Below the pieces are notes generated by a model. The model ran no database searches. It was not told the origin of the DNA and was given only the letters and a program-made list of their open reading frames with translations. Made by a program: the position numbers and the translations under genes. A stretch of 40,240 bases of DNA from Ilumatobacter sp. (GTDB lineage: Bacteria; Actinomycetota; Acidimicrobiia; Acidimicrobiales; Ilumatobacteraceae): positions 1-40,240 of the forward strand of contig JABDKP010000169.1 of the NCBI GenBank assembly GCA_013002175.1, given 5' to 3'. Positions 1-40,240 of the stretch are shown here, one piece after another; position 1 is the stretch's first letter, and each line of letters opens with the position of its first letter.

Positions 1-577
1 TCTCGCCGCGTTCGTTGGTCATGTCGCCCGGATTGATCCCGACGACCCGGATGCCATCATCGAGGCTCTTGCCACCCACGGCGCGGGTGAGTGTGATGAG
101 GGCGCTATTCGCCGTCGTCGCCGGCACATGGTCGGCCGCTGGCTGGTTGCCTGCCGTGCCGCACACGTTCACGATCACGCCCCCACCCCGGACCCTCATC
201 TGGTCGTACGCGGCCCGCATCATGTTGATGTATCCGAAGACTTTGAGGTCCCACCCTTCACGCCACAGCGGTTCATCGATGTCGCCGAGAGTGCCCGCGG
301 CGATCGCTCCAGCATTGTTGACGAGAATGTCGATGTCGGGGCATGCGTCTACGAGGTCGCGGGCCGCGTCTCCGTCAGAGAGGTCCACCGCGTGAACGGT
401 CACGGATCCGCCGTGTTCCTGCTCGATGCTGCGTCGTGCGGATTCCAAGTCGGCCTCACCTCGGGCTGCGAGGTGGACAGACGCGCCTTCCACGACCAGA
501 AGCTGGGCAGTCGCCAGACCGATCCCCTTCGACCCACCTGTAACGAGAGCAGACTTTCCTTCGAGGCCCAGATCCAT
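1..577 (-). CDS. SDR-family oxidoreductase, 3' end outside window
   Basis: This is the N-terminal 192 residues of a Rossmann-fold short-chain dehydrogenase/reductase; the C-terminus lies beyond the window edge. Reading from the ATG at 577, the dinucleotide-binding motif TGGSKGIG is at about residues 14-21, followed by the structural NNAG motif and the PG turn (GINPGDM). The active site is atypical. Where classical SDRs have Ser, then YxxxK, this protein reads VNVCGTAG and then PATTANSALITLTRA, so the catalytic Ser, Tyr and Lys are all replaced while the fold motifs remain. NAD(P)-binding is therefore likely, but ordinary alcohol/ketone chemistry is doubtful. The start is supported by a TATCCT box at 584-589 (minus strand) six bases before the ATG, suggesting a leaderless mRNA. 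Substrate cannot be told from sequence. Confidence 0.85.
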   Translation of the reverse strand, partial: MDLGLEGKSALVTGGSKGIGLATAQLLVVEGASVHLAARGEADLESARRSIEQEHGGSVTVHAVDLSDGDAARDLVDACPDIDILVNNAGAIAAGTLGDIDEPLWREGWDLKVFGYINMMRAAYDQMRVRGGGVIVNVCGTAGNQPAADHVPATTANSALITLTRAVGGKSLDDGIRVVGINPGDMTNERGE

Positions 578-839
578 GCGCGAAGGATATGCGCCAAGGC
601 GCCCGACCCTAAATGCCCGAGCGATGTCCGGCATTTCCGATCGGGTCAGCGCGTTCGGTTGGCGATCGTCCATCGGACGCAGCGATCTGCCGGTGAGTTA
701 TTCGGCGCCCCCTGATCGGCAGCTCGGCGATGTCAGTCGTTGGCGCGGTCGTTCTCCCATTGGATCCGGTCGATGGCGTATCCACGTCGCCTCCCGCGCC
801 GTACGCACCTCATCCCAGACATCGGCTGTGGGGCGCTCG

Positions 840-2021
840 CTAGGCCGGTGAGACCGGCGGGCGTGTCGATCCGAGTGCTGTCGCGGCGAGGGCGGTGCTG
901 ATCGGCACCGACGCGACGAGTCCGATCGAGCCGACGAGCGCGCGCACGATTTCGACGGCGACGATCTCGCGGGTTGCGGTGGAGGAGATCGATTGGCCGG
1001 CCTCTTCGAACAGCAGCAGCAATGGCAGCGATGCTCCGGCGTAAGCGAGGAAGAGGGTGTTGACGGTCGACGAGATGTGATCGCGGCCGATCCGGACGGC
1101 CCGGGTGTACAGATCGTGGGTGGTTGCGTCCGGGCGGGCCCGTTTCAGTTCCCAGACGGCCGAGACCTGCGTGACGGTGACGTCGTCGAGGACCCCGAGT
1201 GAGCCGATCACCACGCCCGCGAGCAGCAGGCCTTGCGGGTTGATGTCTGCGCCGAGTGCGCCGAGGAAGCCGATGGATTCGTCGGCGAGACCCGTCAGGT
1301 TCGAGGTGGTGACGAAGAGCCACGCGAGGACCGCCGTGATCGCCAGGCTGGCGATCGAAGACAGCAATGCGGCGGCGGTGGCGAGGTTGAAGCCGTGCGC
1401 GAGGAAGAGTGCGATGAATGCAATTGCGCCTGCGGCCACGACCGCAACTGCGACGGCGTTCGTCCCCTCCAGGATCGCGGGCAGGACGAACAAGATGATC
1501 ACGCCCAGGCTGGCTGCGAGGCCGGCGAGTGCGCCGACACCGCGCCATCTTCCGAGCAGCACGATCGCGGCGACGAACATCAAGGTGAGGAGCAGGAGCG
1601 GTGTCGAGCGTTCGAAGTCGTAGAAGAACACCCGCACGGTGCCGTCGCCGGCGTCGGCGATCTCGACCAGGATCGCGTCACCGTCGCGGATCAGGCTGTC
1701 GAGCGATTGCTCGATGGAGAAGCGTTGGCCGTCGAACTCGCCGGCCCGCACGATGAGGTCGATGCTCCAACAGCCCAACAGGGGGTCGTAGCTGCAGGGG
1801 ACGAAGTCGGCAGCGGTCACCGTGGCGCGGACCGGGTCGCTGTCGAGTCCGAGCGGGTCCAATCCGGAGTCCGACGAGCCCGGCCACAAGACGACGAGCC
1901 CGACGAGCACGACGACTGCGCAGACACCGACCGCCGACCACATGGCCGTCCTCACCCTGGGCGGGATTGCATGTCCGACGACATCGTCCTCGCCATGATC
2001 GAGGTGGGAATGGGAGTGCAT
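840..2021 (-). CDS. YibE/F-like multi-pass membrane protein
   Basis: This 393-residue integral membrane protein matches the YibE/F family (PF07907), whose function is not firmly established. It begins with a His-rich cytoplasmic tail (MHSHSHLDHGEDD), one membrane helix at about residues 25-45, an extracytoplasmic domain with two Cys (PCSYDPLLGCW) that could form a disulfide, and then about seven hydrophobic helices. Family-typical stretches are GALGADINPQGLLLAG, GSLGVLDDVTVTQ and GRDHISSTVNTLFLAYAGASLPLLLL. The reading frame is open further upstream to 2228, but the ATG at 2021 is preferred because GGAGAAAGG lies just upstream and the extra N-terminal residues are low-complexity Arg-rich. The His-rich tail suggests metal binding; this is inference. 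Confidence 0.88.
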   Translation of the reverse strand: MHSHSHLDHGEDDVVGHAIPPRVRTAMWSAVGVCAVVVLVGLVVLWPGSSDSGLDPLGLDSDPVRATVTAADFVPCSYDPLLGCWSIDLIVRAGEFDGQRFSIEQSLDSLIRDGDAILVEIADAGDGTVRVFFYDFERSTPLLLLTLMFVAAIVLLGRWRGVGALAGLAASLGVIILFVLPAILEGTNAVAVAVVAAGAIAFIALFLAHGFNLATAAALLSSIASLAITAVLAWLFVTTSNLTGLADESIGFLGALGADINPQGLLLAGVVIGSLGVLDDVTVTQVSAVWELKRARPDATTHDLYTRAVRIGRDHISSTVNTLFLAYAGASLPLLLLFEEAGQSISSTATREIVAVEIVRALVGSIGLVASVPISTALAATALGSTRPPVSPA

Positions 2022-2247
2022 GCGGCCTTTCTCCAGGCCACGCCGACCTGTCGTCCCAACGGTAGCGACGCGACCATCGCGCGTCGCGGCATCGGTTGCC
2101 GGAGATCTCACAAGTTGCCGTTGTCGTTCTTCCACTCGGCGCGAGGGGGTCTCGCGCCGGTTGTCGCTCGGCAGGTCGAGGTGGCTCTCGCGAGTTCGGG
2201 GCCGGTTGTCGGAATCCGGCTCGCGCACCCACCCGCTCGGACGAGCG

Positions 2248-2718
2248 TTACCCCGCGTCCTCGGCGCAGGTCGTCAGGCCCAGCGCCTGGATCTGGGAGT
2301 TGATCTCATTGAACCCGGCTTCCCATGCACCCTCGAAGAACTCCTCGACGCTGAGTTCGGAGAGCGCATCGAGCTCGTCGGAAAGCTGGTCGACGAGCGG
2401 GTCGAGTTCCTCTTCGAGGTCATCGGGGCCGTTCAGATCGCGAACAGCGGAAACCTGGCCCTGCACGTTGCTCACGAAGGCGTCGCGGAGGTTCTCGCCC
2501 TCGTCTTGGAAGAACCGCTGGAACTCCTCTTCGGTTGCCTCTTCGCCCCCCGCTGCCGTGAAGGCGTCATCGAAGAGCTGGTCCACCTCCTCGTTTCCCA
2601 CTTCGCAGATCTCGTTGGCCGCAGCGAGGAACTCCTCCTCGGAGAGTTGCTCGCTGTCGCTCCCGCACGCCACGACCACGAACGCCGCGGCCACCACCAT
2701 CGCAAGTGCTCGTTTCAT
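2248..2718 (-). CDS. acidic secreted lipoprotein
   Basis: This 156-residue protein starts with a positively charged n-region (MKR), a hydrophobic core and a lipobox ending in VVVAC at about residues 14-18, followed by GSDSEQ. It is therefore predicted to be exported, lipidated on Cys18 and anchored on the outer face of the membrane. The mature part is very acidic, helical and rich in Glu/Asp (for example LSEEEFLAAANEIC), with two further cysteines near the start and end (ANEIC and LTTCAEDAG) that may pair. A strong purine-rich ribosome site (GGAAGGGACGGACAGG) sits directly upstream and fixes the start. I do not recognise a named family; similar small helical lipoproteins are common in actinobacteria and their role is unknown. 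Confidence 0.85.
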   Translation of the reverse strand: MKRALAMVVAAAFVVVACGSDSEQLSEEEFLAAANEICEVGNEEVDQLFDDAFTAAGGEEATEEEFQRFFQDEGENLRDAFVSNVQGQVSAVRDLNGPDDLEEELDPLVDQLSDELDALSELSVEEFFEGAWEAGFNEINSQIQALGLTTCAEDAG

Positions 2719-3011
2719 CCTGTCCGTCCCTTCCATTCGGTTGGTCTCACCCCAACAGACGGAGAGGTGCGCCGACCGGGTGACATGCCGACGGCTTCGA
2801 GGGGGTGCCGGGTGGACGGGAGGCCCCCGGGGAGCCCCCACATCGCCTCCTCGAGGACGCGTCCGCCGGTGCGCCGGGACGCCCGCAGCGCGTCCGGTTG
2901 ACGACCACCTGAATCCGCCATCGCGATCCTCGTCCGTTGCGGAACCACAGAACGCCAAGAACCGCTGCCTCAGGGCAGCCGACGTTGACCCTCCCTCCCG
3001 GGTCGGGACGG

Positions 3012-3155
3012 CTACTCGCCGTGACGCTTCCGCCAGCAGGGCCAACCGGTCGGGACGTGGTAGACGCGTACACAGCGGTCGCTGACGCCACTCTTCGATT
3101 TCTCGCGGCGAAAGACGATCGGCTCGCCGCAGTACCTGCAGAGGGTGTCGCCCAT
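3012..3155 (-). CDS. 47-aa zinc-ribbon-like protein
   Basis: This 47-residue basic protein carries a CxxC knuckle (CRYCGEPIVF) near the N-terminus and a second Cys/His cluster (SDRCVRVYHVP, then GWPCWRKRH) at the C-terminus. The pattern suggests a single zinc ribbon. The open frame extends upstream, but the ATG at 3155 is preceded by an excellent ribosome site (GAGGAGGTGAG), so the short form is almost certainly the real gene. It reads the same way as the lipoprotein 0.3 kb downstream. No family is recognised; small zinc ribbons of this size bind nucleic acid or partner proteins. The 293 bases between this gene and the lipoprotein hold no convincing gene. Confidence 0.7.
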   Translation of the reverse strand: MGDTLCRYCGEPIVFRREKSKSGVSDRCVRVYHVPTGWPCWRKRHGE

Positions 3156-3324
3156 ACGTCTCACCTCCTCACTGCCAGCGTGCGCACCGACGGCGGCCGA
3201 AGTCCAGGGCACAACGACTCCGCCAGATCCTGCGTTCGGGAGGGTCGCCGTCGTGGCCCGATCGGCGGTCGAGCAGCGACGGCGCGAGTCGCGTACACAC
3301 GCTTCGCCCGTGACGGTCCGCCAG

Positions 3325-3330
3325 TACGAT
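3325..3330 (+). promoter_or_regulatory. -10 box of the leader ORF/DMT transporter
   Basis: TACGAT fits the actinobacterial TAnnnT consensus and lies nine bases before the ATG of a 13-codon ORF. Transcription starting about 7 nt downstream would give an almost leaderless mRNA that begins with that small ORF. No clear -35 is present. Confidence 0.5.
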
Positions 3331-3339
3331 GCGGCCGTC

Positions 3340-3381
3340 ATGGCTGTCGACGTCGCGCATGGTCTCGCTGCGGGACGCTGA
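3340..3381 (+). CDS. 13-codon leader ORF upstream of DMT transporter
   Basis: A short ORF encodes MAVDVAHGLAAGR. Its TGA overlaps the ATG of the transporter gene (TGATG, sharing base 3381). It is the first start codon after the TACGAT box at 3325-3330. The arrangement suggests that ribosomes load on the leaderless 5' end, translate the tiny ORF and reinitiate on the transporter. The peptide has no run of one amino acid that would suggest classical attenuation. It may serve only for translational coupling. Confidence 0.4.
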   Translation: MAVDVAHGLAAGR

Positions 3382-4202
3382 TGCCCGCCCTCCTCGCACT
3401 CGCGTCGGCCTGCACGTTCGGCGTCGCCGACTTCCTCGGCGGCCGTGCCACCCGCCAGGCGTCCGTCGCGGTCGTCACGCTGATCACCAACATCTCCGGC
3501 GGCCTGCTCGCGCTCGTCCTCGTCCTCGCGATCGACGGCCGCTGGAGTGCTGGTGCGGTGGCCTGGGGCGCCGCCGGCGGGCTCGCCGGGCTCGTCGGGC
3601 TCGTGCTCTTGTACGAAGGGCTGGCGAGCGGCCCCAACCGGCTCGTCAGCCCGCTCAGTGCGATCGTTGCGGCGTCGGTGCCGGTCGCCGTCGGCGTCGC
3701 GCTCGGCGACCGGCCGGACACACTGGCGATTGCCGGGCTCGGCCTGATCCCGGTCGCTGTCTGGCTGCTCGCCGGCGGTGACCTCGGATTTGCGGACGCC
3801 TCGCTGCGCCCGATCGCGCTGGCGGTCGGCGCCGGCCTCGGCTTCGGCGCCTTCTTCTCCCTCCTCGCCCAGACTCCGGACGACGCCGGCGCGGTCCCGC
3901 TGCTCGTCGCTCGTGTCGCTTCGGTGACTGCGTTGATCGTCGCCGCCGCGATTCTCCGCCCTGCCGCCCCGCCGCGCACGGCGGCAGGTGTGGCCGTCGC
4001 CGCCGGAACGCTGGACATGACTGCGAACGGGTTCTTCCTGTGGGCGACGCTCGACGGTGAGCTCGCGATCGTCGGCGCGCTCGTGAGCCTGTTCCCGGCG
4101 ACGACGGTGCTGTTGGCGGTCACGTTCCTGGGTGAACGTCTCGATCGCAAGCAGGCGGCAGGTCTGGCGCTTGCCGTCGGTGCCGCCGCCCTGCTCAGCT
4201 GA
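3381..4202 (+). CDS. EamA/DMT-superfamily transporter
   Basis: This 273-residue protein is almost entirely hydrophobic, with about ten predicted membrane helices arranged as two EamA repeats (about residues 1-135 and 140-273). Each repeat ends in the family-typical form: YEGLASGPNRLVSPLSAIVAASVPVAVG in the first, and GELAIVGALVSLFPATTVLLAVTFLGERLDRKQAAGLALAVGA in the second. The LGERL signature before the last helix is characteristic of drug/metabolite exporters. Substrate is unknown; family members export amino acids, nucleotide-sugar precursors or toxic metabolites. The start at 3381 overlaps the stop of the leader ORF and gives a complete first EamA helix. Downstream, 50 bases separate it from an independently promoted GNAT gene. 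Confidence 0.88.
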   Translation: MPALLALASACTFGVADFLGGRATRQASVAVVTLITNISGGLLALVLVLAIDGRWSAGAVAWGAAGGLAGLVGLVLLYEGLASGPNRLVSPLSAIVAASVPVAVGVALGDRPDTLAIAGLGLIPVAVWLLAGGDLGFADASLRPIALAVGAGLGFGAFFSLLAQTPDDAGAVPLLVARVASVTALIVAAAILRPAAPPRTAAGVAVAAGTLDMTANGFFLWATLDGELAIVGALVSLFPATTVLLAVTFLGERLDRKQAAGLALAVGAAALLS

Positions 4203-4252
4203 CGGCGAAACGCCTGGGCACGGTACGGGCCGACCGACCTAGTGTCTGCGGC

Positions 4253-5251
4253 ATGCACCTCGCGGACCGGATGCAACTCGGAGCCGACTACTCGGCGCGC
4301 GCGTACCGCGGCAAGGCCGACCACCCGGCGATGGCCGATGTGCTCGCTTCGTACCGTGAACACCACGGCGACCCCGAGTATCCGACCGTCGAGCAGTTGG
4401 ACGTCGGCTACGCACACCTTCAGGACTGCGACCCGGCGACCGACATCGCGATCCTCGAACACGACGGCGCGGTGGTCGGGTACTCACGGGTGTCATGGGA
4501 GGACCTCGGCACCGGGGTGCGCGACTGTGTCGTCTTCGCGCCGACGTTGCCCGACCATCTGAGCCGACCGCTGTTCGACCCGATCGTCGGGGCGCAGGAG
4601 GCGCACATGCGGTCATGGGCCGACGCCGCCGACGTAGCGCGTTACCGCGCGTACGCCAGCCATCCCGGCCAGGACGAGGAGCCGACCGGCGAGGCGGCGT
4701 GGCTCGAACAGCTCGGATACACGCCGACCGAGTGGGAGGCATCGCTGGTGCGGCCGAACCTCGACGACATCCCGGAGCGGTCGCTGCCGGAGGGCGTCGA
4801 AGTGCGTCCCGTCACCGGCGACCAGATCCGTCCGATCCTCGCCGCACACTTCGAGGCGTTCCGCGGCGAGTGGGACTTCCACGAGCCGACCGAGGAGGAC
4901 TACGCCGAGGCGATCGAGGACCCGGACCGCGACGAGACGCTGTGGAAGGTCGCATGGGCGGGCGACACCGTCGTCGGGCAAGTCAAGCCGTTCATCAACC
5001 GCGCAGAGAACGACCAGCGCGGGTACCTCCGGGGGTACACGGAGTACATCTCGACCCATCACGACTGGCGCAACCGCGGCATTGCCGGGACACTGCTGGC
5101 GATGAGTCTGCGCGAGTTGCGCGACCGCGGGATGACCGAGGCTGCGCTCGGTGCGGACACCAACAACGCCGGGGGCAGCTTTCACCTCTACCAGCGACTG
5201 GGTTTCGAACTGCAGAGCCTCGGGGCGGTCTACACGAAGCCCGCGCCCTGA
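4253..5251 (+). CDS. tandem GNAT N-acetyltransferase
   Basis: At 332 residues this protein is about twice the length of one GNAT domain. The C-terminal half (about 185-332) has an intact acetyl-CoA motif A, HHDWRNRGIAGTLLAMSLRE, followed by LGADTNNAGGSFHLYQRLGFE. That is the MshD-like layout in which the second domain is catalytic. The N-terminal half (IAILEHDGAVVGYSRVSWED) is a degenerate GNAT fold without an obvious R/QxxGxG/A motif. It may be a mycothiol-synthase-like or unassigned acetyltransferase; the acceptor cannot be told. The start is supported by TAGTGT at 4240-4245, seven bases before the ATG (leaderless). The next gene begins 4 nt after its stop, so the two are probably co-transcribed. 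Confidence 0.85.
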   Translation: MHLADRMQLGADYSARAYRGKADHPAMADVLASYREHHGDPEYPTVEQLDVGYAHLQDCDPATDIAILEHDGAVVGYSRVSWEDLGTGVRDCVVFAPTLPDHLSRPLFDPIVGAQEAHMRSWADAADVARYRAYASHPGQDEEPTGEAAWLEQLGYTPTEWEASLVRPNLDDIPERSLPEGVEVRPVTGDQIRPILAAHFEAFRGEWDFHEPTEEDYAEAIEDPDRDETLWKVAWAGDTVVGQVKPFINRAENDQRGYLRGYTEYISTHHDWRNRGIAGTLLAMSLRELRDRGMTEAALGADTNNAGGSFHLYQRLGFELQSLGAVYTKPAP

Positions 5252-5255
5252 CGGC

Positions 5256-6755
5256 ATGAATCGTCGCGCGGTTGCCGGCAGCGGCGCACTCGCGATCGTC
5301 GCCGCCGGCGTGGTGCTCGTCGCGGCCCGTGACGATCCGGTCCTGAGTGCCGACTCGCTGACCTACCTCTCGGCGGCCGACAGCCTCCGTGGGTTCGACG
5401 GGTACCGCGACTTCACCGGCGAGCCGCTGACCCACTTCCCGCCGGTCTTCCCCGTGCTGCTGGCCGCCGGCGGGCGCAGTCTGGGTTGGGCGGCGGTCGT
5501 CGGTGCATCCGGTGCCGCCGCGGTGTCGGCGCTGCTCGTGGGCGTGCTGTCGGCGCGCGTGCGCTGGTCGCTCGCGCTGGTCGGCGCACTGCTCTACACG
5601 CTGTCGCAGGCGGTCATCCGCACGGAGTCGACCGTGTGGAGCGAGACGCCGTACGTCGCCCTCGCGCTGGCGACGATCCTCGTGCTGCGCAACGGCGACG
5701 TCACCGTGCGCCGAGCCGCGGTCGCCGGGCTGCTCGCAGGGCTCGCGTTGCTCACCCGCTACGCCGGCGCGGGTCTCGTGCTGACCGGGCTCGTGATGGT
5801 GGTCGTGGCGACGCGAGCCGGTGGTCGCAGCTCGGCCCGGTGTGCAGGCGCCTACCTGGCGGTGGCGGGGTCGATCGGGGGCATCTGGATGGCGCGAAAT
5901 CTGGCAGCCACCGGCGAGCCGCTCGGCCCCCACTTCAACGGGGGGGTGCATGACTCGCTCGGCTCGATCATCGATCAGACAACTCGCGCGCTGGGCCGGC
6001 TCGTCGTCGACCTCGACGACGTGACGTCGATGACGAAGCCCGCAGGAGCCGTCGTGCTCATCGGACTGCTCATCGGTTCGGCGATGCTGCTGGCGCGACG
6101 TCGCCGGAGCGTGCTCGACGTCGGCATCGCGGTCTTCGCGCTGACGTCGCTGATCCTGCCACTGGTGTCCCGCGTGCTCACCGGGACCCACATCGAGGCG
6201 CGGATCCTGTCGCCGACGATGATTCCGCTCGTCTACCTGGTGGTGGTCGCTGCCGACGGAGCCGCCGACCGGATGGCCGGGCGGGTGCGCCGGCCGGCCG
6301 CAGTCCCCGCGGTCGGGATCGTCGCGGCTGTCGGATGGATGACGGTCGGGCTGGTCGCCGCCTGGAACGGCCCCGACCGGGTCAGCGGCTCCGCGGCCAA
6401 CCCCGACCTGTACTCGCCGGAACTCCTTGCGCTCGTCGCGGCGATTCCCGACGACGAGCACGTGCTCACGAACGATCCGTGGCGGGTGTGGTGGCACACC
6501 GGACGAGAACCCGTCGGCTTCGCGTACACCCGACCGACGCCGGGCAACAGCCACTTCCCGCTCAGCGAGGAGGAGATCACCGCGCGAGCATGTTCGGCCG
6601 ACACGTACCTCGCCTGGTTCCCGGGGTTGCTGAACGCACAGGGCGCCGCGCCGGCCGAAGTCCGCCCCGACTTGGCCCAGACGCTGCCTCTCGACGAGAT
6701 CGTCGCCGTCCCCGGCGGCCGGCTCTTCCGCGTCGCCCCGAACTGCCCATCGTGA
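5256..6755 (+). CDS. ArnT/PMT-like membrane glycosyltransferase-family protein
   Basis: This 499-residue multi-pass protein has a short cytoplasmic start, a first membrane helix, then a periplasmic loop with DPVLSADSLTYLSAADSL and a Pro-rich THFPPVFPVLLAAGG. These correspond to the acidic first loop and following helix of the GT-C superfamily (ArnT, PMT, GT39/GT83). About ten further helices follow to residue ~375, then a soluble C-terminal domain (LLALVAAIPDDEHVLTNDPWRVWWHTGREPVGF). Such enzymes move sugars from polyprenyl-phosphate carriers to lipids or proteins outside the membrane. The donor and acceptor here are unknown. The gene starts 4 bases after the GNAT stop and converges on a minus-strand gene across a palindrome-rich spacer. 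Confidence 0.8.
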   Translation: MNRRAVAGSGALAIVAAGVVLVAARDDPVLSADSLTYLSAADSLRGFDGYRDFTGEPLTHFPPVFPVLLAAGGRSLGWAAVVGASGAAAVSALLVGVLSARVRWSLALVGALLYTLSQAVIRTESTVWSETPYVALALATILVLRNGDVTVRRAAVAGLLAGLALLTRYAGAGLVLTGLVMVVVATRAGGRSSARCAGAYLAVAGSIGGIWMARNLAATGEPLGPHFNGGVHDSLGSIIDQTTRALGRLVVDLDDVTSMTKPAGAVVLIGLLIGSAMLLARRRRSVLDVGIAVFALTSLILPLVSRVLTGTHIEARILSPTMIPLVYLVVVAADGAADRMAGRVRRPAAVPAVGIVAAVGWMTVGLVAAWNGPDRVSGSAANPDLYSPELLALVAAIPDDEHVLTNDPWRVWWHTGREPVGFAYTRPTPGNSHFPLSEEEITARACSADTYLAWFPGLLNAQGAAPAEVRPDLAQTLPLDEIVAVPGGRLFRVAPNCPS

Positions 6756-6759
6756 CCAA

Positions 6760-6829
6760 GGGGTGTCAGACAGGGGTCAGGCAGGTGTCTGACCCCTGCC
6801 TGACCCCAATTGACACGGGGGGTGTCAGA
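6760..6829. repeat. multi-fold REP-like palindrome between convergent genes
   Basis: The spacer between the convergent GT-C and GNAT genes is a set of nested inverted repeats. GGGGTCAGGCAGG (6773-6785) pairs with its complement at 6795-6807. CAGGGGTCAG (6771-6780) pairs with 6789-6798. GTCAGACA (6765-6772) pairs with 6786-6793. TGACAC (6811-6816) pairs with GTGTCA (6822-6827), overlapping the GNAT stop. An 11-base direct repeat, GGGGTGTCAGA, sits at both ends (6760-6770 and 6819-6829). The pairings are mutually exclusive. Repeats built on GTGTCAGAC are common near RAYT transposases in bacteria; it could also act as a two-way terminator. Confidence 0.7.
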
Positions 6830-7349
6830 AGCTGTCGAAGGCGGGTGGGGAGATCACGTTGCCGCGCAGTTCACCGTCATACGCCGTGAGCCGCATCACC
6901 TGCGCGGCCTCCGGCGGTGCCCAGTCGGGGAGATCGATGTGGATGCCGAGCGGGGCCGACGGCTCGAACCCCAGCCGGCCGTAGAACGCCGGGCCGCCCT
7001 CGAGCACGACGAGCGGCTCGCCGCGTCGCTCCGCCACCGCAGTCACCGCCCGGACGAGCGCACTGCCGATGCCCTGCCGCTGGCGGGTGGGCCCGACGGC
7101 GAGCGGCGAGAGCATGACGATCGGACGGTCGCCATCGACGGTCTGCAACAGCGCGCCGCTGATCATCACGTGCCCGACCACGTCGGTACCGATCGTCGCG
7201 ACGAGTGCCATCTCGGCGACGTACTCGGGTGACGTCCGGATCGCCTCGACGAGGTCGGCCTCGGCGTCCGACTCGAACGCCTCGGCGACGACCCGCCTGA
7301 TCGCATCGTGGTCGGCCGGCGTCTCGGGCCGGATCACCGGCTCGGTCAT
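6825..7349 (-). CDS. GNAT N-acetyltransferase
   Basis: This 174-residue single-domain protein has a GNAT fold: beta-strand 4 plus motif A at VMLSPLAVGPTRQRQGIGSALVRAV, with the acetyl-CoA pyrophosphate signature RQRQGIG, followed by LVVLEGGPAFYGRLGFEPS. The layout, including the GDPAYYxRFGF-like segment and a C-terminal APPEAAQVMRLTAYDGELRG, matches the YhbS/predicted N-acetyltransferase group. The acceptor is unknown. Its ATG overlaps the stop codon of the upstream small membrane protein gene (ATGA, 7346-7349), so translation is probably coupled. Confidence 0.88.
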   Translation of the reverse strand: MTEPVIRPETPADHDAIRRVVAEAFESDAEADLVEAIRTSPEYVAEMALVATIGTDVVGHVMISGALLQTVDGDRPIVMLSPLAVGPTRQRQGIGSALVRAVTAVAERRGEPLVVLEGGPAFYGRLGFEPSAPLGIHIDLPDWAPPEAAQVMRLTAYDGELRGNVISPPAFDSF

Positions 7350-7540
7350 CGCTCGCGGTCGGCGGACGTCCGTTCGGCGGCCGACCGGTCGGCGGGGGTG
7401 ACGGCATCGACGCGTCGCTTGGCCACCGCCAGCAGCCCGGCGATCAGCAGCACGGGGACGGCGACCATGGCGATCTCGTCCCATCCGCCCTGGTGGGCGA
7501 GCAGCGTGGGCCCGGCCACGCCGGCGAGGATCGCCGTCAT
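7346..7540 (-). CDS. 64-aa small membrane protein
   Basis: This short protein has one hydrophobic stretch near the start (AILAGVAGPTLLA) and a clear membrane helix at about residues 24-40 (IAMVAVPVLLIAGLLAV), then a charged cytoplasmic tail (KRRVDAVTPADRSAAERTSADRER). The ATG at 7540 is eight bases downstream of a TACGAT box (7549-7554, minus strand), giving a leaderless start, and its TGA overlaps the GNAT ATG by 4 bases. The two genes therefore form a coupled pair. No family is recognised and no function is proposed. Confidence 0.65.
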   Translation of the reverse strand: MTAILAGVAGPTLLAHQGGWDEIAMVAVPVLLIAGLLAVAKRRVDAVTPADRSAAERTSADRER

Positions 7541-7601
7541 GACGAGGGATCGTACGGCGTTCGCTGATTGAATGAACGCCGAAAGACGAAAGTTGAGGGC
7601 G

Positions 7602-7844
7602 ATGCGCACACAAGTGGAAGCAACGATCGAGGTGATCCGTCCGGCACTCCAGGCCGACGGCGGCGACATCGTGCTGCACGCCGTGCACGAGGACACCGGC
7701 ATCGTCGAGGTGGAACTCGTCGGGGCCTGCGTCGGCTGCCCCGCGTCGACCCAGACACTGAAAGCCGGCATCGAGCGGATCATGCGCGACCGGGTCGACG
7801 GCGTGACCGAGGTCGTCAACATCGCCGAAGAAGCGATCGCCTGA
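7602..7844 (+). CDS. NifU C-terminal-domain Fe-S scaffold-like protein
   Basis: This 80-residue protein consists only of the NifU C-terminal (Nfu) domain: VEATIEVIRPALQADGGDIVLHAVHEDTGIVEVELVGACVGCPAS, with the CxxC pair (CVGC) that binds an Fe-S cluster at a dimer interface. Family members carry or deliver Fe-S clusters to apoproteins. An in-frame ATG at 7572 would add ten residues. The ATG at 7602 is preferred because GAGGGC precedes it and because Nfu domains normally begin just before VEATIEV. The MeaB gene follows after 14 bases, so the two are probably co-transcribed. Confidence 0.85.
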   Translation: MRTQVEATIEVIRPALQADGGDIVLHAVHEDTGIVEVELVGACVGCPASTQTLKAGIERIMRDRVDGVTEVVNIAEEAIA

Positions 7845-7858
7845 CGCCAGCTCGCCCC

Positions 7859-8821
7859 GTGGCCCGTCGACGTCTCTCCCCGGCCCAACTGTTCGAGGCA
7901 GCCCTCGCCGGCGACCGCAGCGCTCTCGCCCGTCTGCTGTCGCTGATCGAGCGTGGTGACGACGAGGCCCGCGAGGTCGGACGCCTTGCGTACTCCCGCA
8001 GTGGCGATGCGTACACGGTCGGCATGACCGGTGCGCCCGGCGCCGGCAAGAGCACGCTGACGAGCGCGATCATCACGCACCTCCGCGCCGACGACGTCGA
8101 GGTCGCAGTCCTGGCGATCGACCCGTCGTCGCCGTTCACCGGCGGCGCGATCCTCGGCGATCGCGTCCGCATGCAGGAGCACGCCACCGACCCGGGCGTG
8201 TTCATCCGGTCGATGGCGACGCGCGGCCACCTCGGTGGCCTGTCGCTGGCGACGCCCGAGGCCGTCCGTCTGCTCGACGCGATCGGCCGTCACTGGATCA
8301 TCGTCGAGACCGTCGGCGTCGGCCAGGTCGAGGTCGAGGTCGCCGGCAAGGCCGACACGACGATCGTCGTGGTCAACCCGGGATGGGGCGACAGCGTGCA
8401 GGCCAACAAAGCCGGACTGATGGAGATCGCCGACGTGTTCGTGATCAACAAGGCCGACCGCAAGGGCGTCGAGGAGACGCGGCGTGACCTGATGCAGATG
8501 CTCGACCTCTCCGAGCTGCCCGCCGAAGCCTGGCGCCCCCCGATCGTCGCCACCGTCGGGTCGACCGGCGAGGGCACCACCGACCTGTGGGATGCGGTGC
8601 TCGCGCATCGCGAGGCCGCCGAGGCGTCGGGCGAGCTGCTCCGTCGCCGCACGTTCCGCATGCGCCAGGAGCTGCGCGAGATCATCGCGGCCCGGCTCGG
8701 AAGGCGGGCGCGCGAAATCTGCACCGGCGAACGCTGGGACGAGCTGACCGACGAGGTCGTCGCCCGCTCGACCGACCCGTGGTCGGCCGCCGACGAGATG
8801 CTCGCCGCCGTCGACGCCTGA
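7859..8821 (+). CDS. meaB: MeaB/ArgK-family GTPase
   Basis: This 320-residue G3E-family P-loop GTPase is a chaperone that protects and reloads adenosylcobalamin-dependent methylmalonyl-CoA mutase or related mutases. Visible motifs are the P-loop GAPGAGKST (residues 58-66), the family signature DPSSPFTGGAILGDRVRM, the switch region ETVGVGQVEVEV and NKAD for guanine recognition. The C-terminal helical arm (RRRTFRMRQELREIIAARLG) used for dimerisation is present, so the protein looks complete. The start is a GTG at 7859; there is no ATG before the conserved N-terminal helix (LFEAALAGDRSAL). The usual partner mutase is not in the window. One deviation is the Q-V in GVGQVEVEV, where most relatives have Q-S. 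Confidence 0.9.
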   Translation: MARRRLSPAQLFEAALAGDRSALARLLSLIERGDDEAREVGRLAYSRSGDAYTVGMTGAPGAGKSTLTSAIITHLRADDVEVAVLAIDPSSPFTGGAILGDRVRMQEHATDPGVFIRSMATRGHLGGLSLATPEAVRLLDAIGRHWIIVETVGVGQVEVEVAGKADTTIVVVNPGWGDSVQANKAGLMEIADVFVINKADRKGVEETRRDLMQMLDLSELPAEAWRPPIVATVGSTGEGTTDLWDAVLAHREAAEASGELLRRRTFRMRQELREIIAARLGRRAREICTGERWDELTDEVVARSTDPWSAADEMLAAVDA

Positions 8822-8933
8822 CGGCCGCCCCTCGCGTGGGGAGGACGCGTCGCGGCGCTTCGGCGCGATCGCCCGCAGAACGACCCGGGCGGCGGGTGCG
8901 GTGCACTCGACGGCGATCAGGCAGAATCTCGCG

Positions 8934-9710
8934 ATGGCTTACGAACTGCTGACGCTCCAACGACGCGACGACGGCGTGGCCGTCATCACGCTGGCGAACG
9001 GAAAGGTCAACCCGCTCTCGCAGGAGTTGCTCGCCGAATTGCGCGCCGTCGTCGATGAGTTGCGGGCCGATCTGCCCGGCGCGGTCGTCGTCACCGGCGG
9101 CGACCGGATCTTCGCTGCGGGCGCCGACATCTCCCAGTTCGGGGGACAGGAGGAGGCCGGCCCGATCGGCGCGATGTTCCACGAGACGATCGACTCCCTC
9201 GCGTCGCTGCCGCGCTTCGTGATCGCGGCGGTCAGCGGCTATGCGCTCGGCGGCGGCTGCGAACTCGCCCTCGGGTGTGATTACCGCATCGCTTCCGAGC
9301 GGGCCGTGTTCGGCCAACCCGAGATCCTGCTCGGCATCATCCCGGGGGGCGGCGGCACGCAGCGCCTCGCCCGCACCGTCGGGGCCAGCCGGGCGAAGGA
9401 GATGTGCATCACCGGCCGCCAGGTGAAGGCGGACGAAGCGTTCCGCATCGGGCTCGCCGACGAGGTCGTCGCACCGGACGAGTTGCACGACCGTGCGATC
9501 GCGCTGGGCGCAGAAGTCGCGAAGGGTGCGCTCACCGCGCAGGCGATCTGCAAGTGGGTGATCGACGCCGGGCTGTCGACGTCGCTCGCCGACGGTCTGG
9601 CCGGCGAACGCGGGGGTTTCGTCGAGGTCTTCGGCACCGAGGATTCCCAGATCGGTGTGCAGAGCTTCCTCGAGCACGGCCCCGGAAAGGCCGCGTTCAC
9701 CGGCCGCTGA
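8934..9710 (+). CDS. enoyl-CoA hydratase/isomerase family protein
   Basis: This 258-residue crotonase-fold protein most likely hydrates trans-2-enoyl-CoA in fatty-acid or branched-chain acyl-CoA breakdown. The oxyanion-hole segments AAGADISQF (about 61-69) and ALGGGCELALGCDYRIAS are present, and both catalytic glutamates are conserved: Glu110 (GGGCEL) and Glu130 (GQPEILLGIIPGGGGTQR), spaced 20 apart as in the mitochondrial enzyme. An upstream in-frame GTG at 8901 is possible, but the ATG at 8934 fits the family start, with CAGAAT six bases upstream as a weak -10. Substrate length is not predictable. The stop codon runs straight into a perfect palindrome. Confidence 0.92.
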   Translation: MAYELLTLQRRDDGVAVITLANGKVNPLSQELLAELRAVVDELRADLPGAVVVTGGDRIFAAGADISQFGGQEEAGPIGAMFHETIDSLASLPRFVIAAVSGYALGGGCELALGCDYRIASERAVFGQPEILLGIIPGGGGTQRLARTVGASRAKEMCITGRQVKADEAFRIGLADEVVAPDELHDRAIALGAEVAKGALTAQAICKWVIDAGLSTSLADGLAGERGGFVEVFGTEDSQIGVQSFLEHGPGKAAFTGR

Positions 9711-9741
9711 CGTCAAAGTTGTGCCTGGCACAACTTTGACG
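9711..9741. repeat. 31-bp perfect palindrome, copy 1 (REP-like)
   Basis: CGTCAAAGTTGTGCC, a central T, and the exact reverse complement. The 34 bases separating the convergent hydratase and MFS genes are nearly all this palindrome. The same sequence occurs at 39121-39151 and 39993-40021, flanking a RAYT transposase gene, so it is interpreted as a mobilised REP-type element. It could also terminate transcription from both sides. Confidence 0.85.
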
Positions 9742-9744
9742 TTG

Positions 9745-10944
9745 CTAGGAGTCGATCGGGCGGCGGAGGCCCAACGCCGAGCGGGCGAGCCACAGGCCGA
9801 GCGCGGTCATCGACGCCATCACGGCGGCCGCGACGACGTACGCGGTCGTCTGCCCGGACCAGTCGTACAGCAGCCCGGTCACGGCGGCCATCACGCCCGC
9901 CGACACCGCCTGCGCCGCTCCGATCACGCCATGGGCGCCCGCCTGGCGATCGTCCGGCACCACCATCCCGACCGCCACGCCCGACGCCGAGATCGTCAAG
10001 CCGTCCGAGATCGCATGGACCATCGCAACCGCGAAGATCAGGCCACCGCTCGGCAGAAAGCCGTAGATGCACATCAGGATCGACGCGAAGAACAGCCCGA
10101 TCGAACTCAGCTTGAACGGCCCCCACGTCTGTGCGAGGCGTCCGCCGGGCGGACCGAGGAACACCAGCGGGATGCCGAACAGCGTGATCCCGAGATTGGC
10201 GATCCAATCGGACGTGCCGAGGTCGTCGTGGACGACGTCCCACAGCGCGTCGAAGGCGCCGATCATCACGAACGCGACCGCGCCGAGCACGACCGCACCG
10301 GCGAACGGCCGGATCCGCAGCAGATCGAACGCGAATCGCCGGCTCGGTGGGTCGATCGCCTCCTGCACGTCGACACGAGCGACGAACGGCACGAGCACGA
10401 GCGTGATCGCGGCGACGACGACGAACGGTGCCGGGATGCCGAAGGGCCCGACGAGTACCGCCGAGATCGCCGGCCCCATCGCGAAGCCGAAGACGTCGGC
10501 GGCCAGCAGCCGGCCCATGTTCTGGCCGAGGTTGTTCGGGTCGGCGAGGATCACGATCCGCTTGACCGCCGGACTCGCGGTGCCGATGCCGACGCCGGAC
10601 ACGAACCGTCCGATCAGGATCGGTGCCAGCGTCGTGCCGATCGCCATCAGCACGAGACCGGCGACGTTGATCATCACCCCGATCAGCACCAGCCGCTTGG
10701 CGTGACCGCGGTCGGCGAGCGGAGCGATCGTCAACTGCGCGAGGAACCCCGCGATGAACCCGATGCCGATGACGACGCCGATCGCGGTCTCGCTGATGCC
10801 GTACTCCTCGCGATAGTCGGCGACGATCGTGAACAGCACGCCGTACCCCGCGGCGAGCGACCCCATCAGACCGCCGAACGCGACCAGCAGTCGCATCGGA
10901 GATGGCGGGGCGCCGAGGGGTGCCCGAGGTGTCGTCACCCGCAT
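9745..10944 (-). CDS. major facilitator superfamily transporter
   Basis: This 399-residue protein has about twelve membrane helices in two halves joined by a cytoplasmic loop near residue 205 (EAIDPPSRRFAFDLLRIRP). The MFS loop 2-3 signature appears as LADRGHAKRLVLIG, and GRFVSGVGIGTASPAVKRIV resembles the helix 4-5 motif. The C-terminal half has LYDWSGQTTAYVVAAAVM. It belongs to drug-efflux-like MFS proteins; substrate is unknown. A TACGCT box at 10951-10956 lies six bases before the ATG, supporting a leaderless start. It converges on the hydratase gene and lies 51 bases downstream of glgP, but with its own promoter. Confidence 0.88.
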   Translation of the reverse strand: MRVTTPRAPLGAPPSPMRLLVAFGGLMGSLAAGYGVLFTIVADYREEYGISETAIGVVIGIGFIAGFLAQLTIAPLADRGHAKRLVLIGVMINVAGLVLMAIGTTLAPILIGRFVSGVGIGTASPAVKRIVILADPNNLGQNMGRLLAADVFGFAMGPAISAVLVGPFGIPAPFVVVAAITLVLVPFVARVDVQEAIDPPSRRFAFDLLRIRPFAGAVVLGAVAFVMIGAFDALWDVVHDDLGTSDWIANLGITLFGIPLVFLGPPGGRLAQTWGPFKLSSIGLFFASILMCIYGFLPSGGLIFAVAMVHAISDGLTISASGVAVGMVVPDDRQAGAHGVIGAAQAVSAGVMAAVTGLLYDWSGQTTAYVVAAAVMASMTALGLWLARSALGLRRPIDS

Positions 10945-10995
10945 CGGTTGAGCGTACCGAGCGGGACGCCGACGCCGGAGAGCGGAATCGCGACG

Positions 10996-13482
10996 TCAGC
11001 CGAGCGCGACGAGACCGGTGTCGTAGATGCTGCTGAGCCCGGGATGCGACGGCAGCGCTCGGGCCGTGACGCCCCACGGGCCGGAGTCGGTCGGCGTGAA
11101 GGCGCCCGTGAAGATGCCCCCGTCGCCCGGCTCCAGGGTGACTCGCTCCATCCGTCGCTCATCGAAGGTGCCATCGCTCGCGATCGGGCCGTGCACGACC
11201 TGGACGACGAGTTCGTCGAGACGCAACTTGCCCGGGTCGACGCGCACCCGCACGTCGCGCTCCAGACCCGAGGCGCCGTCGGTGAGGTCGGATGCACCAT
11301 CGAGCAGTTCGACCGACACCGAATCCCACACCGTCGCGACACCGGACTTCCAGGCCGCGAGTTCCTTCGCCACCGCGGCGCCGTCGGCACCGCACACGTC
11401 GGACGTCGCGGCGGCCGGCTCGTACAGCGTGGTGACGTAGTCACGCACCATCCGGGCGGCGACGACGTTCCACCCCAGCGTGGCCCAGTTGACCTTCACC
11501 CGACCGATCCAACCGTGCGGGACGCCGTCCGCCCGCTCGTAGAACAGCGGCACGATCTCGCGCTCGATGACGTCGAACGTCGCCGATGCTTCGCGCCGGT
11601 CGCGGCGCACGAGGTCGTGGTCGTCGTCGAATGACGGGATGTCGAAGCCGTTGTCGCCGGTGGACATCTCGGCCCACCATCCGTCGCTGATCGAACAGTT
11701 GAGCACCCCGTTCAGCGCGGCCTTCTCGCCGCTGGTGCCGCACGCCTCGTTGGGGCGGCGCGGCGTGTTCAGCCACACGTCGCACCCGTGGTACATCGTC
11801 CGCGCGATCCCGATGTCGTAGTCGGGGATGAAGACGAAGCGGTGATGCACGTCCGCGTCGGCCGCGAGCTGCGCGATCTCCTGGATCAGGCTCTTGCCGG
11901 GATGATCGGCCGGGTGCGCCTTGCCGGCGAACACGAACTGCACCGGCCGGTCGGCGTCGAGCAGCAGCGCCTTCAACCGGTCCATCTGCGCGAGCAACAG
12001 GTTCGCCCGCTTGTACGTGGCGAAACGCCTGGCGAAGCCGATCGTGAGGACGTCCGGGTCGAGCAGGTCGTGGCCGAGCCGCTCGCGCACCATGTCGACG
12101 AGCTCCTGACGACCCGCTCGCCGAACTGCCCAGATGTCCCGGTCGTCGATGTCGTGGACACGCGCCCAGTCGTCGGGGCCGGTGAGGTGCCAGTTGTCGC
12201 CGATGACCGCGGTCAGCAGTTCGTCGGTCCGGTCGCTGACCCAGCTCCGGGCGTGAACGCCGTTGGTGACGTGGCCGATCGGTGTGTCGCTGGGCGGGAG
12301 TTCGGGCCACATCCCGCCGAACATCGCGCGGGACACCTCGCCGTGCAGCTGGGCGACGCCGTTCGCCCGCGCCGCCAGGCGGAGACCCATCACCGCCATG
12401 TTGAATTTGCCGTCGGGCTCGTCGGCCCTGGTCCCGACGTCGAACAGCTCATCGATGTCGATGCCGCAGCGCTGCGCGAACTGCGTGAAGTACGGCTCGA
12501 ACAGCTCACGCGGAAACCGGTCGATCCCGGCCGGCACCGGTGTGTGCGTGGTGAACACGCCGCCCGCACGAGCGGCCTCGATCGCCTCGACGAACGTCAG
12601 CCCGGCATCGGTGAACTCGCGCACCCGCTCGAGCCCGAGAAACCCGGCGTGCCCCTCGTTGGTGTGGAAGACCTGCGGGTGGATGTCGAGCGCCCGCAAC
12701 GCCCGGACCCCGCCGATGCCGAGCACGATCTCCTGACGCAGCCGGTGCTGCTCGTCCCCGCCGTACAGCCGGTTCGTGATCGCGACGATCTCCGGGGGGT
12801 TCTCCGGGTCGTTCGTGTCCAGCAGGTACAGCTCGATCCGCCCGACGTCGACGCGCCACACGTTGACCTTGGCGATCACGCCGGCGAGCTCGACCTCGAC
12901 CGACCGGCCGGTCGGCCGGATGCCGAGTGATGCCGGATCGATCCGCTCGTTGCGCTCCTCCTGCCAACCGTCGCTGTTCAACTGCTGGTGGAAGTACCCC
13001 TCGGCGTACAGCAGCCCGACGCCGATCAGCGGGACACCGAGATCGGACGACGCCTTGAGATGGTCGCCGGCCAGCACGCCGAGGCCGCCGGAGTACTGCG
13101 GCAGCGCCTCGGTGATGCCGAACTCGGGCGAGAAGTACGCAACCGAGCTCAGTGGGGAGCCCGGGTCGGCCTGGCGGTCGGTGAACCACGTCGGCCCGTC
13201 GAGCGCCGCCGTCAGCCGGGCGCGCGCGGCGCGAACCTCGTCGACGAACGCGTCGTCAGCAGCGAGTTCGTGCCAGCGTGTCGGCGACGTGCGCCGGACG
13301 AGATCCACCGGGTGCTGGCCGGTGAGCCGCCACGGGCGACCCTCGGGCGACCCGTCGAGCCGGTCGAAGATCGCAGCGAGCTGACGGTCCCACGCCCAGT
13401 GCAGGTTGGCCGCGAGATCGGGGATGTCACGAAGCGCTTCGGGGATCTCGCTGACGACGTTGAAGAGATGGTTGGGACGCAT
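10996..13482 (-). CDS. glgP: alpha-glucan (glycogen) phosphorylase
   Basis: This 828-residue GT35 enzyme releases glucose-1-phosphate from glycogen or maltodextrin using phosphate and pyridoxal phosphate. It is of the short-form type with an N-terminal DUF3417 region (IPDLAANLHWAWDRQLAAIFDRLD). Family segments include YFSPEFGITEALPQYSGGLGVLAGDHLKASSDLGVPL, HTNEGHAGFLGLERVRE, TTHTPVPAGIDRF, and the PLP-lysine site EACGTSGEKAALNGVLN with Lys587. The C-terminal DUF-like beta domain (DVRVRVDPGKLRLDELVVQVVHG) is typical of actinobacterial and thermophile enzymes. A TACGCT box (13491-13496) lies eight bases before the ATG. It sits 27 bases downstream of glgA on the same strand, so the two may also be co-transcribed. 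Confidence 0.95.
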   Translation of the reverse strand: MRPNHLFNVVSEIPEALRDIPDLAANLHWAWDRQLAAIFDRLDGSPEGRPWRLTGQHPVDLVRRTSPTRWHELAADDAFVDEVRAARARLTAALDGPTWFTDRQADPGSPLSSVAYFSPEFGITEALPQYSGGLGVLAGDHLKASSDLGVPLIGVGLLYAEGYFHQQLNSDGWQEERNERIDPASLGIRPTGRSVEVELAGVIAKVNVWRVDVGRIELYLLDTNDPENPPEIVAITNRLYGGDEQHRLRQEIVLGIGGVRALRALDIHPQVFHTNEGHAGFLGLERVREFTDAGLTFVEAIEAARAGGVFTTHTPVPAGIDRFPRELFEPYFTQFAQRCGIDIDELFDVGTRADEPDGKFNMAVMGLRLAARANGVAQLHGEVSRAMFGGMWPELPPSDTPIGHVTNGVHARSWVSDRTDELLTAVIGDNWHLTGPDDWARVHDIDDRDIWAVRRAGRQELVDMVRERLGHDLLDPDVLTIGFARRFATYKRANLLLAQMDRLKALLLDADRPVQFVFAGKAHPADHPGKSLIQEIAQLAADADVHHRFVFIPDYDIGIARTMYHGCDVWLNTPRRPNEACGTSGEKAALNGVLNCSISDGWWAEMSTGDNGFDIPSFDDDHDLVRRDRREASATFDVIEREIVPLFYERADGVPHGWIGRVKVNWATLGWNVVAARMVRDYVTTLYEPAAATSDVCGADGAAVAKELAAWKSGVATVWDSVSVELLDGASDLTDGASGLERDVRVRVDPGKLRLDELVVQVVHGPIASDGTFDERRMERVTLEPGDGGIFTGAFTPTDSGPWGVTARALPSHPGLSSIYDTGLVALG

Positions 13483-13509
13483 TGCGGGCGAGCGTAACGA
13501 CGAAGCGCG

Positions 13510-14685
13510 TCAACCAGCCCGGGCGGTGCGTGCGGCCTGGTACACCCGCGCGGTCGACGCGGCGATCGCCTGCCACGAGTACTTTCGTTCGATCAGCTCG
13601 CGGGCGTTGCGCATCAGCTCCTCGGCGAGGAACTGGTCGTTCAGTACTCGCTCGATGCACGACGCGAGGTCGCGCGGCCGGCCCGGTTCGAACGTCAGGC
13701 CGGCATCGGTTCCCTCGATCAGCTCGGCGAGCCCGCCGGTCCGGGCGACCACCAGCGGGGCACCGGCAGCCAGGGCCTCGAGCGCGACGAGCCCGAACGG
13801 CTCGTAGAGGCTCGGGATCACGACGCACCCGGCTCGTTGGGTCAACCGGCGGAGCTCGGTGTCGTTGACGAATCCCGGCAGATCGATGATGTCGCTGACC
13901 CCCTCGACGTCGAGTTGGGACTGGAGTTCCGGCAGGTAGCTGCCGCGGCCGGCGATCGTGCAGTGGACGCCGGGGACCCGGCCGCGCACCGCGGTCATCG
14001 CTCGGGCGAGCACCTGGAAACCCTTCTCGAACTGCACCCGACCCCACGACAGCACGAATGGCTCCCGCTCGACCGGCTCGTCGTCCGGGGCCTTCCACAG
14101 GTCGGGATCGATCCCGTTGGGGACGCGGGCGACCAGTTCGGGCGGCAGCTCGAACCCGGTGACCAGCTGGTCGACCATGAACTTCGTCGGTGAGATCAGA
14201 CGGTCGGCCTGGAACGCCAGCCACCACTCGATCGAGTTGATGTCCGACGGTGTGCCGGGCGGCAGTTCGCCGCCGTGGCGCACCCGCTCGGTGCCGTGCA
14301 TCGTCAGGACGAACGGCACGTCGAACAGGGATGCGACCGTGTCCGCGGTCCACCCCATCCGCCAGTCGTGGCCGTGAACCACGTCGGGCTGCCACCCCTC
14401 CAGCAGCTCGGGCAGCCGGGCACCGAGCTTGACCAGGGCGTGGTTCGCCGACGCCGTGCGAGACACCGGTTCGGTCTTCGGGAGCCACGGCAGGTCGGTC
14501 ACGCCCCGCACGACCCGCACCGGACCGGTGCGTTCGGCCTCGCGATCGGCGCCCGGGTGGGCGACGGTCAGCACGACGACATCATGGCCCGCTTCGGCGA
14601 GCGCGTGGCTCAGCCCGGCGACGTGCGCGGCGGTGCCGCCGGTTTCCTTCGGGGGGAAGTCCCATGACGACATCAACACACGCAC
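13510..14685 (-). CDS. glgA: actinobacterial glycogen synthase (GT4)
   Basis: This 391-residue GT-B glycosyltransferase of family GT4 extends alpha-1,4-glucan, or makes maltose-1-phosphate as in actinobacterial GlgM, from a nucleotide-glucose donor. The N-terminal motif is LMSSWDFPPKETGGTAAHVAGLSHALAEAGHDV, then HGHDWRMGW, PNGIDPDLW, SWGRVQFEKGFQVLARAM, and the donor-binding EX7E stretch EPFGLVALEALAAGAPLVV. The GTG at 14685 aligns with the usual start (M/V-R-V-L-M); an ATG at 14673 is the alternative. TAGGGT (14694-14699 read on minus) lies eight bases upstream, so the mRNA is probably leaderless. The gene diverges from glgB with only 26 bases between start codons. Confidence 0.9.
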   Translation of the reverse strand: MRVLMSSWDFPPKETGGTAAHVAGLSHALAEAGHDVVVLTVAHPGADREAERTGPVRVVRGVTDLPWLPKTEPVSRTASANHALVKLGARLPELLEGWQPDVVHGHDWRMGWTADTVASLFDVPFVLTMHGTERVRHGGELPPGTPSDINSIEWWLAFQADRLISPTKFMVDQLVTGFELPPELVARVPNGIDPDLWKAPDDEPVEREPFVLSWGRVQFEKGFQVLARAMTAVRGRVPGVHCTIAGRGSYLPELQSQLDVEGVSDIIDLPGFVNDTELRRLTQRAGCVVIPSLYEPFGLVALEALAAGAPLVVARTGGLAELIEGTDAGLTFEPGRPRDLASCIERVLNDQFLAEELMRNARELIERKYSWQAIAASTARVYQAARTARAG

Positions 14686-14693
14686 GTCCGCGC

Positions 14694-14703
14694 ACCCTAC
14701 TGT
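14694..14703. promoter_or_regulatory. overlapping bidirectional -10 region of glgA and glgB
   Basis: The ten bases ACCCTACTGT contain TACTGT on the plus strand (14698-14703) for glgB and TAGGGT on the minus strand (14699-14694) for glgA. Both fit TAnnnT and they share the central TA. Each is followed by exactly eight bases and then a start codon (ATG at 14712; GTG at 14685). The symmetry suggests one two-way promoter driving two leaderless mRNAs. Any -35 contacts must lie inside the opposite gene. Confidence 0.65.
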
Positions 14704-14711
14704 GGACGGCG

Positions 14712-16673
14712 ATGAGCTCTTCCTCGCATCATGCCGGCGCGCGAAACGGTTCCACCGGGTCGATCGGAGAACTCGACCTGCATCTCCTCGGTGAAGGGAA
14801 CCATCGGCGACTGTGGGAAGTCCTCGGCCCCCAACTGGTCGGCGCCGGCGGTGCGGGCGCGCCGTCGGTGCGGTTCGCCGTGTGGGCGCCCAACGCACAG
14901 GCGGTGGCCGTCGTCGGCGACTGGAACAGTTGGGATCCCGAGCCGTTGACGCTGATCGACGAGCCGACCGGCGTCTGGTCGATCGTGTGCCCGACCGCCC
15001 GCAGCGGGCAGTGCTACAAGTACGAGATCGTCACGGCCGACGGGCGCACGCTGCGCAAGGCCGATCCGATGGCGCGGCAGACCGAAGAGCCGCCCAGCGA
15101 CGCCAGTGTCGTGCCCGACCCGCCCGCCCACGAGTGGGCTGATGCCGAGTGGATGCATCACCGGGGCGCCACGCTGGCCGGTGACGCCCCGATGCGGATC
15201 TACGAGGTCCATCTCGCGTCGTGGAAGCGCGGCGTCGCGAACTGGGACGACCTCGCCGAGCAGATCGGCGAGCACGTCGCCGCGCTCGGGTTCACCCACG
15301 TCGAACTGCTGCCGGTGGCCGAGCATCCGTACGGCGGGTCGTGGGGCTACCAGGTGTCCGGCTACTACGCACCGACCGCGCGGTTCGGGACACCGGACGG
15401 CATGCGGCGCTTCGTGGATGTGCTGCACGGGCGTGGCCTGGGCGTCATCGTCGACTGGGTGCCGGCCCACTTCCCGAAGGATGCGTGGAGCCTCGGGCGC
15501 TTCGACGGGACGCCGCTCTACGAACATCCCGACCCCCGCCGCGGCGAGCATCCGGACTGGGGCACCTACGTGTTCGACTTCGGCCGCAACGAGGTCCGCA
15601 ACTTCCTCGTTGCCAACGCGCTGTACTGGCTCGACGAATTCCACGTCGACGGTCTCCGCGTCGACGCGGTGGCGTCGATGCTGTACCTCGACTACTCGCG
15701 CGAGCACGGGCAGTGGGCCCCCAACAAGGACGGCGGACGTGAACACCTGGAAGCGATCGAGCTGTTGCGCGAGACGAACACCGTCGTCGCCGAGGAGTTC
15801 CCTGACGCGTTGATGATCGCGGAGGAGTCGACCTCCTGGCCCGGTGTGACCCACCCGGTCGACGACGGCGGTCTCGGGTTCAGCCACAAGTGGAACCTCG
15901 GGTGGATGCACGACTCGCTCGGCTATCTCGCGCTCGATCCCGTCCACCGGCGCTACCACCACAACGAGATGACGTTCGCGCAGCTCTACGCGTACAACGA
16001 ACGGTTCGTGCTGCCGTTGAGCCACGACGAGGTCGTGCACGGCAAGGGCAGCCTGCTGCACAAGATGAACGGCGACGACTGGCAGAAGTTCGCCACCCTC
16101 CGCTGCCTCCTCGCGTGGCAGTGGGCGTTGCCCGGCGCACCGCTCGTGTTCATGGGGACCGAACTGGCGTCGTGGCAGGAGTGGAACGACGGCGCAGAAC
16201 TGCCGTGGCATCTCGCCGACTACGCCCCGCACCGCGGCGTCCACGATCTGATCCAGTCGATGAGCTCGGCGGCCGACGCCTGGCCCGCGCTGTGGGAGCG
16301 CGACACCGATCCGGCCGGTTTCGAGTGGCTCGCCGCCGACGACGCAGAGCACAGCGTCTACGCGTTCACCCGGTGGGGTTCCGGCGGCGCCAGCGCCGTC
16401 GTCTGCATCGCCAACTTCACGCCGGTGCCGAGGCCCGGATACCGCGTCGGCTTGCCGTGGGGCGGTCGCTGGCAGGTCGTGCTCGACACCGATTCACCCA
16501 ACTGGTGGGGGAGCGGCCACCGCGGCTTCGACGGCGACTCCGTGGCCGCCGGCGCCGACCCGGTCGACGACGTGATCGGCGACGACACGCCATGGCAGGG
16601 CCAGGGCTCGTCAGGCGTGCTCGACGTCGGCCCGCTCTCGGTGTTGTGGCTGGCGGCGCCCAGCCCCGGCTGA
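14712..16673 (+). CDS. glgB: 1,4-alpha-glucan branching enzyme
   Basis: This 653-residue GH13 enzyme introduces alpha-1,6 branches into glycogen. It has an N-terminal CBM48 domain (RFAVWAPNAQAVAVVGDWNSWDPE, about residues 55-80), then the catalytic barrel: VNxVELLPV-like VELLPVAEHPYGGSWGYQVSGYYAPTARFG, DGLRVDAVASMLYLDYS with nucleophile Asp318, LMIAEEST with acid/base Glu371, and LSHDEVVHGKGSLL. The spacing Asp-to-Glu of 53 matches the E. coli enzyme. The C-terminal all-beta domain ends normally. The ATG at 14664 is in frame but lies upstream of the -10 box, so the ATG at 14712 is preferred. It converges on the SRPBCC gene with a 2-base gap. Confidence 0.95.
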   Translation: MSSSSHHAGARNGSTGSIGELDLHLLGEGNHRRLWEVLGPQLVGAGGAGAPSVRFAVWAPNAQAVAVVGDWNSWDPEPLTLIDEPTGVWSIVCPTARSGQCYKYEIVTADGRTLRKADPMARQTEEPPSDASVVPDPPAHEWADAEWMHHRGATLAGDAPMRIYEVHLASWKRGVANWDDLAEQIGEHVAALGFTHVELLPVAEHPYGGSWGYQVSGYYAPTARFGTPDGMRRFVDVLHGRGLGVIVDWVPAHFPKDAWSLGRFDGTPLYEHPDPRRGEHPDWGTYVFDFGRNEVRNFLVANALYWLDEFHVDGLRVDAVASMLYLDYSREHGQWAPNKDGGREHLEAIELLRETNTVVAEEFPDALMIAEESTSWPGVTHPVDDGGLGFSHKWNLGWMHDSLGYLALDPVHRRYHHNEMTFAQLYAYNERFVLPLSHDEVVHGKGSLLHKMNGDDWQKFATLRCLLAWQWALPGAPLVFMGTELASWQEWNDGAELPWHLADYAPHRGVHDLIQSMSSAADAWPALWERDTDPAGFEWLAADDAEHSVYAFTRWGSGGASAVVCIANFTPVPRPGYRVGLPWGGRWQVVLDTDSPNWWGSGHRGFDGDSVAAGADPVDDVIGDDTPWQGQGSSGVLDVGPLSVLWLAAPSPG

Positions 16674-16675
16674 CG

Positions 16676-17155
16676 TCAGCGGGCGGCGATCAGCTCGGCC
16701 AGCGACCGCAGGTTGCGCCGCCAGATGGCCGCGAGCACGAACCGTCCGGCGATGATCTCGCCCAGTCGACCGCCGAGGTACCACGGGAAGTCGAGATGCT
16801 CGGACCACGTGAACTTCGAGCGTGAACCGTCGGCGAGCGGTTCGATCGTGAACACGCCGCTACCGGTCACGATGCCGGTGTGCTTCACGCCCATCACGCC
16901 GTCGGTGCCTGGCGTGCCCGCCGCGGCGTCGACAGGTGGCGTCCACGCCGTGATCTCCATGTGGTCGGTCAGCTTGATCGGTCCGACCTTCGTGTCGCAC
17001 AGGAACTTCGTGCCGACACCGCGTGTCTGTTCGGTTTCGAAGCGGATCGCCACCGCGTCGGCCATCCACTCGACGTGGCGCTCGATCGGTTCGACGACGT
17101 CCCACACCTCCGCGGGCGACGCGTCGAGGTCGATCGAGACGGTGACGTCGCTCAT
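16676..17155 (-). CDS. SRPBCC-family protein (polyketide cyclase/START-like)
   Basis: This 159-residue protein shows the helix-grip fold signature DVTVSIDLDASPAEVWDVVEPIERHVEWM at its start and a C-terminal helix (RFVLAAIWRRNLRSLAELIAAR) typical of SRPBCC polyketide_cyc2 proteins. These bind hydrophobic ligands or catalyse simple reactions on them; no catalytic residue set is obvious. The ATG at 17155 is 8 bases after the galT stop codon, so it is probably expressed with galT, though a functional link is not evident. Confidence 0.82.
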   Translation of the reverse strand: MSDVTVSIDLDASPAEVWDVVEPIERHVEWMADAVAIRFETEQTRGVGTKFLCDTKVGPIKLTDHMEITAWTPPVDAAAGTPGTDGVMGVKHTGIVTGSGVFTIEPLADGSRSKFTWSEHLDFPWYLGGRLGEIIAGRFVLAAIWRRNLRSLAELIAAR

Positions 17156-17163
17156 CGGGGTGG

Positions 17164-18147
17164 TCAGGCAGTCGCCGCGACGGACCGGAGGGTGCTGCAC
17201 GCCTGCTCGGGTGGCACGACATTGATCATCACGCCGGTGCCGCGTTCGAAGCCGGCCTGGGTGACGAGGTTGGGCCACACGTGGGCGTGCCAGTGGTACT
17301 GACCCGTGTGCTGATGAGGTGCGGTGTGGAACCCGAGGTTGAACGCGATGTCACCGATCGCGGCGTTGAGGTGTGCGATCGAGTCGCGCAGGGCCTGCCC
17401 GACGGCGACGAGGCTGTCGTCGTCGGCATCTGGCAGGTGGGGCTCGTGGACGCGCGGGATGATCAGCAGCTCGTACGGCGAACCGCTCCAGTACGGGGTG
17501 ATCACGACGACGTCGTCGGTGGCGAGGACGACGCGTTCGTCGGCCGCGAGTTCGGCCTCGATCGTGGTGCACAGCAGGCACCCGCCGGCGAAGCGCGCGA
17601 ACGCGCGCTCCTCGTCGAGGACCTCGCCGGGGACGAACGGCAGACCGAGGATCTGCCCGTGGGGGTGGGCGATCGACGCTCCGGCCTCGCGGCCGTGGTT
17701 GACGATCGCCTGTGTGTAGCGCACCTGGGCGATGTCGGAGTGGTCGGTGAACCGCCGTTTCAGGGCGAACATCAGGTCTGCAGCGTGCTGATCGTCCAAC
17801 TCGTCCAGCCCGCCGTCGTGTTGCGGTGTATAGACGAACACCTCGTGGATGCCGCTCGCTTCGGCCTGCACGAACACGGGGCCGAGGTTGTGGACCGCGA
17901 AGCCGTCGTCACCGTCGAACGCGGGGTACCGGTTGGGGACCACCCGCATCGACCAGGTGCCATCGGCCTCGGTCGTCTCGAGCGCCGGCGGTGTCTCCTC
18001 CTCGTTGCCCGGGCAGAACGGGCAGAGCCGGTCCGAGTCCATGTCCTCCCGGCGGTCACGGGGCGCGAAATCGCTCGGTCGCTTGGCGCGCTCGGCGACG
18101 ATCGTGACCCACCGACCGTTGAGCGGATTCAGACGCATTTGGCTCAT
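17164..18147 (-). CDS. galT: galactose-1-phosphate uridylyltransferase
   Basis: This 327-residue HIT-superfamily enzyme exchanges UMP between UDP-glucose and galactose-1-phosphate in the Leloir pathway. The zinc knuckle CPFCPGNEEETPP is at about residues 42-54. The segment GREAGASIAHPHGQILGLP holds the HPH active site whose second His is uridylylated. A second Cys pair (GGCLLCTT) and the C-terminal QYHWHAHVWP are also typical. The start ATG lies nine bases after TAGCAT (18157-18162 on minus). No galK or galE is adjacent, so the enzyme may work as a general hexose-1-phosphate nucleotide transferase here; that is inference. SRPBCC follows in the same direction. Confidence 0.93.
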   Translation of the reverse strand: MSQMRLNPLNGRWVTIVAERAKRPSDFAPRDRREDMDSDRLCPFCPGNEEETPPALETTEADGTWSMRVVPNRYPAFDGDDGFAVHNLGPVFVQAEASGIHEVFVYTPQHDGGLDELDDQHAADLMFALKRRFTDHSDIAQVRYTQAIVNHGREAGASIAHPHGQILGLPFVPGEVLDEERAFARFAGGCLLCTTIEAELAADERVVLATDDVVVITPYWSGSPYELLIIPRVHEPHLPDADDDSLVAVGQALRDSIAHLNAAIGDIAFNLGFHTAPHQHTGQYHWHAHVWPNLVTQAGFERGTGVMINVVPPEQACSTLRSVAATA

Positions 18148-18206
18148 CGTGTGCCAATGCTAGAACCCGAGGGCGTCGCTCGTGTACCAGCGGCGTGGAA
18201 CGGGGG

Positions 18207-19088
18207 TCATCCGGCGTCGCGGGCAACGATCGCGCGGGCGATCTGGCGGTCGAGGCGGTCCTGGTTCCAACGGTGCAGACTCCACCCGATCAGTGCGCCG
18301 AGTCCGAACACGATCAGGCCGCCGACGCCGTCGATCCAGTAGTGGTTGCCGGTGACGACGATGCAGAACAGCGTCGCCGCGGGGTACAGCAGGACGGCGA
18401 CCTTGGTCCACTGCCGGCGCAGCAGCGGCCACACCGCGATTGCGCACCAGGTCGACCAGCCGATGTGCAGGCTCGGCATCGCGGCGTACTGGTTGGAGAT
18501 CGACGCCATCGCCTCGGAGTCGAACGACCAGGGGCCGCCGTAGTCGGCGAGCGTGTCGACGAAGCCGAACCCGCCGGACGGTCGCAGGTCGCTGGGGATG
18601 CAGCGGCCGCCGTAGCGCAGCGGATCGCGTCCCGGGATCGGGCAGGCCTCGTCGAGCAGGCGTGGCGGCATCAGCGGGAAGAACGCGAATCCGACGATCG
18701 CCAGCGCCGTCATCGCGGCGAGCGTGTTGCGCCACTGCGGGAACACGTCGGCCCGCTTGACGTACAGCACGACGAACACGACGAGCGTGACGATGAAGTG
18801 CGCGGTGCCGTAGTAGACGTTCCAGAACTGGATGAACCAGCGGTACGGCAGAAACCACCCCTGCACGGTCTCCTCGTGGTAGAGACCCATCCACTGCTCG
18901 AGCCGGATGACCCGCTCGGCGTTGGTGAACGCCTGTACGGGGATCCCGCTGGAGGCGATCTTGTTCGAGCCGAACAGGTTCCGGATCCACGTGTAGATGA
19001 GGTAGAAGATCGCGACGATCAACGCTTCTTTCCACCAGTGCTTCTGGTGCACGCGCGTCGGCGCAGTGGGAGCGTCTGCGACCCTCAT
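18207..19088 (-). CDS. PAP2-superfamily membrane protein (inositol-phosphotransferase-like)
   Basis: This 293-residue integral membrane protein has about six helices and the lipid-phosphatase motifs of the PAP2_3/Aur1-Ipt1-like group: MPSLHIGWSTW (motif 2, His as acid) and GNHYWIDGVGG (motif 3, His nucleophile and Asp). Preceding features are GLYHEETVQGWFLPYRWFIQFWNVYYGTAHF and the PPRLL motif after helix 4. Family members transfer or hydrolyse phosphoinositol or lipid phosphates at the outer membrane face; mycobacterial relatives act in lipid or glycolipid synthesis. The exact reaction is unknown. The ATG at 19088 is chosen over a TTG at 19109 because TACAGT lies nine bases upstream (19098-19103). 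Confidence 0.85.
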   Translation of the reverse strand: MRVADAPTAPTRVHQKHWWKEALIVAIFYLIYTWIRNLFGSNKIASSGIPVQAFTNAERVIRLEQWMGLYHEETVQGWFLPYRWFIQFWNVYYGTAHFIVTLVVFVVLYVKRADVFPQWRNTLAAMTALAIVGFAFFPLMPPRLLDEACPIPGRDPLRYGGRCIPSDLRPSGGFGFVDTLADYGGPWSFDSEAMASISNQYAAMPSLHIGWSTWCAIAVWPLLRRQWTKVAVLLYPAATLFCIVVTGNHYWIDGVGGLIVFGLGALIGWSLHRWNQDRLDRQIARAIVARDAG

Positions 19089-19175
19089 GGACGTCCCACT
19101 GTACGGCAAGTCGTCACCACCGAGTCGAGGTGGTCACACCGTTACAGGGGTCACACGCTGGCCCGCGTTACGAAG

Positions 19176-19559
19176 TCAGGGGGTGCAGCACTTGCCCATG
19201 AACTGGTCGAGGCCGACAACCACGCGCGTGATCTTGCCCGCCGCGACGAGCCCGCCCGAGTCGGATGCCGACACGTCGAACTTCAGGCGGCGGCCGTCGA
19301 TCTTCTTCAGGACCGCCTCGGCGCACACCTCGGCGCCGACCGGCGTCGGCTGCAGATGATCGAACTGGACGCGCATCCCGACCGACGTGGTGCCCTCGTC
19401 GAGCGATCCCGACAGCGCGTTCTGGCATGCCTCCTCGCACAACGCGATCAGTCGAGGTGAGCCGAGCACGTCGACGACGCCCGACCCCAGCGCGGCCGCC
19501 GTGTCCGCCTCGGTCACCATCAACTTTGCGTCGCCGCGCATTCCTGTTTCGAGTACCAC
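19176..19559 (-). CDS. FlK-like hotdog thioesterase family protein
   Basis: This 127-residue hotdog-fold protein resembles the fluoroacetyl-CoA-thioesterase-like group. The segment GSPRLIALCEEACQNALSG contains the central-helix Glu. GTTSVGMRVQFDHLQPTPVGAEVCAEAVL carries the Thr and His in the same order as the Thr/Glu/His set of FlK. It probably hydrolyses a small acyl-CoA; specificity is unknown, and most bacterial members are not fluoroacetate-specific. Start is a GTG with TAGCGT seven bases upstream (19567-19572 on minus), so leaderless. It ends in CC near the C-terminus (MGKCCTP). It diverges from tldD. Confidence 0.82.
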   Translation of the reverse strand: MVLETGMRGDAKLMVTEADTAAALGSGVVDVLGSPRLIALCEEACQNALSGSLDEGTTSVGMRVQFDHLQPTPVGAEVCAEAVLKKIDGRRLKFDVSASDSGGLVAAGKITRVVVGLDQFMGKCCTP

Positions 19560-19646
19560 GACGAAAACGCTACTGCGCCACGGCCGGGCACCGCACTTTT
19601 CATCATCGAACCGTCATGATCCGGCGGTGCCCGTATCCTCTGCTGG

Positions 19647-21038
19647 GTGATCGACAGCGACGTCCTGGAACGAGTACTTGCCGGAGCCGTGCGCACCGGC
19701 GCCGAATTCGCGGAGGTGTACGCCGAAGACAAGTCGTCGACCTCGGCTGCGCTCGACGACGGCCGGATCGAGCAGGTGACGAGCGGCCGTGACCGTGGTG
19801 CCGGCATCCGCGTGGTCGCCGGCGAGACGACCGGGTTCGCATTCACCTCCGATCTCACCGAGCGGGGGCTCGCCACGGCGGCCGACGCGGCGGCCGCGGC
19901 TGCCAGCTCCGGCGGTGGTGGGGTCCGCACGGTGGCGCTGACGAAGTCCGCGCCGCACCGGCCGAACGACGTCGTGCACGCGCCAGACGCGATCGCCAAG
20001 GCGCGCAAGGTGGAGTTGCTCCAGCGGATGAACGAGGCGGCGCGCGCGTCGGGCCCCGAGATCGTCCAGGTGTCCGCCGGCTACGGCGACAGCCGCAAGC
20101 GAACACTCGTCGCCAACACCGAGGGCGTGCTCGCCGATGACGAGATCGTCCGCACGTTGCTGCGGGTCAGCGTCGTCGCCGACGGCGACTCCGGCATGCA
20201 GACGGGCTACCAGTCGATGGGCCACACGGTCGGCTTCGAGATCTTCGACACGGTCGACGTCGAGGTACTCGCCCGCGACGCCGCGCGGCAGGCGATCACC
20301 AAGTTGCGGGCCCGCCCGGCGCCGTCCGGATCGGTTCCGGTCGTGATCAAGAACGGTTCGGGCGGTGTGCTGTTCCACGAGGCGTGCGGCCACGGCCTCG
20401 AAGCCGACCACATCCAGAAGGAGGCCAGCGTCTACGCCGGCAAGGTCGGCCAACTCGTCGCGTCGCCGATGGTCACGCTCGTCGACGACGGCACGATGCC
20501 GGGAGAGTGGGGCACGCTCGGGTTCGACGACGAGGGTCATGTCACCCAGCGCAACGTGCTGATCGAGGACGGCATCCTCACCGACTACATGTGGGACTAC
20601 CTCCGGGCCCGCAAGGAGGGGCGTCCGCAATCGGGCAACGGCCGCCGGCAGAGCTACCAGCACCTCCCGATGGTGCGGATGACCAACACCTTCGTCCTCG
20701 ACGGCCCCGACGACCCCGACGACATCATCTCGTCGACGCCGAACGGTGTGTACGTCGCCAAGCTCGGCGGCGGCAGCGTCAACACCGCAACCGGCGACTT
20801 CGTCTTCGGCATGACCGAGGCGTACCTCATCGAGAACGGTGAGATCACCGAGCCACTGCGGGAAGGCAACCTGATCGGCAACGGCCCCCAGGTGCTGAAG
20901 GACATCGACATGCTCGGCAACGACTTCGCGATGGGCAATCCCGGCACGTGCGGCAAGGACGGTCAGGGTGTGCCCGTCGGCGACGGCCAGCCGACACTGC
21001 GTGTCACCGCGATGACGATCGGCGGCACCGCGGCATGA
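19647..21038 (+). CDS. tldD: TldD metalloprotease subunit
   Basis: This 463-residue protein is the catalytic half of the TldD/TldE protease, which trims unfolded or leader-bearing peptides in the cytoplasm (microcin B17 maturation and CcdA decay in E. coli). The zinc site HEACGHGLE is at His244-Glu245-xxx-His249. The N-terminal domain has the family segment DDGRIEQVTSGRDRGAGIRVV, and the C-terminal barrel ends normally in GNPGTCGKDGQGVPVGDGQPTLRVTAMTIGG. It starts with GTG, seven bases after a TATCCT box (19634-19639). tldE follows after about 100 bases containing an inverted repeat. No RiPP precursor is visible nearby. Confidence 0.95.
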   Translation: MIDSDVLERVLAGAVRTGAEFAEVYAEDKSSTSAALDDGRIEQVTSGRDRGAGIRVVAGETTGFAFTSDLTERGLATAADAAAAAASSGGGGVRTVALTKSAPHRPNDVVHAPDAIAKARKVELLQRMNEAARASGPEIVQVSAGYGDSRKRTLVANTEGVLADDEIVRTLLRVSVVADGDSGMQTGYQSMGHTVGFEIFDTVDVEVLARDAARQAITKLRARPAPSGSVPVVIKNGSGGVLFHEACGHGLEADHIQKEASVYAGKVGQLVASPMVTLVDDGTMPGEWGTLGFDDEGHVTQRNVLIEDGILTDYMWDYLRARKEGRPQSGNGRRQSYQHLPMVRMTNTFVLDGPDDPDDIISSTPNGVYVAKLGGGSVNTATGDFVFGMTEAYLIENGEITEPLREGNLIGNGPQVLKDIDMLGNDFAMGNPGTCGKDGQGVPVGDGQPTLRVTAMTIGGTAA

Positions 21039-21076
21039 TCCCCGAACCGCGCCCCACCTCATCACCCATCCCACAC

Positions 21077-21123
21077 AAATCTGGCGGTGAGCGCCCGCTG
21101 AGCGCAGCGACACCGCCAGATTT
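21077..21123. repeat. 13-bp-arm inverted repeat between tldD and tldE
   Basis: AAATCTGGCGGTG (21077-21089) is perfectly complementary to 21111-21123, with a 21-base loop that itself holds a 4-bp hairpin (AGCG/CGCT at 90-99). It occupies the short tldD-tldE gap. It may be a REP-like element, an mRNA-stability stem or a partial terminator lowering tldE output. No T-run follows. Confidence 0.7.
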
Positions 21124-21141
21124 CGGGCGAGGGTGGGGGCG

Positions 21142-22506
21142 ATGAGCGCGTTCGAATCCGAGCTGCAGGTGCTGGCCGATCGCGTCGTGGCCCAGGCCGC
21201 CGGCGGCGAGGCGATCGAGGCGTATGTCACCCGCGGCGGCGAGACCGAGATCCGCGTGTATCAGGGTGCGGTCGAGCACTTCGTCGCCGCGCAGAGCGAG
21301 GGCATCGGCATCCGCGTCATCAGCGACGGTCGAACCGGTTTCGCGTACGCCGGCACGCTCGACGAGTCAGCGATTGCCGAGGTGCTCGCCGAGGCGCGCG
21401 ACAACCAGCAGTTCGGTGAACCGGACGAGTTCGCCGGGCTCGCCCAGCCGGACGGTGTCGAGGTCACGGCACAGTCGCTGTGGAACGAGGAGCTGGCGGA
21501 CTACCCCACCGACGACAAGATCGACCTCGCGAAGCAGCTCGAGAAGCTGGCGTCCGGTGTCGATCCCCGGGTCAGGGTCGACGACGCCAACTACGTCGAT
21601 GCCCATGGCGAATCCGCGGTGGCCAGCACGACCGGGATTCGGATGTCCGGCCGCGAGAACGGCTGCTACGTCTCGGTGTCGACCCTGGCCGACGAGGGGT
21701 CCGGCGACGACGCGGAGACGCAGACCGGCTTCGGGTTCTCGGTCGGACGGTCGCCGCACGAGTTCGATCTCGACAAGGCGGCGCAGGACGCGTCGGACCG
21801 GGCCACCCGCCTGCTCGGTGCGACCAAGCCGCCCAGCAAGCGGCTGACCGTCGTCCTCGACCCGTTCGTCACGGCGCAGTTCCTCGGCGTCATCTCGTCG
21901 ACGTTGAACGGCGAGGCGGTCGTCAAGGGCCGGTCCCTGTTCCGCGACCGCCTGGGCGACGACGTCGCCGCAGCGGGCGTGACGCTGATCGACGACCCGA
22001 CCAACATGCAGGCCTACACCGCCACCGACGTCGACGGGGAGGGCCTCGCCGCGCGGCGCAACGTGCTGATCGAAGACGGTGTGTTGCGCCAATTCGTCCA
22101 CAACTCGTACTCGGCACGCCGCGCCGGCACCGTCTCGACCGGCAATGCCACACGCGGCGGTTTCGCCGGTACGCCGGGAGTCGGTTGCCTCGCACTCTCG
22201 CTCGAACCGGGCACCCGCGGTCAGGCGGAGCTGATCGCCGACGTCGACGACGGCTTGCTCGTGCAGTCGATGCAGGGTCTGCATTCCGGGGTCAACCCGA
22301 TCAGTGGCGACTTCTCGACCGGTGCGGCAGGTCTGCTGATCACCAACGGCGAAGTCGGCGCCCCGGTCCGCGAGTTCACGATTGCGTCGACACTCCAGCG
22401 GATGCTGTTGGACATCGTCGAGATCGGCGCCGACATCGACTGGCTGCCGATGCGCGCCGCCGGCATGTCGCTCGTGATCCGCGACGTCACCATGTCCGGG
22501 GCCTGA
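21142..22506 (+). CDS. tldE: TldE/PmbA protease subunit
   Basis: This 454-residue partner of TldD lacks the HExxxH zinc motif, as expected for TldE. At the equivalent place it has VVLDPFVTAQFLGVISSTLNGEAVVKGRSLF. The N-terminal domain shows ETEIRVYQGAVEHFVAAQSEGIGIRVISDGRTGFAYAG. The C-terminal barrel has RRNVLIEDGVLRQFVHNSYSARRAG, GVGCLALSLEPGTRG and GDFSTGAAGLLITNGEVGAPVREFTIAS, all typical of PmbA. TldD and TldE form a heterodimer. The ATG at 21142 follows a G-rich ribosome site (GGGTGGGGGCG). Its TGA stop lies inside the first hairpin of a four-hairpin array. Confidence 0.94.
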   Translation: MSAFESELQVLADRVVAQAAGGEAIEAYVTRGGETEIRVYQGAVEHFVAAQSEGIGIRVISDGRTGFAYAGTLDESAIAEVLAEARDNQQFGEPDEFAGLAQPDGVEVTAQSLWNEELADYPTDDKIDLAKQLEKLASGVDPRVRVDDANYVDAHGESAVASTTGIRMSGRENGCYVSVSTLADEGSGDDAETQTGFGFSVGRSPHEFDLDKAAQDASDRATRLLGATKPPSKRLTVVLDPFVTAQFLGVISSTLNGEAVVKGRSLFRDRLGDDVAAAGVTLIDDPTNMQAYTATDVDGEGLAARRNVLIEDGVLRQFVHNSYSARRAGTVSTGNATRGGFAGTPGVGCLALSLEPGTRGQAELIADVDDGLLVQSMQGLHSGVNPISGDFSTGAAGLLITNGEVGAPVREFTIASTLQRMLLDIVEIGADIDWLPMRAAGMSLVIRDVTMSGA

Positions 22507-22585
22507 CGCCTCCGGCGTCAGGTCGGCGACTCCGTCGCCGCAGCGCCTCCGGCGCTGCCCCCGGTTTTCTCGGGCTCACGCCCGA
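22502..22585. repeat. four-hairpin array, locus A
   Basis: Four successive stem-loops lie at the tldE 3' end. (1) CCTGACGCC-TCC-GGCGTCAGG, 22502-22522, overlapping the stop codon. (2) CGGCGAC-TCC-GTCGCCG, 22524-22540. (3) CAGCGCC-TCC-GGCGCTG, 22541-22557, directly abutting (2). (4) TCGGGC-TCAC-GCCCGA, 22570-22585. Stems 2-4 recur in the same order at 30326-30388 after moaA with altered loops. Conserved stems with changed loops argue that structure is what matters. Confidence 0.8.
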
Positions 22586-22608
22586 CGGCCGCGTGGCGTC
22601 CGGGGGGC

Positions 22609-22744
22609 CGCACCGGGTACTGGCTCGCTCGTCAGCACCCACCGCACCGGGTACTGGCTCGCTCGTCAGCACCCACCGCATCGGGTTCTGGGTCGGGCGT
22701 CAGCACCGACCGCACCGGGTTCTGGGTCGGGCGTCAGCACCCAC
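22609..22744. repeat. four tandem copies of a 34-bp repeat
   Basis: Units start at 22609, 22643, 22677 and 22711. Units 1 and 2 are identical over 34 bases. Units 3 and 4 share a variant middle (TTCTGGGTCGGGC instead of TACTGGCTCGCTC). All begin CGCACCGGGT, or CGCATCGGGT in unit 3, and contain GTCAGCACC. The unit length is not a multiple of three and the array sits between genes, so it is a non-coding minisatellite. The rest of the 323-base gap (22745-22829) shows nothing I can assign. Confidence 0.9.
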
Positions 22745-22829
22745 CTCAGCTCCTGCCGCTCTGCCTCCACCGAACGGGCGGAACGCCGGCGTCGGCGGGG
22801 CTGCGGGCGGTGGACCGGACCGGGCTCGG

Positions 22830-23651
22830 TCAGCGGGCGAGCCCTTCGGCGAGTGGGCGGCAGGTGATGCCGAGGGCGGTCGCGGCGGTCGTGTCGAGGA
22901 CGACGCGGGCCGGGCGGGACATGCCGGCCTCGCCGATCGTCGAGGTCGTGAGGCGGGTCGGGTCCAGGCCCAGCCAGCTGGCGATCGCGCGTGCGAAGTC
23001 GGCGCGGCTCACCGCATCAGGCCCGGCGACGTGGAGTGGTCCGGTCACGTCCGGGCGGCGTGCCAGCTCCGTGATCGCGGCGGCGACGTCGGCGGCATGT
23101 GCCGGGCAGCGGTACTCGTCGGTGAAGAACGTCATCGACCGGTGCTCCGGTCCCGTCGCCAGCGCCAGTCGCACGTCGTGCTGGAGTGGCGCCATGTGGC
23201 CGGTCCCGTACAGCAGTGACGTCCGGAGCACGACCGCCCCCGGGCACGACTCGATCACGGCCCGCTCGGCGTCGCGCTTCTGGCGGCCGTACTCGGTCGC
23301 CGGGTCCGGCCGGTCCTGCTCGTGGTACGGCGCGGCGCGACCTCCGAACACGACATCGGTCGACAGGTGGACCAGCCGGGCGCCGCAGGCCTCGGCCCCC
23401 TCGGCGATGTGGCGCGCGCCGTCGACCGTGGTCGGGCGGTCCCCTTTGCGGTAGGCGAGGTTGACCACCGCATGGGGCTTCCAATCCGTGATCGCGTGGA
23501 CGACCGTCGACCGCCGCCGCACGTCCACCGATTCCGACGAGGGGGCGACGATGTCCCAGCGCGCCGCCGCGGCGAGCGGGTCGAGGTGCCGTCCGAGGAA
23601 CCCCGAACCTCCGAAGACCAGCATCAGCCGCCGACGGCCGCGTGCGCTCAT
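22830..23651 (-). CDS. RmlD-like NAD(P)-dependent sugar-nucleotide reductase
   Basis: This 273-residue extended-SDR protein begins with the Rossmann motif MLVFGGSGFLGRHL and has RLVHLSTDVVFGG, then PATEYGRQKRDAERAV, which contains the YxxxK catalytic pair (Y-G-R-Q-K). GPLHVAGPDAVSRADFARAIASWLG closes the substrate domain. This layout matches dTDP-4-dehydrorhamnose reductase (RmlD) and close relatives, which reduce a 4-keto sugar nucleotide with NADPH. No other rhamnose genes are adjacent, so the substrate is left open. The start ATG is six bases after TACGCT (23658-23663 on minus). Confidence 0.85.
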   Translation of the reverse strand: MSARGRRRLMLVFGGSGFLGRHLDPLAAAARWDIVAPSSESVDVRRRSTVVHAITDWKPHAVVNLAYRKGDRPTTVDGARHIAEGAEACGARLVHLSTDVVFGGRAAPYHEQDRPDPATEYGRQKRDAERAVIESCPGAVVLRTSLLYGTGHMAPLQHDVRLALATGPEHRSMTFFTDEYRCPAHAADVAAAITELARRPDVTGPLHVAGPDAVSRADFARAIASWLGLDPTRLTTSTIGEAGMSRPARVVLDTTAATALGITCRPLAEGLAR

Positions 23652-23736
23652 CGAGCCAGCGTAGGCACTGACGCCGGCACGCCGCGTCGGGACGGGATGC
23701 CATCGGTTCGGCCGGACGAACCGATAGAACTGCGAC

Positions 23737-24579
23737 GTGCCGATCTTCCACGCGATCGTCCTCGGCCTGGTCCAGGGGCTGTCCGAGTTCCTCCCGATCT
23801 CGTCGAGCGGACACCTGCTGATCGTGCCCTGGCTGTTCGGCTGGGACGACTTCGACGACGAGTCGTTGAAGAAGTCGTTCGACGTCGCACTCCACCTCGG
23901 CACGTTCATCGCCGTCCTCGGATACTTCCGTCGCGACGTCAAGGTGTACGTCATCGAGGGGACGAAGCTCGTGTTCTCCCGCAGGAGACCGTCGACTCCC
24001 GACGGTCGGTTGGCGTGGTTGTTCGTGCTCGCCACCGTGCCCGCCGCGCTGGTCGGCGCGCTGTTCGAGGACACGATCGACACCCGGCTCGGGACCCCGT
24101 TCATCATCGCCCTCTCGCTGATCGGGTTCGGCGTGCTGCTCGGAATCGCGGACCGCTCGGCCGGGCGTCGCAAAGTCGAGTCGTTCGGTACCCGTGACGC
24201 GCTCGTCGTCGGCGGGATGCAGGCACTCGCGCTCAATCCGGGTACCTCGCGCAGCGGGATCACGATGACCGGGGCCCGGTGGATGGGCTTCGATCGTGAC
24301 GCCGCCGTCCGGGCGAGCTTCGTGATGTCGTTGCCGGTGATCTTCGGTGCGGTCGTGTTCAAGATGGCCAAGCTCTTCAGCGAGGGCGGCTACGACGGAC
24401 TGCTCGTGCCGATGGCGGTCGGGATCGTCACGTCGTGCGTCTCCGGCCTCGTCGCCGTCTGGGGCACGATCCGGCTGGTGAGCACGCGCACGTTGATGCC
24501 GTTCGTGGCCTATCGCATCGGGCTGGGCGTGTTCGTGCTGATCGTGCTCGCCGCGGGCTGGCGCGACAACATCGGCTGA
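23737..24579 (+). CDS. uppP: undecaprenyl-diphosphatase
   Basis: This 280-residue membrane enzyme (BacA family) dephosphorylates undecaprenyl pyrophosphate to recycle the lipid carrier for peptidoglycan and other envelope polymers, and gives bacitracin tolerance. Both active-site signatures are present: GLVQGLSEFLPISSSGHLL near the N-terminus and LNPGTSRSGITMTGA at about residues 166-180. Eight helices are predicted and length is normal. The start is GTG. The hexamer TAGAAC six bases upstream is an imperfect -10. It diverges from the RmlD-like gene with an 85-base gap. Confidence 0.95.
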   Translation: MPIFHAIVLGLVQGLSEFLPISSSGHLLIVPWLFGWDDFDDESLKKSFDVALHLGTFIAVLGYFRRDVKVYVIEGTKLVFSRRRPSTPDGRLAWLFVLATVPAALVGALFEDTIDTRLGTPFIIALSLIGFGVLLGIADRSAGRRKVESFGTRDALVVGGMQALALNPGTSRSGITMTGARWMGFDRDAAVRASFVMSLPVIFGAVVFKMAKLFSEGGYDGLLVPMAVGIVTSCVSGLVAVWGTIRLVSTRTLMPFVAYRIGLGVFVLIVLAAGWRDNIG

Positions 24580-24583
24580 GCCG

Positions 24584-25183
24584 CTAGGGCACGAACAGCA
24601 ACGACGCCGCCCCGGACCCCGCCGCTGCCGCCACCGTGGCCCCGTCGCGCTCGGGCACCGCCACGTAGATGACGTCGCCGACGATGTCGACGACCGTCGC
24701 CCGTGAGGCGACGACGATGCCGTCGGTCGCCAGCAGGACCCGTTGACCGACCTGCGCGCCCGGTGCGAGCGGATCGACGACACCGACGACGACGGTGCCC
24801 GCCTCCGCGTGGCGCGCCGGCCCGCCGGCGCCGACGAGGTCCGCGGCGACCAGCACCTCACCTGCGGCCACCCGTTGGTGCAGGCGGGCGCCGGGCGGAA
24901 CCGACGTCAGCGCAGCGGTCGGCACCGCCGCTTCGGGCAGATCGGCGCTCCGGACGTCGATCGCACCATCGGGCACGAGGTCGGCGGTCGCGACCAGCAC
25001 CTGTCGCGTCCGTCCCCATGCGGCCCGCTCGGCGTCGAGCGCGTCGAGCTCGCCTTTGACCATCAGGCCGGCGGCGGTCGCCAGGACGGTCACCCCGAGC
25101 CAGTAGATCGACCGGTGGCGAGCGAGAACGATGCGGACGCGCGTCGCCGCGCGAAGCAGGGCGTGGATGTCGAACAGCATCAT
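24584..25183 (-). CDS. SAF-domain membrane-anchored protein (CpaB/FlgA-like)
   Basis: This 199-residue protein has a cytoplasmic start, one membrane helix at about residues 27-45 (IYWLGVTVLATAAGLMV), a short coil (LDALDAERAAWG), and then an SAF-type beta-clip domain: VLVATADLVPDGAIDVRSADLPEAAVP ... HQRVAAGEVLVAADL. SAF domains occur in the pilus assembly protein CpaB/RcpC and in FlgA. No pilus gene is visible here, so that role is unproven. A ribosome site AGGAG lies before the tandem ATG-ATG start. It converges on uppP with a 4-base gap. Confidence 0.8.
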   Translation of the reverse strand: MMLFDIHALLRAATRVRIVLARHRSIYWLGVTVLATAAGLMVKGELDALDAERAAWGRTRQVLVATADLVPDGAIDVRSADLPEAAVPTAALTSVPPGARLHQRVAAGEVLVAADLVGAGGPARHAEAGTVVVGVVDPLAPGAQVGQRVLLATDGIVVASRATVVDIVGDVIYVAVPERDGATVAAAAGSGAASLLFVP

Positions 25184-25249
25184 GACTCCTGGCGTCGAGA
25201 GATCGAGGGCGGAGTCGGCGCCGTCAGGATAGCGGCGGGTGACCGCGGG

Positions 25250-26056
25250 TCAGGCGGGCAGGTGTGGCACGGCGGCCGTGATCAGACGCCGCACGTTGTC
25301 GACGTTCTGCTCGACCATCGCGAAAACGGCATCCATCGTGACCGGTTCGCGGCCGTCGACGCCCGCGTCGTAGTCGGTGATCAGCGCAACGGAGGCGTAG
25401 GGGATGCCCGCCTCGGCCGCCAGCACCGCCTCGGGCGTGCCGGTCATGTTGACGACGTGCCACCCCATCGTCCGGAACCATGCACTCTCGGCGCGGGTCG
25501 AGAACCGCGGACCGTTGATGACGACCATCGTCCCGCCGTCGTGCACGGCCACGCCCTCGACGTCGCCGGCGGCCTGGAGCAGCGCGCGGCGAACCCCGGG
25601 GTCATAGGGGTCGGCGAACGTCTGGTGGTGAACGGGGCCCGCAGCCCCGGGCGTCCCGGTCGGCGCTCCCACATCGTGGAACGTGTCGGGTCGGCCATGC
25701 GTGCGATCGACGAGTTGGTCGACGACGACGAACTCGCCGGGGTGGAGATCCGGCTGCAGCGACCCGACCGAGCACGGCGCGACGATCGAACGCACGCCCA
25801 ACGACGCCATCGCCCACACGTTGGCGCGGAACGGGACGCGATGCGCCGCGTACTCGTGGTGCCGTCCGTGACGGGCGAGGAACGCGACGCGCCGACCGCC
25901 GATCGTCCCGACCGCGAGTGGTGCAGCGGGCGGCCCGAACGGTGTCGCCGGCTCGACGATGGTCACTTTGTCGAGGAACTCGTAGAACCCCGATCCGCCG
26001 AAGACTCCGATCTCGGCGCCGAGTTCGGACGCGTCGTCGGTGAGCGGCACCAACAT
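25250..26056 (-). CDS. mtnP: S-methyl-5'-thioadenosine (or thioinosine) phosphorylase
   Basis: This 268-residue purine-nucleoside-phosphorylase-fold enzyme cleaves methylthioadenosine to adenine and methylthioribose-1-phosphate in methionine salvage. Visible motifs are GVFGGSGFYEFL (phosphate loop), FLARHGRHHEYAAHRVPFRANVWAM, INGPRFSTRAES, NMTGTPEAVLAAEAGI, and ITDYDAGVD with the base-contacting Asp. Length is normal for MtnP. Some bacterial members prefer methylthioinosine, which sequence alone does not settle. Its ATG shares a base with the FmdB stop codon (TGATG at 26054-26058), so translation is coupled. Confidence 0.9.
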   Translation of the reverse strand: MLVPLTDDASELGAEIGVFGGSGFYEFLDKVTIVEPATPFGPPAAPLAVGTIGGRRVAFLARHGRHHEYAAHRVPFRANVWAMASLGVRSIVAPCSVGSLQPDLHPGEFVVVDQLVDRTHGRPDTFHDVGAPTGTPGAAGPVHHQTFADPYDPGVRRALLQAAGDVEGVAVHDGGTMVVINGPRFSTRAESAWFRTMGWHVVNMTGTPEAVLAAEAGIPYASVALITDYDAGVDGREPVTMDAVFAMVEQNVDNVRRLITAAVPHLPA

Positions 26057-26406
26057 CAGTCGGTGGTGCTGGTTGCCGCCACCGGCTTCGTCGGAGTCGA
26101 CGAGTCCTTCGACGTCGACGACGACGTGGCCGCGCCCTCACCCGACGATTTCGACGGTGCGCTTTCCGTCGTGGATGCTCCCGAGCCGTCCGTCTTGGTG
26201 GAGGACTTCTGCTGGCTGCCGCGGTTGTCGGTCTTGAAGAAGCCGCTGCCCTTGAACGTGACGCCGACCGGCTGGAACACCTTCTTCACCGGCAGCAGCT
26301 CGCCCGATTGGGGGTGCACGTACTCGGTCAGGCTCTCGTCGGTGAACGCCTGCTGCACCTCGATGGTTTCACCCGAGTCGACGAATTTGTACACATACGT
26401 AGGCAT
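26056..26406 (-). CDS. FmdB-family protein lacking the zinc cysteines
   Basis: This 116-residue protein has the FmdB-family start MPTYVYKF and the diagnostic GVTFKGSGFFKTDNRG at about residues 48-63. Normal members have two CxxC knuckles; here the first site reads FVDSGE and the second HPQSGE, and the whole protein has no cysteine. It cannot form the zinc ribbon. The C-terminal half is a low-complexity Ser/Thr/Lys/Gly tail. The start ATG is 11 bases from TATCTT, so it has a short or no leader. It is coupled to mtnP. Confidence 0.85.
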   Translation of the reverse strand: MPTYVYKFVDSGETIEVQQAFTDESLTEYVHPQSGELLPVKKVFQPVGVTFKGSGFFKTDNRGSQQKSSTKTDGSGASTTESAPSKSSGEGAATSSSTSKDSSTPTKPVAATSTTD

Positions 26407-26516
26407 GGCAGTGTCAAAAGATACCGACTCGGTGGCGCGATGAGCTCGGTGCGGTGGCGATCGACGGCCGACGCGCCGGCGACGCACTGCTGCGTCCTCG
26501 TCGGTATGGTGGCGCC

Positions 26517-27383
26517 ATGCAGGTCCGCAGTGCCGTGATTCCCGCCGCAGGTCGGGGGACCCGCTTCCTCCCGGCGACCAAGGCGGTCCCGAAGGAGCTG
26601 TTTCCGATCGGTGATCAACCGGCCCTGCAGATCGTGATCGACGAGGCGCTCGGCGCCGGGATCGACCACATCGTCGTCGTCAGCAGCCGCGACAAGCCGG
26701 CGATCGCCGACTACTTCGAGCGCGACGACGAGCTGATCGGCCTGCTCGACGAGTCGGGCAAGACCCAGCTCGCCGAGCGTCTGCGGTCAATCGGAACCGA
26801 TTGGCGCGCGACGGTCGTCTACCAGGACGAACCCCGTGGTCTGGGCCACGCGGTCGGGTGCGCCCGGGAGGCGGTCGGCGACGAACCGTTCGCCGTCCTC
26901 CTGCCGGACGAACTGATGGGCTCCTCGGCGTTGCTCGCGCAGATGAACGGCGTCTGCGCGTCCACCGGCGGCAGCGTCGTCGCCGCGATCAACGTGCCGC
27001 GCGACGAGGTCGGTTCGTACGGCGTCATCGATCCGGCGGGCGCACTGAATGCGGACGGCGTCATCGCCGTGCGCGACCTCGTGGAGAAGCCGGACCCTGC
27101 CGATGCGCCGAGCAACTTCATCCTCACCGGGCGCTACGTCCTGACCGCCGACGCGTGGACCGAGATCGCCGCGTTGAAGCCCGGCCGCGGAGGTGAACTG
27201 CAGTTGACCGACGCGTTGCGGGCGCAGGCTGCCCGGGCGCCGTTCCATGCAGTGGTGTCCGAGGTCAGTCGTCACGACACCGGCAACCCGCTGGGGTTCC
27301 TCACCGCATCGATCGAGCTCGGGCTCGTCAACCCCGACCTGCGCCAGCCGCTGCGGGCGTTCCTCGACCAGCTCAAGCGCTGA
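26517..27383 (+). CDS. galU: UTP-glucose-1-phosphate uridylyltransferase
   Basis: This 288-residue nucleotidyltransferase makes UDP-glucose from UTP and glucose-1-phosphate, feeding envelope polysaccharides. The signature VIPAAGRGTRFLPATKAVPKELFPI opens the protein. Further family segments are YQDEPRGLGHAVGCAREAVGDEPFAVLLPDELM, VEKPDPADAPSNFILTGRYVL, and GRGGELQLTDALR. The ATG at 26517 follows TATGGT (26505-26510) by six bases, so it is leaderless; an upstream frame extension is Arg-rich and unlikely. It links to the glucose-1-phosphate-handling enzymes elsewhere in the window (glgP, galT, the mutase). Confidence 0.95.
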   Translation: MQVRSAVIPAAGRGTRFLPATKAVPKELFPIGDQPALQIVIDEALGAGIDHIVVVSSRDKPAIADYFERDDELIGLLDESGKTQLAERLRSIGTDWRATVVYQDEPRGLGHAVGCAREAVGDEPFAVLLPDELMGSSALLAQMNGVCASTGGSVVAAINVPRDEVGSYGVIDPAGALNADGVIAVRDLVEKPDPADAPSNFILTGRYVLTADAWTEIAALKPGRGGELQLTDALRAQAARAPFHAVVSEVSRHDTGNPLGFLTASIELGLVNPDLRQPLRAFLDQLKR

Positions 27384-27388
27384 TCGGC

Positions 27389-27405
27389 ACGGGCGGTCCG
27401 CCCGT
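27389..27405. terminator. palindrome between convergent galU and glycolipid-binding gene
   Basis: ACGGGCGGTCCGCCCGT is a perfect inverted repeat with a single central base, starting 5 bases after the galU stop between two convergent genes. It has the GC strength of an intrinsic terminator stem but no T-run, as is common in high-GC actinobacteria. A terminator role is inferred from position. Confidence 0.5.
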
Positions 27406-27427
27406 CGGGCCGGCATCGGCCCTCCGG

Positions 27428-27985
27428 TCAGACCCGGCGGAAGTACCCGGGGTAGTCGTGCACGAGGCCGTATTCGTCGACGTCGAACTCGGTCGCGAAC
27501 CCCGAATCGAGATTGCTGTACGCGAAGCGCCGCGGCGTGACGTGGTGGTAGCGCTGGCGGACCGCAACGACGCCGAGTGTGTCGACGTCGACCATCGCCG
27601 TCGCGATCTCCGCCGCGTGTCCGACGTCGAGCTGCAGACGCCGGATCGGAATCGTGTTGGTGAACGGGGTCACCGTGAGGTCGATGTCGTGGCACCCGTC
27701 GAGGTCGGTCCGGTGGGCACCGTTCATCTCGCCCCATCGCCCGGTGCCGTCGTTGCCCAGCCACAGGTCGGGGTCGTCGAGGTCGCGGAAGAGCAGGAAC
27801 TGGCGGATGCTCCACGTCGCGGACAGGCGCAGTACGTAGCTGACGTTGGCGCCGGCGACTTCGCCGGTGGCGGTCCAGCCCTCGTTCTCCCACCGCAGGT
27901 GCAGCGTCTCGCCGCCGTCGTCGTCCCAGCGTTGCCATCGAGCCGTGTAGCCATCGGCCGGAAACGCGGTCAATGCCGTTGCCAT
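27428..27985 (-). CDS. putative glycolipid-binding domain protein
   Basis: This 185-residue protein matches the putative glycolipid-binding family (PF06475, formerly DUF1089): WQRWDDDGGETLHLRWENEGWTATGEV, DLWLGNDGTGRWGEMNGAHRTDLDGCHDIDLTVTPFTNTIPIRRL, and a C-terminal FDVDEYGLVHDYPGYFRRV. It is predicted to be cytosolic with an all-beta fold. Function is not established. The ATG at 27985 is preferred over one at 28009 because TAGTCT (27993-27998 on minus) lies seven bases before it, and the longer form would start upstream of that promoter. It diverges from moeA. Confidence 0.82.
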   Translation of the reverse strand: MATALTAFPADGYTARWQRWDDDGGETLHLRWENEGWTATGEVAGANVSYVLRLSATWSIRQFLLFRDLDDPDLWLGNDGTGRWGEMNGAHRTDLDGCHDIDLTVTPFTNTIPIRRLQLDVGHAAEIATAMVDVDTLGVVAVRQRYHHVTPRRFAYSNLDSGFATEFDVDEYGLVHDYPGYFRRV

Positions 27986-28035
27986 CGACACGAGACTACG
28001 ACGCATCATGCACCGATGTCCGTACGATCGGGCAG

Positions 28036-29247
28036 ATGACGCCGTTGGAGGACGCGCAGGCTTTCGTGCTGGGGTCGTGCCCGCCGTTGGCGCCGCTGAC
28101 GCTGCCGCGCACCGAGGCGCTCGGGCTGGTGCTTGCCGAGCCGGTGGTGTCGACCGAGTTCGTGCCGCCGTTCGCCAACTCCGCCGTCGACGGGTATGCC
28201 GTGCGCGCCGACGACGTCGCCGACGTGCCGGCCGTGTTGCGCGTCGTCGGTGAGATCTCCGCAGGCGCCGCGCCGCAGCACCCGGTCGGTTCCGGCGAGG
28301 CGATCCGGATCATGACCGGCGCGCCGCTTCCGGACGGTGCCGACGCCGTCGTGATGGTCGAGGACTCCGAGCGGGTCGGGGACTCCGCCGACGGTGACCG
28401 GGTGCGGCTCACCGCGAGCGTGCGCCCCGGCGCGGCGATCAGGGGTGCCGGCGACGACGTGCGGAGCGGTGACGAGGTCTGCCCGGCCGGGACGGTGATC
28501 ACCCCCTCGATCGCCGGTGTGCTCGCGAGTGTCAACGCGCGGGAGGTCACCGTGTTCCCGCGGGTTCGCGTCGCAGTGCTCTCGACGGGCGACGAGCTGG
28601 TCGACGACGGTTCGCCGCTCGCGCTGGGACAGATTCGCGAGAGCAACAAGACGATGCTCACCGGCCTGCTCGCCGAAGCCGGCTGCGACGTGGTCGACCT
28701 CGGGGTCGTCCGTGACGACGAGGCCGAATTGGCACGGGTCCTCGAGTCGGCCGCAGCCGACTGTGACGCAGTCGTCACCAGCGGCGGCGTGTCGATGGGT
28801 GACTACGACGTCGTCAAGGCGGTCTTGGGCCGGATCGCCGAGATGACCTGGATGCAGATCGCGATCAAGCCGGCCAAACCGTTCGCGTTCGGGCGGCTCT
28901 CCGGCATTCCGATCTTCGGCCTCCCGGGCAACCCCGTCAGCTCGATCGTCAGCTTCGAGCTGCTCGCCCGGCCGGCGCTCCGGCGGATGATGGGCCATCG
29001 TCGGTTGACGCGCACCAGCCTCGTCGCGGTCACCGATGCCGACCTGCGGCGATCGGCGGACGGCAAGGTCCACTTCATGCGCGTCAACGGCGAGTTCGGC
29101 GACGACGGGCGCTATCACGTCCGTCCGGTCGGCAGCCAGGGCAGCCATCAGCTCGCCGCCACCGCGACGGCCGACGCCATGGCGATCGTGCCCGATGGTG
29201 AGGGTCTGGCAGCCGGCGACGACGTCGCCGTGCTGATGCTGCACTGA
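28036..29247 (+). CDS. moeA: molybdopterin molybdenumtransferase MoeA
   Basis: This 403-residue enzyme inserts molybdate into adenylylated molybdopterin. Domains are visible in order: the N-terminal MoeA_N part with PPFANSAVDGYAV and the beta part with GEISAGAAP and IMTGAPLPDGADAVVMVED; the MoCF-binding domain with VAVLSTGDEL, RESNKTMLTGLLAEAGCDV, VVTSGGVSMGDYDVVK and IKPAKPFAFGRLSG(I)PIFGLPGNPVSS; and a C-terminal beta domain. All key loops are intact. TACGAT (28023-28028) precedes the ATG by seven bases (leaderless). It is first in the moeA-moaA-moaC set. Confidence 0.95.
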   Translation: MTPLEDAQAFVLGSCPPLAPLTLPRTEALGLVLAEPVVSTEFVPPFANSAVDGYAVRADDVADVPAVLRVVGEISAGAAPQHPVGSGEAIRIMTGAPLPDGADAVVMVEDSERVGDSADGDRVRLTASVRPGAAIRGAGDDVRSGDEVCPAGTVITPSIAGVLASVNAREVTVFPRVRVAVLSTGDELVDDGSPLALGQIRESNKTMLTGLLAEAGCDVVDLGVVRDDEAELARVLESAAADCDAVVTSGGVSMGDYDVVKAVLGRIAEMTWMQIAIKPAKPFAFGRLSGIPIFGLPGNPVSSIVSFELLARPALRRMMGHRRLTRTSLVAVTDADLRRSADGKVHFMRVNGEFGDDGRYHVRPVGSQGSHQLAATATADAMAIVPDGEGLAAGDDVAVLMLH

Positions 29248-29304
29248 CCCCGCACACACCCGGCGCCTGGCGCCGGATCACCGGCGCCCACGTACACTGG
29301 AGTG

Positions 29305-30315
29305 ATGAGGGCGAGCCACCAGGATCTGGTCGATCCGTTCGGACGCGTCATCAAGGACCTCCGGATCTCGATCACCGATCGCTGTAACTTCCGGTGCACG
29401 TACTGCATGCCCGAGGAGGGGATGCAGTGGCTGCCGCGTTCCGAGGTGATGTCGTTCGAGGAGATCGAGCATCTCGTGCGGATCTTCGTCGACCGGTACG
29501 GCGTCACCGGGGTGCGCCTCACGGGCGGCGAGCCCACCGTGCGGGCCCATCTTCCCGTGCTCGTGTCGAAGCTCGCGGCCATCAACGGGCCCGAGGGGCC
29601 GATCGACCTCGCGATGACCACCAACGGGGCGACGATGCGCCTCGTCGCCGACCCGCTGCGGGCCGCCGGCCTGCGCCGCGTCAACATCAGCCTCGACACG
29701 CTCGTCCGCGAGAAGTTCATCGAGATGACCAGGCGCGACGAACTCGCCAACGTGCTCGACGGCATCGACGCGGCCCAGGCCGCCGGGTTCGAGCCGGTGA
29801 AGATCAACGCGGTCATCGAACGCGGCGTCAACGACGACGAGATCATCGACCTCGCCACGTTCGGGCGTGAGCAGGGCGTCGAAGTCCGCTTCATCGAGTT
29901 CATGCCGCTCGACGCCGACGGGCACTGGGTGACCGAGAAGGTCGTCGGTCAGGACGAAATCGTTGCGATCATCGACGCGGCGTATCCGATCGAACAGCTC
30001 CCGGCACGTGGTGCGGCGCCGGCCGACCGTTTCCGCTACCGCGACGGCAGCGGTGTGATCGGGATCATCCCGACCGTCACCAAGCCGTTCTGCGGGGATT
30101 GCGACCGGGTTCGCCTCACCGCCGAGGGGGACTTCCGCACGTGCCTCTTCGCGACGAAGGAGTTCGACCTCCTCTCGGCACTGCGCGCCGGCGAGACCGA
30201 CGACCAGATCGCCGCCCGGATCGAAGCGGCGGTCGCCACGAAGTGGGCCGGACACCGGATCAACCAGGTCAACTTCGTCCGGCCCGACAAGTCGATGTCG
30301 CAGATCGGCGGCTGA
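29305..30315 (+). CDS. moaA: GTP 3',8-cyclase MoaA
   Basis: This 336-residue radical SAM enzyme performs the first step of molybdopterin synthesis, cyclising GTP with two 4Fe-4S clusters. The radical SAM motif CNFRCTYC has Cys27, Cys31 and Cys34. LTGGEPTVR binds SAM. The second cluster motif is CGDCDRVRLTAEGDFRTC. The C-terminus ends in the conserved Gly-Gly (QIGG). The ATG at 29305 is chosen over a GTG at 29302: TACACT (29293-29298) is six bases upstream, so the mRNA is probably leaderless. The stop codon lies inside hairpin 1 of the second four-hairpin array. Confidence 0.96.
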   Translation: MRASHQDLVDPFGRVIKDLRISITDRCNFRCTYCMPEEGMQWLPRSEVMSFEEIEHLVRIFVDRYGVTGVRLTGGEPTVRAHLPVLVSKLAAINGPEGPIDLAMTTNGATMRLVADPLRAAGLRRVNISLDTLVREKFIEMTRRDELANVLDGIDAAQAAGFEPVKINAVIERGVNDDEIIDLATFGREQGVEVRFIEFMPLDADGHWVTEKVVGQDEIVAIIDAAYPIEQLPARGAAPADRFRYRDGSGVIGIIPTVTKPFCGDCDRVRLTAEGDFRTCLFATKEFDLLSALRAGETDDQIAARIEAAVATKWAGHRINQVNFVRPDKSMSQIGG

Positions 30316-30388
30316 GAGCCGCCGAGGGCGACTCCGTCGCCCCAGCGCCGCAGGCGCTGTCTGCGAGTCCTCGGGCTGATCGCCCGAG
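30307..30388. repeat. four-hairpin array, locus B
   Basis: (1) GGCGGCT-GAG-AGCCGCC, 30307-30323, containing the moaA stop. (2) GGGCGAC-TCC-GTCGCCC, 30326-30342. (3) CAGCGCC-GCA-GGCGCTG, 30343-30359, abutting (2). (4) CTCGGGC-TGATC-GCCCGAG, 30370-30388. The module matches locus A (22502-22585) in order and spacing: about 10-12 bases separate hairpins 3 and 4 in both. The remaining 130 bases up to moaC hold the moaC -10 and nothing else I can assign. Confidence 0.8.
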
Positions 30389-30533
30389 CTCGCTCTCGCT
30401 CGGCGGGGCCACCGCGCGTGGCTGGTCGTTGCGCCGCCACGATCACGCGGCTGCGGTTGGCGTTGTCTGGGAGTCCTCGGGTTGCACGTCGTGTGACGGT
30501 CGGGTCGGGCGGGGCGGCTACCGTTCGATACAC

Positions 30534-31037
30534 ATGAGCGATCTCCAGTTCACCCATCTCGATCCCGCCGGGCACGCGCGCATGGTCGACGTCGCGCCGA
30601 AGGAACCGACCCACCGCCGGGCCCTCGCGCGCTGCAAGGTGATGATGCGCCCCGAGACGACCGCCGCGATCGCCAACCGTGAGGTCAAGAAGGGTGACGT
30701 CCTGTCGGTCGCCCGCGTCGCCGGCATCCAGGCGGCCAAGCGGACCTCCGACATGATCCCGCTCTGCCATCCGCTGCTGATCTCGAGCGTGTCGATCAAC
30801 TTCGAGCTCGGCGACGACCATGTCGCGATCGAGGCCCACGTCGAGTGCGTCGAGCGCACGGGCGTGGAGATGGAGGCGTTGCATGCGTGCACTGTCGCGG
30901 CCCTGACGGTGTACGACATGTGCAAGTCCGCCGATCGCGCGATGACGATCACCGACCTCGCCCTGTGGGAGAAGACGGGCGGCCGATCGGGCACCTATCG
31001 GCGCGCTGACGGCGCCGATGCCGACACCGGGCGCTGA
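30534..31037 (+). CDS. moaC: cyclic pyranopterin monophosphate synthase MoaC
   Basis: This 167-residue protein completes step one of molybdopterin synthesis after MoaA. Family motifs are HARMVDVAPKEPTHRRALARC, KKGDVLSVARVAGIQAAKRTSDMIPLCHPLLIS (with the active-site His-Pro-Leu), ECVERTGVEMEALHACTVAALTVYDMCKSADRAMTI and a C-terminal EKTGGRSG with the catalytic Lys. TACCGT (30519-30524) lies nine bases upstream, giving a nearly leaderless start. A 218-base gap with the hairpin array separates it from moaA, so it may be transcribed separately. Confidence 0.95.
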   Translation: MSDLQFTHLDPAGHARMVDVAPKEPTHRRALARCKVMMRPETTAAIANREVKKGDVLSVARVAGIQAAKRTSDMIPLCHPLLISSVSINFELGDDHVAIEAHVECVERTGVEMEALHACTVAALTVYDMCKSADRAMTITDLALWEKTGGRSGTYRRADGADADTGR

Positions 31038-31076
31038 GCGCGACACGGTCCGGCGTGACGTGCGACACGGAGGATG

Positions 31077-31106
31077 TTGTCCTTACTGTCACAAATGTCG
31101 TAGAAT
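31077..31106 (+). promoter_or_regulatory. sigma70-type promoter of the 31179 membrane protein gene
   Basis: TTGTCC (31077-31082) and TAGAAT (31101-31106) are separated by 18 bases. The region is clearly more AT-rich than its surroundings. Unlike most genes in the window, this promoter leaves a leader of about 65 bases before the ATG at 31179. Confidence 0.55.
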
Positions 31107-31178
31107 CGTCACATAACCGCGACGGCGCCGATTCTGTGCCGTCATCCGCCGACTGAACAGAACGAGCATCTCGATCTC

Positions 31179-31838
31179 ATGGCCAAACTCGTCCTCCTCG
31201 TTGTTGCTGCCGCCTGGGCAGCTGTGCTCATCCCGCCGATGCTGCGTTCCCGCGTCGACAACCGACCGAACTCGTCGGTGTCGGACTTCCGCCGGCAGCT
31301 GAACAAGCTCCAGAGCACGGCGACGCCGGCTCGGGGGTCGGTCCGGGCGATGGGTCGGCCGCTCACCCAGTCGCCACTGCAGCGCCATGCCGCCGGAGGA
31401 CGTCCGAACCAGATGAGCCAGCCCCGGCAGTCGGCGTCACGGCACAATGCCGGTCGCCACACGCCGAGCCGCGGCGGGACCGCCACGCGTCAACGCCCCG
31501 TCCGTGACGTCACCGGCGAGACGGCGCGCTACCGCTCGCACGGCGACCCTTCCGGTGGGCAGCGGCGTCCCGACGAGCGCGAGCCGCGCGGCGCCCAGCG
31601 TCAGGCCCGTCCGGTCGACCCGATGACCTCGGTCAAGCGACGCCGGATGAACGTCCTGTTCATCCTCGTCATCACTGCGGCGTCGACGATGTTCCTCGCG
31701 GCGACGACACAGTCATCGGCGATGCTGTGGGCGTTCGGGCTGTCGTTCCTCGGGCTCTGCGGGTACATCTACGTGCTCGCCCAGGTGCGCGAGCGCGAAG
31801 ACGTCAACTGGGGCGACGGCTGGTTCGACCAGCGCTGA
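31179..31838 (+). CDS. membrane protein with basic disordered linker
   Basis: This 219-residue protein has an N-terminal helix (LVLLVVAAAWAAVLIPPML), a long Arg/Gln/Ser/Gly-rich hydrophilic stretch (about residues 25-150) and two closely spaced helices near the C-terminus (VLFILVITAASTMFLAATT and MLWAFGLSFLGLCGYIYVL), then an acidic-aromatic tail (DVNWGDGWFDQR). The layout resembles uncharacterised actinobacterial envelope proteins of unknown role; no catalytic motif is visible. A canonical promoter lies 70 bases upstream. Confidence 0.8.
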   Translation: MAKLVLLVVAAAWAAVLIPPMLRSRVDNRPNSSVSDFRRQLNKLQSTATPARGSVRAMGRPLTQSPLQRHAAGGRPNQMSQPRQSASRHNAGRHTPSRGGTATRQRPVRDVTGETARYRSHGDPSGGQRRPDEREPRGAQRQARPVDPMTSVKRRRMNVLFILVITAASTMFLAATTQSSAMLWAFGLSFLGLCGYIYVLAQVREREDVNWGDGWFDQR

Positions 31839-31872
31839 CTCGGCGACGACGCCGATACACTGCGGGTTCCTT

Positions 31873-31945
<73 letters not shown>

Positions 31946-32012
31946 CAAGCCGAACCGGAGGCTGACGCCGTCGACGGATCTCCCGGGCTTGACTAGCCTG
32001 AGCGCATGTGCG

Positions 32013-32040
32013 GTGCACACCGATCGTTGTGCACACCGAT
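32013..32040. repeat. direct repeat GTGCACACCGAT x2
   Basis: GTGCACACCGAT occurs at 32013-32024 and 32029-32040, 16 bases apart, each containing the palindrome GTGCAC. It lies 18 bases before the Cys-rich gene ATG and could be an operator or a small duplication. Confidence 0.5.
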
Positions 32041-32058
32041 TGAGTGAGAGGGACATTC

Positions 32059-32211
32059 ATGAGCGACAAGTGCAGCAACTGTGGGGGCTCCGGAAGGTGC
32101 CAGGGCGTCTGTGGTGGCAGCGGTGATGCCGGCGGCGGGGCCGGTTCGTGCGGCGCCTGCCACGGGACGGGCAAGTGCAGTTCGTGCAGTGGCTCGGGTT
32201 GGAGCCGCTGA
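32059..32211 (+). CDS. 50-aa DnaJ-like Cys-rich protein
   Basis: This small ORF starts at an ATG with a good ribosome site (GAGAGGGA) and encodes 50 residues with four CxxCxGxG-like knuckles: CSNCGGSG (5-12), CQGVCGGSG (14-22, with one extra residue), CGACHGTG (31-38) and CSSCSGSG (40-47). This is the zinc-knuckle pattern of the DnaJ cysteine-rich domain, which normally has four such repeats, here without a J-domain or substrate-binding domain. It probably binds two zinc ions. Function is unknown; a stand-alone chaperone-like thiol or zinc protein is possible. It lies just after tRNA-Ala. Confidence 0.8.
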   Translation: MSDKCSNCGGSGRCQGVCGGSGDAGGGAGSCGACHGTGKCSSCSGSGWSR

Positions 32212-32240
32212 CCGACCATCGTTGACGGCAACCTCTCGAC

Positions 32241-32726
32241 ATGCCTGACCTCACCGGCCGCGTGCGCAAGCACCGCGGCAACGACCTCGAGCCCGACGAA
32301 ACGATCGTCAAGTCGCTCGTTGGTCAACCGCCCGGTTCCAAGGCTCGCCGACTGAACACGGTGCGACTCGGCGTGGGCACGATCCTGCCCACTGGACTGA
32401 GCGACATCGGAGCCGATCAGATCCTGGTGTGGAATGCGGCGATCGAGAATCCCCTTGCTGATCGGGTGCCGAGACGAAACGTGTACATCACGCTCACGTC
32501 CCAACGGATGCTGGTACACACCACGACGGCGTTGGGCAAACCGAAGGAGCTCGCGTGCTCCTACGCTCACGATGAAATTGCCGGCGTACGGGTCGACAAC
32601 CCGAAGATCGGAGACGGTGAGGTCTTCGTCCAGTACGCCGATGATTCGATCACGAACCTGTTGATGGTCACCAATCAGAAACCCGACGAGTTCGTCGATG
32701 CGTGGCATGTGATCCAGTCGAGGTGA
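32241..32726 (+). CDS. PH-like-domain protein of unknown function
   Basis: This 161-residue soluble protein has a middle and C-terminal part (NVYITLTSQRMLVHTTTALGKPKELACSYAHDEIAGVRVDNPKIGDGEVFVQYADDSITNLLMV) with the strand pattern of bacterial PH-like domains, in which a TSQRMLV-type strand is followed by an EIAGV strand and a closing helix (DEFVDAWHVIQ). No enzyme motif is seen. It follows the Cys-rich small gene by 29 bases and may be co-transcribed. The N-terminus (GRVRKHRGNDLEPDETI) resembles the approach to such domains. Confidence 0.65.
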   Translation: MPDLTGRVRKHRGNDLEPDETIVKSLVGQPPGSKARRLNTVRLGVGTILPTGLSDIGADQILVWNAAIENPLADRVPRRNVYITLTSQRMLVHTTTALGKPKELACSYAHDEIAGVRVDNPKIGDGEVFVQYADDSITNLLMVTNQKPDEFVDAWHVIQSR

Positions 32727-32874
32727 TGATCGGGCGGGGCGCGATGGCGGGCCCCGCACGGTCGGTTCGGCCCCTCGTGGACCCCTTGAAGATGGTCCGT
32801 GGTCGTGTCAGGCTGGATCCCGACGATCCAGGTCGACGGTTCGCCGCAGGCACCGTCGGGGACAGGAGCACACG

Positions 32875-33072
32875 GTGAGGGACATCATCGTCGGTATCGA
32901 CCGATCTGACACGGCGCGCCGGGCAGTACACACCGCCGCAGGACTCGCCGGGGCGCGCACGACGCCGATCTGCATGTCGTGATGTGTCGAACGCACCGAA
33001 CCGCTGAACAAGCACGTCGGTGCGGACGTGTTCGACGTGCTCGTCGCCCACACGGGCGACGCGGCCGGCTGA
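32875..33072 (+). pseudogene. decayed universal stress protein (UspA) gene
   Basis: A GTG with ribosome site AGGAG starts VRDIIVGIDRSDTARRAVHTAAGLAGAR, the N-terminus of a UspA domain. An in-frame TGA at 32980-32982 interrupts it. The same frame continues to CVERTEPLNKHVGADVFDVLVAHT and stops at 33072, which aligns with the end of UspA (the PNKxxxxAxCDVLxVHT region). Between them, the +2 frame reads DADLHVVMC, the expected next Usp strand, so two small shifts may explain the stop. Total length is 65 codons against the usual ~145, so the middle, including the GxxGx9GS ATP loop, has been deleted. The other bases from 32727 to 33082 show nothing assignable. Confidence 0.65.
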
Positions 33073-33082
33073 GCCCACGCTG

Positions 33083-33862
33083 ATGGCAGGGCTGTCCCGG
33101 CACGTCGCCGAGAACCGCCGTCACTGGGACGCGACCGCGGACCGGTGGGTCGTGGCCGGGGAGCGGGCCTGGTCCCGTGCCGAGCCGACGTGGGGGATCT
33201 GGGGTGTCGCCGACGCCGACCTCTCGTTGCTGCCCGCGGACATGTCCGGCCTCGATGCCATCGAGCTGGGTTGCGGCACCGGCTACGTGTCGGCGTGGAT
33301 GCACCGCCGCGGCGCTGCGGTGTGCGCGGTCGACATCTCGGCGGAGCAACTGGCGACCGCGACACGGCTCGCCGGGGTCCACGAGATCACCGACATCGAC
33401 TGGGTGCAGTGCAACGCGGAGGCGGTCCCCCGTCCGGACGCGACATTCGACTTCGCGATCAGCGAGTACGGCGCGGCGATCTGGTGCGATCCGACCACGT
33501 GGATCCCCGAGGCCCATCGCCTGCTGCGGCCCGGCGGCCGGCTCGTCTTCCTCGGCCACCACCCGCTCGCAATGGTGTGCATGTCACCCGCCGGCGACGA
33601 GCCGGCCGGAATGACGTTGCAGCGTCCGTACTTCGGGCTCGGTCAGCTCGACTGGACCGAGGCGATCGAGGACCCGGGCGGAATCGAGTTCAACCGCACG
33701 GTCAGCGGTTGGATCGAGCTGTTCGACCGGACCGGGTTCGACATCGAGAGGTACGCCGAGGTGCAGGCACCCGACGAGGCCGAAGGCCAGGAGTTCTGGA
33801 TGCCGGCCGAGTGGTCGCAGCAGTACCCGTCCGAACAGGTCTGGTTCCTCCGCAAGCGCTGA
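33083..33862 (+). CDS. class I SAM-dependent methyltransferase
   Basis: This 259-residue Rossmann-like methyltransferase has motif I as AIELGCGTGYVSAWM at about residues 58-72, motif II acidic VDIS, and motif post-I/III as VQCNAEAVPRPDATFDFAISEYG and RLLRPGGRLVFLGHHPLAMV. The start at ATG 33083 lies 10 bases past the Usp remnant. Relatives with the RRHWDATADRWV opening are common uncharacterised actinobacterial methyltransferases. Substrate unknown. It converges on pepN with a 9-base gap and no terminator hairpin. Confidence 0.88.
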   Translation: MAGLSRHVAENRRHWDATADRWVVAGERAWSRAEPTWGIWGVADADLSLLPADMSGLDAIELGCGTGYVSAWMHRRGAAVCAVDISAEQLATATRLAGVHEITDIDWVQCNAEAVPRPDATFDFAISEYGAAIWCDPTTWIPEAHRLLRPGGRLVFLGHHPLAMVCMSPAGDEPAGMTLQRPYFGLGQLDWTEAIEDPGGIEFNRTVSGWIELFDRTGFDIERYAEVQAPDEAEGQEFWMPAEWSQQYPSEQVWFLRKR

Positions 33863-33871
33863 CCGGCGCGA

Positions 33872-36427
33872 TCAGTTGTCGACGAGCGCCGCGTCGAGGG
33901 CCTCGGCGTCGCGTTCGACCAGTGCTGCGTTGATCCGGAGCCGTTCGAGAATCTGATCGAGCGTCTTCGCTGCCTGTTCGATCGGATGCTCGGCGAAGAA
34001 CGACGTCACGTCGGCGACGAGCTCGGGGGTCGTCAGCAGTTTCACCGAGTCGACCATTCGGACGATCGTGTTGCGCGGGAACGAATCGGTCGCCTCCGTC
34101 CAGTGCTGGCGGAGGAAGGTCCACGCCGCCGGGCCGTGGCGGCGATTGGCGATCGCGGAGCGGAGTAGGAACGGGGCGTTCTGAGTCTTCACCGAATCGC
34201 TCATGGCGAACTCGCACGTCCGCAGGATCAGTTCCTCGTCGTCGAACTCGGCGAGGGCGAACAGGTGCCGCAGTTGATCCTGGGGCGTCGTCGCGTCCAG
34301 AAATCCCTGTTGCATCCGCTCGTACTCGTCGAGGCTGCCGTGCGCAGCGACGACCGACGTCGCCGCAGCGGTCAGTTCCGGGTCGACGCTGGTGGGGTCG
34401 CCCGAGGCCGCGTCGAACAGGTCGCGGCACCGCTCGACGGTCGCCTCGTCGTTGCCGAGCACGCCGAGCGTCGCGGTCAGCAGCCCACGAAGCTTGCCGT
34501 CGAGGTCGCTTTCGTCATCGGACGGCTCGCCCACGGCGTCGAGGGCCGGTGCCACGAGGGCGCGCACGCGTGCCTCGAATGCGGGGCGAGCACCGTCGCC
34601 GACGAGCCGGTTGAGCCCGCGCAGCGCGAGCACGATCGACTGCCAGACCGCGTGCTCGTGCTCGGCGGCGAAGCCGTCGAGCAGGTCGAGCAGTTCGGGG
34701 GCCGAGAGCCGTCCCGCCACGGTCGCCGCCCACGCGTCGTCCACGATGCTGTACCGCTCGAGCGTGCTCATGGAAGCCAGCGCGTCGCCGTCGAGACGGG
34801 CACGCAGCGTGTCGTCGTATGCGACCCTGAAGAATCCGTGGCCGCCCGCGTTCACCACGACCGGCACCTCCGGGTCGTCGAGCGTGACGTCGAGATGTTC
34901 GGCGTCCAGCAGCACGACCAACTCCTGGTCGCCGGCGCGGATGTGGATCGGAACGACCCACGTCTGGTCCTGGGGAGCGTCAGCGGCCGCAGCATCCAGC
35001 AGGAAGCGTCGCTGCGAGAGGTGCAGTGTCGCGCCGTCGAGCGATGCCGAGATCAGCGGGAAGCCCGGCTGCCAGATCCACGAGTCCATGATCCGGCGGA
35101 CGGGTTCGCCCGACGTCGTCTCGATCGCGTCCCACAGGTCGTTCGTCTCGGTGTTCTTGTAGGCATGCACCCGGAGGTAGTGGCTGACCCCCTCGCGGAA
35201 GGCGGCGGGCCCGAGGTACTGCTCCGACATCCGCAGCAGGGCGCCACCCTTCTGGTAGGTGAGTACGTCGAACATGCCCTCACAGTCGGCGGGCGAGCGC
35301 ACCTCGAACTCGACCGAACGGGTGCTGTCGAGGGCGTCGATGTCGAATGCGGCGCTGCGCTCCAGGCCGAAGCTCGTCCACCGCTCCCAATCGGGCCGGT
35401 ACGCATCGCATGCCGCGATCTCCATGAACGTCGCGAAGGCCTCGTTCAGCCAGATCCCGTTCCACCAGCGCATCGTGACGAGATCGCCGAACCACATGTG
35501 GGCGAGTTCATGGGCGACGACATCGGCGACCAGCTGCTGCTCGTTCTGGGTGCTGGTGGCCGGGTCGATGAGCAACAGGCTCTCGCGGAACGTGATGCAG
35601 CCGAGATTCTCCATCGCGCCGGCGGCGAAGTCGGGGAGGCCCGCGAGGTCGACCTTGTTGCCCGGGTAGGCGATGCCGTAGTACTCCTCGAACCAGGCCA
35701 GGCAGAACGATCCCACGTCGAGCCCGAAGGCGGTCAGGTCGTGCTTGCCCGGCACGTGGACGACGCGCATCGGCGTGCCGTCCACGTCGATCGGTGCGGT
35801 GGCTTCGAGGTGGCCGACGATGAAGGCCACCAGATAGCTGCTCATCACCATCGTGTCCGCGAACCTGATCACCGTGCGCCCGTCCGCCGAGGTCCGCTCG
35901 ATCTCCGGGCCGTTCGAGATCGCGGTCAGCCCGTCGGCGATGTCGAGCGTGATGCCGAACACCGCCTTGAACTCGGGTTCGTCCCAGCACGGGAACGCAC
36001 GGCGGCAATCGGTGGCCTGCATCTGCGTGGTCGCGATGACCTGCTCGTTGCCGTCGGCGTCGGTGTACGTACTGCGATAGAAGCCGCGCAGCTTGTCGTT
36101 GATGATGCCGGCGAAGCCGATCACGAGCTTTGCGTGGCCTGCCGGGATCGGAGTCGCCGGCCGGACGATCAGACGCTCGGTCTCCTCGTCGAGCTCCCAC
36201 GTCGCGTCGACGCCGTCGACCGAGCAGTGCGAGATCGTGAGTTCGGCCGCGTTGAGGACCAGCACATCGGTGGCGACGCCGGTGTCGACCTGGATCGCCA
36301 CGGTGCCGGTGAACGCCGAGTCGGTGATCGACGGGACGAGTCGGACGTCGTATCGGGACGGGCGCACCGTGGTGGGGAGGCGATACGGGTCCAGGGTGTC
36401 CTGCAGGTCGTGCGCGCTGGCTGCCAT
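33872..36427 (-). CDS. pepN: M1-family aminopeptidase N
   Basis: This 851-residue zinc aminopeptidase removes N-terminal residues from peptides. The exopeptidase motif AGAMEN and the zinc site HELAHMWFGD (His306, Glu307, His310) plus WLNEAFA (Glu329) are intact, with the 18-residue spacing of M1 enzymes. The N-terminal saddle domain (RPSRYDVRLVPSITDSAFTGTVAIQVD) and the C-terminal ERAP1_C-like helical domain (from about residue 530) are complete. TACCAT (36435-36440 on minus) lies seven bases before the ATG at 36427. An upstream in-frame ATG at 36526 would run into the divergent pfkB gene and is rejected. Confidence 0.95.
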   Translation of the reverse strand: MAASAHDLQDTLDPYRLPTTVRPSRYDVRLVPSITDSAFTGTVAIQVDTGVATDVLVLNAAELTISHCSVDGVDATWELDEETERLIVRPATPIPAGHAKLVIGFAGIINDKLRGFYRSTYTDADGNEQVIATTQMQATDCRRAFPCWDEPEFKAVFGITLDIADGLTAISNGPEIERTSADGRTVIRFADTMVMSSYLVAFIVGHLEATAPIDVDGTPMRVVHVPGKHDLTAFGLDVGSFCLAWFEEYYGIAYPGNKVDLAGLPDFAAGAMENLGCITFRESLLLIDPATSTQNEQQLVADVVAHELAHMWFGDLVTMRWWNGIWLNEAFATFMEIAACDAYRPDWERWTSFGLERSAAFDIDALDSTRSVEFEVRSPADCEGMFDVLTYQKGGALLRMSEQYLGPAAFREGVSHYLRVHAYKNTETNDLWDAIETTSGEPVRRIMDSWIWQPGFPLISASLDGATLHLSQRRFLLDAAAADAPQDQTWVVPIHIRAGDQELVVLLDAEHLDVTLDDPEVPVVVNAGGHGFFRVAYDDTLRARLDGDALASMSTLERYSIVDDAWAATVAGRLSAPELLDLLDGFAAEHEHAVWQSIVLALRGLNRLVGDGARPAFEARVRALVAPALDAVGEPSDDESDLDGKLRGLLTATLGVLGNDEATVERCRDLFDAASGDPTSVDPELTAAATSVVAAHGSLDEYERMQQGFLDATTPQDQLRHLFALAEFDDEELILRTCEFAMSDSVKTQNAPFLLRSAIANRRHGPAAWTFLRQHWTEATDSFPRNTIVRMVDSVKLLTTPELVADVTSFFAEHPIEQAAKTLDQILERLRINAALVERDAEALDAALVDN

Positions 36428-36434
36428 CGGGCGG

Positions 36435-36453
36435 ATGGTACCGGCGGTATCGT
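36435..36453. promoter_or_regulatory. divergent leaderless promoters of pepN and pfkB-family gene
   Basis: TACCAT on the minus strand (36440-36435) serves pepN, seven bases before its ATG. TATCGT on the plus strand (36448-36453) serves the PfkB gene, eight bases before its GTG. Both genes start within 35 bases of each other. Confidence 0.55.
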
Positions 36454-36461
36454 TGCCGGTC

Positions 36462-37475
36462 GTGTCAGACTCGACCGTCACCAGCTCGACCGCGCCGCCC
36501 ACGATCGACGTCGTCGGCATCGGCAATGCGCTCGTCGACGTGATCGCTCACGCCACCGACGACTTCCTCGACGGAAACCAGCTGGTCAAAGGAGCGATGA
36601 CGCTCATCGAGACCGAGCGCGCCGTCGAGCTGTACGCCGCGCTAGACGGGGCGGTGGAGATGAGCGGCGGCTCGGCCGCCAACACGATGTGCGGCCTCGC
36701 CAGCCTCGGCGGGAAGGCGGTCTACATCGGCAAGGTCAACGACGACGACCTCGGACGCGTCTTCGGCCACGACCTGAAGGCGGTCGGGGTCCCGTTCCGG
36801 GGCGGCGGTACCGACCACGGCACCCCGACCGGGAGGTGCGTGATCGTCGTGACGCCCGACGCCGAACGGACGATGAACACGTATCTCGGTGTGTCGAGCT
36901 TCCTCAACGTCGACGACATCGACGTCGACGCAGTGGCCGCAGCGAAGGTCCTGTACATGGAGGGGTATCTGTACGACCGCGACGACGCCAAGGAAGCGTT
37001 CCGTCATGCCGCCGACGTCGCCCACCGCCATGGCCGGACCGTGTCGCTCACGCTCTCGGATTCGTTCTGTGTCGACCGGCATCGACGCGACTTCCGGTCG
37101 CTCGTGCGCGACCGTGTCGACCTGCTGTTCGGCAACGCGGACGAGCTCCGGGCCCTGTACGAGGTCGACCAGTTGGACGCCGCGGTCGACCGCGTGCGCA
37201 GCGAGTGCGCCCTCGCCGCGATCACCTGCGGGGCGGATGGCTGCGTGATCGTGACACAGGACGAGGTCATCGAGGTCGACGCCGTCCCGGTCGAGCGGGT
37301 GATCGACACCACCGGTGCGGGCGATTTGTTCGCCGCCGGCTTCCTGTACGGCTTGACCGCCGATCGGCCGCTCGCCGAGTGCGGACGGCTCGGCTCGATT
37401 GCAGCTGCCGAGGTGATCGGCCACGTCGGTCCTCGTCCACTCGTCGAGTTGCGTACGCTCGTTGCGGATGGCTGA
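36462..37475 (+). CDS. PfkB-family kinase (adenosine-kinase-like)
   Basis: This 337-residue ribokinase-fold enzyme phosphorylates a sugar or nucleoside with ATP. The N-terminal IDVVGIGNALVDVIAHATDDFLDGN and the lid MSGGSAANTMCGLASLGGKAVYIGKVNDDDLG match adenosine-kinase-like PfkB members. The C-terminal PfkB signature VIDTTGAGDLFAAGFLYGL holds the catalytic Asp. The start is GTG with TATCGT eight bases upstream. It overlaps the mutase gene by 8 bases (ATGGCTGA), so the two are translated together. Confidence 0.9.
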   Translation: MSDSTVTSSTAPPTIDVVGIGNALVDVIAHATDDFLDGNQLVKGAMTLIETERAVELYAALDGAVEMSGGSAANTMCGLASLGGKAVYIGKVNDDDLGRVFGHDLKAVGVPFRGGGTDHGTPTGRCVIVVTPDAERTMNTYLGVSSFLNVDDIDVDAVAAAKVLYMEGYLYDRDDAKEAFRHAADVAHRHGRTVSLTLSDSFCVDRHRRDFRSLVRDRVDLLFGNADELRALYEVDQLDAAVDRVRSECALAAITCGADGCVIVTQDEVIEVDAVPVERVIDTTGAGDLFAAGFLYGLTADRPLAECGRLGSIAAAEVIGHVGPRPLVELRTLVADG

Positions 37476-39117
37476 CATACGGGACGATCACTCCGAGTTG
37501 CTCACGACGGCGCAAGCGTGGCTCGGGGCTGAACCGGATGACGACATGCGCGCGGAGCTGGCGACGCTGGTCGACGGCGCGATGTCGGGCAACGACGACG
37601 CGGCCGACGACCTCGCCGCACGGTTCGCCGGTCGCCTGCAGTTCGGAACTGCCGGCCTGCGCGCCGCGGTCGCAGCGGGACCGATGCGGATGAACCGTCT
37701 CGTCGTTCGGCAGGCCGCAGCCGGCGTCGGACGATGGCTGCTCGACACGGTCGACGACGCCGCGACGCGCGGTGTGGTGATCGCCCACGACGCGCGTCGC
37801 AAGAGCGACCTGTTCGCACTGGACACCGCTCGCGTGCTGGCGGCGATGGGCATCAAGGCGATGCTCCACCCCGGCGTGCAGCCGACGCCGGTGCTCGCCT
37901 GGTCGATCTCCGGGTTGGGGGCCGCGGCCGGCGTGGTGGTCACGGCTTCGCACAACCCGCCTGCCGACAACGGGTACAAGGTGTTCCTCGACACCGGTTC
38001 GCAGATCGTCAGCCCGGTCGACACCGACATCTCCGAGCGGATCGGCCGGTTCGACCCGTTGTCCGTGCCGCTGGCAGCCGAAGACGATCATCTGATTGCC
38101 TGGCTCGACGACTCCTGGTCCGAGGCGTACGTCGCCGCGGCACCGCTCGTCCGGCTGCGGCCCGAGGTCAGCGGCGTGCCGGTGGCGTACACGGCGATGC
38201 ATGGCGTCGGCGGCGACACACTGGTGCAGGCATTCATCGCGTCCGGATTCGAGGCGCCGACCGTCGTCGCCGCCCAGCACGAGCCCGACGGCACGTTCCC
38301 GACGGTGGCGTTCCCGAATCCGGAGGAGCCCGGGGCGATGGACCTCCTGCTCGAAACCGCGGCCGAGTGCGACGCGGCCGTCGCCTTGGCCAACGATCCC
38401 GATGCCGATCGGCTGGGCGCGGCGATTCCTACCCCGGAGGGCGGCTGGCGCCGCCTGTCCGGTGACGAGATCGGGTGGTTGATGGCCGATCACATCCTGT
38501 CGAACACGTCCGGCGACGACCGCCTCGTCGTGACGACGCTCGTGTCGTCGTCGCTGCTGTCCAAGATGGCCGACGCCCATGGCGTCCACAGCGAGGAGAC
38601 GTTCACCGGCTTCAAGTGGATCGGCAAGATTGCAACCGACCGGGCAACCGAGGGTCAGCGGTTCGTGTTCGGCTACGAGCAGGCGCTCGGCTATCTGGTC
38701 ACCGACCGGCCGCTGGACAAGGACGGGATCACCGCCGCGGTGCTGATGGCCGAGGTCGCCGCCGTGGCCGCGGCCGAAGGCGTGACGCTGCAAGACCGCC
38801 TCGACGCAATCGCGGCACGGTTCGGGCGGTACACCACGGGAGAACTGTCGGTGCGGATCCCGCCGTCGGTCGGCGCCGAGTGGGTCGCCGCGATCGAGGC
38901 GTCACCTCCCGCCGACATCGGCGGCCGGCCGGTCGAGTCCGTGTCGTCCTACCCGGAGGCGAACCTCGTCCGGCTGGTGCTCGACGGTGGCGTGCGACTG
39001 CAGGTCCGTCCCAGCGGCACCGAGCCGAAGGTGAAGTTGTACGGCGAGGCGGTCGACCTCGACGCCTCCGAACTCGACCGCCTCCTCCACGCCCTCGCCG
39101 ACTCACGCCAGTCGTAG
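37468..39117 (+). CDS. alpha-D-phosphohexomutase (PGM2-like phosphoglucomutase)
   Basis: This 549-residue phosphosugar mutase interconverts hexose-1- and 6-phosphates. The phosphoserine loop TASHNPP has Ser161, with FGTAGLRA before it. The metal loop is NDPDADRLG near residue 300. GFKWIGK and FGYEQALGYLV form the sugar-binding region, and the C-terminal phosphate loop is RPSGTEPKVKLY. These are typical of the PgcA/PGM2 group (phosphoglucomutase or phosphopentomutase). The start at 37468 overlaps the PfkB gene. Its last 15 bases overlap the 3' end of the minus-strand RAYT gene. Confidence 0.92.
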   Translation: MADIRDDHSELLTTAQAWLGAEPDDDMRAELATLVDGAMSGNDDAADDLAARFAGRLQFGTAGLRAAVAAGPMRMNRLVVRQAAAGVGRWLLDTVDDAATRGVVIAHDARRKSDLFALDTARVLAAMGIKAMLHPGVQPTPVLAWSISGLGAAAGVVVTASHNPPADNGYKVFLDTGSQIVSPVDTDISERIGRFDPLSVPLAAEDDHLIAWLDDSWSEAYVAAAPLVRLRPEVSGVPVAYTAMHGVGGDTLVQAFIASGFEAPTVVAAQHEPDGTFPTVAFPNPEEPGAMDLLLETAAECDAAVALANDPDADRLGAAIPTPEGGWRRLSGDEIGWLMADHILSNTSGDDRLVVTTLVSSSLLSKMADAHGVHSEETFTGFKWIGKIATDRATEGQRFVFGYEQALGYLVTDRPLDKDGITAAVLMAEVAAVAAAEGVTLQDRLDAIAARFGRYTTGELSVRIPPSVGAEWVAAIEASPPADIGGRPVESVSSYPEANLVRLVLDGGVRLQVRPSGTEPKVKLYGEAVDLDASELDRLLHALADSRQS

Positions 39118-39963
39118 TTGCGTCAAAGTTGTGCCAGGCACAACTTTGACGTCGCCGGCGAGCGAGAGGACGCGATCCACGAGTCGAGACAGCCACGCTT
39201 CGTCGGCGCCTCGTCGGCGTGCCCGCCGAAGTGCCCGTTCCAGAGCGGACTGGCTCGAGAACTTCAACGTGAGCGCCAATCGCTGCTGGTCGTCGACGTC
39301 CGCCAGCCGATCCAGAACGAGCAGGAGCAGCGTGCGCCGCACCCCCGGTCCGACGTCGTCACGACACTCGTCGGCGACGAGGTCGACGATTGCCGGCAGC
39401 GTGTCGGCACCCACGGGCCTGAGGGTGGCATTGTCGCTCGCCACGAAGGAGTGAAACGCCGACCGATCCTGTCCGAAGATGGCGAGCACGGGGTCCGTCT
39501 CCAGCCAAGACGGCGTTCGACGGTGCCCGAGGTATGCCCGGTGGCTCGACCAGCGGTAGTCGTCGATGGTGCGGACGCCGGGGAGGTCGAGGGCATTGCG
39601 ATGCACGTATCGGACGGTGTTCAGCAACTGGTTGTCGTCGGTGATCGGGATCGACCGGAATCGACCTCGAAACAGCGGGCCGTCCCGTCCGCTTCGATCG
39701 TTGGCGTGACGCGTGAACACCGAGCCGATGTGATGCATGAAATCCGAGAGTCCGCCGTCCGGGCAGTGCAGCACCAGGTGGTAGTGGTTGTTCATCAGGC
39801 AGTAGGCCGTGGCCATCACTCCGAACCGGTCATGTCCGACGCCGAGTAGACGTCCGAACTCGACACGGTCTCGGTCATCGAAGAACGTCGTCTGTCTGGC
39901 GACGCCGCGATTCATCACGTGGAACCGCCCGCCGGGCACATCGGGACGTAATGATCTCCCCAT
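39103..39963 (-). CDS. REP-associated tyrosine transposase (RAYT, Y1_Tnp)
   Basis: This 286-residue protein has a Y1/HUH transposase domain (about residues 1-150). The start GRFHVMNRGVARQTTFFDD is typical of RAYT proteins. The HUH metal site is AYCLMNNHYHLVLH with His60 and His62. The nucleophile is Tyr119 in RYVHRNAL, with YRWSSHRAYLG after it. Residues 150-265 form a helical C-terminal domain. RAYTs process single-stranded REP palindromes. The gene is bracketed by palindromes at 39121-39151 and 39993-40021. Its last 15 codons are read through the first palindrome (VKVVPGTTLTQ...), and it overlaps the mutase gene by 15 bases, so the original stop may have lain before the repeat. Confidence 0.88.
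   Translation of the reverse strand: MGRSLRPDVPGGRFHVMNRGVARQTTFFDDRDRVEFGRLLGVGHDRFGVMATAYCLMNNHYHLVLHCPDGGLSDFMHHIGSVFTRHANDRSGRDGPLFRGRFRSIPITDDNQLLNTVRYVHRNALDLPGVRTIDDYRWSSHRAYLGHRRTPSWLETDPVLAIFGQDRSAFHSFVASDNATLRPVGADTLPAIVDLVADECRDDVGPGVRRTLLLLVLDRLADVDDQQRLALTLKFSSQSALERALRRARRRGADEAWLSRLVDRVLSLAGDVKVVPGTTLTQLRLA
39121..39151. repeat. 31-bp perfect palindrome, copy 2 (inside RAYT 3' end)
   Basis: CGTCAAAGTTGTGCC, a central A, and the reverse complement. It equals copy 1 read on the minus strand. It starts three bases after the mutase stop, and the RAYT reading frame passes through it. Confidence 0.88.
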
Positions 39964-39992
39964 CTGCGGCAGTCTGCACGGTCGGTGTCACT

Positions 39993-40021
39993 GTCAAAGT
40001 TGTGCCTGGCACAACTTTGAC
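39993..40021. repeat. 29-bp perfect palindrome, copy 3 (upstream of RAYT)
   Basis: GTCAAAGTTGTGCC, a central T, and the reverse complement, 29 bases upstream of the RAYT start. The central base shows it is inverted relative to copy 2, so the pair brackets the gene. A T at 39992, where copies 1 and 2 have C, turns the arm edge into TTGACA on the RAYT strand, a perfect -35 hexamer. Confidence 0.88.
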
Positions 40022-40055
40022 GCGTGGCACGACTGCGACTCGCTTGAACGACGAG

Positions 40056-40240
<185 letters not shown>

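Follow-up and report, generated by a model that had tools for sequence, protein, structure and literature searches.

TIRYT/TIRtron elements consist of a RAYT-like Y1 gene lying between inverted repeats other than GTAG REPs, and some of their TIRs are described as wholly or partly self-complementary, occurring in dispersed single, dimeric or grouped form (Di Nocera 2013, PMC3733652). In REP/RAYT systems and REPINs, the gene is flanked by inverted, intergenically dispersed palindromes, whose single-stranded DNA hairpins are likely substrates (PMC2817692, PMC3116915). Transposases of TnpAY1 subclass 2.1 are described by Quentin 2018 (PMC6006769) as carrying a C-terminal helix-turn-helix (Bac_DnaA_C, HTH_23 or HTH_28), and the same source reports that no REP-like sequences were found near their genes. 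Group 3 REPs are perfect palindromes for which co-evolution of enzyme and repeat has been described (Corneloup 2021, PMC8266576), and the term 'orthoswitch' was introduced for syntenic orthologous RAYTs of related strains that are flanked by different REP classes, its molecular mechanism being left to speculation by the authors (Nunvar 2013, PMC3686654). The word 'Actinobacteria' does not occur in the main texts of PMC3733652 and PMC6006769; REP counts for Acidimicrobium ferrooxidans are given in PMC12306157, whose main text contains neither 'RAYT' nor 'transposase'. Our literature search, in which few subscription journals were covered, found no account of in-place switching by dispersed copies, of an A...T polarity on the kilobase scale, or, in Acidimicrobiia, of any palindrome family linked to a RAYT.

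Here we analyzed a 40,240-nucleotide stretch of Ilumatobacter sp. DNA (hereafter the window), which carries a RAYT/TIRYT-like Y1 (HUH) transposase gene on the minus strand (39103-39963, 286 amino acids). A first-pass annotation made from the sequence had recognized a Y1/HUH enzyme with intact His60-x-His62 and Tyr119, and this was confirmed: the protein, which displays H60-Y61-H62, Y119 and N123, matches PF01797 with 27.1 bits (cut-off 23) in a profile search, identifying it as a Y1 transposase, and H60, H62 and Y119 show no variation across 18 aligned proteins, the window protein included. Its score against NCBIfam NF047646 (REP_Tyr_transpos), 50.9 bits, lies under the equivalog cut-off of 80. 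The AlphaFold model (mean pLDDT 87.1) has a helical C-terminal part, and when it was submitted to Foldseek the top PDB match (E = 1.7e-6) was 4er8, the complex of a RAYT with a REP hairpin, with ISDra2 and IS608 matching from E = 3e-4 upwards; phmmer gave no match to PDB sequences up to E = 1. Thus, the HUH motif, the one catalytic Tyr and the Y1 fold, as predicted from the sequence, are those of an IS200/IS605-like Y1 (HUH) enzyme. An IS200/IS605 insertion sequence, for which several near-identical mobile copies would be expected, was considered and rejected: the window's genome (G000) has a single intact copy, plus a diverged frame (56%) interrupted by 2 TGA, and the locus is orthologous in a sister species (G002). 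Profile searches detected no HTH family in the window transposase, nor in four of the other homologues scanned; the remaining one, L024, matched Bac_DnaA_C with E = 0.0072 and 16.8 bits, below the cut-off of 31.5. The element probably belongs to TnpAY1 subclass 2.1, which corresponds to RAYT group 1.

The gene is associated with two perfect palindromes. One (39121-39151; 31 bp, arms of 15) has a central A on the plus strand, that is, T in the coding sense, and the other (39993-40021; 29 bp, arms of 14), located upstream of the gene, has a central T on the plus strand, or A in the coding sense. The gene is consequently enclosed in the order A...T in its coding sense, from which homologue L037 departs. 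Both flanking palindromes had been proposed at first reading and were borne out. They do lie one at each end, as the term 'bracketed' implied, but the 39121-39151 copy is part of the coding sequence, close to its 3' end, where it encodes approximately residues 271-281 of 286 (DVKVVPGTTLT). Likewise, their orientation does differ, as proposed, but by the central A/T alone, since the arms are self-complementary. A third, dispersed copy (9710-9742; 33 bp, arms of 16, central T), slightly longer than the 9711-9741 first annotated, occupies a 34-bp gap between two convergent genes. The repeat of the window lineage takes the form CGTCAAAGTTGTGCC-W-GGCACAACTTTGACG, a full palindrome with core GTGCC-W-GGCAC. 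As predicted for the single strand (for 39121-39151, 29 of the 31 bp were folded), each palindrome forms a DNA hairpin of -13.1 to -15.3 kcal/mol, whose stem of 13-14 bp closes on a loop of three bases, either CAG or CTG; nothing but the loop distinguishes one orientation from the other. The 14-base arm, with up to 3 mismatches, occurs 9 times in the window, versus 1.63 expected.

The palindrome is abundant in the window's genome (3.33 Mb, 191 contigs, 89% complete). Allowing up to 3 mismatches, the 25-mer matches at 93 sites, and the 15-base core TTGTGCCTGGCACAA is present in 87 exact copies, with 0 in the reversed-pattern control in both cases; the first-pass suggestion that a REP-like family would exceed the three copies then known therefore held, and most copies are intergenic. 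The loci fetched around the 87 sites contain 91 sites with at most one core mismatch, and with the transposase gene added by hand to the gene calls, in which some starts were missed, these fall into convergent gaps (28), codirectional gaps (49), divergent gaps (3), genes (6, one being the transposase gene) and contig edges (5). Divergent gaps comprise 14,499 bases and convergent gaps 4,650, about three times fewer, in these same loci, which were selected for containing palindromes. Many palindromes start a few bases from a stop codon. Pairing between the arms extends beyond the core: position 13 is paired in 67 of 85 sites (shuffled maximum 57) and position 11 in 72 of 85 (shuffled maximum 67). 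The 23-mer, at up to one mismatch, was found in none of the 118 other genomes searched, 9 of them of the same genus, and the exact 25-mer had no match in a wider genome-contig collection from which the window's own genome may be left out.

Comparison with the known systems identifies the enzyme as RAYT-like, with TIRYT/TIRtrons as its nearest described kin. As in canonical REP/RAYT systems, the gene stands between inverted copies of a palindrome that is dispersed intergenically, one of them overlapping the gene end, and the hairpin is a likely single-stranded substrate; unlike in these systems and REPINs (PMC2817692, PMC3116915), the GT[AG]G foot is found in only 4 of 85 sites, the sites are mostly single and the centre is one base. 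The earlier reading as a REP/RAYT system hence stands for a RAYT-like enzyme with dispersed, mostly intergenic cognate palindromes, but not for a canonical REP, because the foot is missing and close doublets are rare. Indeed, REPINs, which are mostly close inverted doublets, do not fit, as only 3 neighbouring pairs within 200 bp were found among 87 sites, 2 of them inverted. CGTC-tagged REPs, with an unpaired CGTC at one end, were also rejected: CGTC, where present, commonly pairs with GACG in the stem. Group 3 REPs resemble the element in their perfect palindromes and enzyme-repeat co-evolution, but are described as carrying GTAG and having enzymes of another group (PMC8266576). With the TIRYT/TIRtrons of PMC3733652 the element shares a RAYT-like gene between inverted repeats unrelated to GTAG REPs; it differs from their description in having a complete palindrome, GTGCC-W-GGCAC, in approximately 90 copies with a species-specific core. 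The GGGGWSAS motif, common to some TIRs, is absent from its repeats.

A survey of homologues returned at least 80 named loci from many phyla, 6 of the 80 listed being Acidimicrobiia by title. Among the 71 listed loci with enough flank, 43 have inverted ends of at least 13 bases (mismatched-pairing control, 81 of 1403), and GGGTCA is present in 34 of these 43; the end motif GGGGTCAG is common among the listed loci, across many phyla. GGGTCA also occurs at L024, L028, L030, L031 and L041 of the window's order, where ends of the forms GGGGTCAGGCCCC, GGGGTCAGACCCC, GTGTCAGACAC and GTGCCAGGCAC were read, and the central A of the 5' palindrome copy corresponds to the A of GGGGTCAG. At sequence level, the GGGTCA ends fit the GGGGWSAS motif given for TIRYT elements (PMC3733652). 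At several other homologue loci of the order, no clear palindrome was seen beside the gene.

A homologue of the transposase is carried by 19 of 119 genomes, its own counted. Three species of the genus have amplified three different cores, GTGCC, GTGTC and GTCTC, each identical to the flanks of the species' own transposase (L018, L019, L021): GTGTC-W-GACAC flanks the homologue of G002 (L019) and GTCTC-W-GAGAC that of G006 (L021). In G000, 87 GTGCC cores stand against 3 GTGTC. A search with the degenerate pattern TTGTSYCTGRSACAA, for which all controls gave 0, identified 71 sites in G002, with 36 GTGTC and 1 GTGCC among the 37 listed; 55 in G006, all listed and all GTCTC; 39 in G060, of mixed type; and 19 in G045. 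G045 and G060 have the GTGCC core of G000 with different, genome-specific outer arms. The first-pass annotation had proposed comparing copy numbers in relatives that lack the gene, and these agree with an enzyme-linked family: relatives with no detected homologue have 0-3 core matches (up to one mismatch), with the exception of G045, in which no homologue was detected and which has 23. The 17 G045 copies that were read have one core and similar arms. G027 carries a homologue, yet only one core copy.

The transposase of G002 occupies the same locus, as window positions 35295-40240 align to L169 (80.4%). The two proteins are 67.8% identical; for 34 genes nearby, the median is 87.6% and the lowest value 53.6%. 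We compared 690 kb of G002 to the G000 loci; both genomes are fragmented, incomplete assemblies, and the G002 contigs were largely picked for known palindromes or hits. Of the 91 G000 sites, 58 are not covered by this sequence, 18 are aligned continuously, 4 by a split alignment and 11 on one side. The 18 continuous sites show a GTGTC palindrome in G002 in 10 cases, two of which are the transposase's own flanks, another palindrome in 1 and none in 7; the 10 of 18 may overstate sharing genome-wide, because the contigs were partly chosen for palindromes. Two of the split sites are shared and two are not, while 7 one-sided sites were scored as shared and 4 were not, some falling on the same G002 palindrome; L069:799 was scored on a neighbour, and the G002 copy closest to it is of the GTGCC class. 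At the dispersed window copy (9710-9742), G002 has a GTGTC-core palindrome with a central A, and here (site 9719), as at L049 and L083, the alignment is free of gaps. At L056, L082 and L098 there is a gap of 1-3 bases, at L079 the two copies are shifted by about 20 bases and at L069 the alignment is ambiguous; one shared site, L069:7907, is decayed in G000, with arms GTGTC and GGCAC. The L056 palindrome lies inside a frame of about 515 amino acids that is open in both genomes, and its reading frame does not differ between them. The replaced tract is apparently not longer than the repeat itself. Eleven shared sites are intact, 9 of them aligned continuously and 2 by a split alignment; 6 of these agree in the centre base between the two genomes and 5 have it flipped. 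Shared positions that carry the sister's core suggest that resident hairpins have been replaced in place, and since 7 of the 18 sites are empty in G002, new insertion also occurs. The first-pass view of a 'live or recent' system can be kept in the sense of turnover after G000 and its sister species diverged, but not for 'live'. The case is like orthoswitch in its syntenic orthologous transposases with different flanking classes; there, however, the switched classes are said to multiply and to exist side by side (PMC3686654), whereas here it is the dispersed copies at orthologous sites that belong to the other class, with hardly any of the old class left.

Palindromes that lie close together are polarized. 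In G000, 13 of 15 neighbouring pairs within 3 kb read A...T on the plus strand, whereas pairs more than 3 kb apart include 1 A...T, 7 T...A and 9 of the same sense; the excess is therefore confined to close pairs. Over five genomes, with 37 of the 71 G002 sites available, the 33 pairs within 3 kb comprise 22 A...T, 1 T...A and 10 of the same sense, a count of A...T that was reached by 0 of 20,000 shuffles. A relation between loop orientation and replication half, seen by eye in G006, was discarded because the trend is absent in G045.

A few gene-sized indels end at A...T palindrome pairs, one of them cleanly. In that case (L072 versus L158) G000 has palindrome, gene and palindrome, with cores 773 bp apart, and G002 has one palindrome between the same two neighbour genes. 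Two further G000 sites, L067 and L072:1682, map to a single G002 palindrome, and G000 thus apparently has a large insert there across a contig break; as contig ends coincide with a few G000 sites, both cases could reflect mis-assembly at exact repeats. G002 has an extra 1.26 kb at L061/L175, where a transporter-like gene is bounded by an A palindrome and by a degenerate remnant in which a T-centred core is overlapped by an A-centred core with one mismatch, and an extra 1.2 kb gene at L083/L176, with a degenerate A copy on one side and a T palindrome on the other; at each locus one boundary is not an exact repeat. Gene labels here are readings of translations and not database results. The indels at L063 and L094 adjoin a palindrome on one side only, and 13 of 25 distinct indel rows, by our own count, have a palindrome of the G000 family at neither side. 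The genes enclosed at L080 and L103 are present in G002 without intact palindromes of that family, and the right end of the L050 gene is found in G002 without a G000-family palindrome, a diverged palindrome being located there. Given L080, L103 and the end of the L050 gene, the view that all A...T pairs are mobile gene cassettes was not adopted.

From the gene, its predicted fold and catalytic residues, its cognate palindrome in each species, the dispersal, the shared positions with different cores, the loop flips and the close-pair polarity, all read from sequence, we consider it rather probable that a vertically inherited TIRYT-like Y1 enzyme recognizes its own hairpin and drives the turnover of its cognate hairpins. 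A TIRYT-type ancestor would have had inverted ends, often GGGGTCAG, each of which would have become a full palindrome in the window lineage. The enzyme would bind the hairpin extruded from single-stranded DNA, cut near its foot and transfer strands, by which copies would spread to intergenic sites; as the enzyme diverged and a new palindrome variant arose, older hairpins would be replaced at sites already occupied. Binding, cleavage and the enzyme, rather than host recombination, as the agent of replacement are all inferred. Against this reading, G045 has copies and no detected gene, and G027 has the gene with one copy; homologous gene conversion or selection could also homogenize copies.

Concerted evolution driven by the host, in which RecA-type gene conversion or template switching homogenizes the 25-30 bp repeats and the transposase merely seeded the family, appears possible if somewhat doubtful. 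It would account for a replaced tract apparently no longer than the repeat, for arm pairing retained as expected from hairpin-templated repair, and for the 17 G045 copies with one core and similar arms and no detected enzyme. Repeats of this length are, however, near the lower limit for homologous recombination, the core equals the flanks of the local transposase in three species, and the transposase gene evolves faster than most of its neighbours. Spread of the REP/REPIN type, by new insertion only with decay of the old variant, would make shared sites the result of repeated insertion at preferred places such as stop codons and convergent gaps. Sites do cluster by stop codons, with 28 of 91 in convergent gaps; G002 lacks a palindrome at 7 of the 18 sites aligned continuously, and switches are explained as mutation followed by multiplication in Nunvar 2013 (PMC3686654). 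The explanation is nevertheless unlikely: 10 of 18 sites are shared, in some cases to the base and in one within the same frame of a gene in both species, by rough estimate more than chance would give for some 70-90 insertions into thousands of gaps, and the old class has all but disappeared. Still less probable is selection for a host function as bidirectional transcription terminators or mRNA 3'-end hairpins: the stability of the hairpin (as DNA) and the 28 convergent sites versus 3 divergent, despite more divergent bases in these palindrome-chosen loci, are in its favour, but most copies, judged by eye, have no adjacent T run, the same sites carry species-specific cores, 6 of 91 sites lie inside a gene, one of them the transposase gene itself, and the A...T polarity is not predicted by a terminator role. 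Co-option for a host function alongside the transposase system is possible.

For the gene-sized indels, simple deletion by recombination between two palindromes, with no transposition of the enclosed gene, is almost an even prospect. A single palindrome opposite palindrome-gene-palindrome at L072/L158 is what it would produce, and the genes of L080 and L103 (for L050, the right end only) are in G002 without intact family palindromes; it leaves unexplained the close-pair bias of 22 A...T to 1 T...A. A bolder reading, which we hold to be rather unlikely, is that the transposase acts as a genome-wide editor of shifting specificity, rewriting hairpins in place, loop included, and moving or deleting genes between A- and T-centred copies; if it were true, ordinary host genes would behave as single-strand cassettes.

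The genus offers a natural experiment: the enzyme is syntenic in two sister species and has a homologue in a third, the cores are of three kinds, and sites common to both sisters appear to have switched already. It touches the question of how a RAYT changes in concert with dozens of repeats scattered over the genome, and if the polarized pairs and the palindrome-bounded indels are enzymatic, they would represent an added route to the gain and loss of single genes in bacteria.

Within the genome that carries the window (G000), the palindrome at position 7907 of locus L069 is half-switched, with GTGTC on one arm and GGCAC on the other, and its counterpart in the sister species (G002) is an intact GTGTC palindrome. 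Palindrome sequence is read as protein within the transposase itself (window 39121-39151, encoding ...DVKVVPGTTLT...), at the end of a small protein unrelated to the transposase (L064 5346, ...VVPGTTLSQ) and in the interior of a longer protein (L056 4001, ...DDQVVPGTTLSWG...). Contig C47 of the same genome has another frame resembling the transposase (L038 40-654), which shares 56% identity with the protein encoded in the window and is broken by two TGA; GTGTCTGACAC adjoins this interrupted frame.

A second palindrome family, distinct from the main one, consists of ACATCTGGTGCC-W-GGCACCAGATGT and near variants, with 13 copies in the sister species (690 kb compared; L172-L211, e.g. L198 9588 and L185 8584) and three in G000 (515 kb fetched; L094 1367, L104 746 and L083 10051). 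Copies of this family are sometimes carried at indel edges.

The relative G045 (L112-L127) holds 23 copies of the core at ≤1 mismatch, whose outer arms are that genome's own, and a search of this genome for a transposase homologue at E ≤ 0.001 found none. In the third species (G006), five GTCTC palindromes are clustered within 3.4 kb (L167, 476500-486000), their central bases following the order A T A A T. Finally, in two cases palindromes of both G060, which belongs to another genus, and G000 adjoin the same gene (L295 3001 versus L072 1682, and L304 3001 versus L062 1486, respectively), and in both the arms differ between the two genomes.
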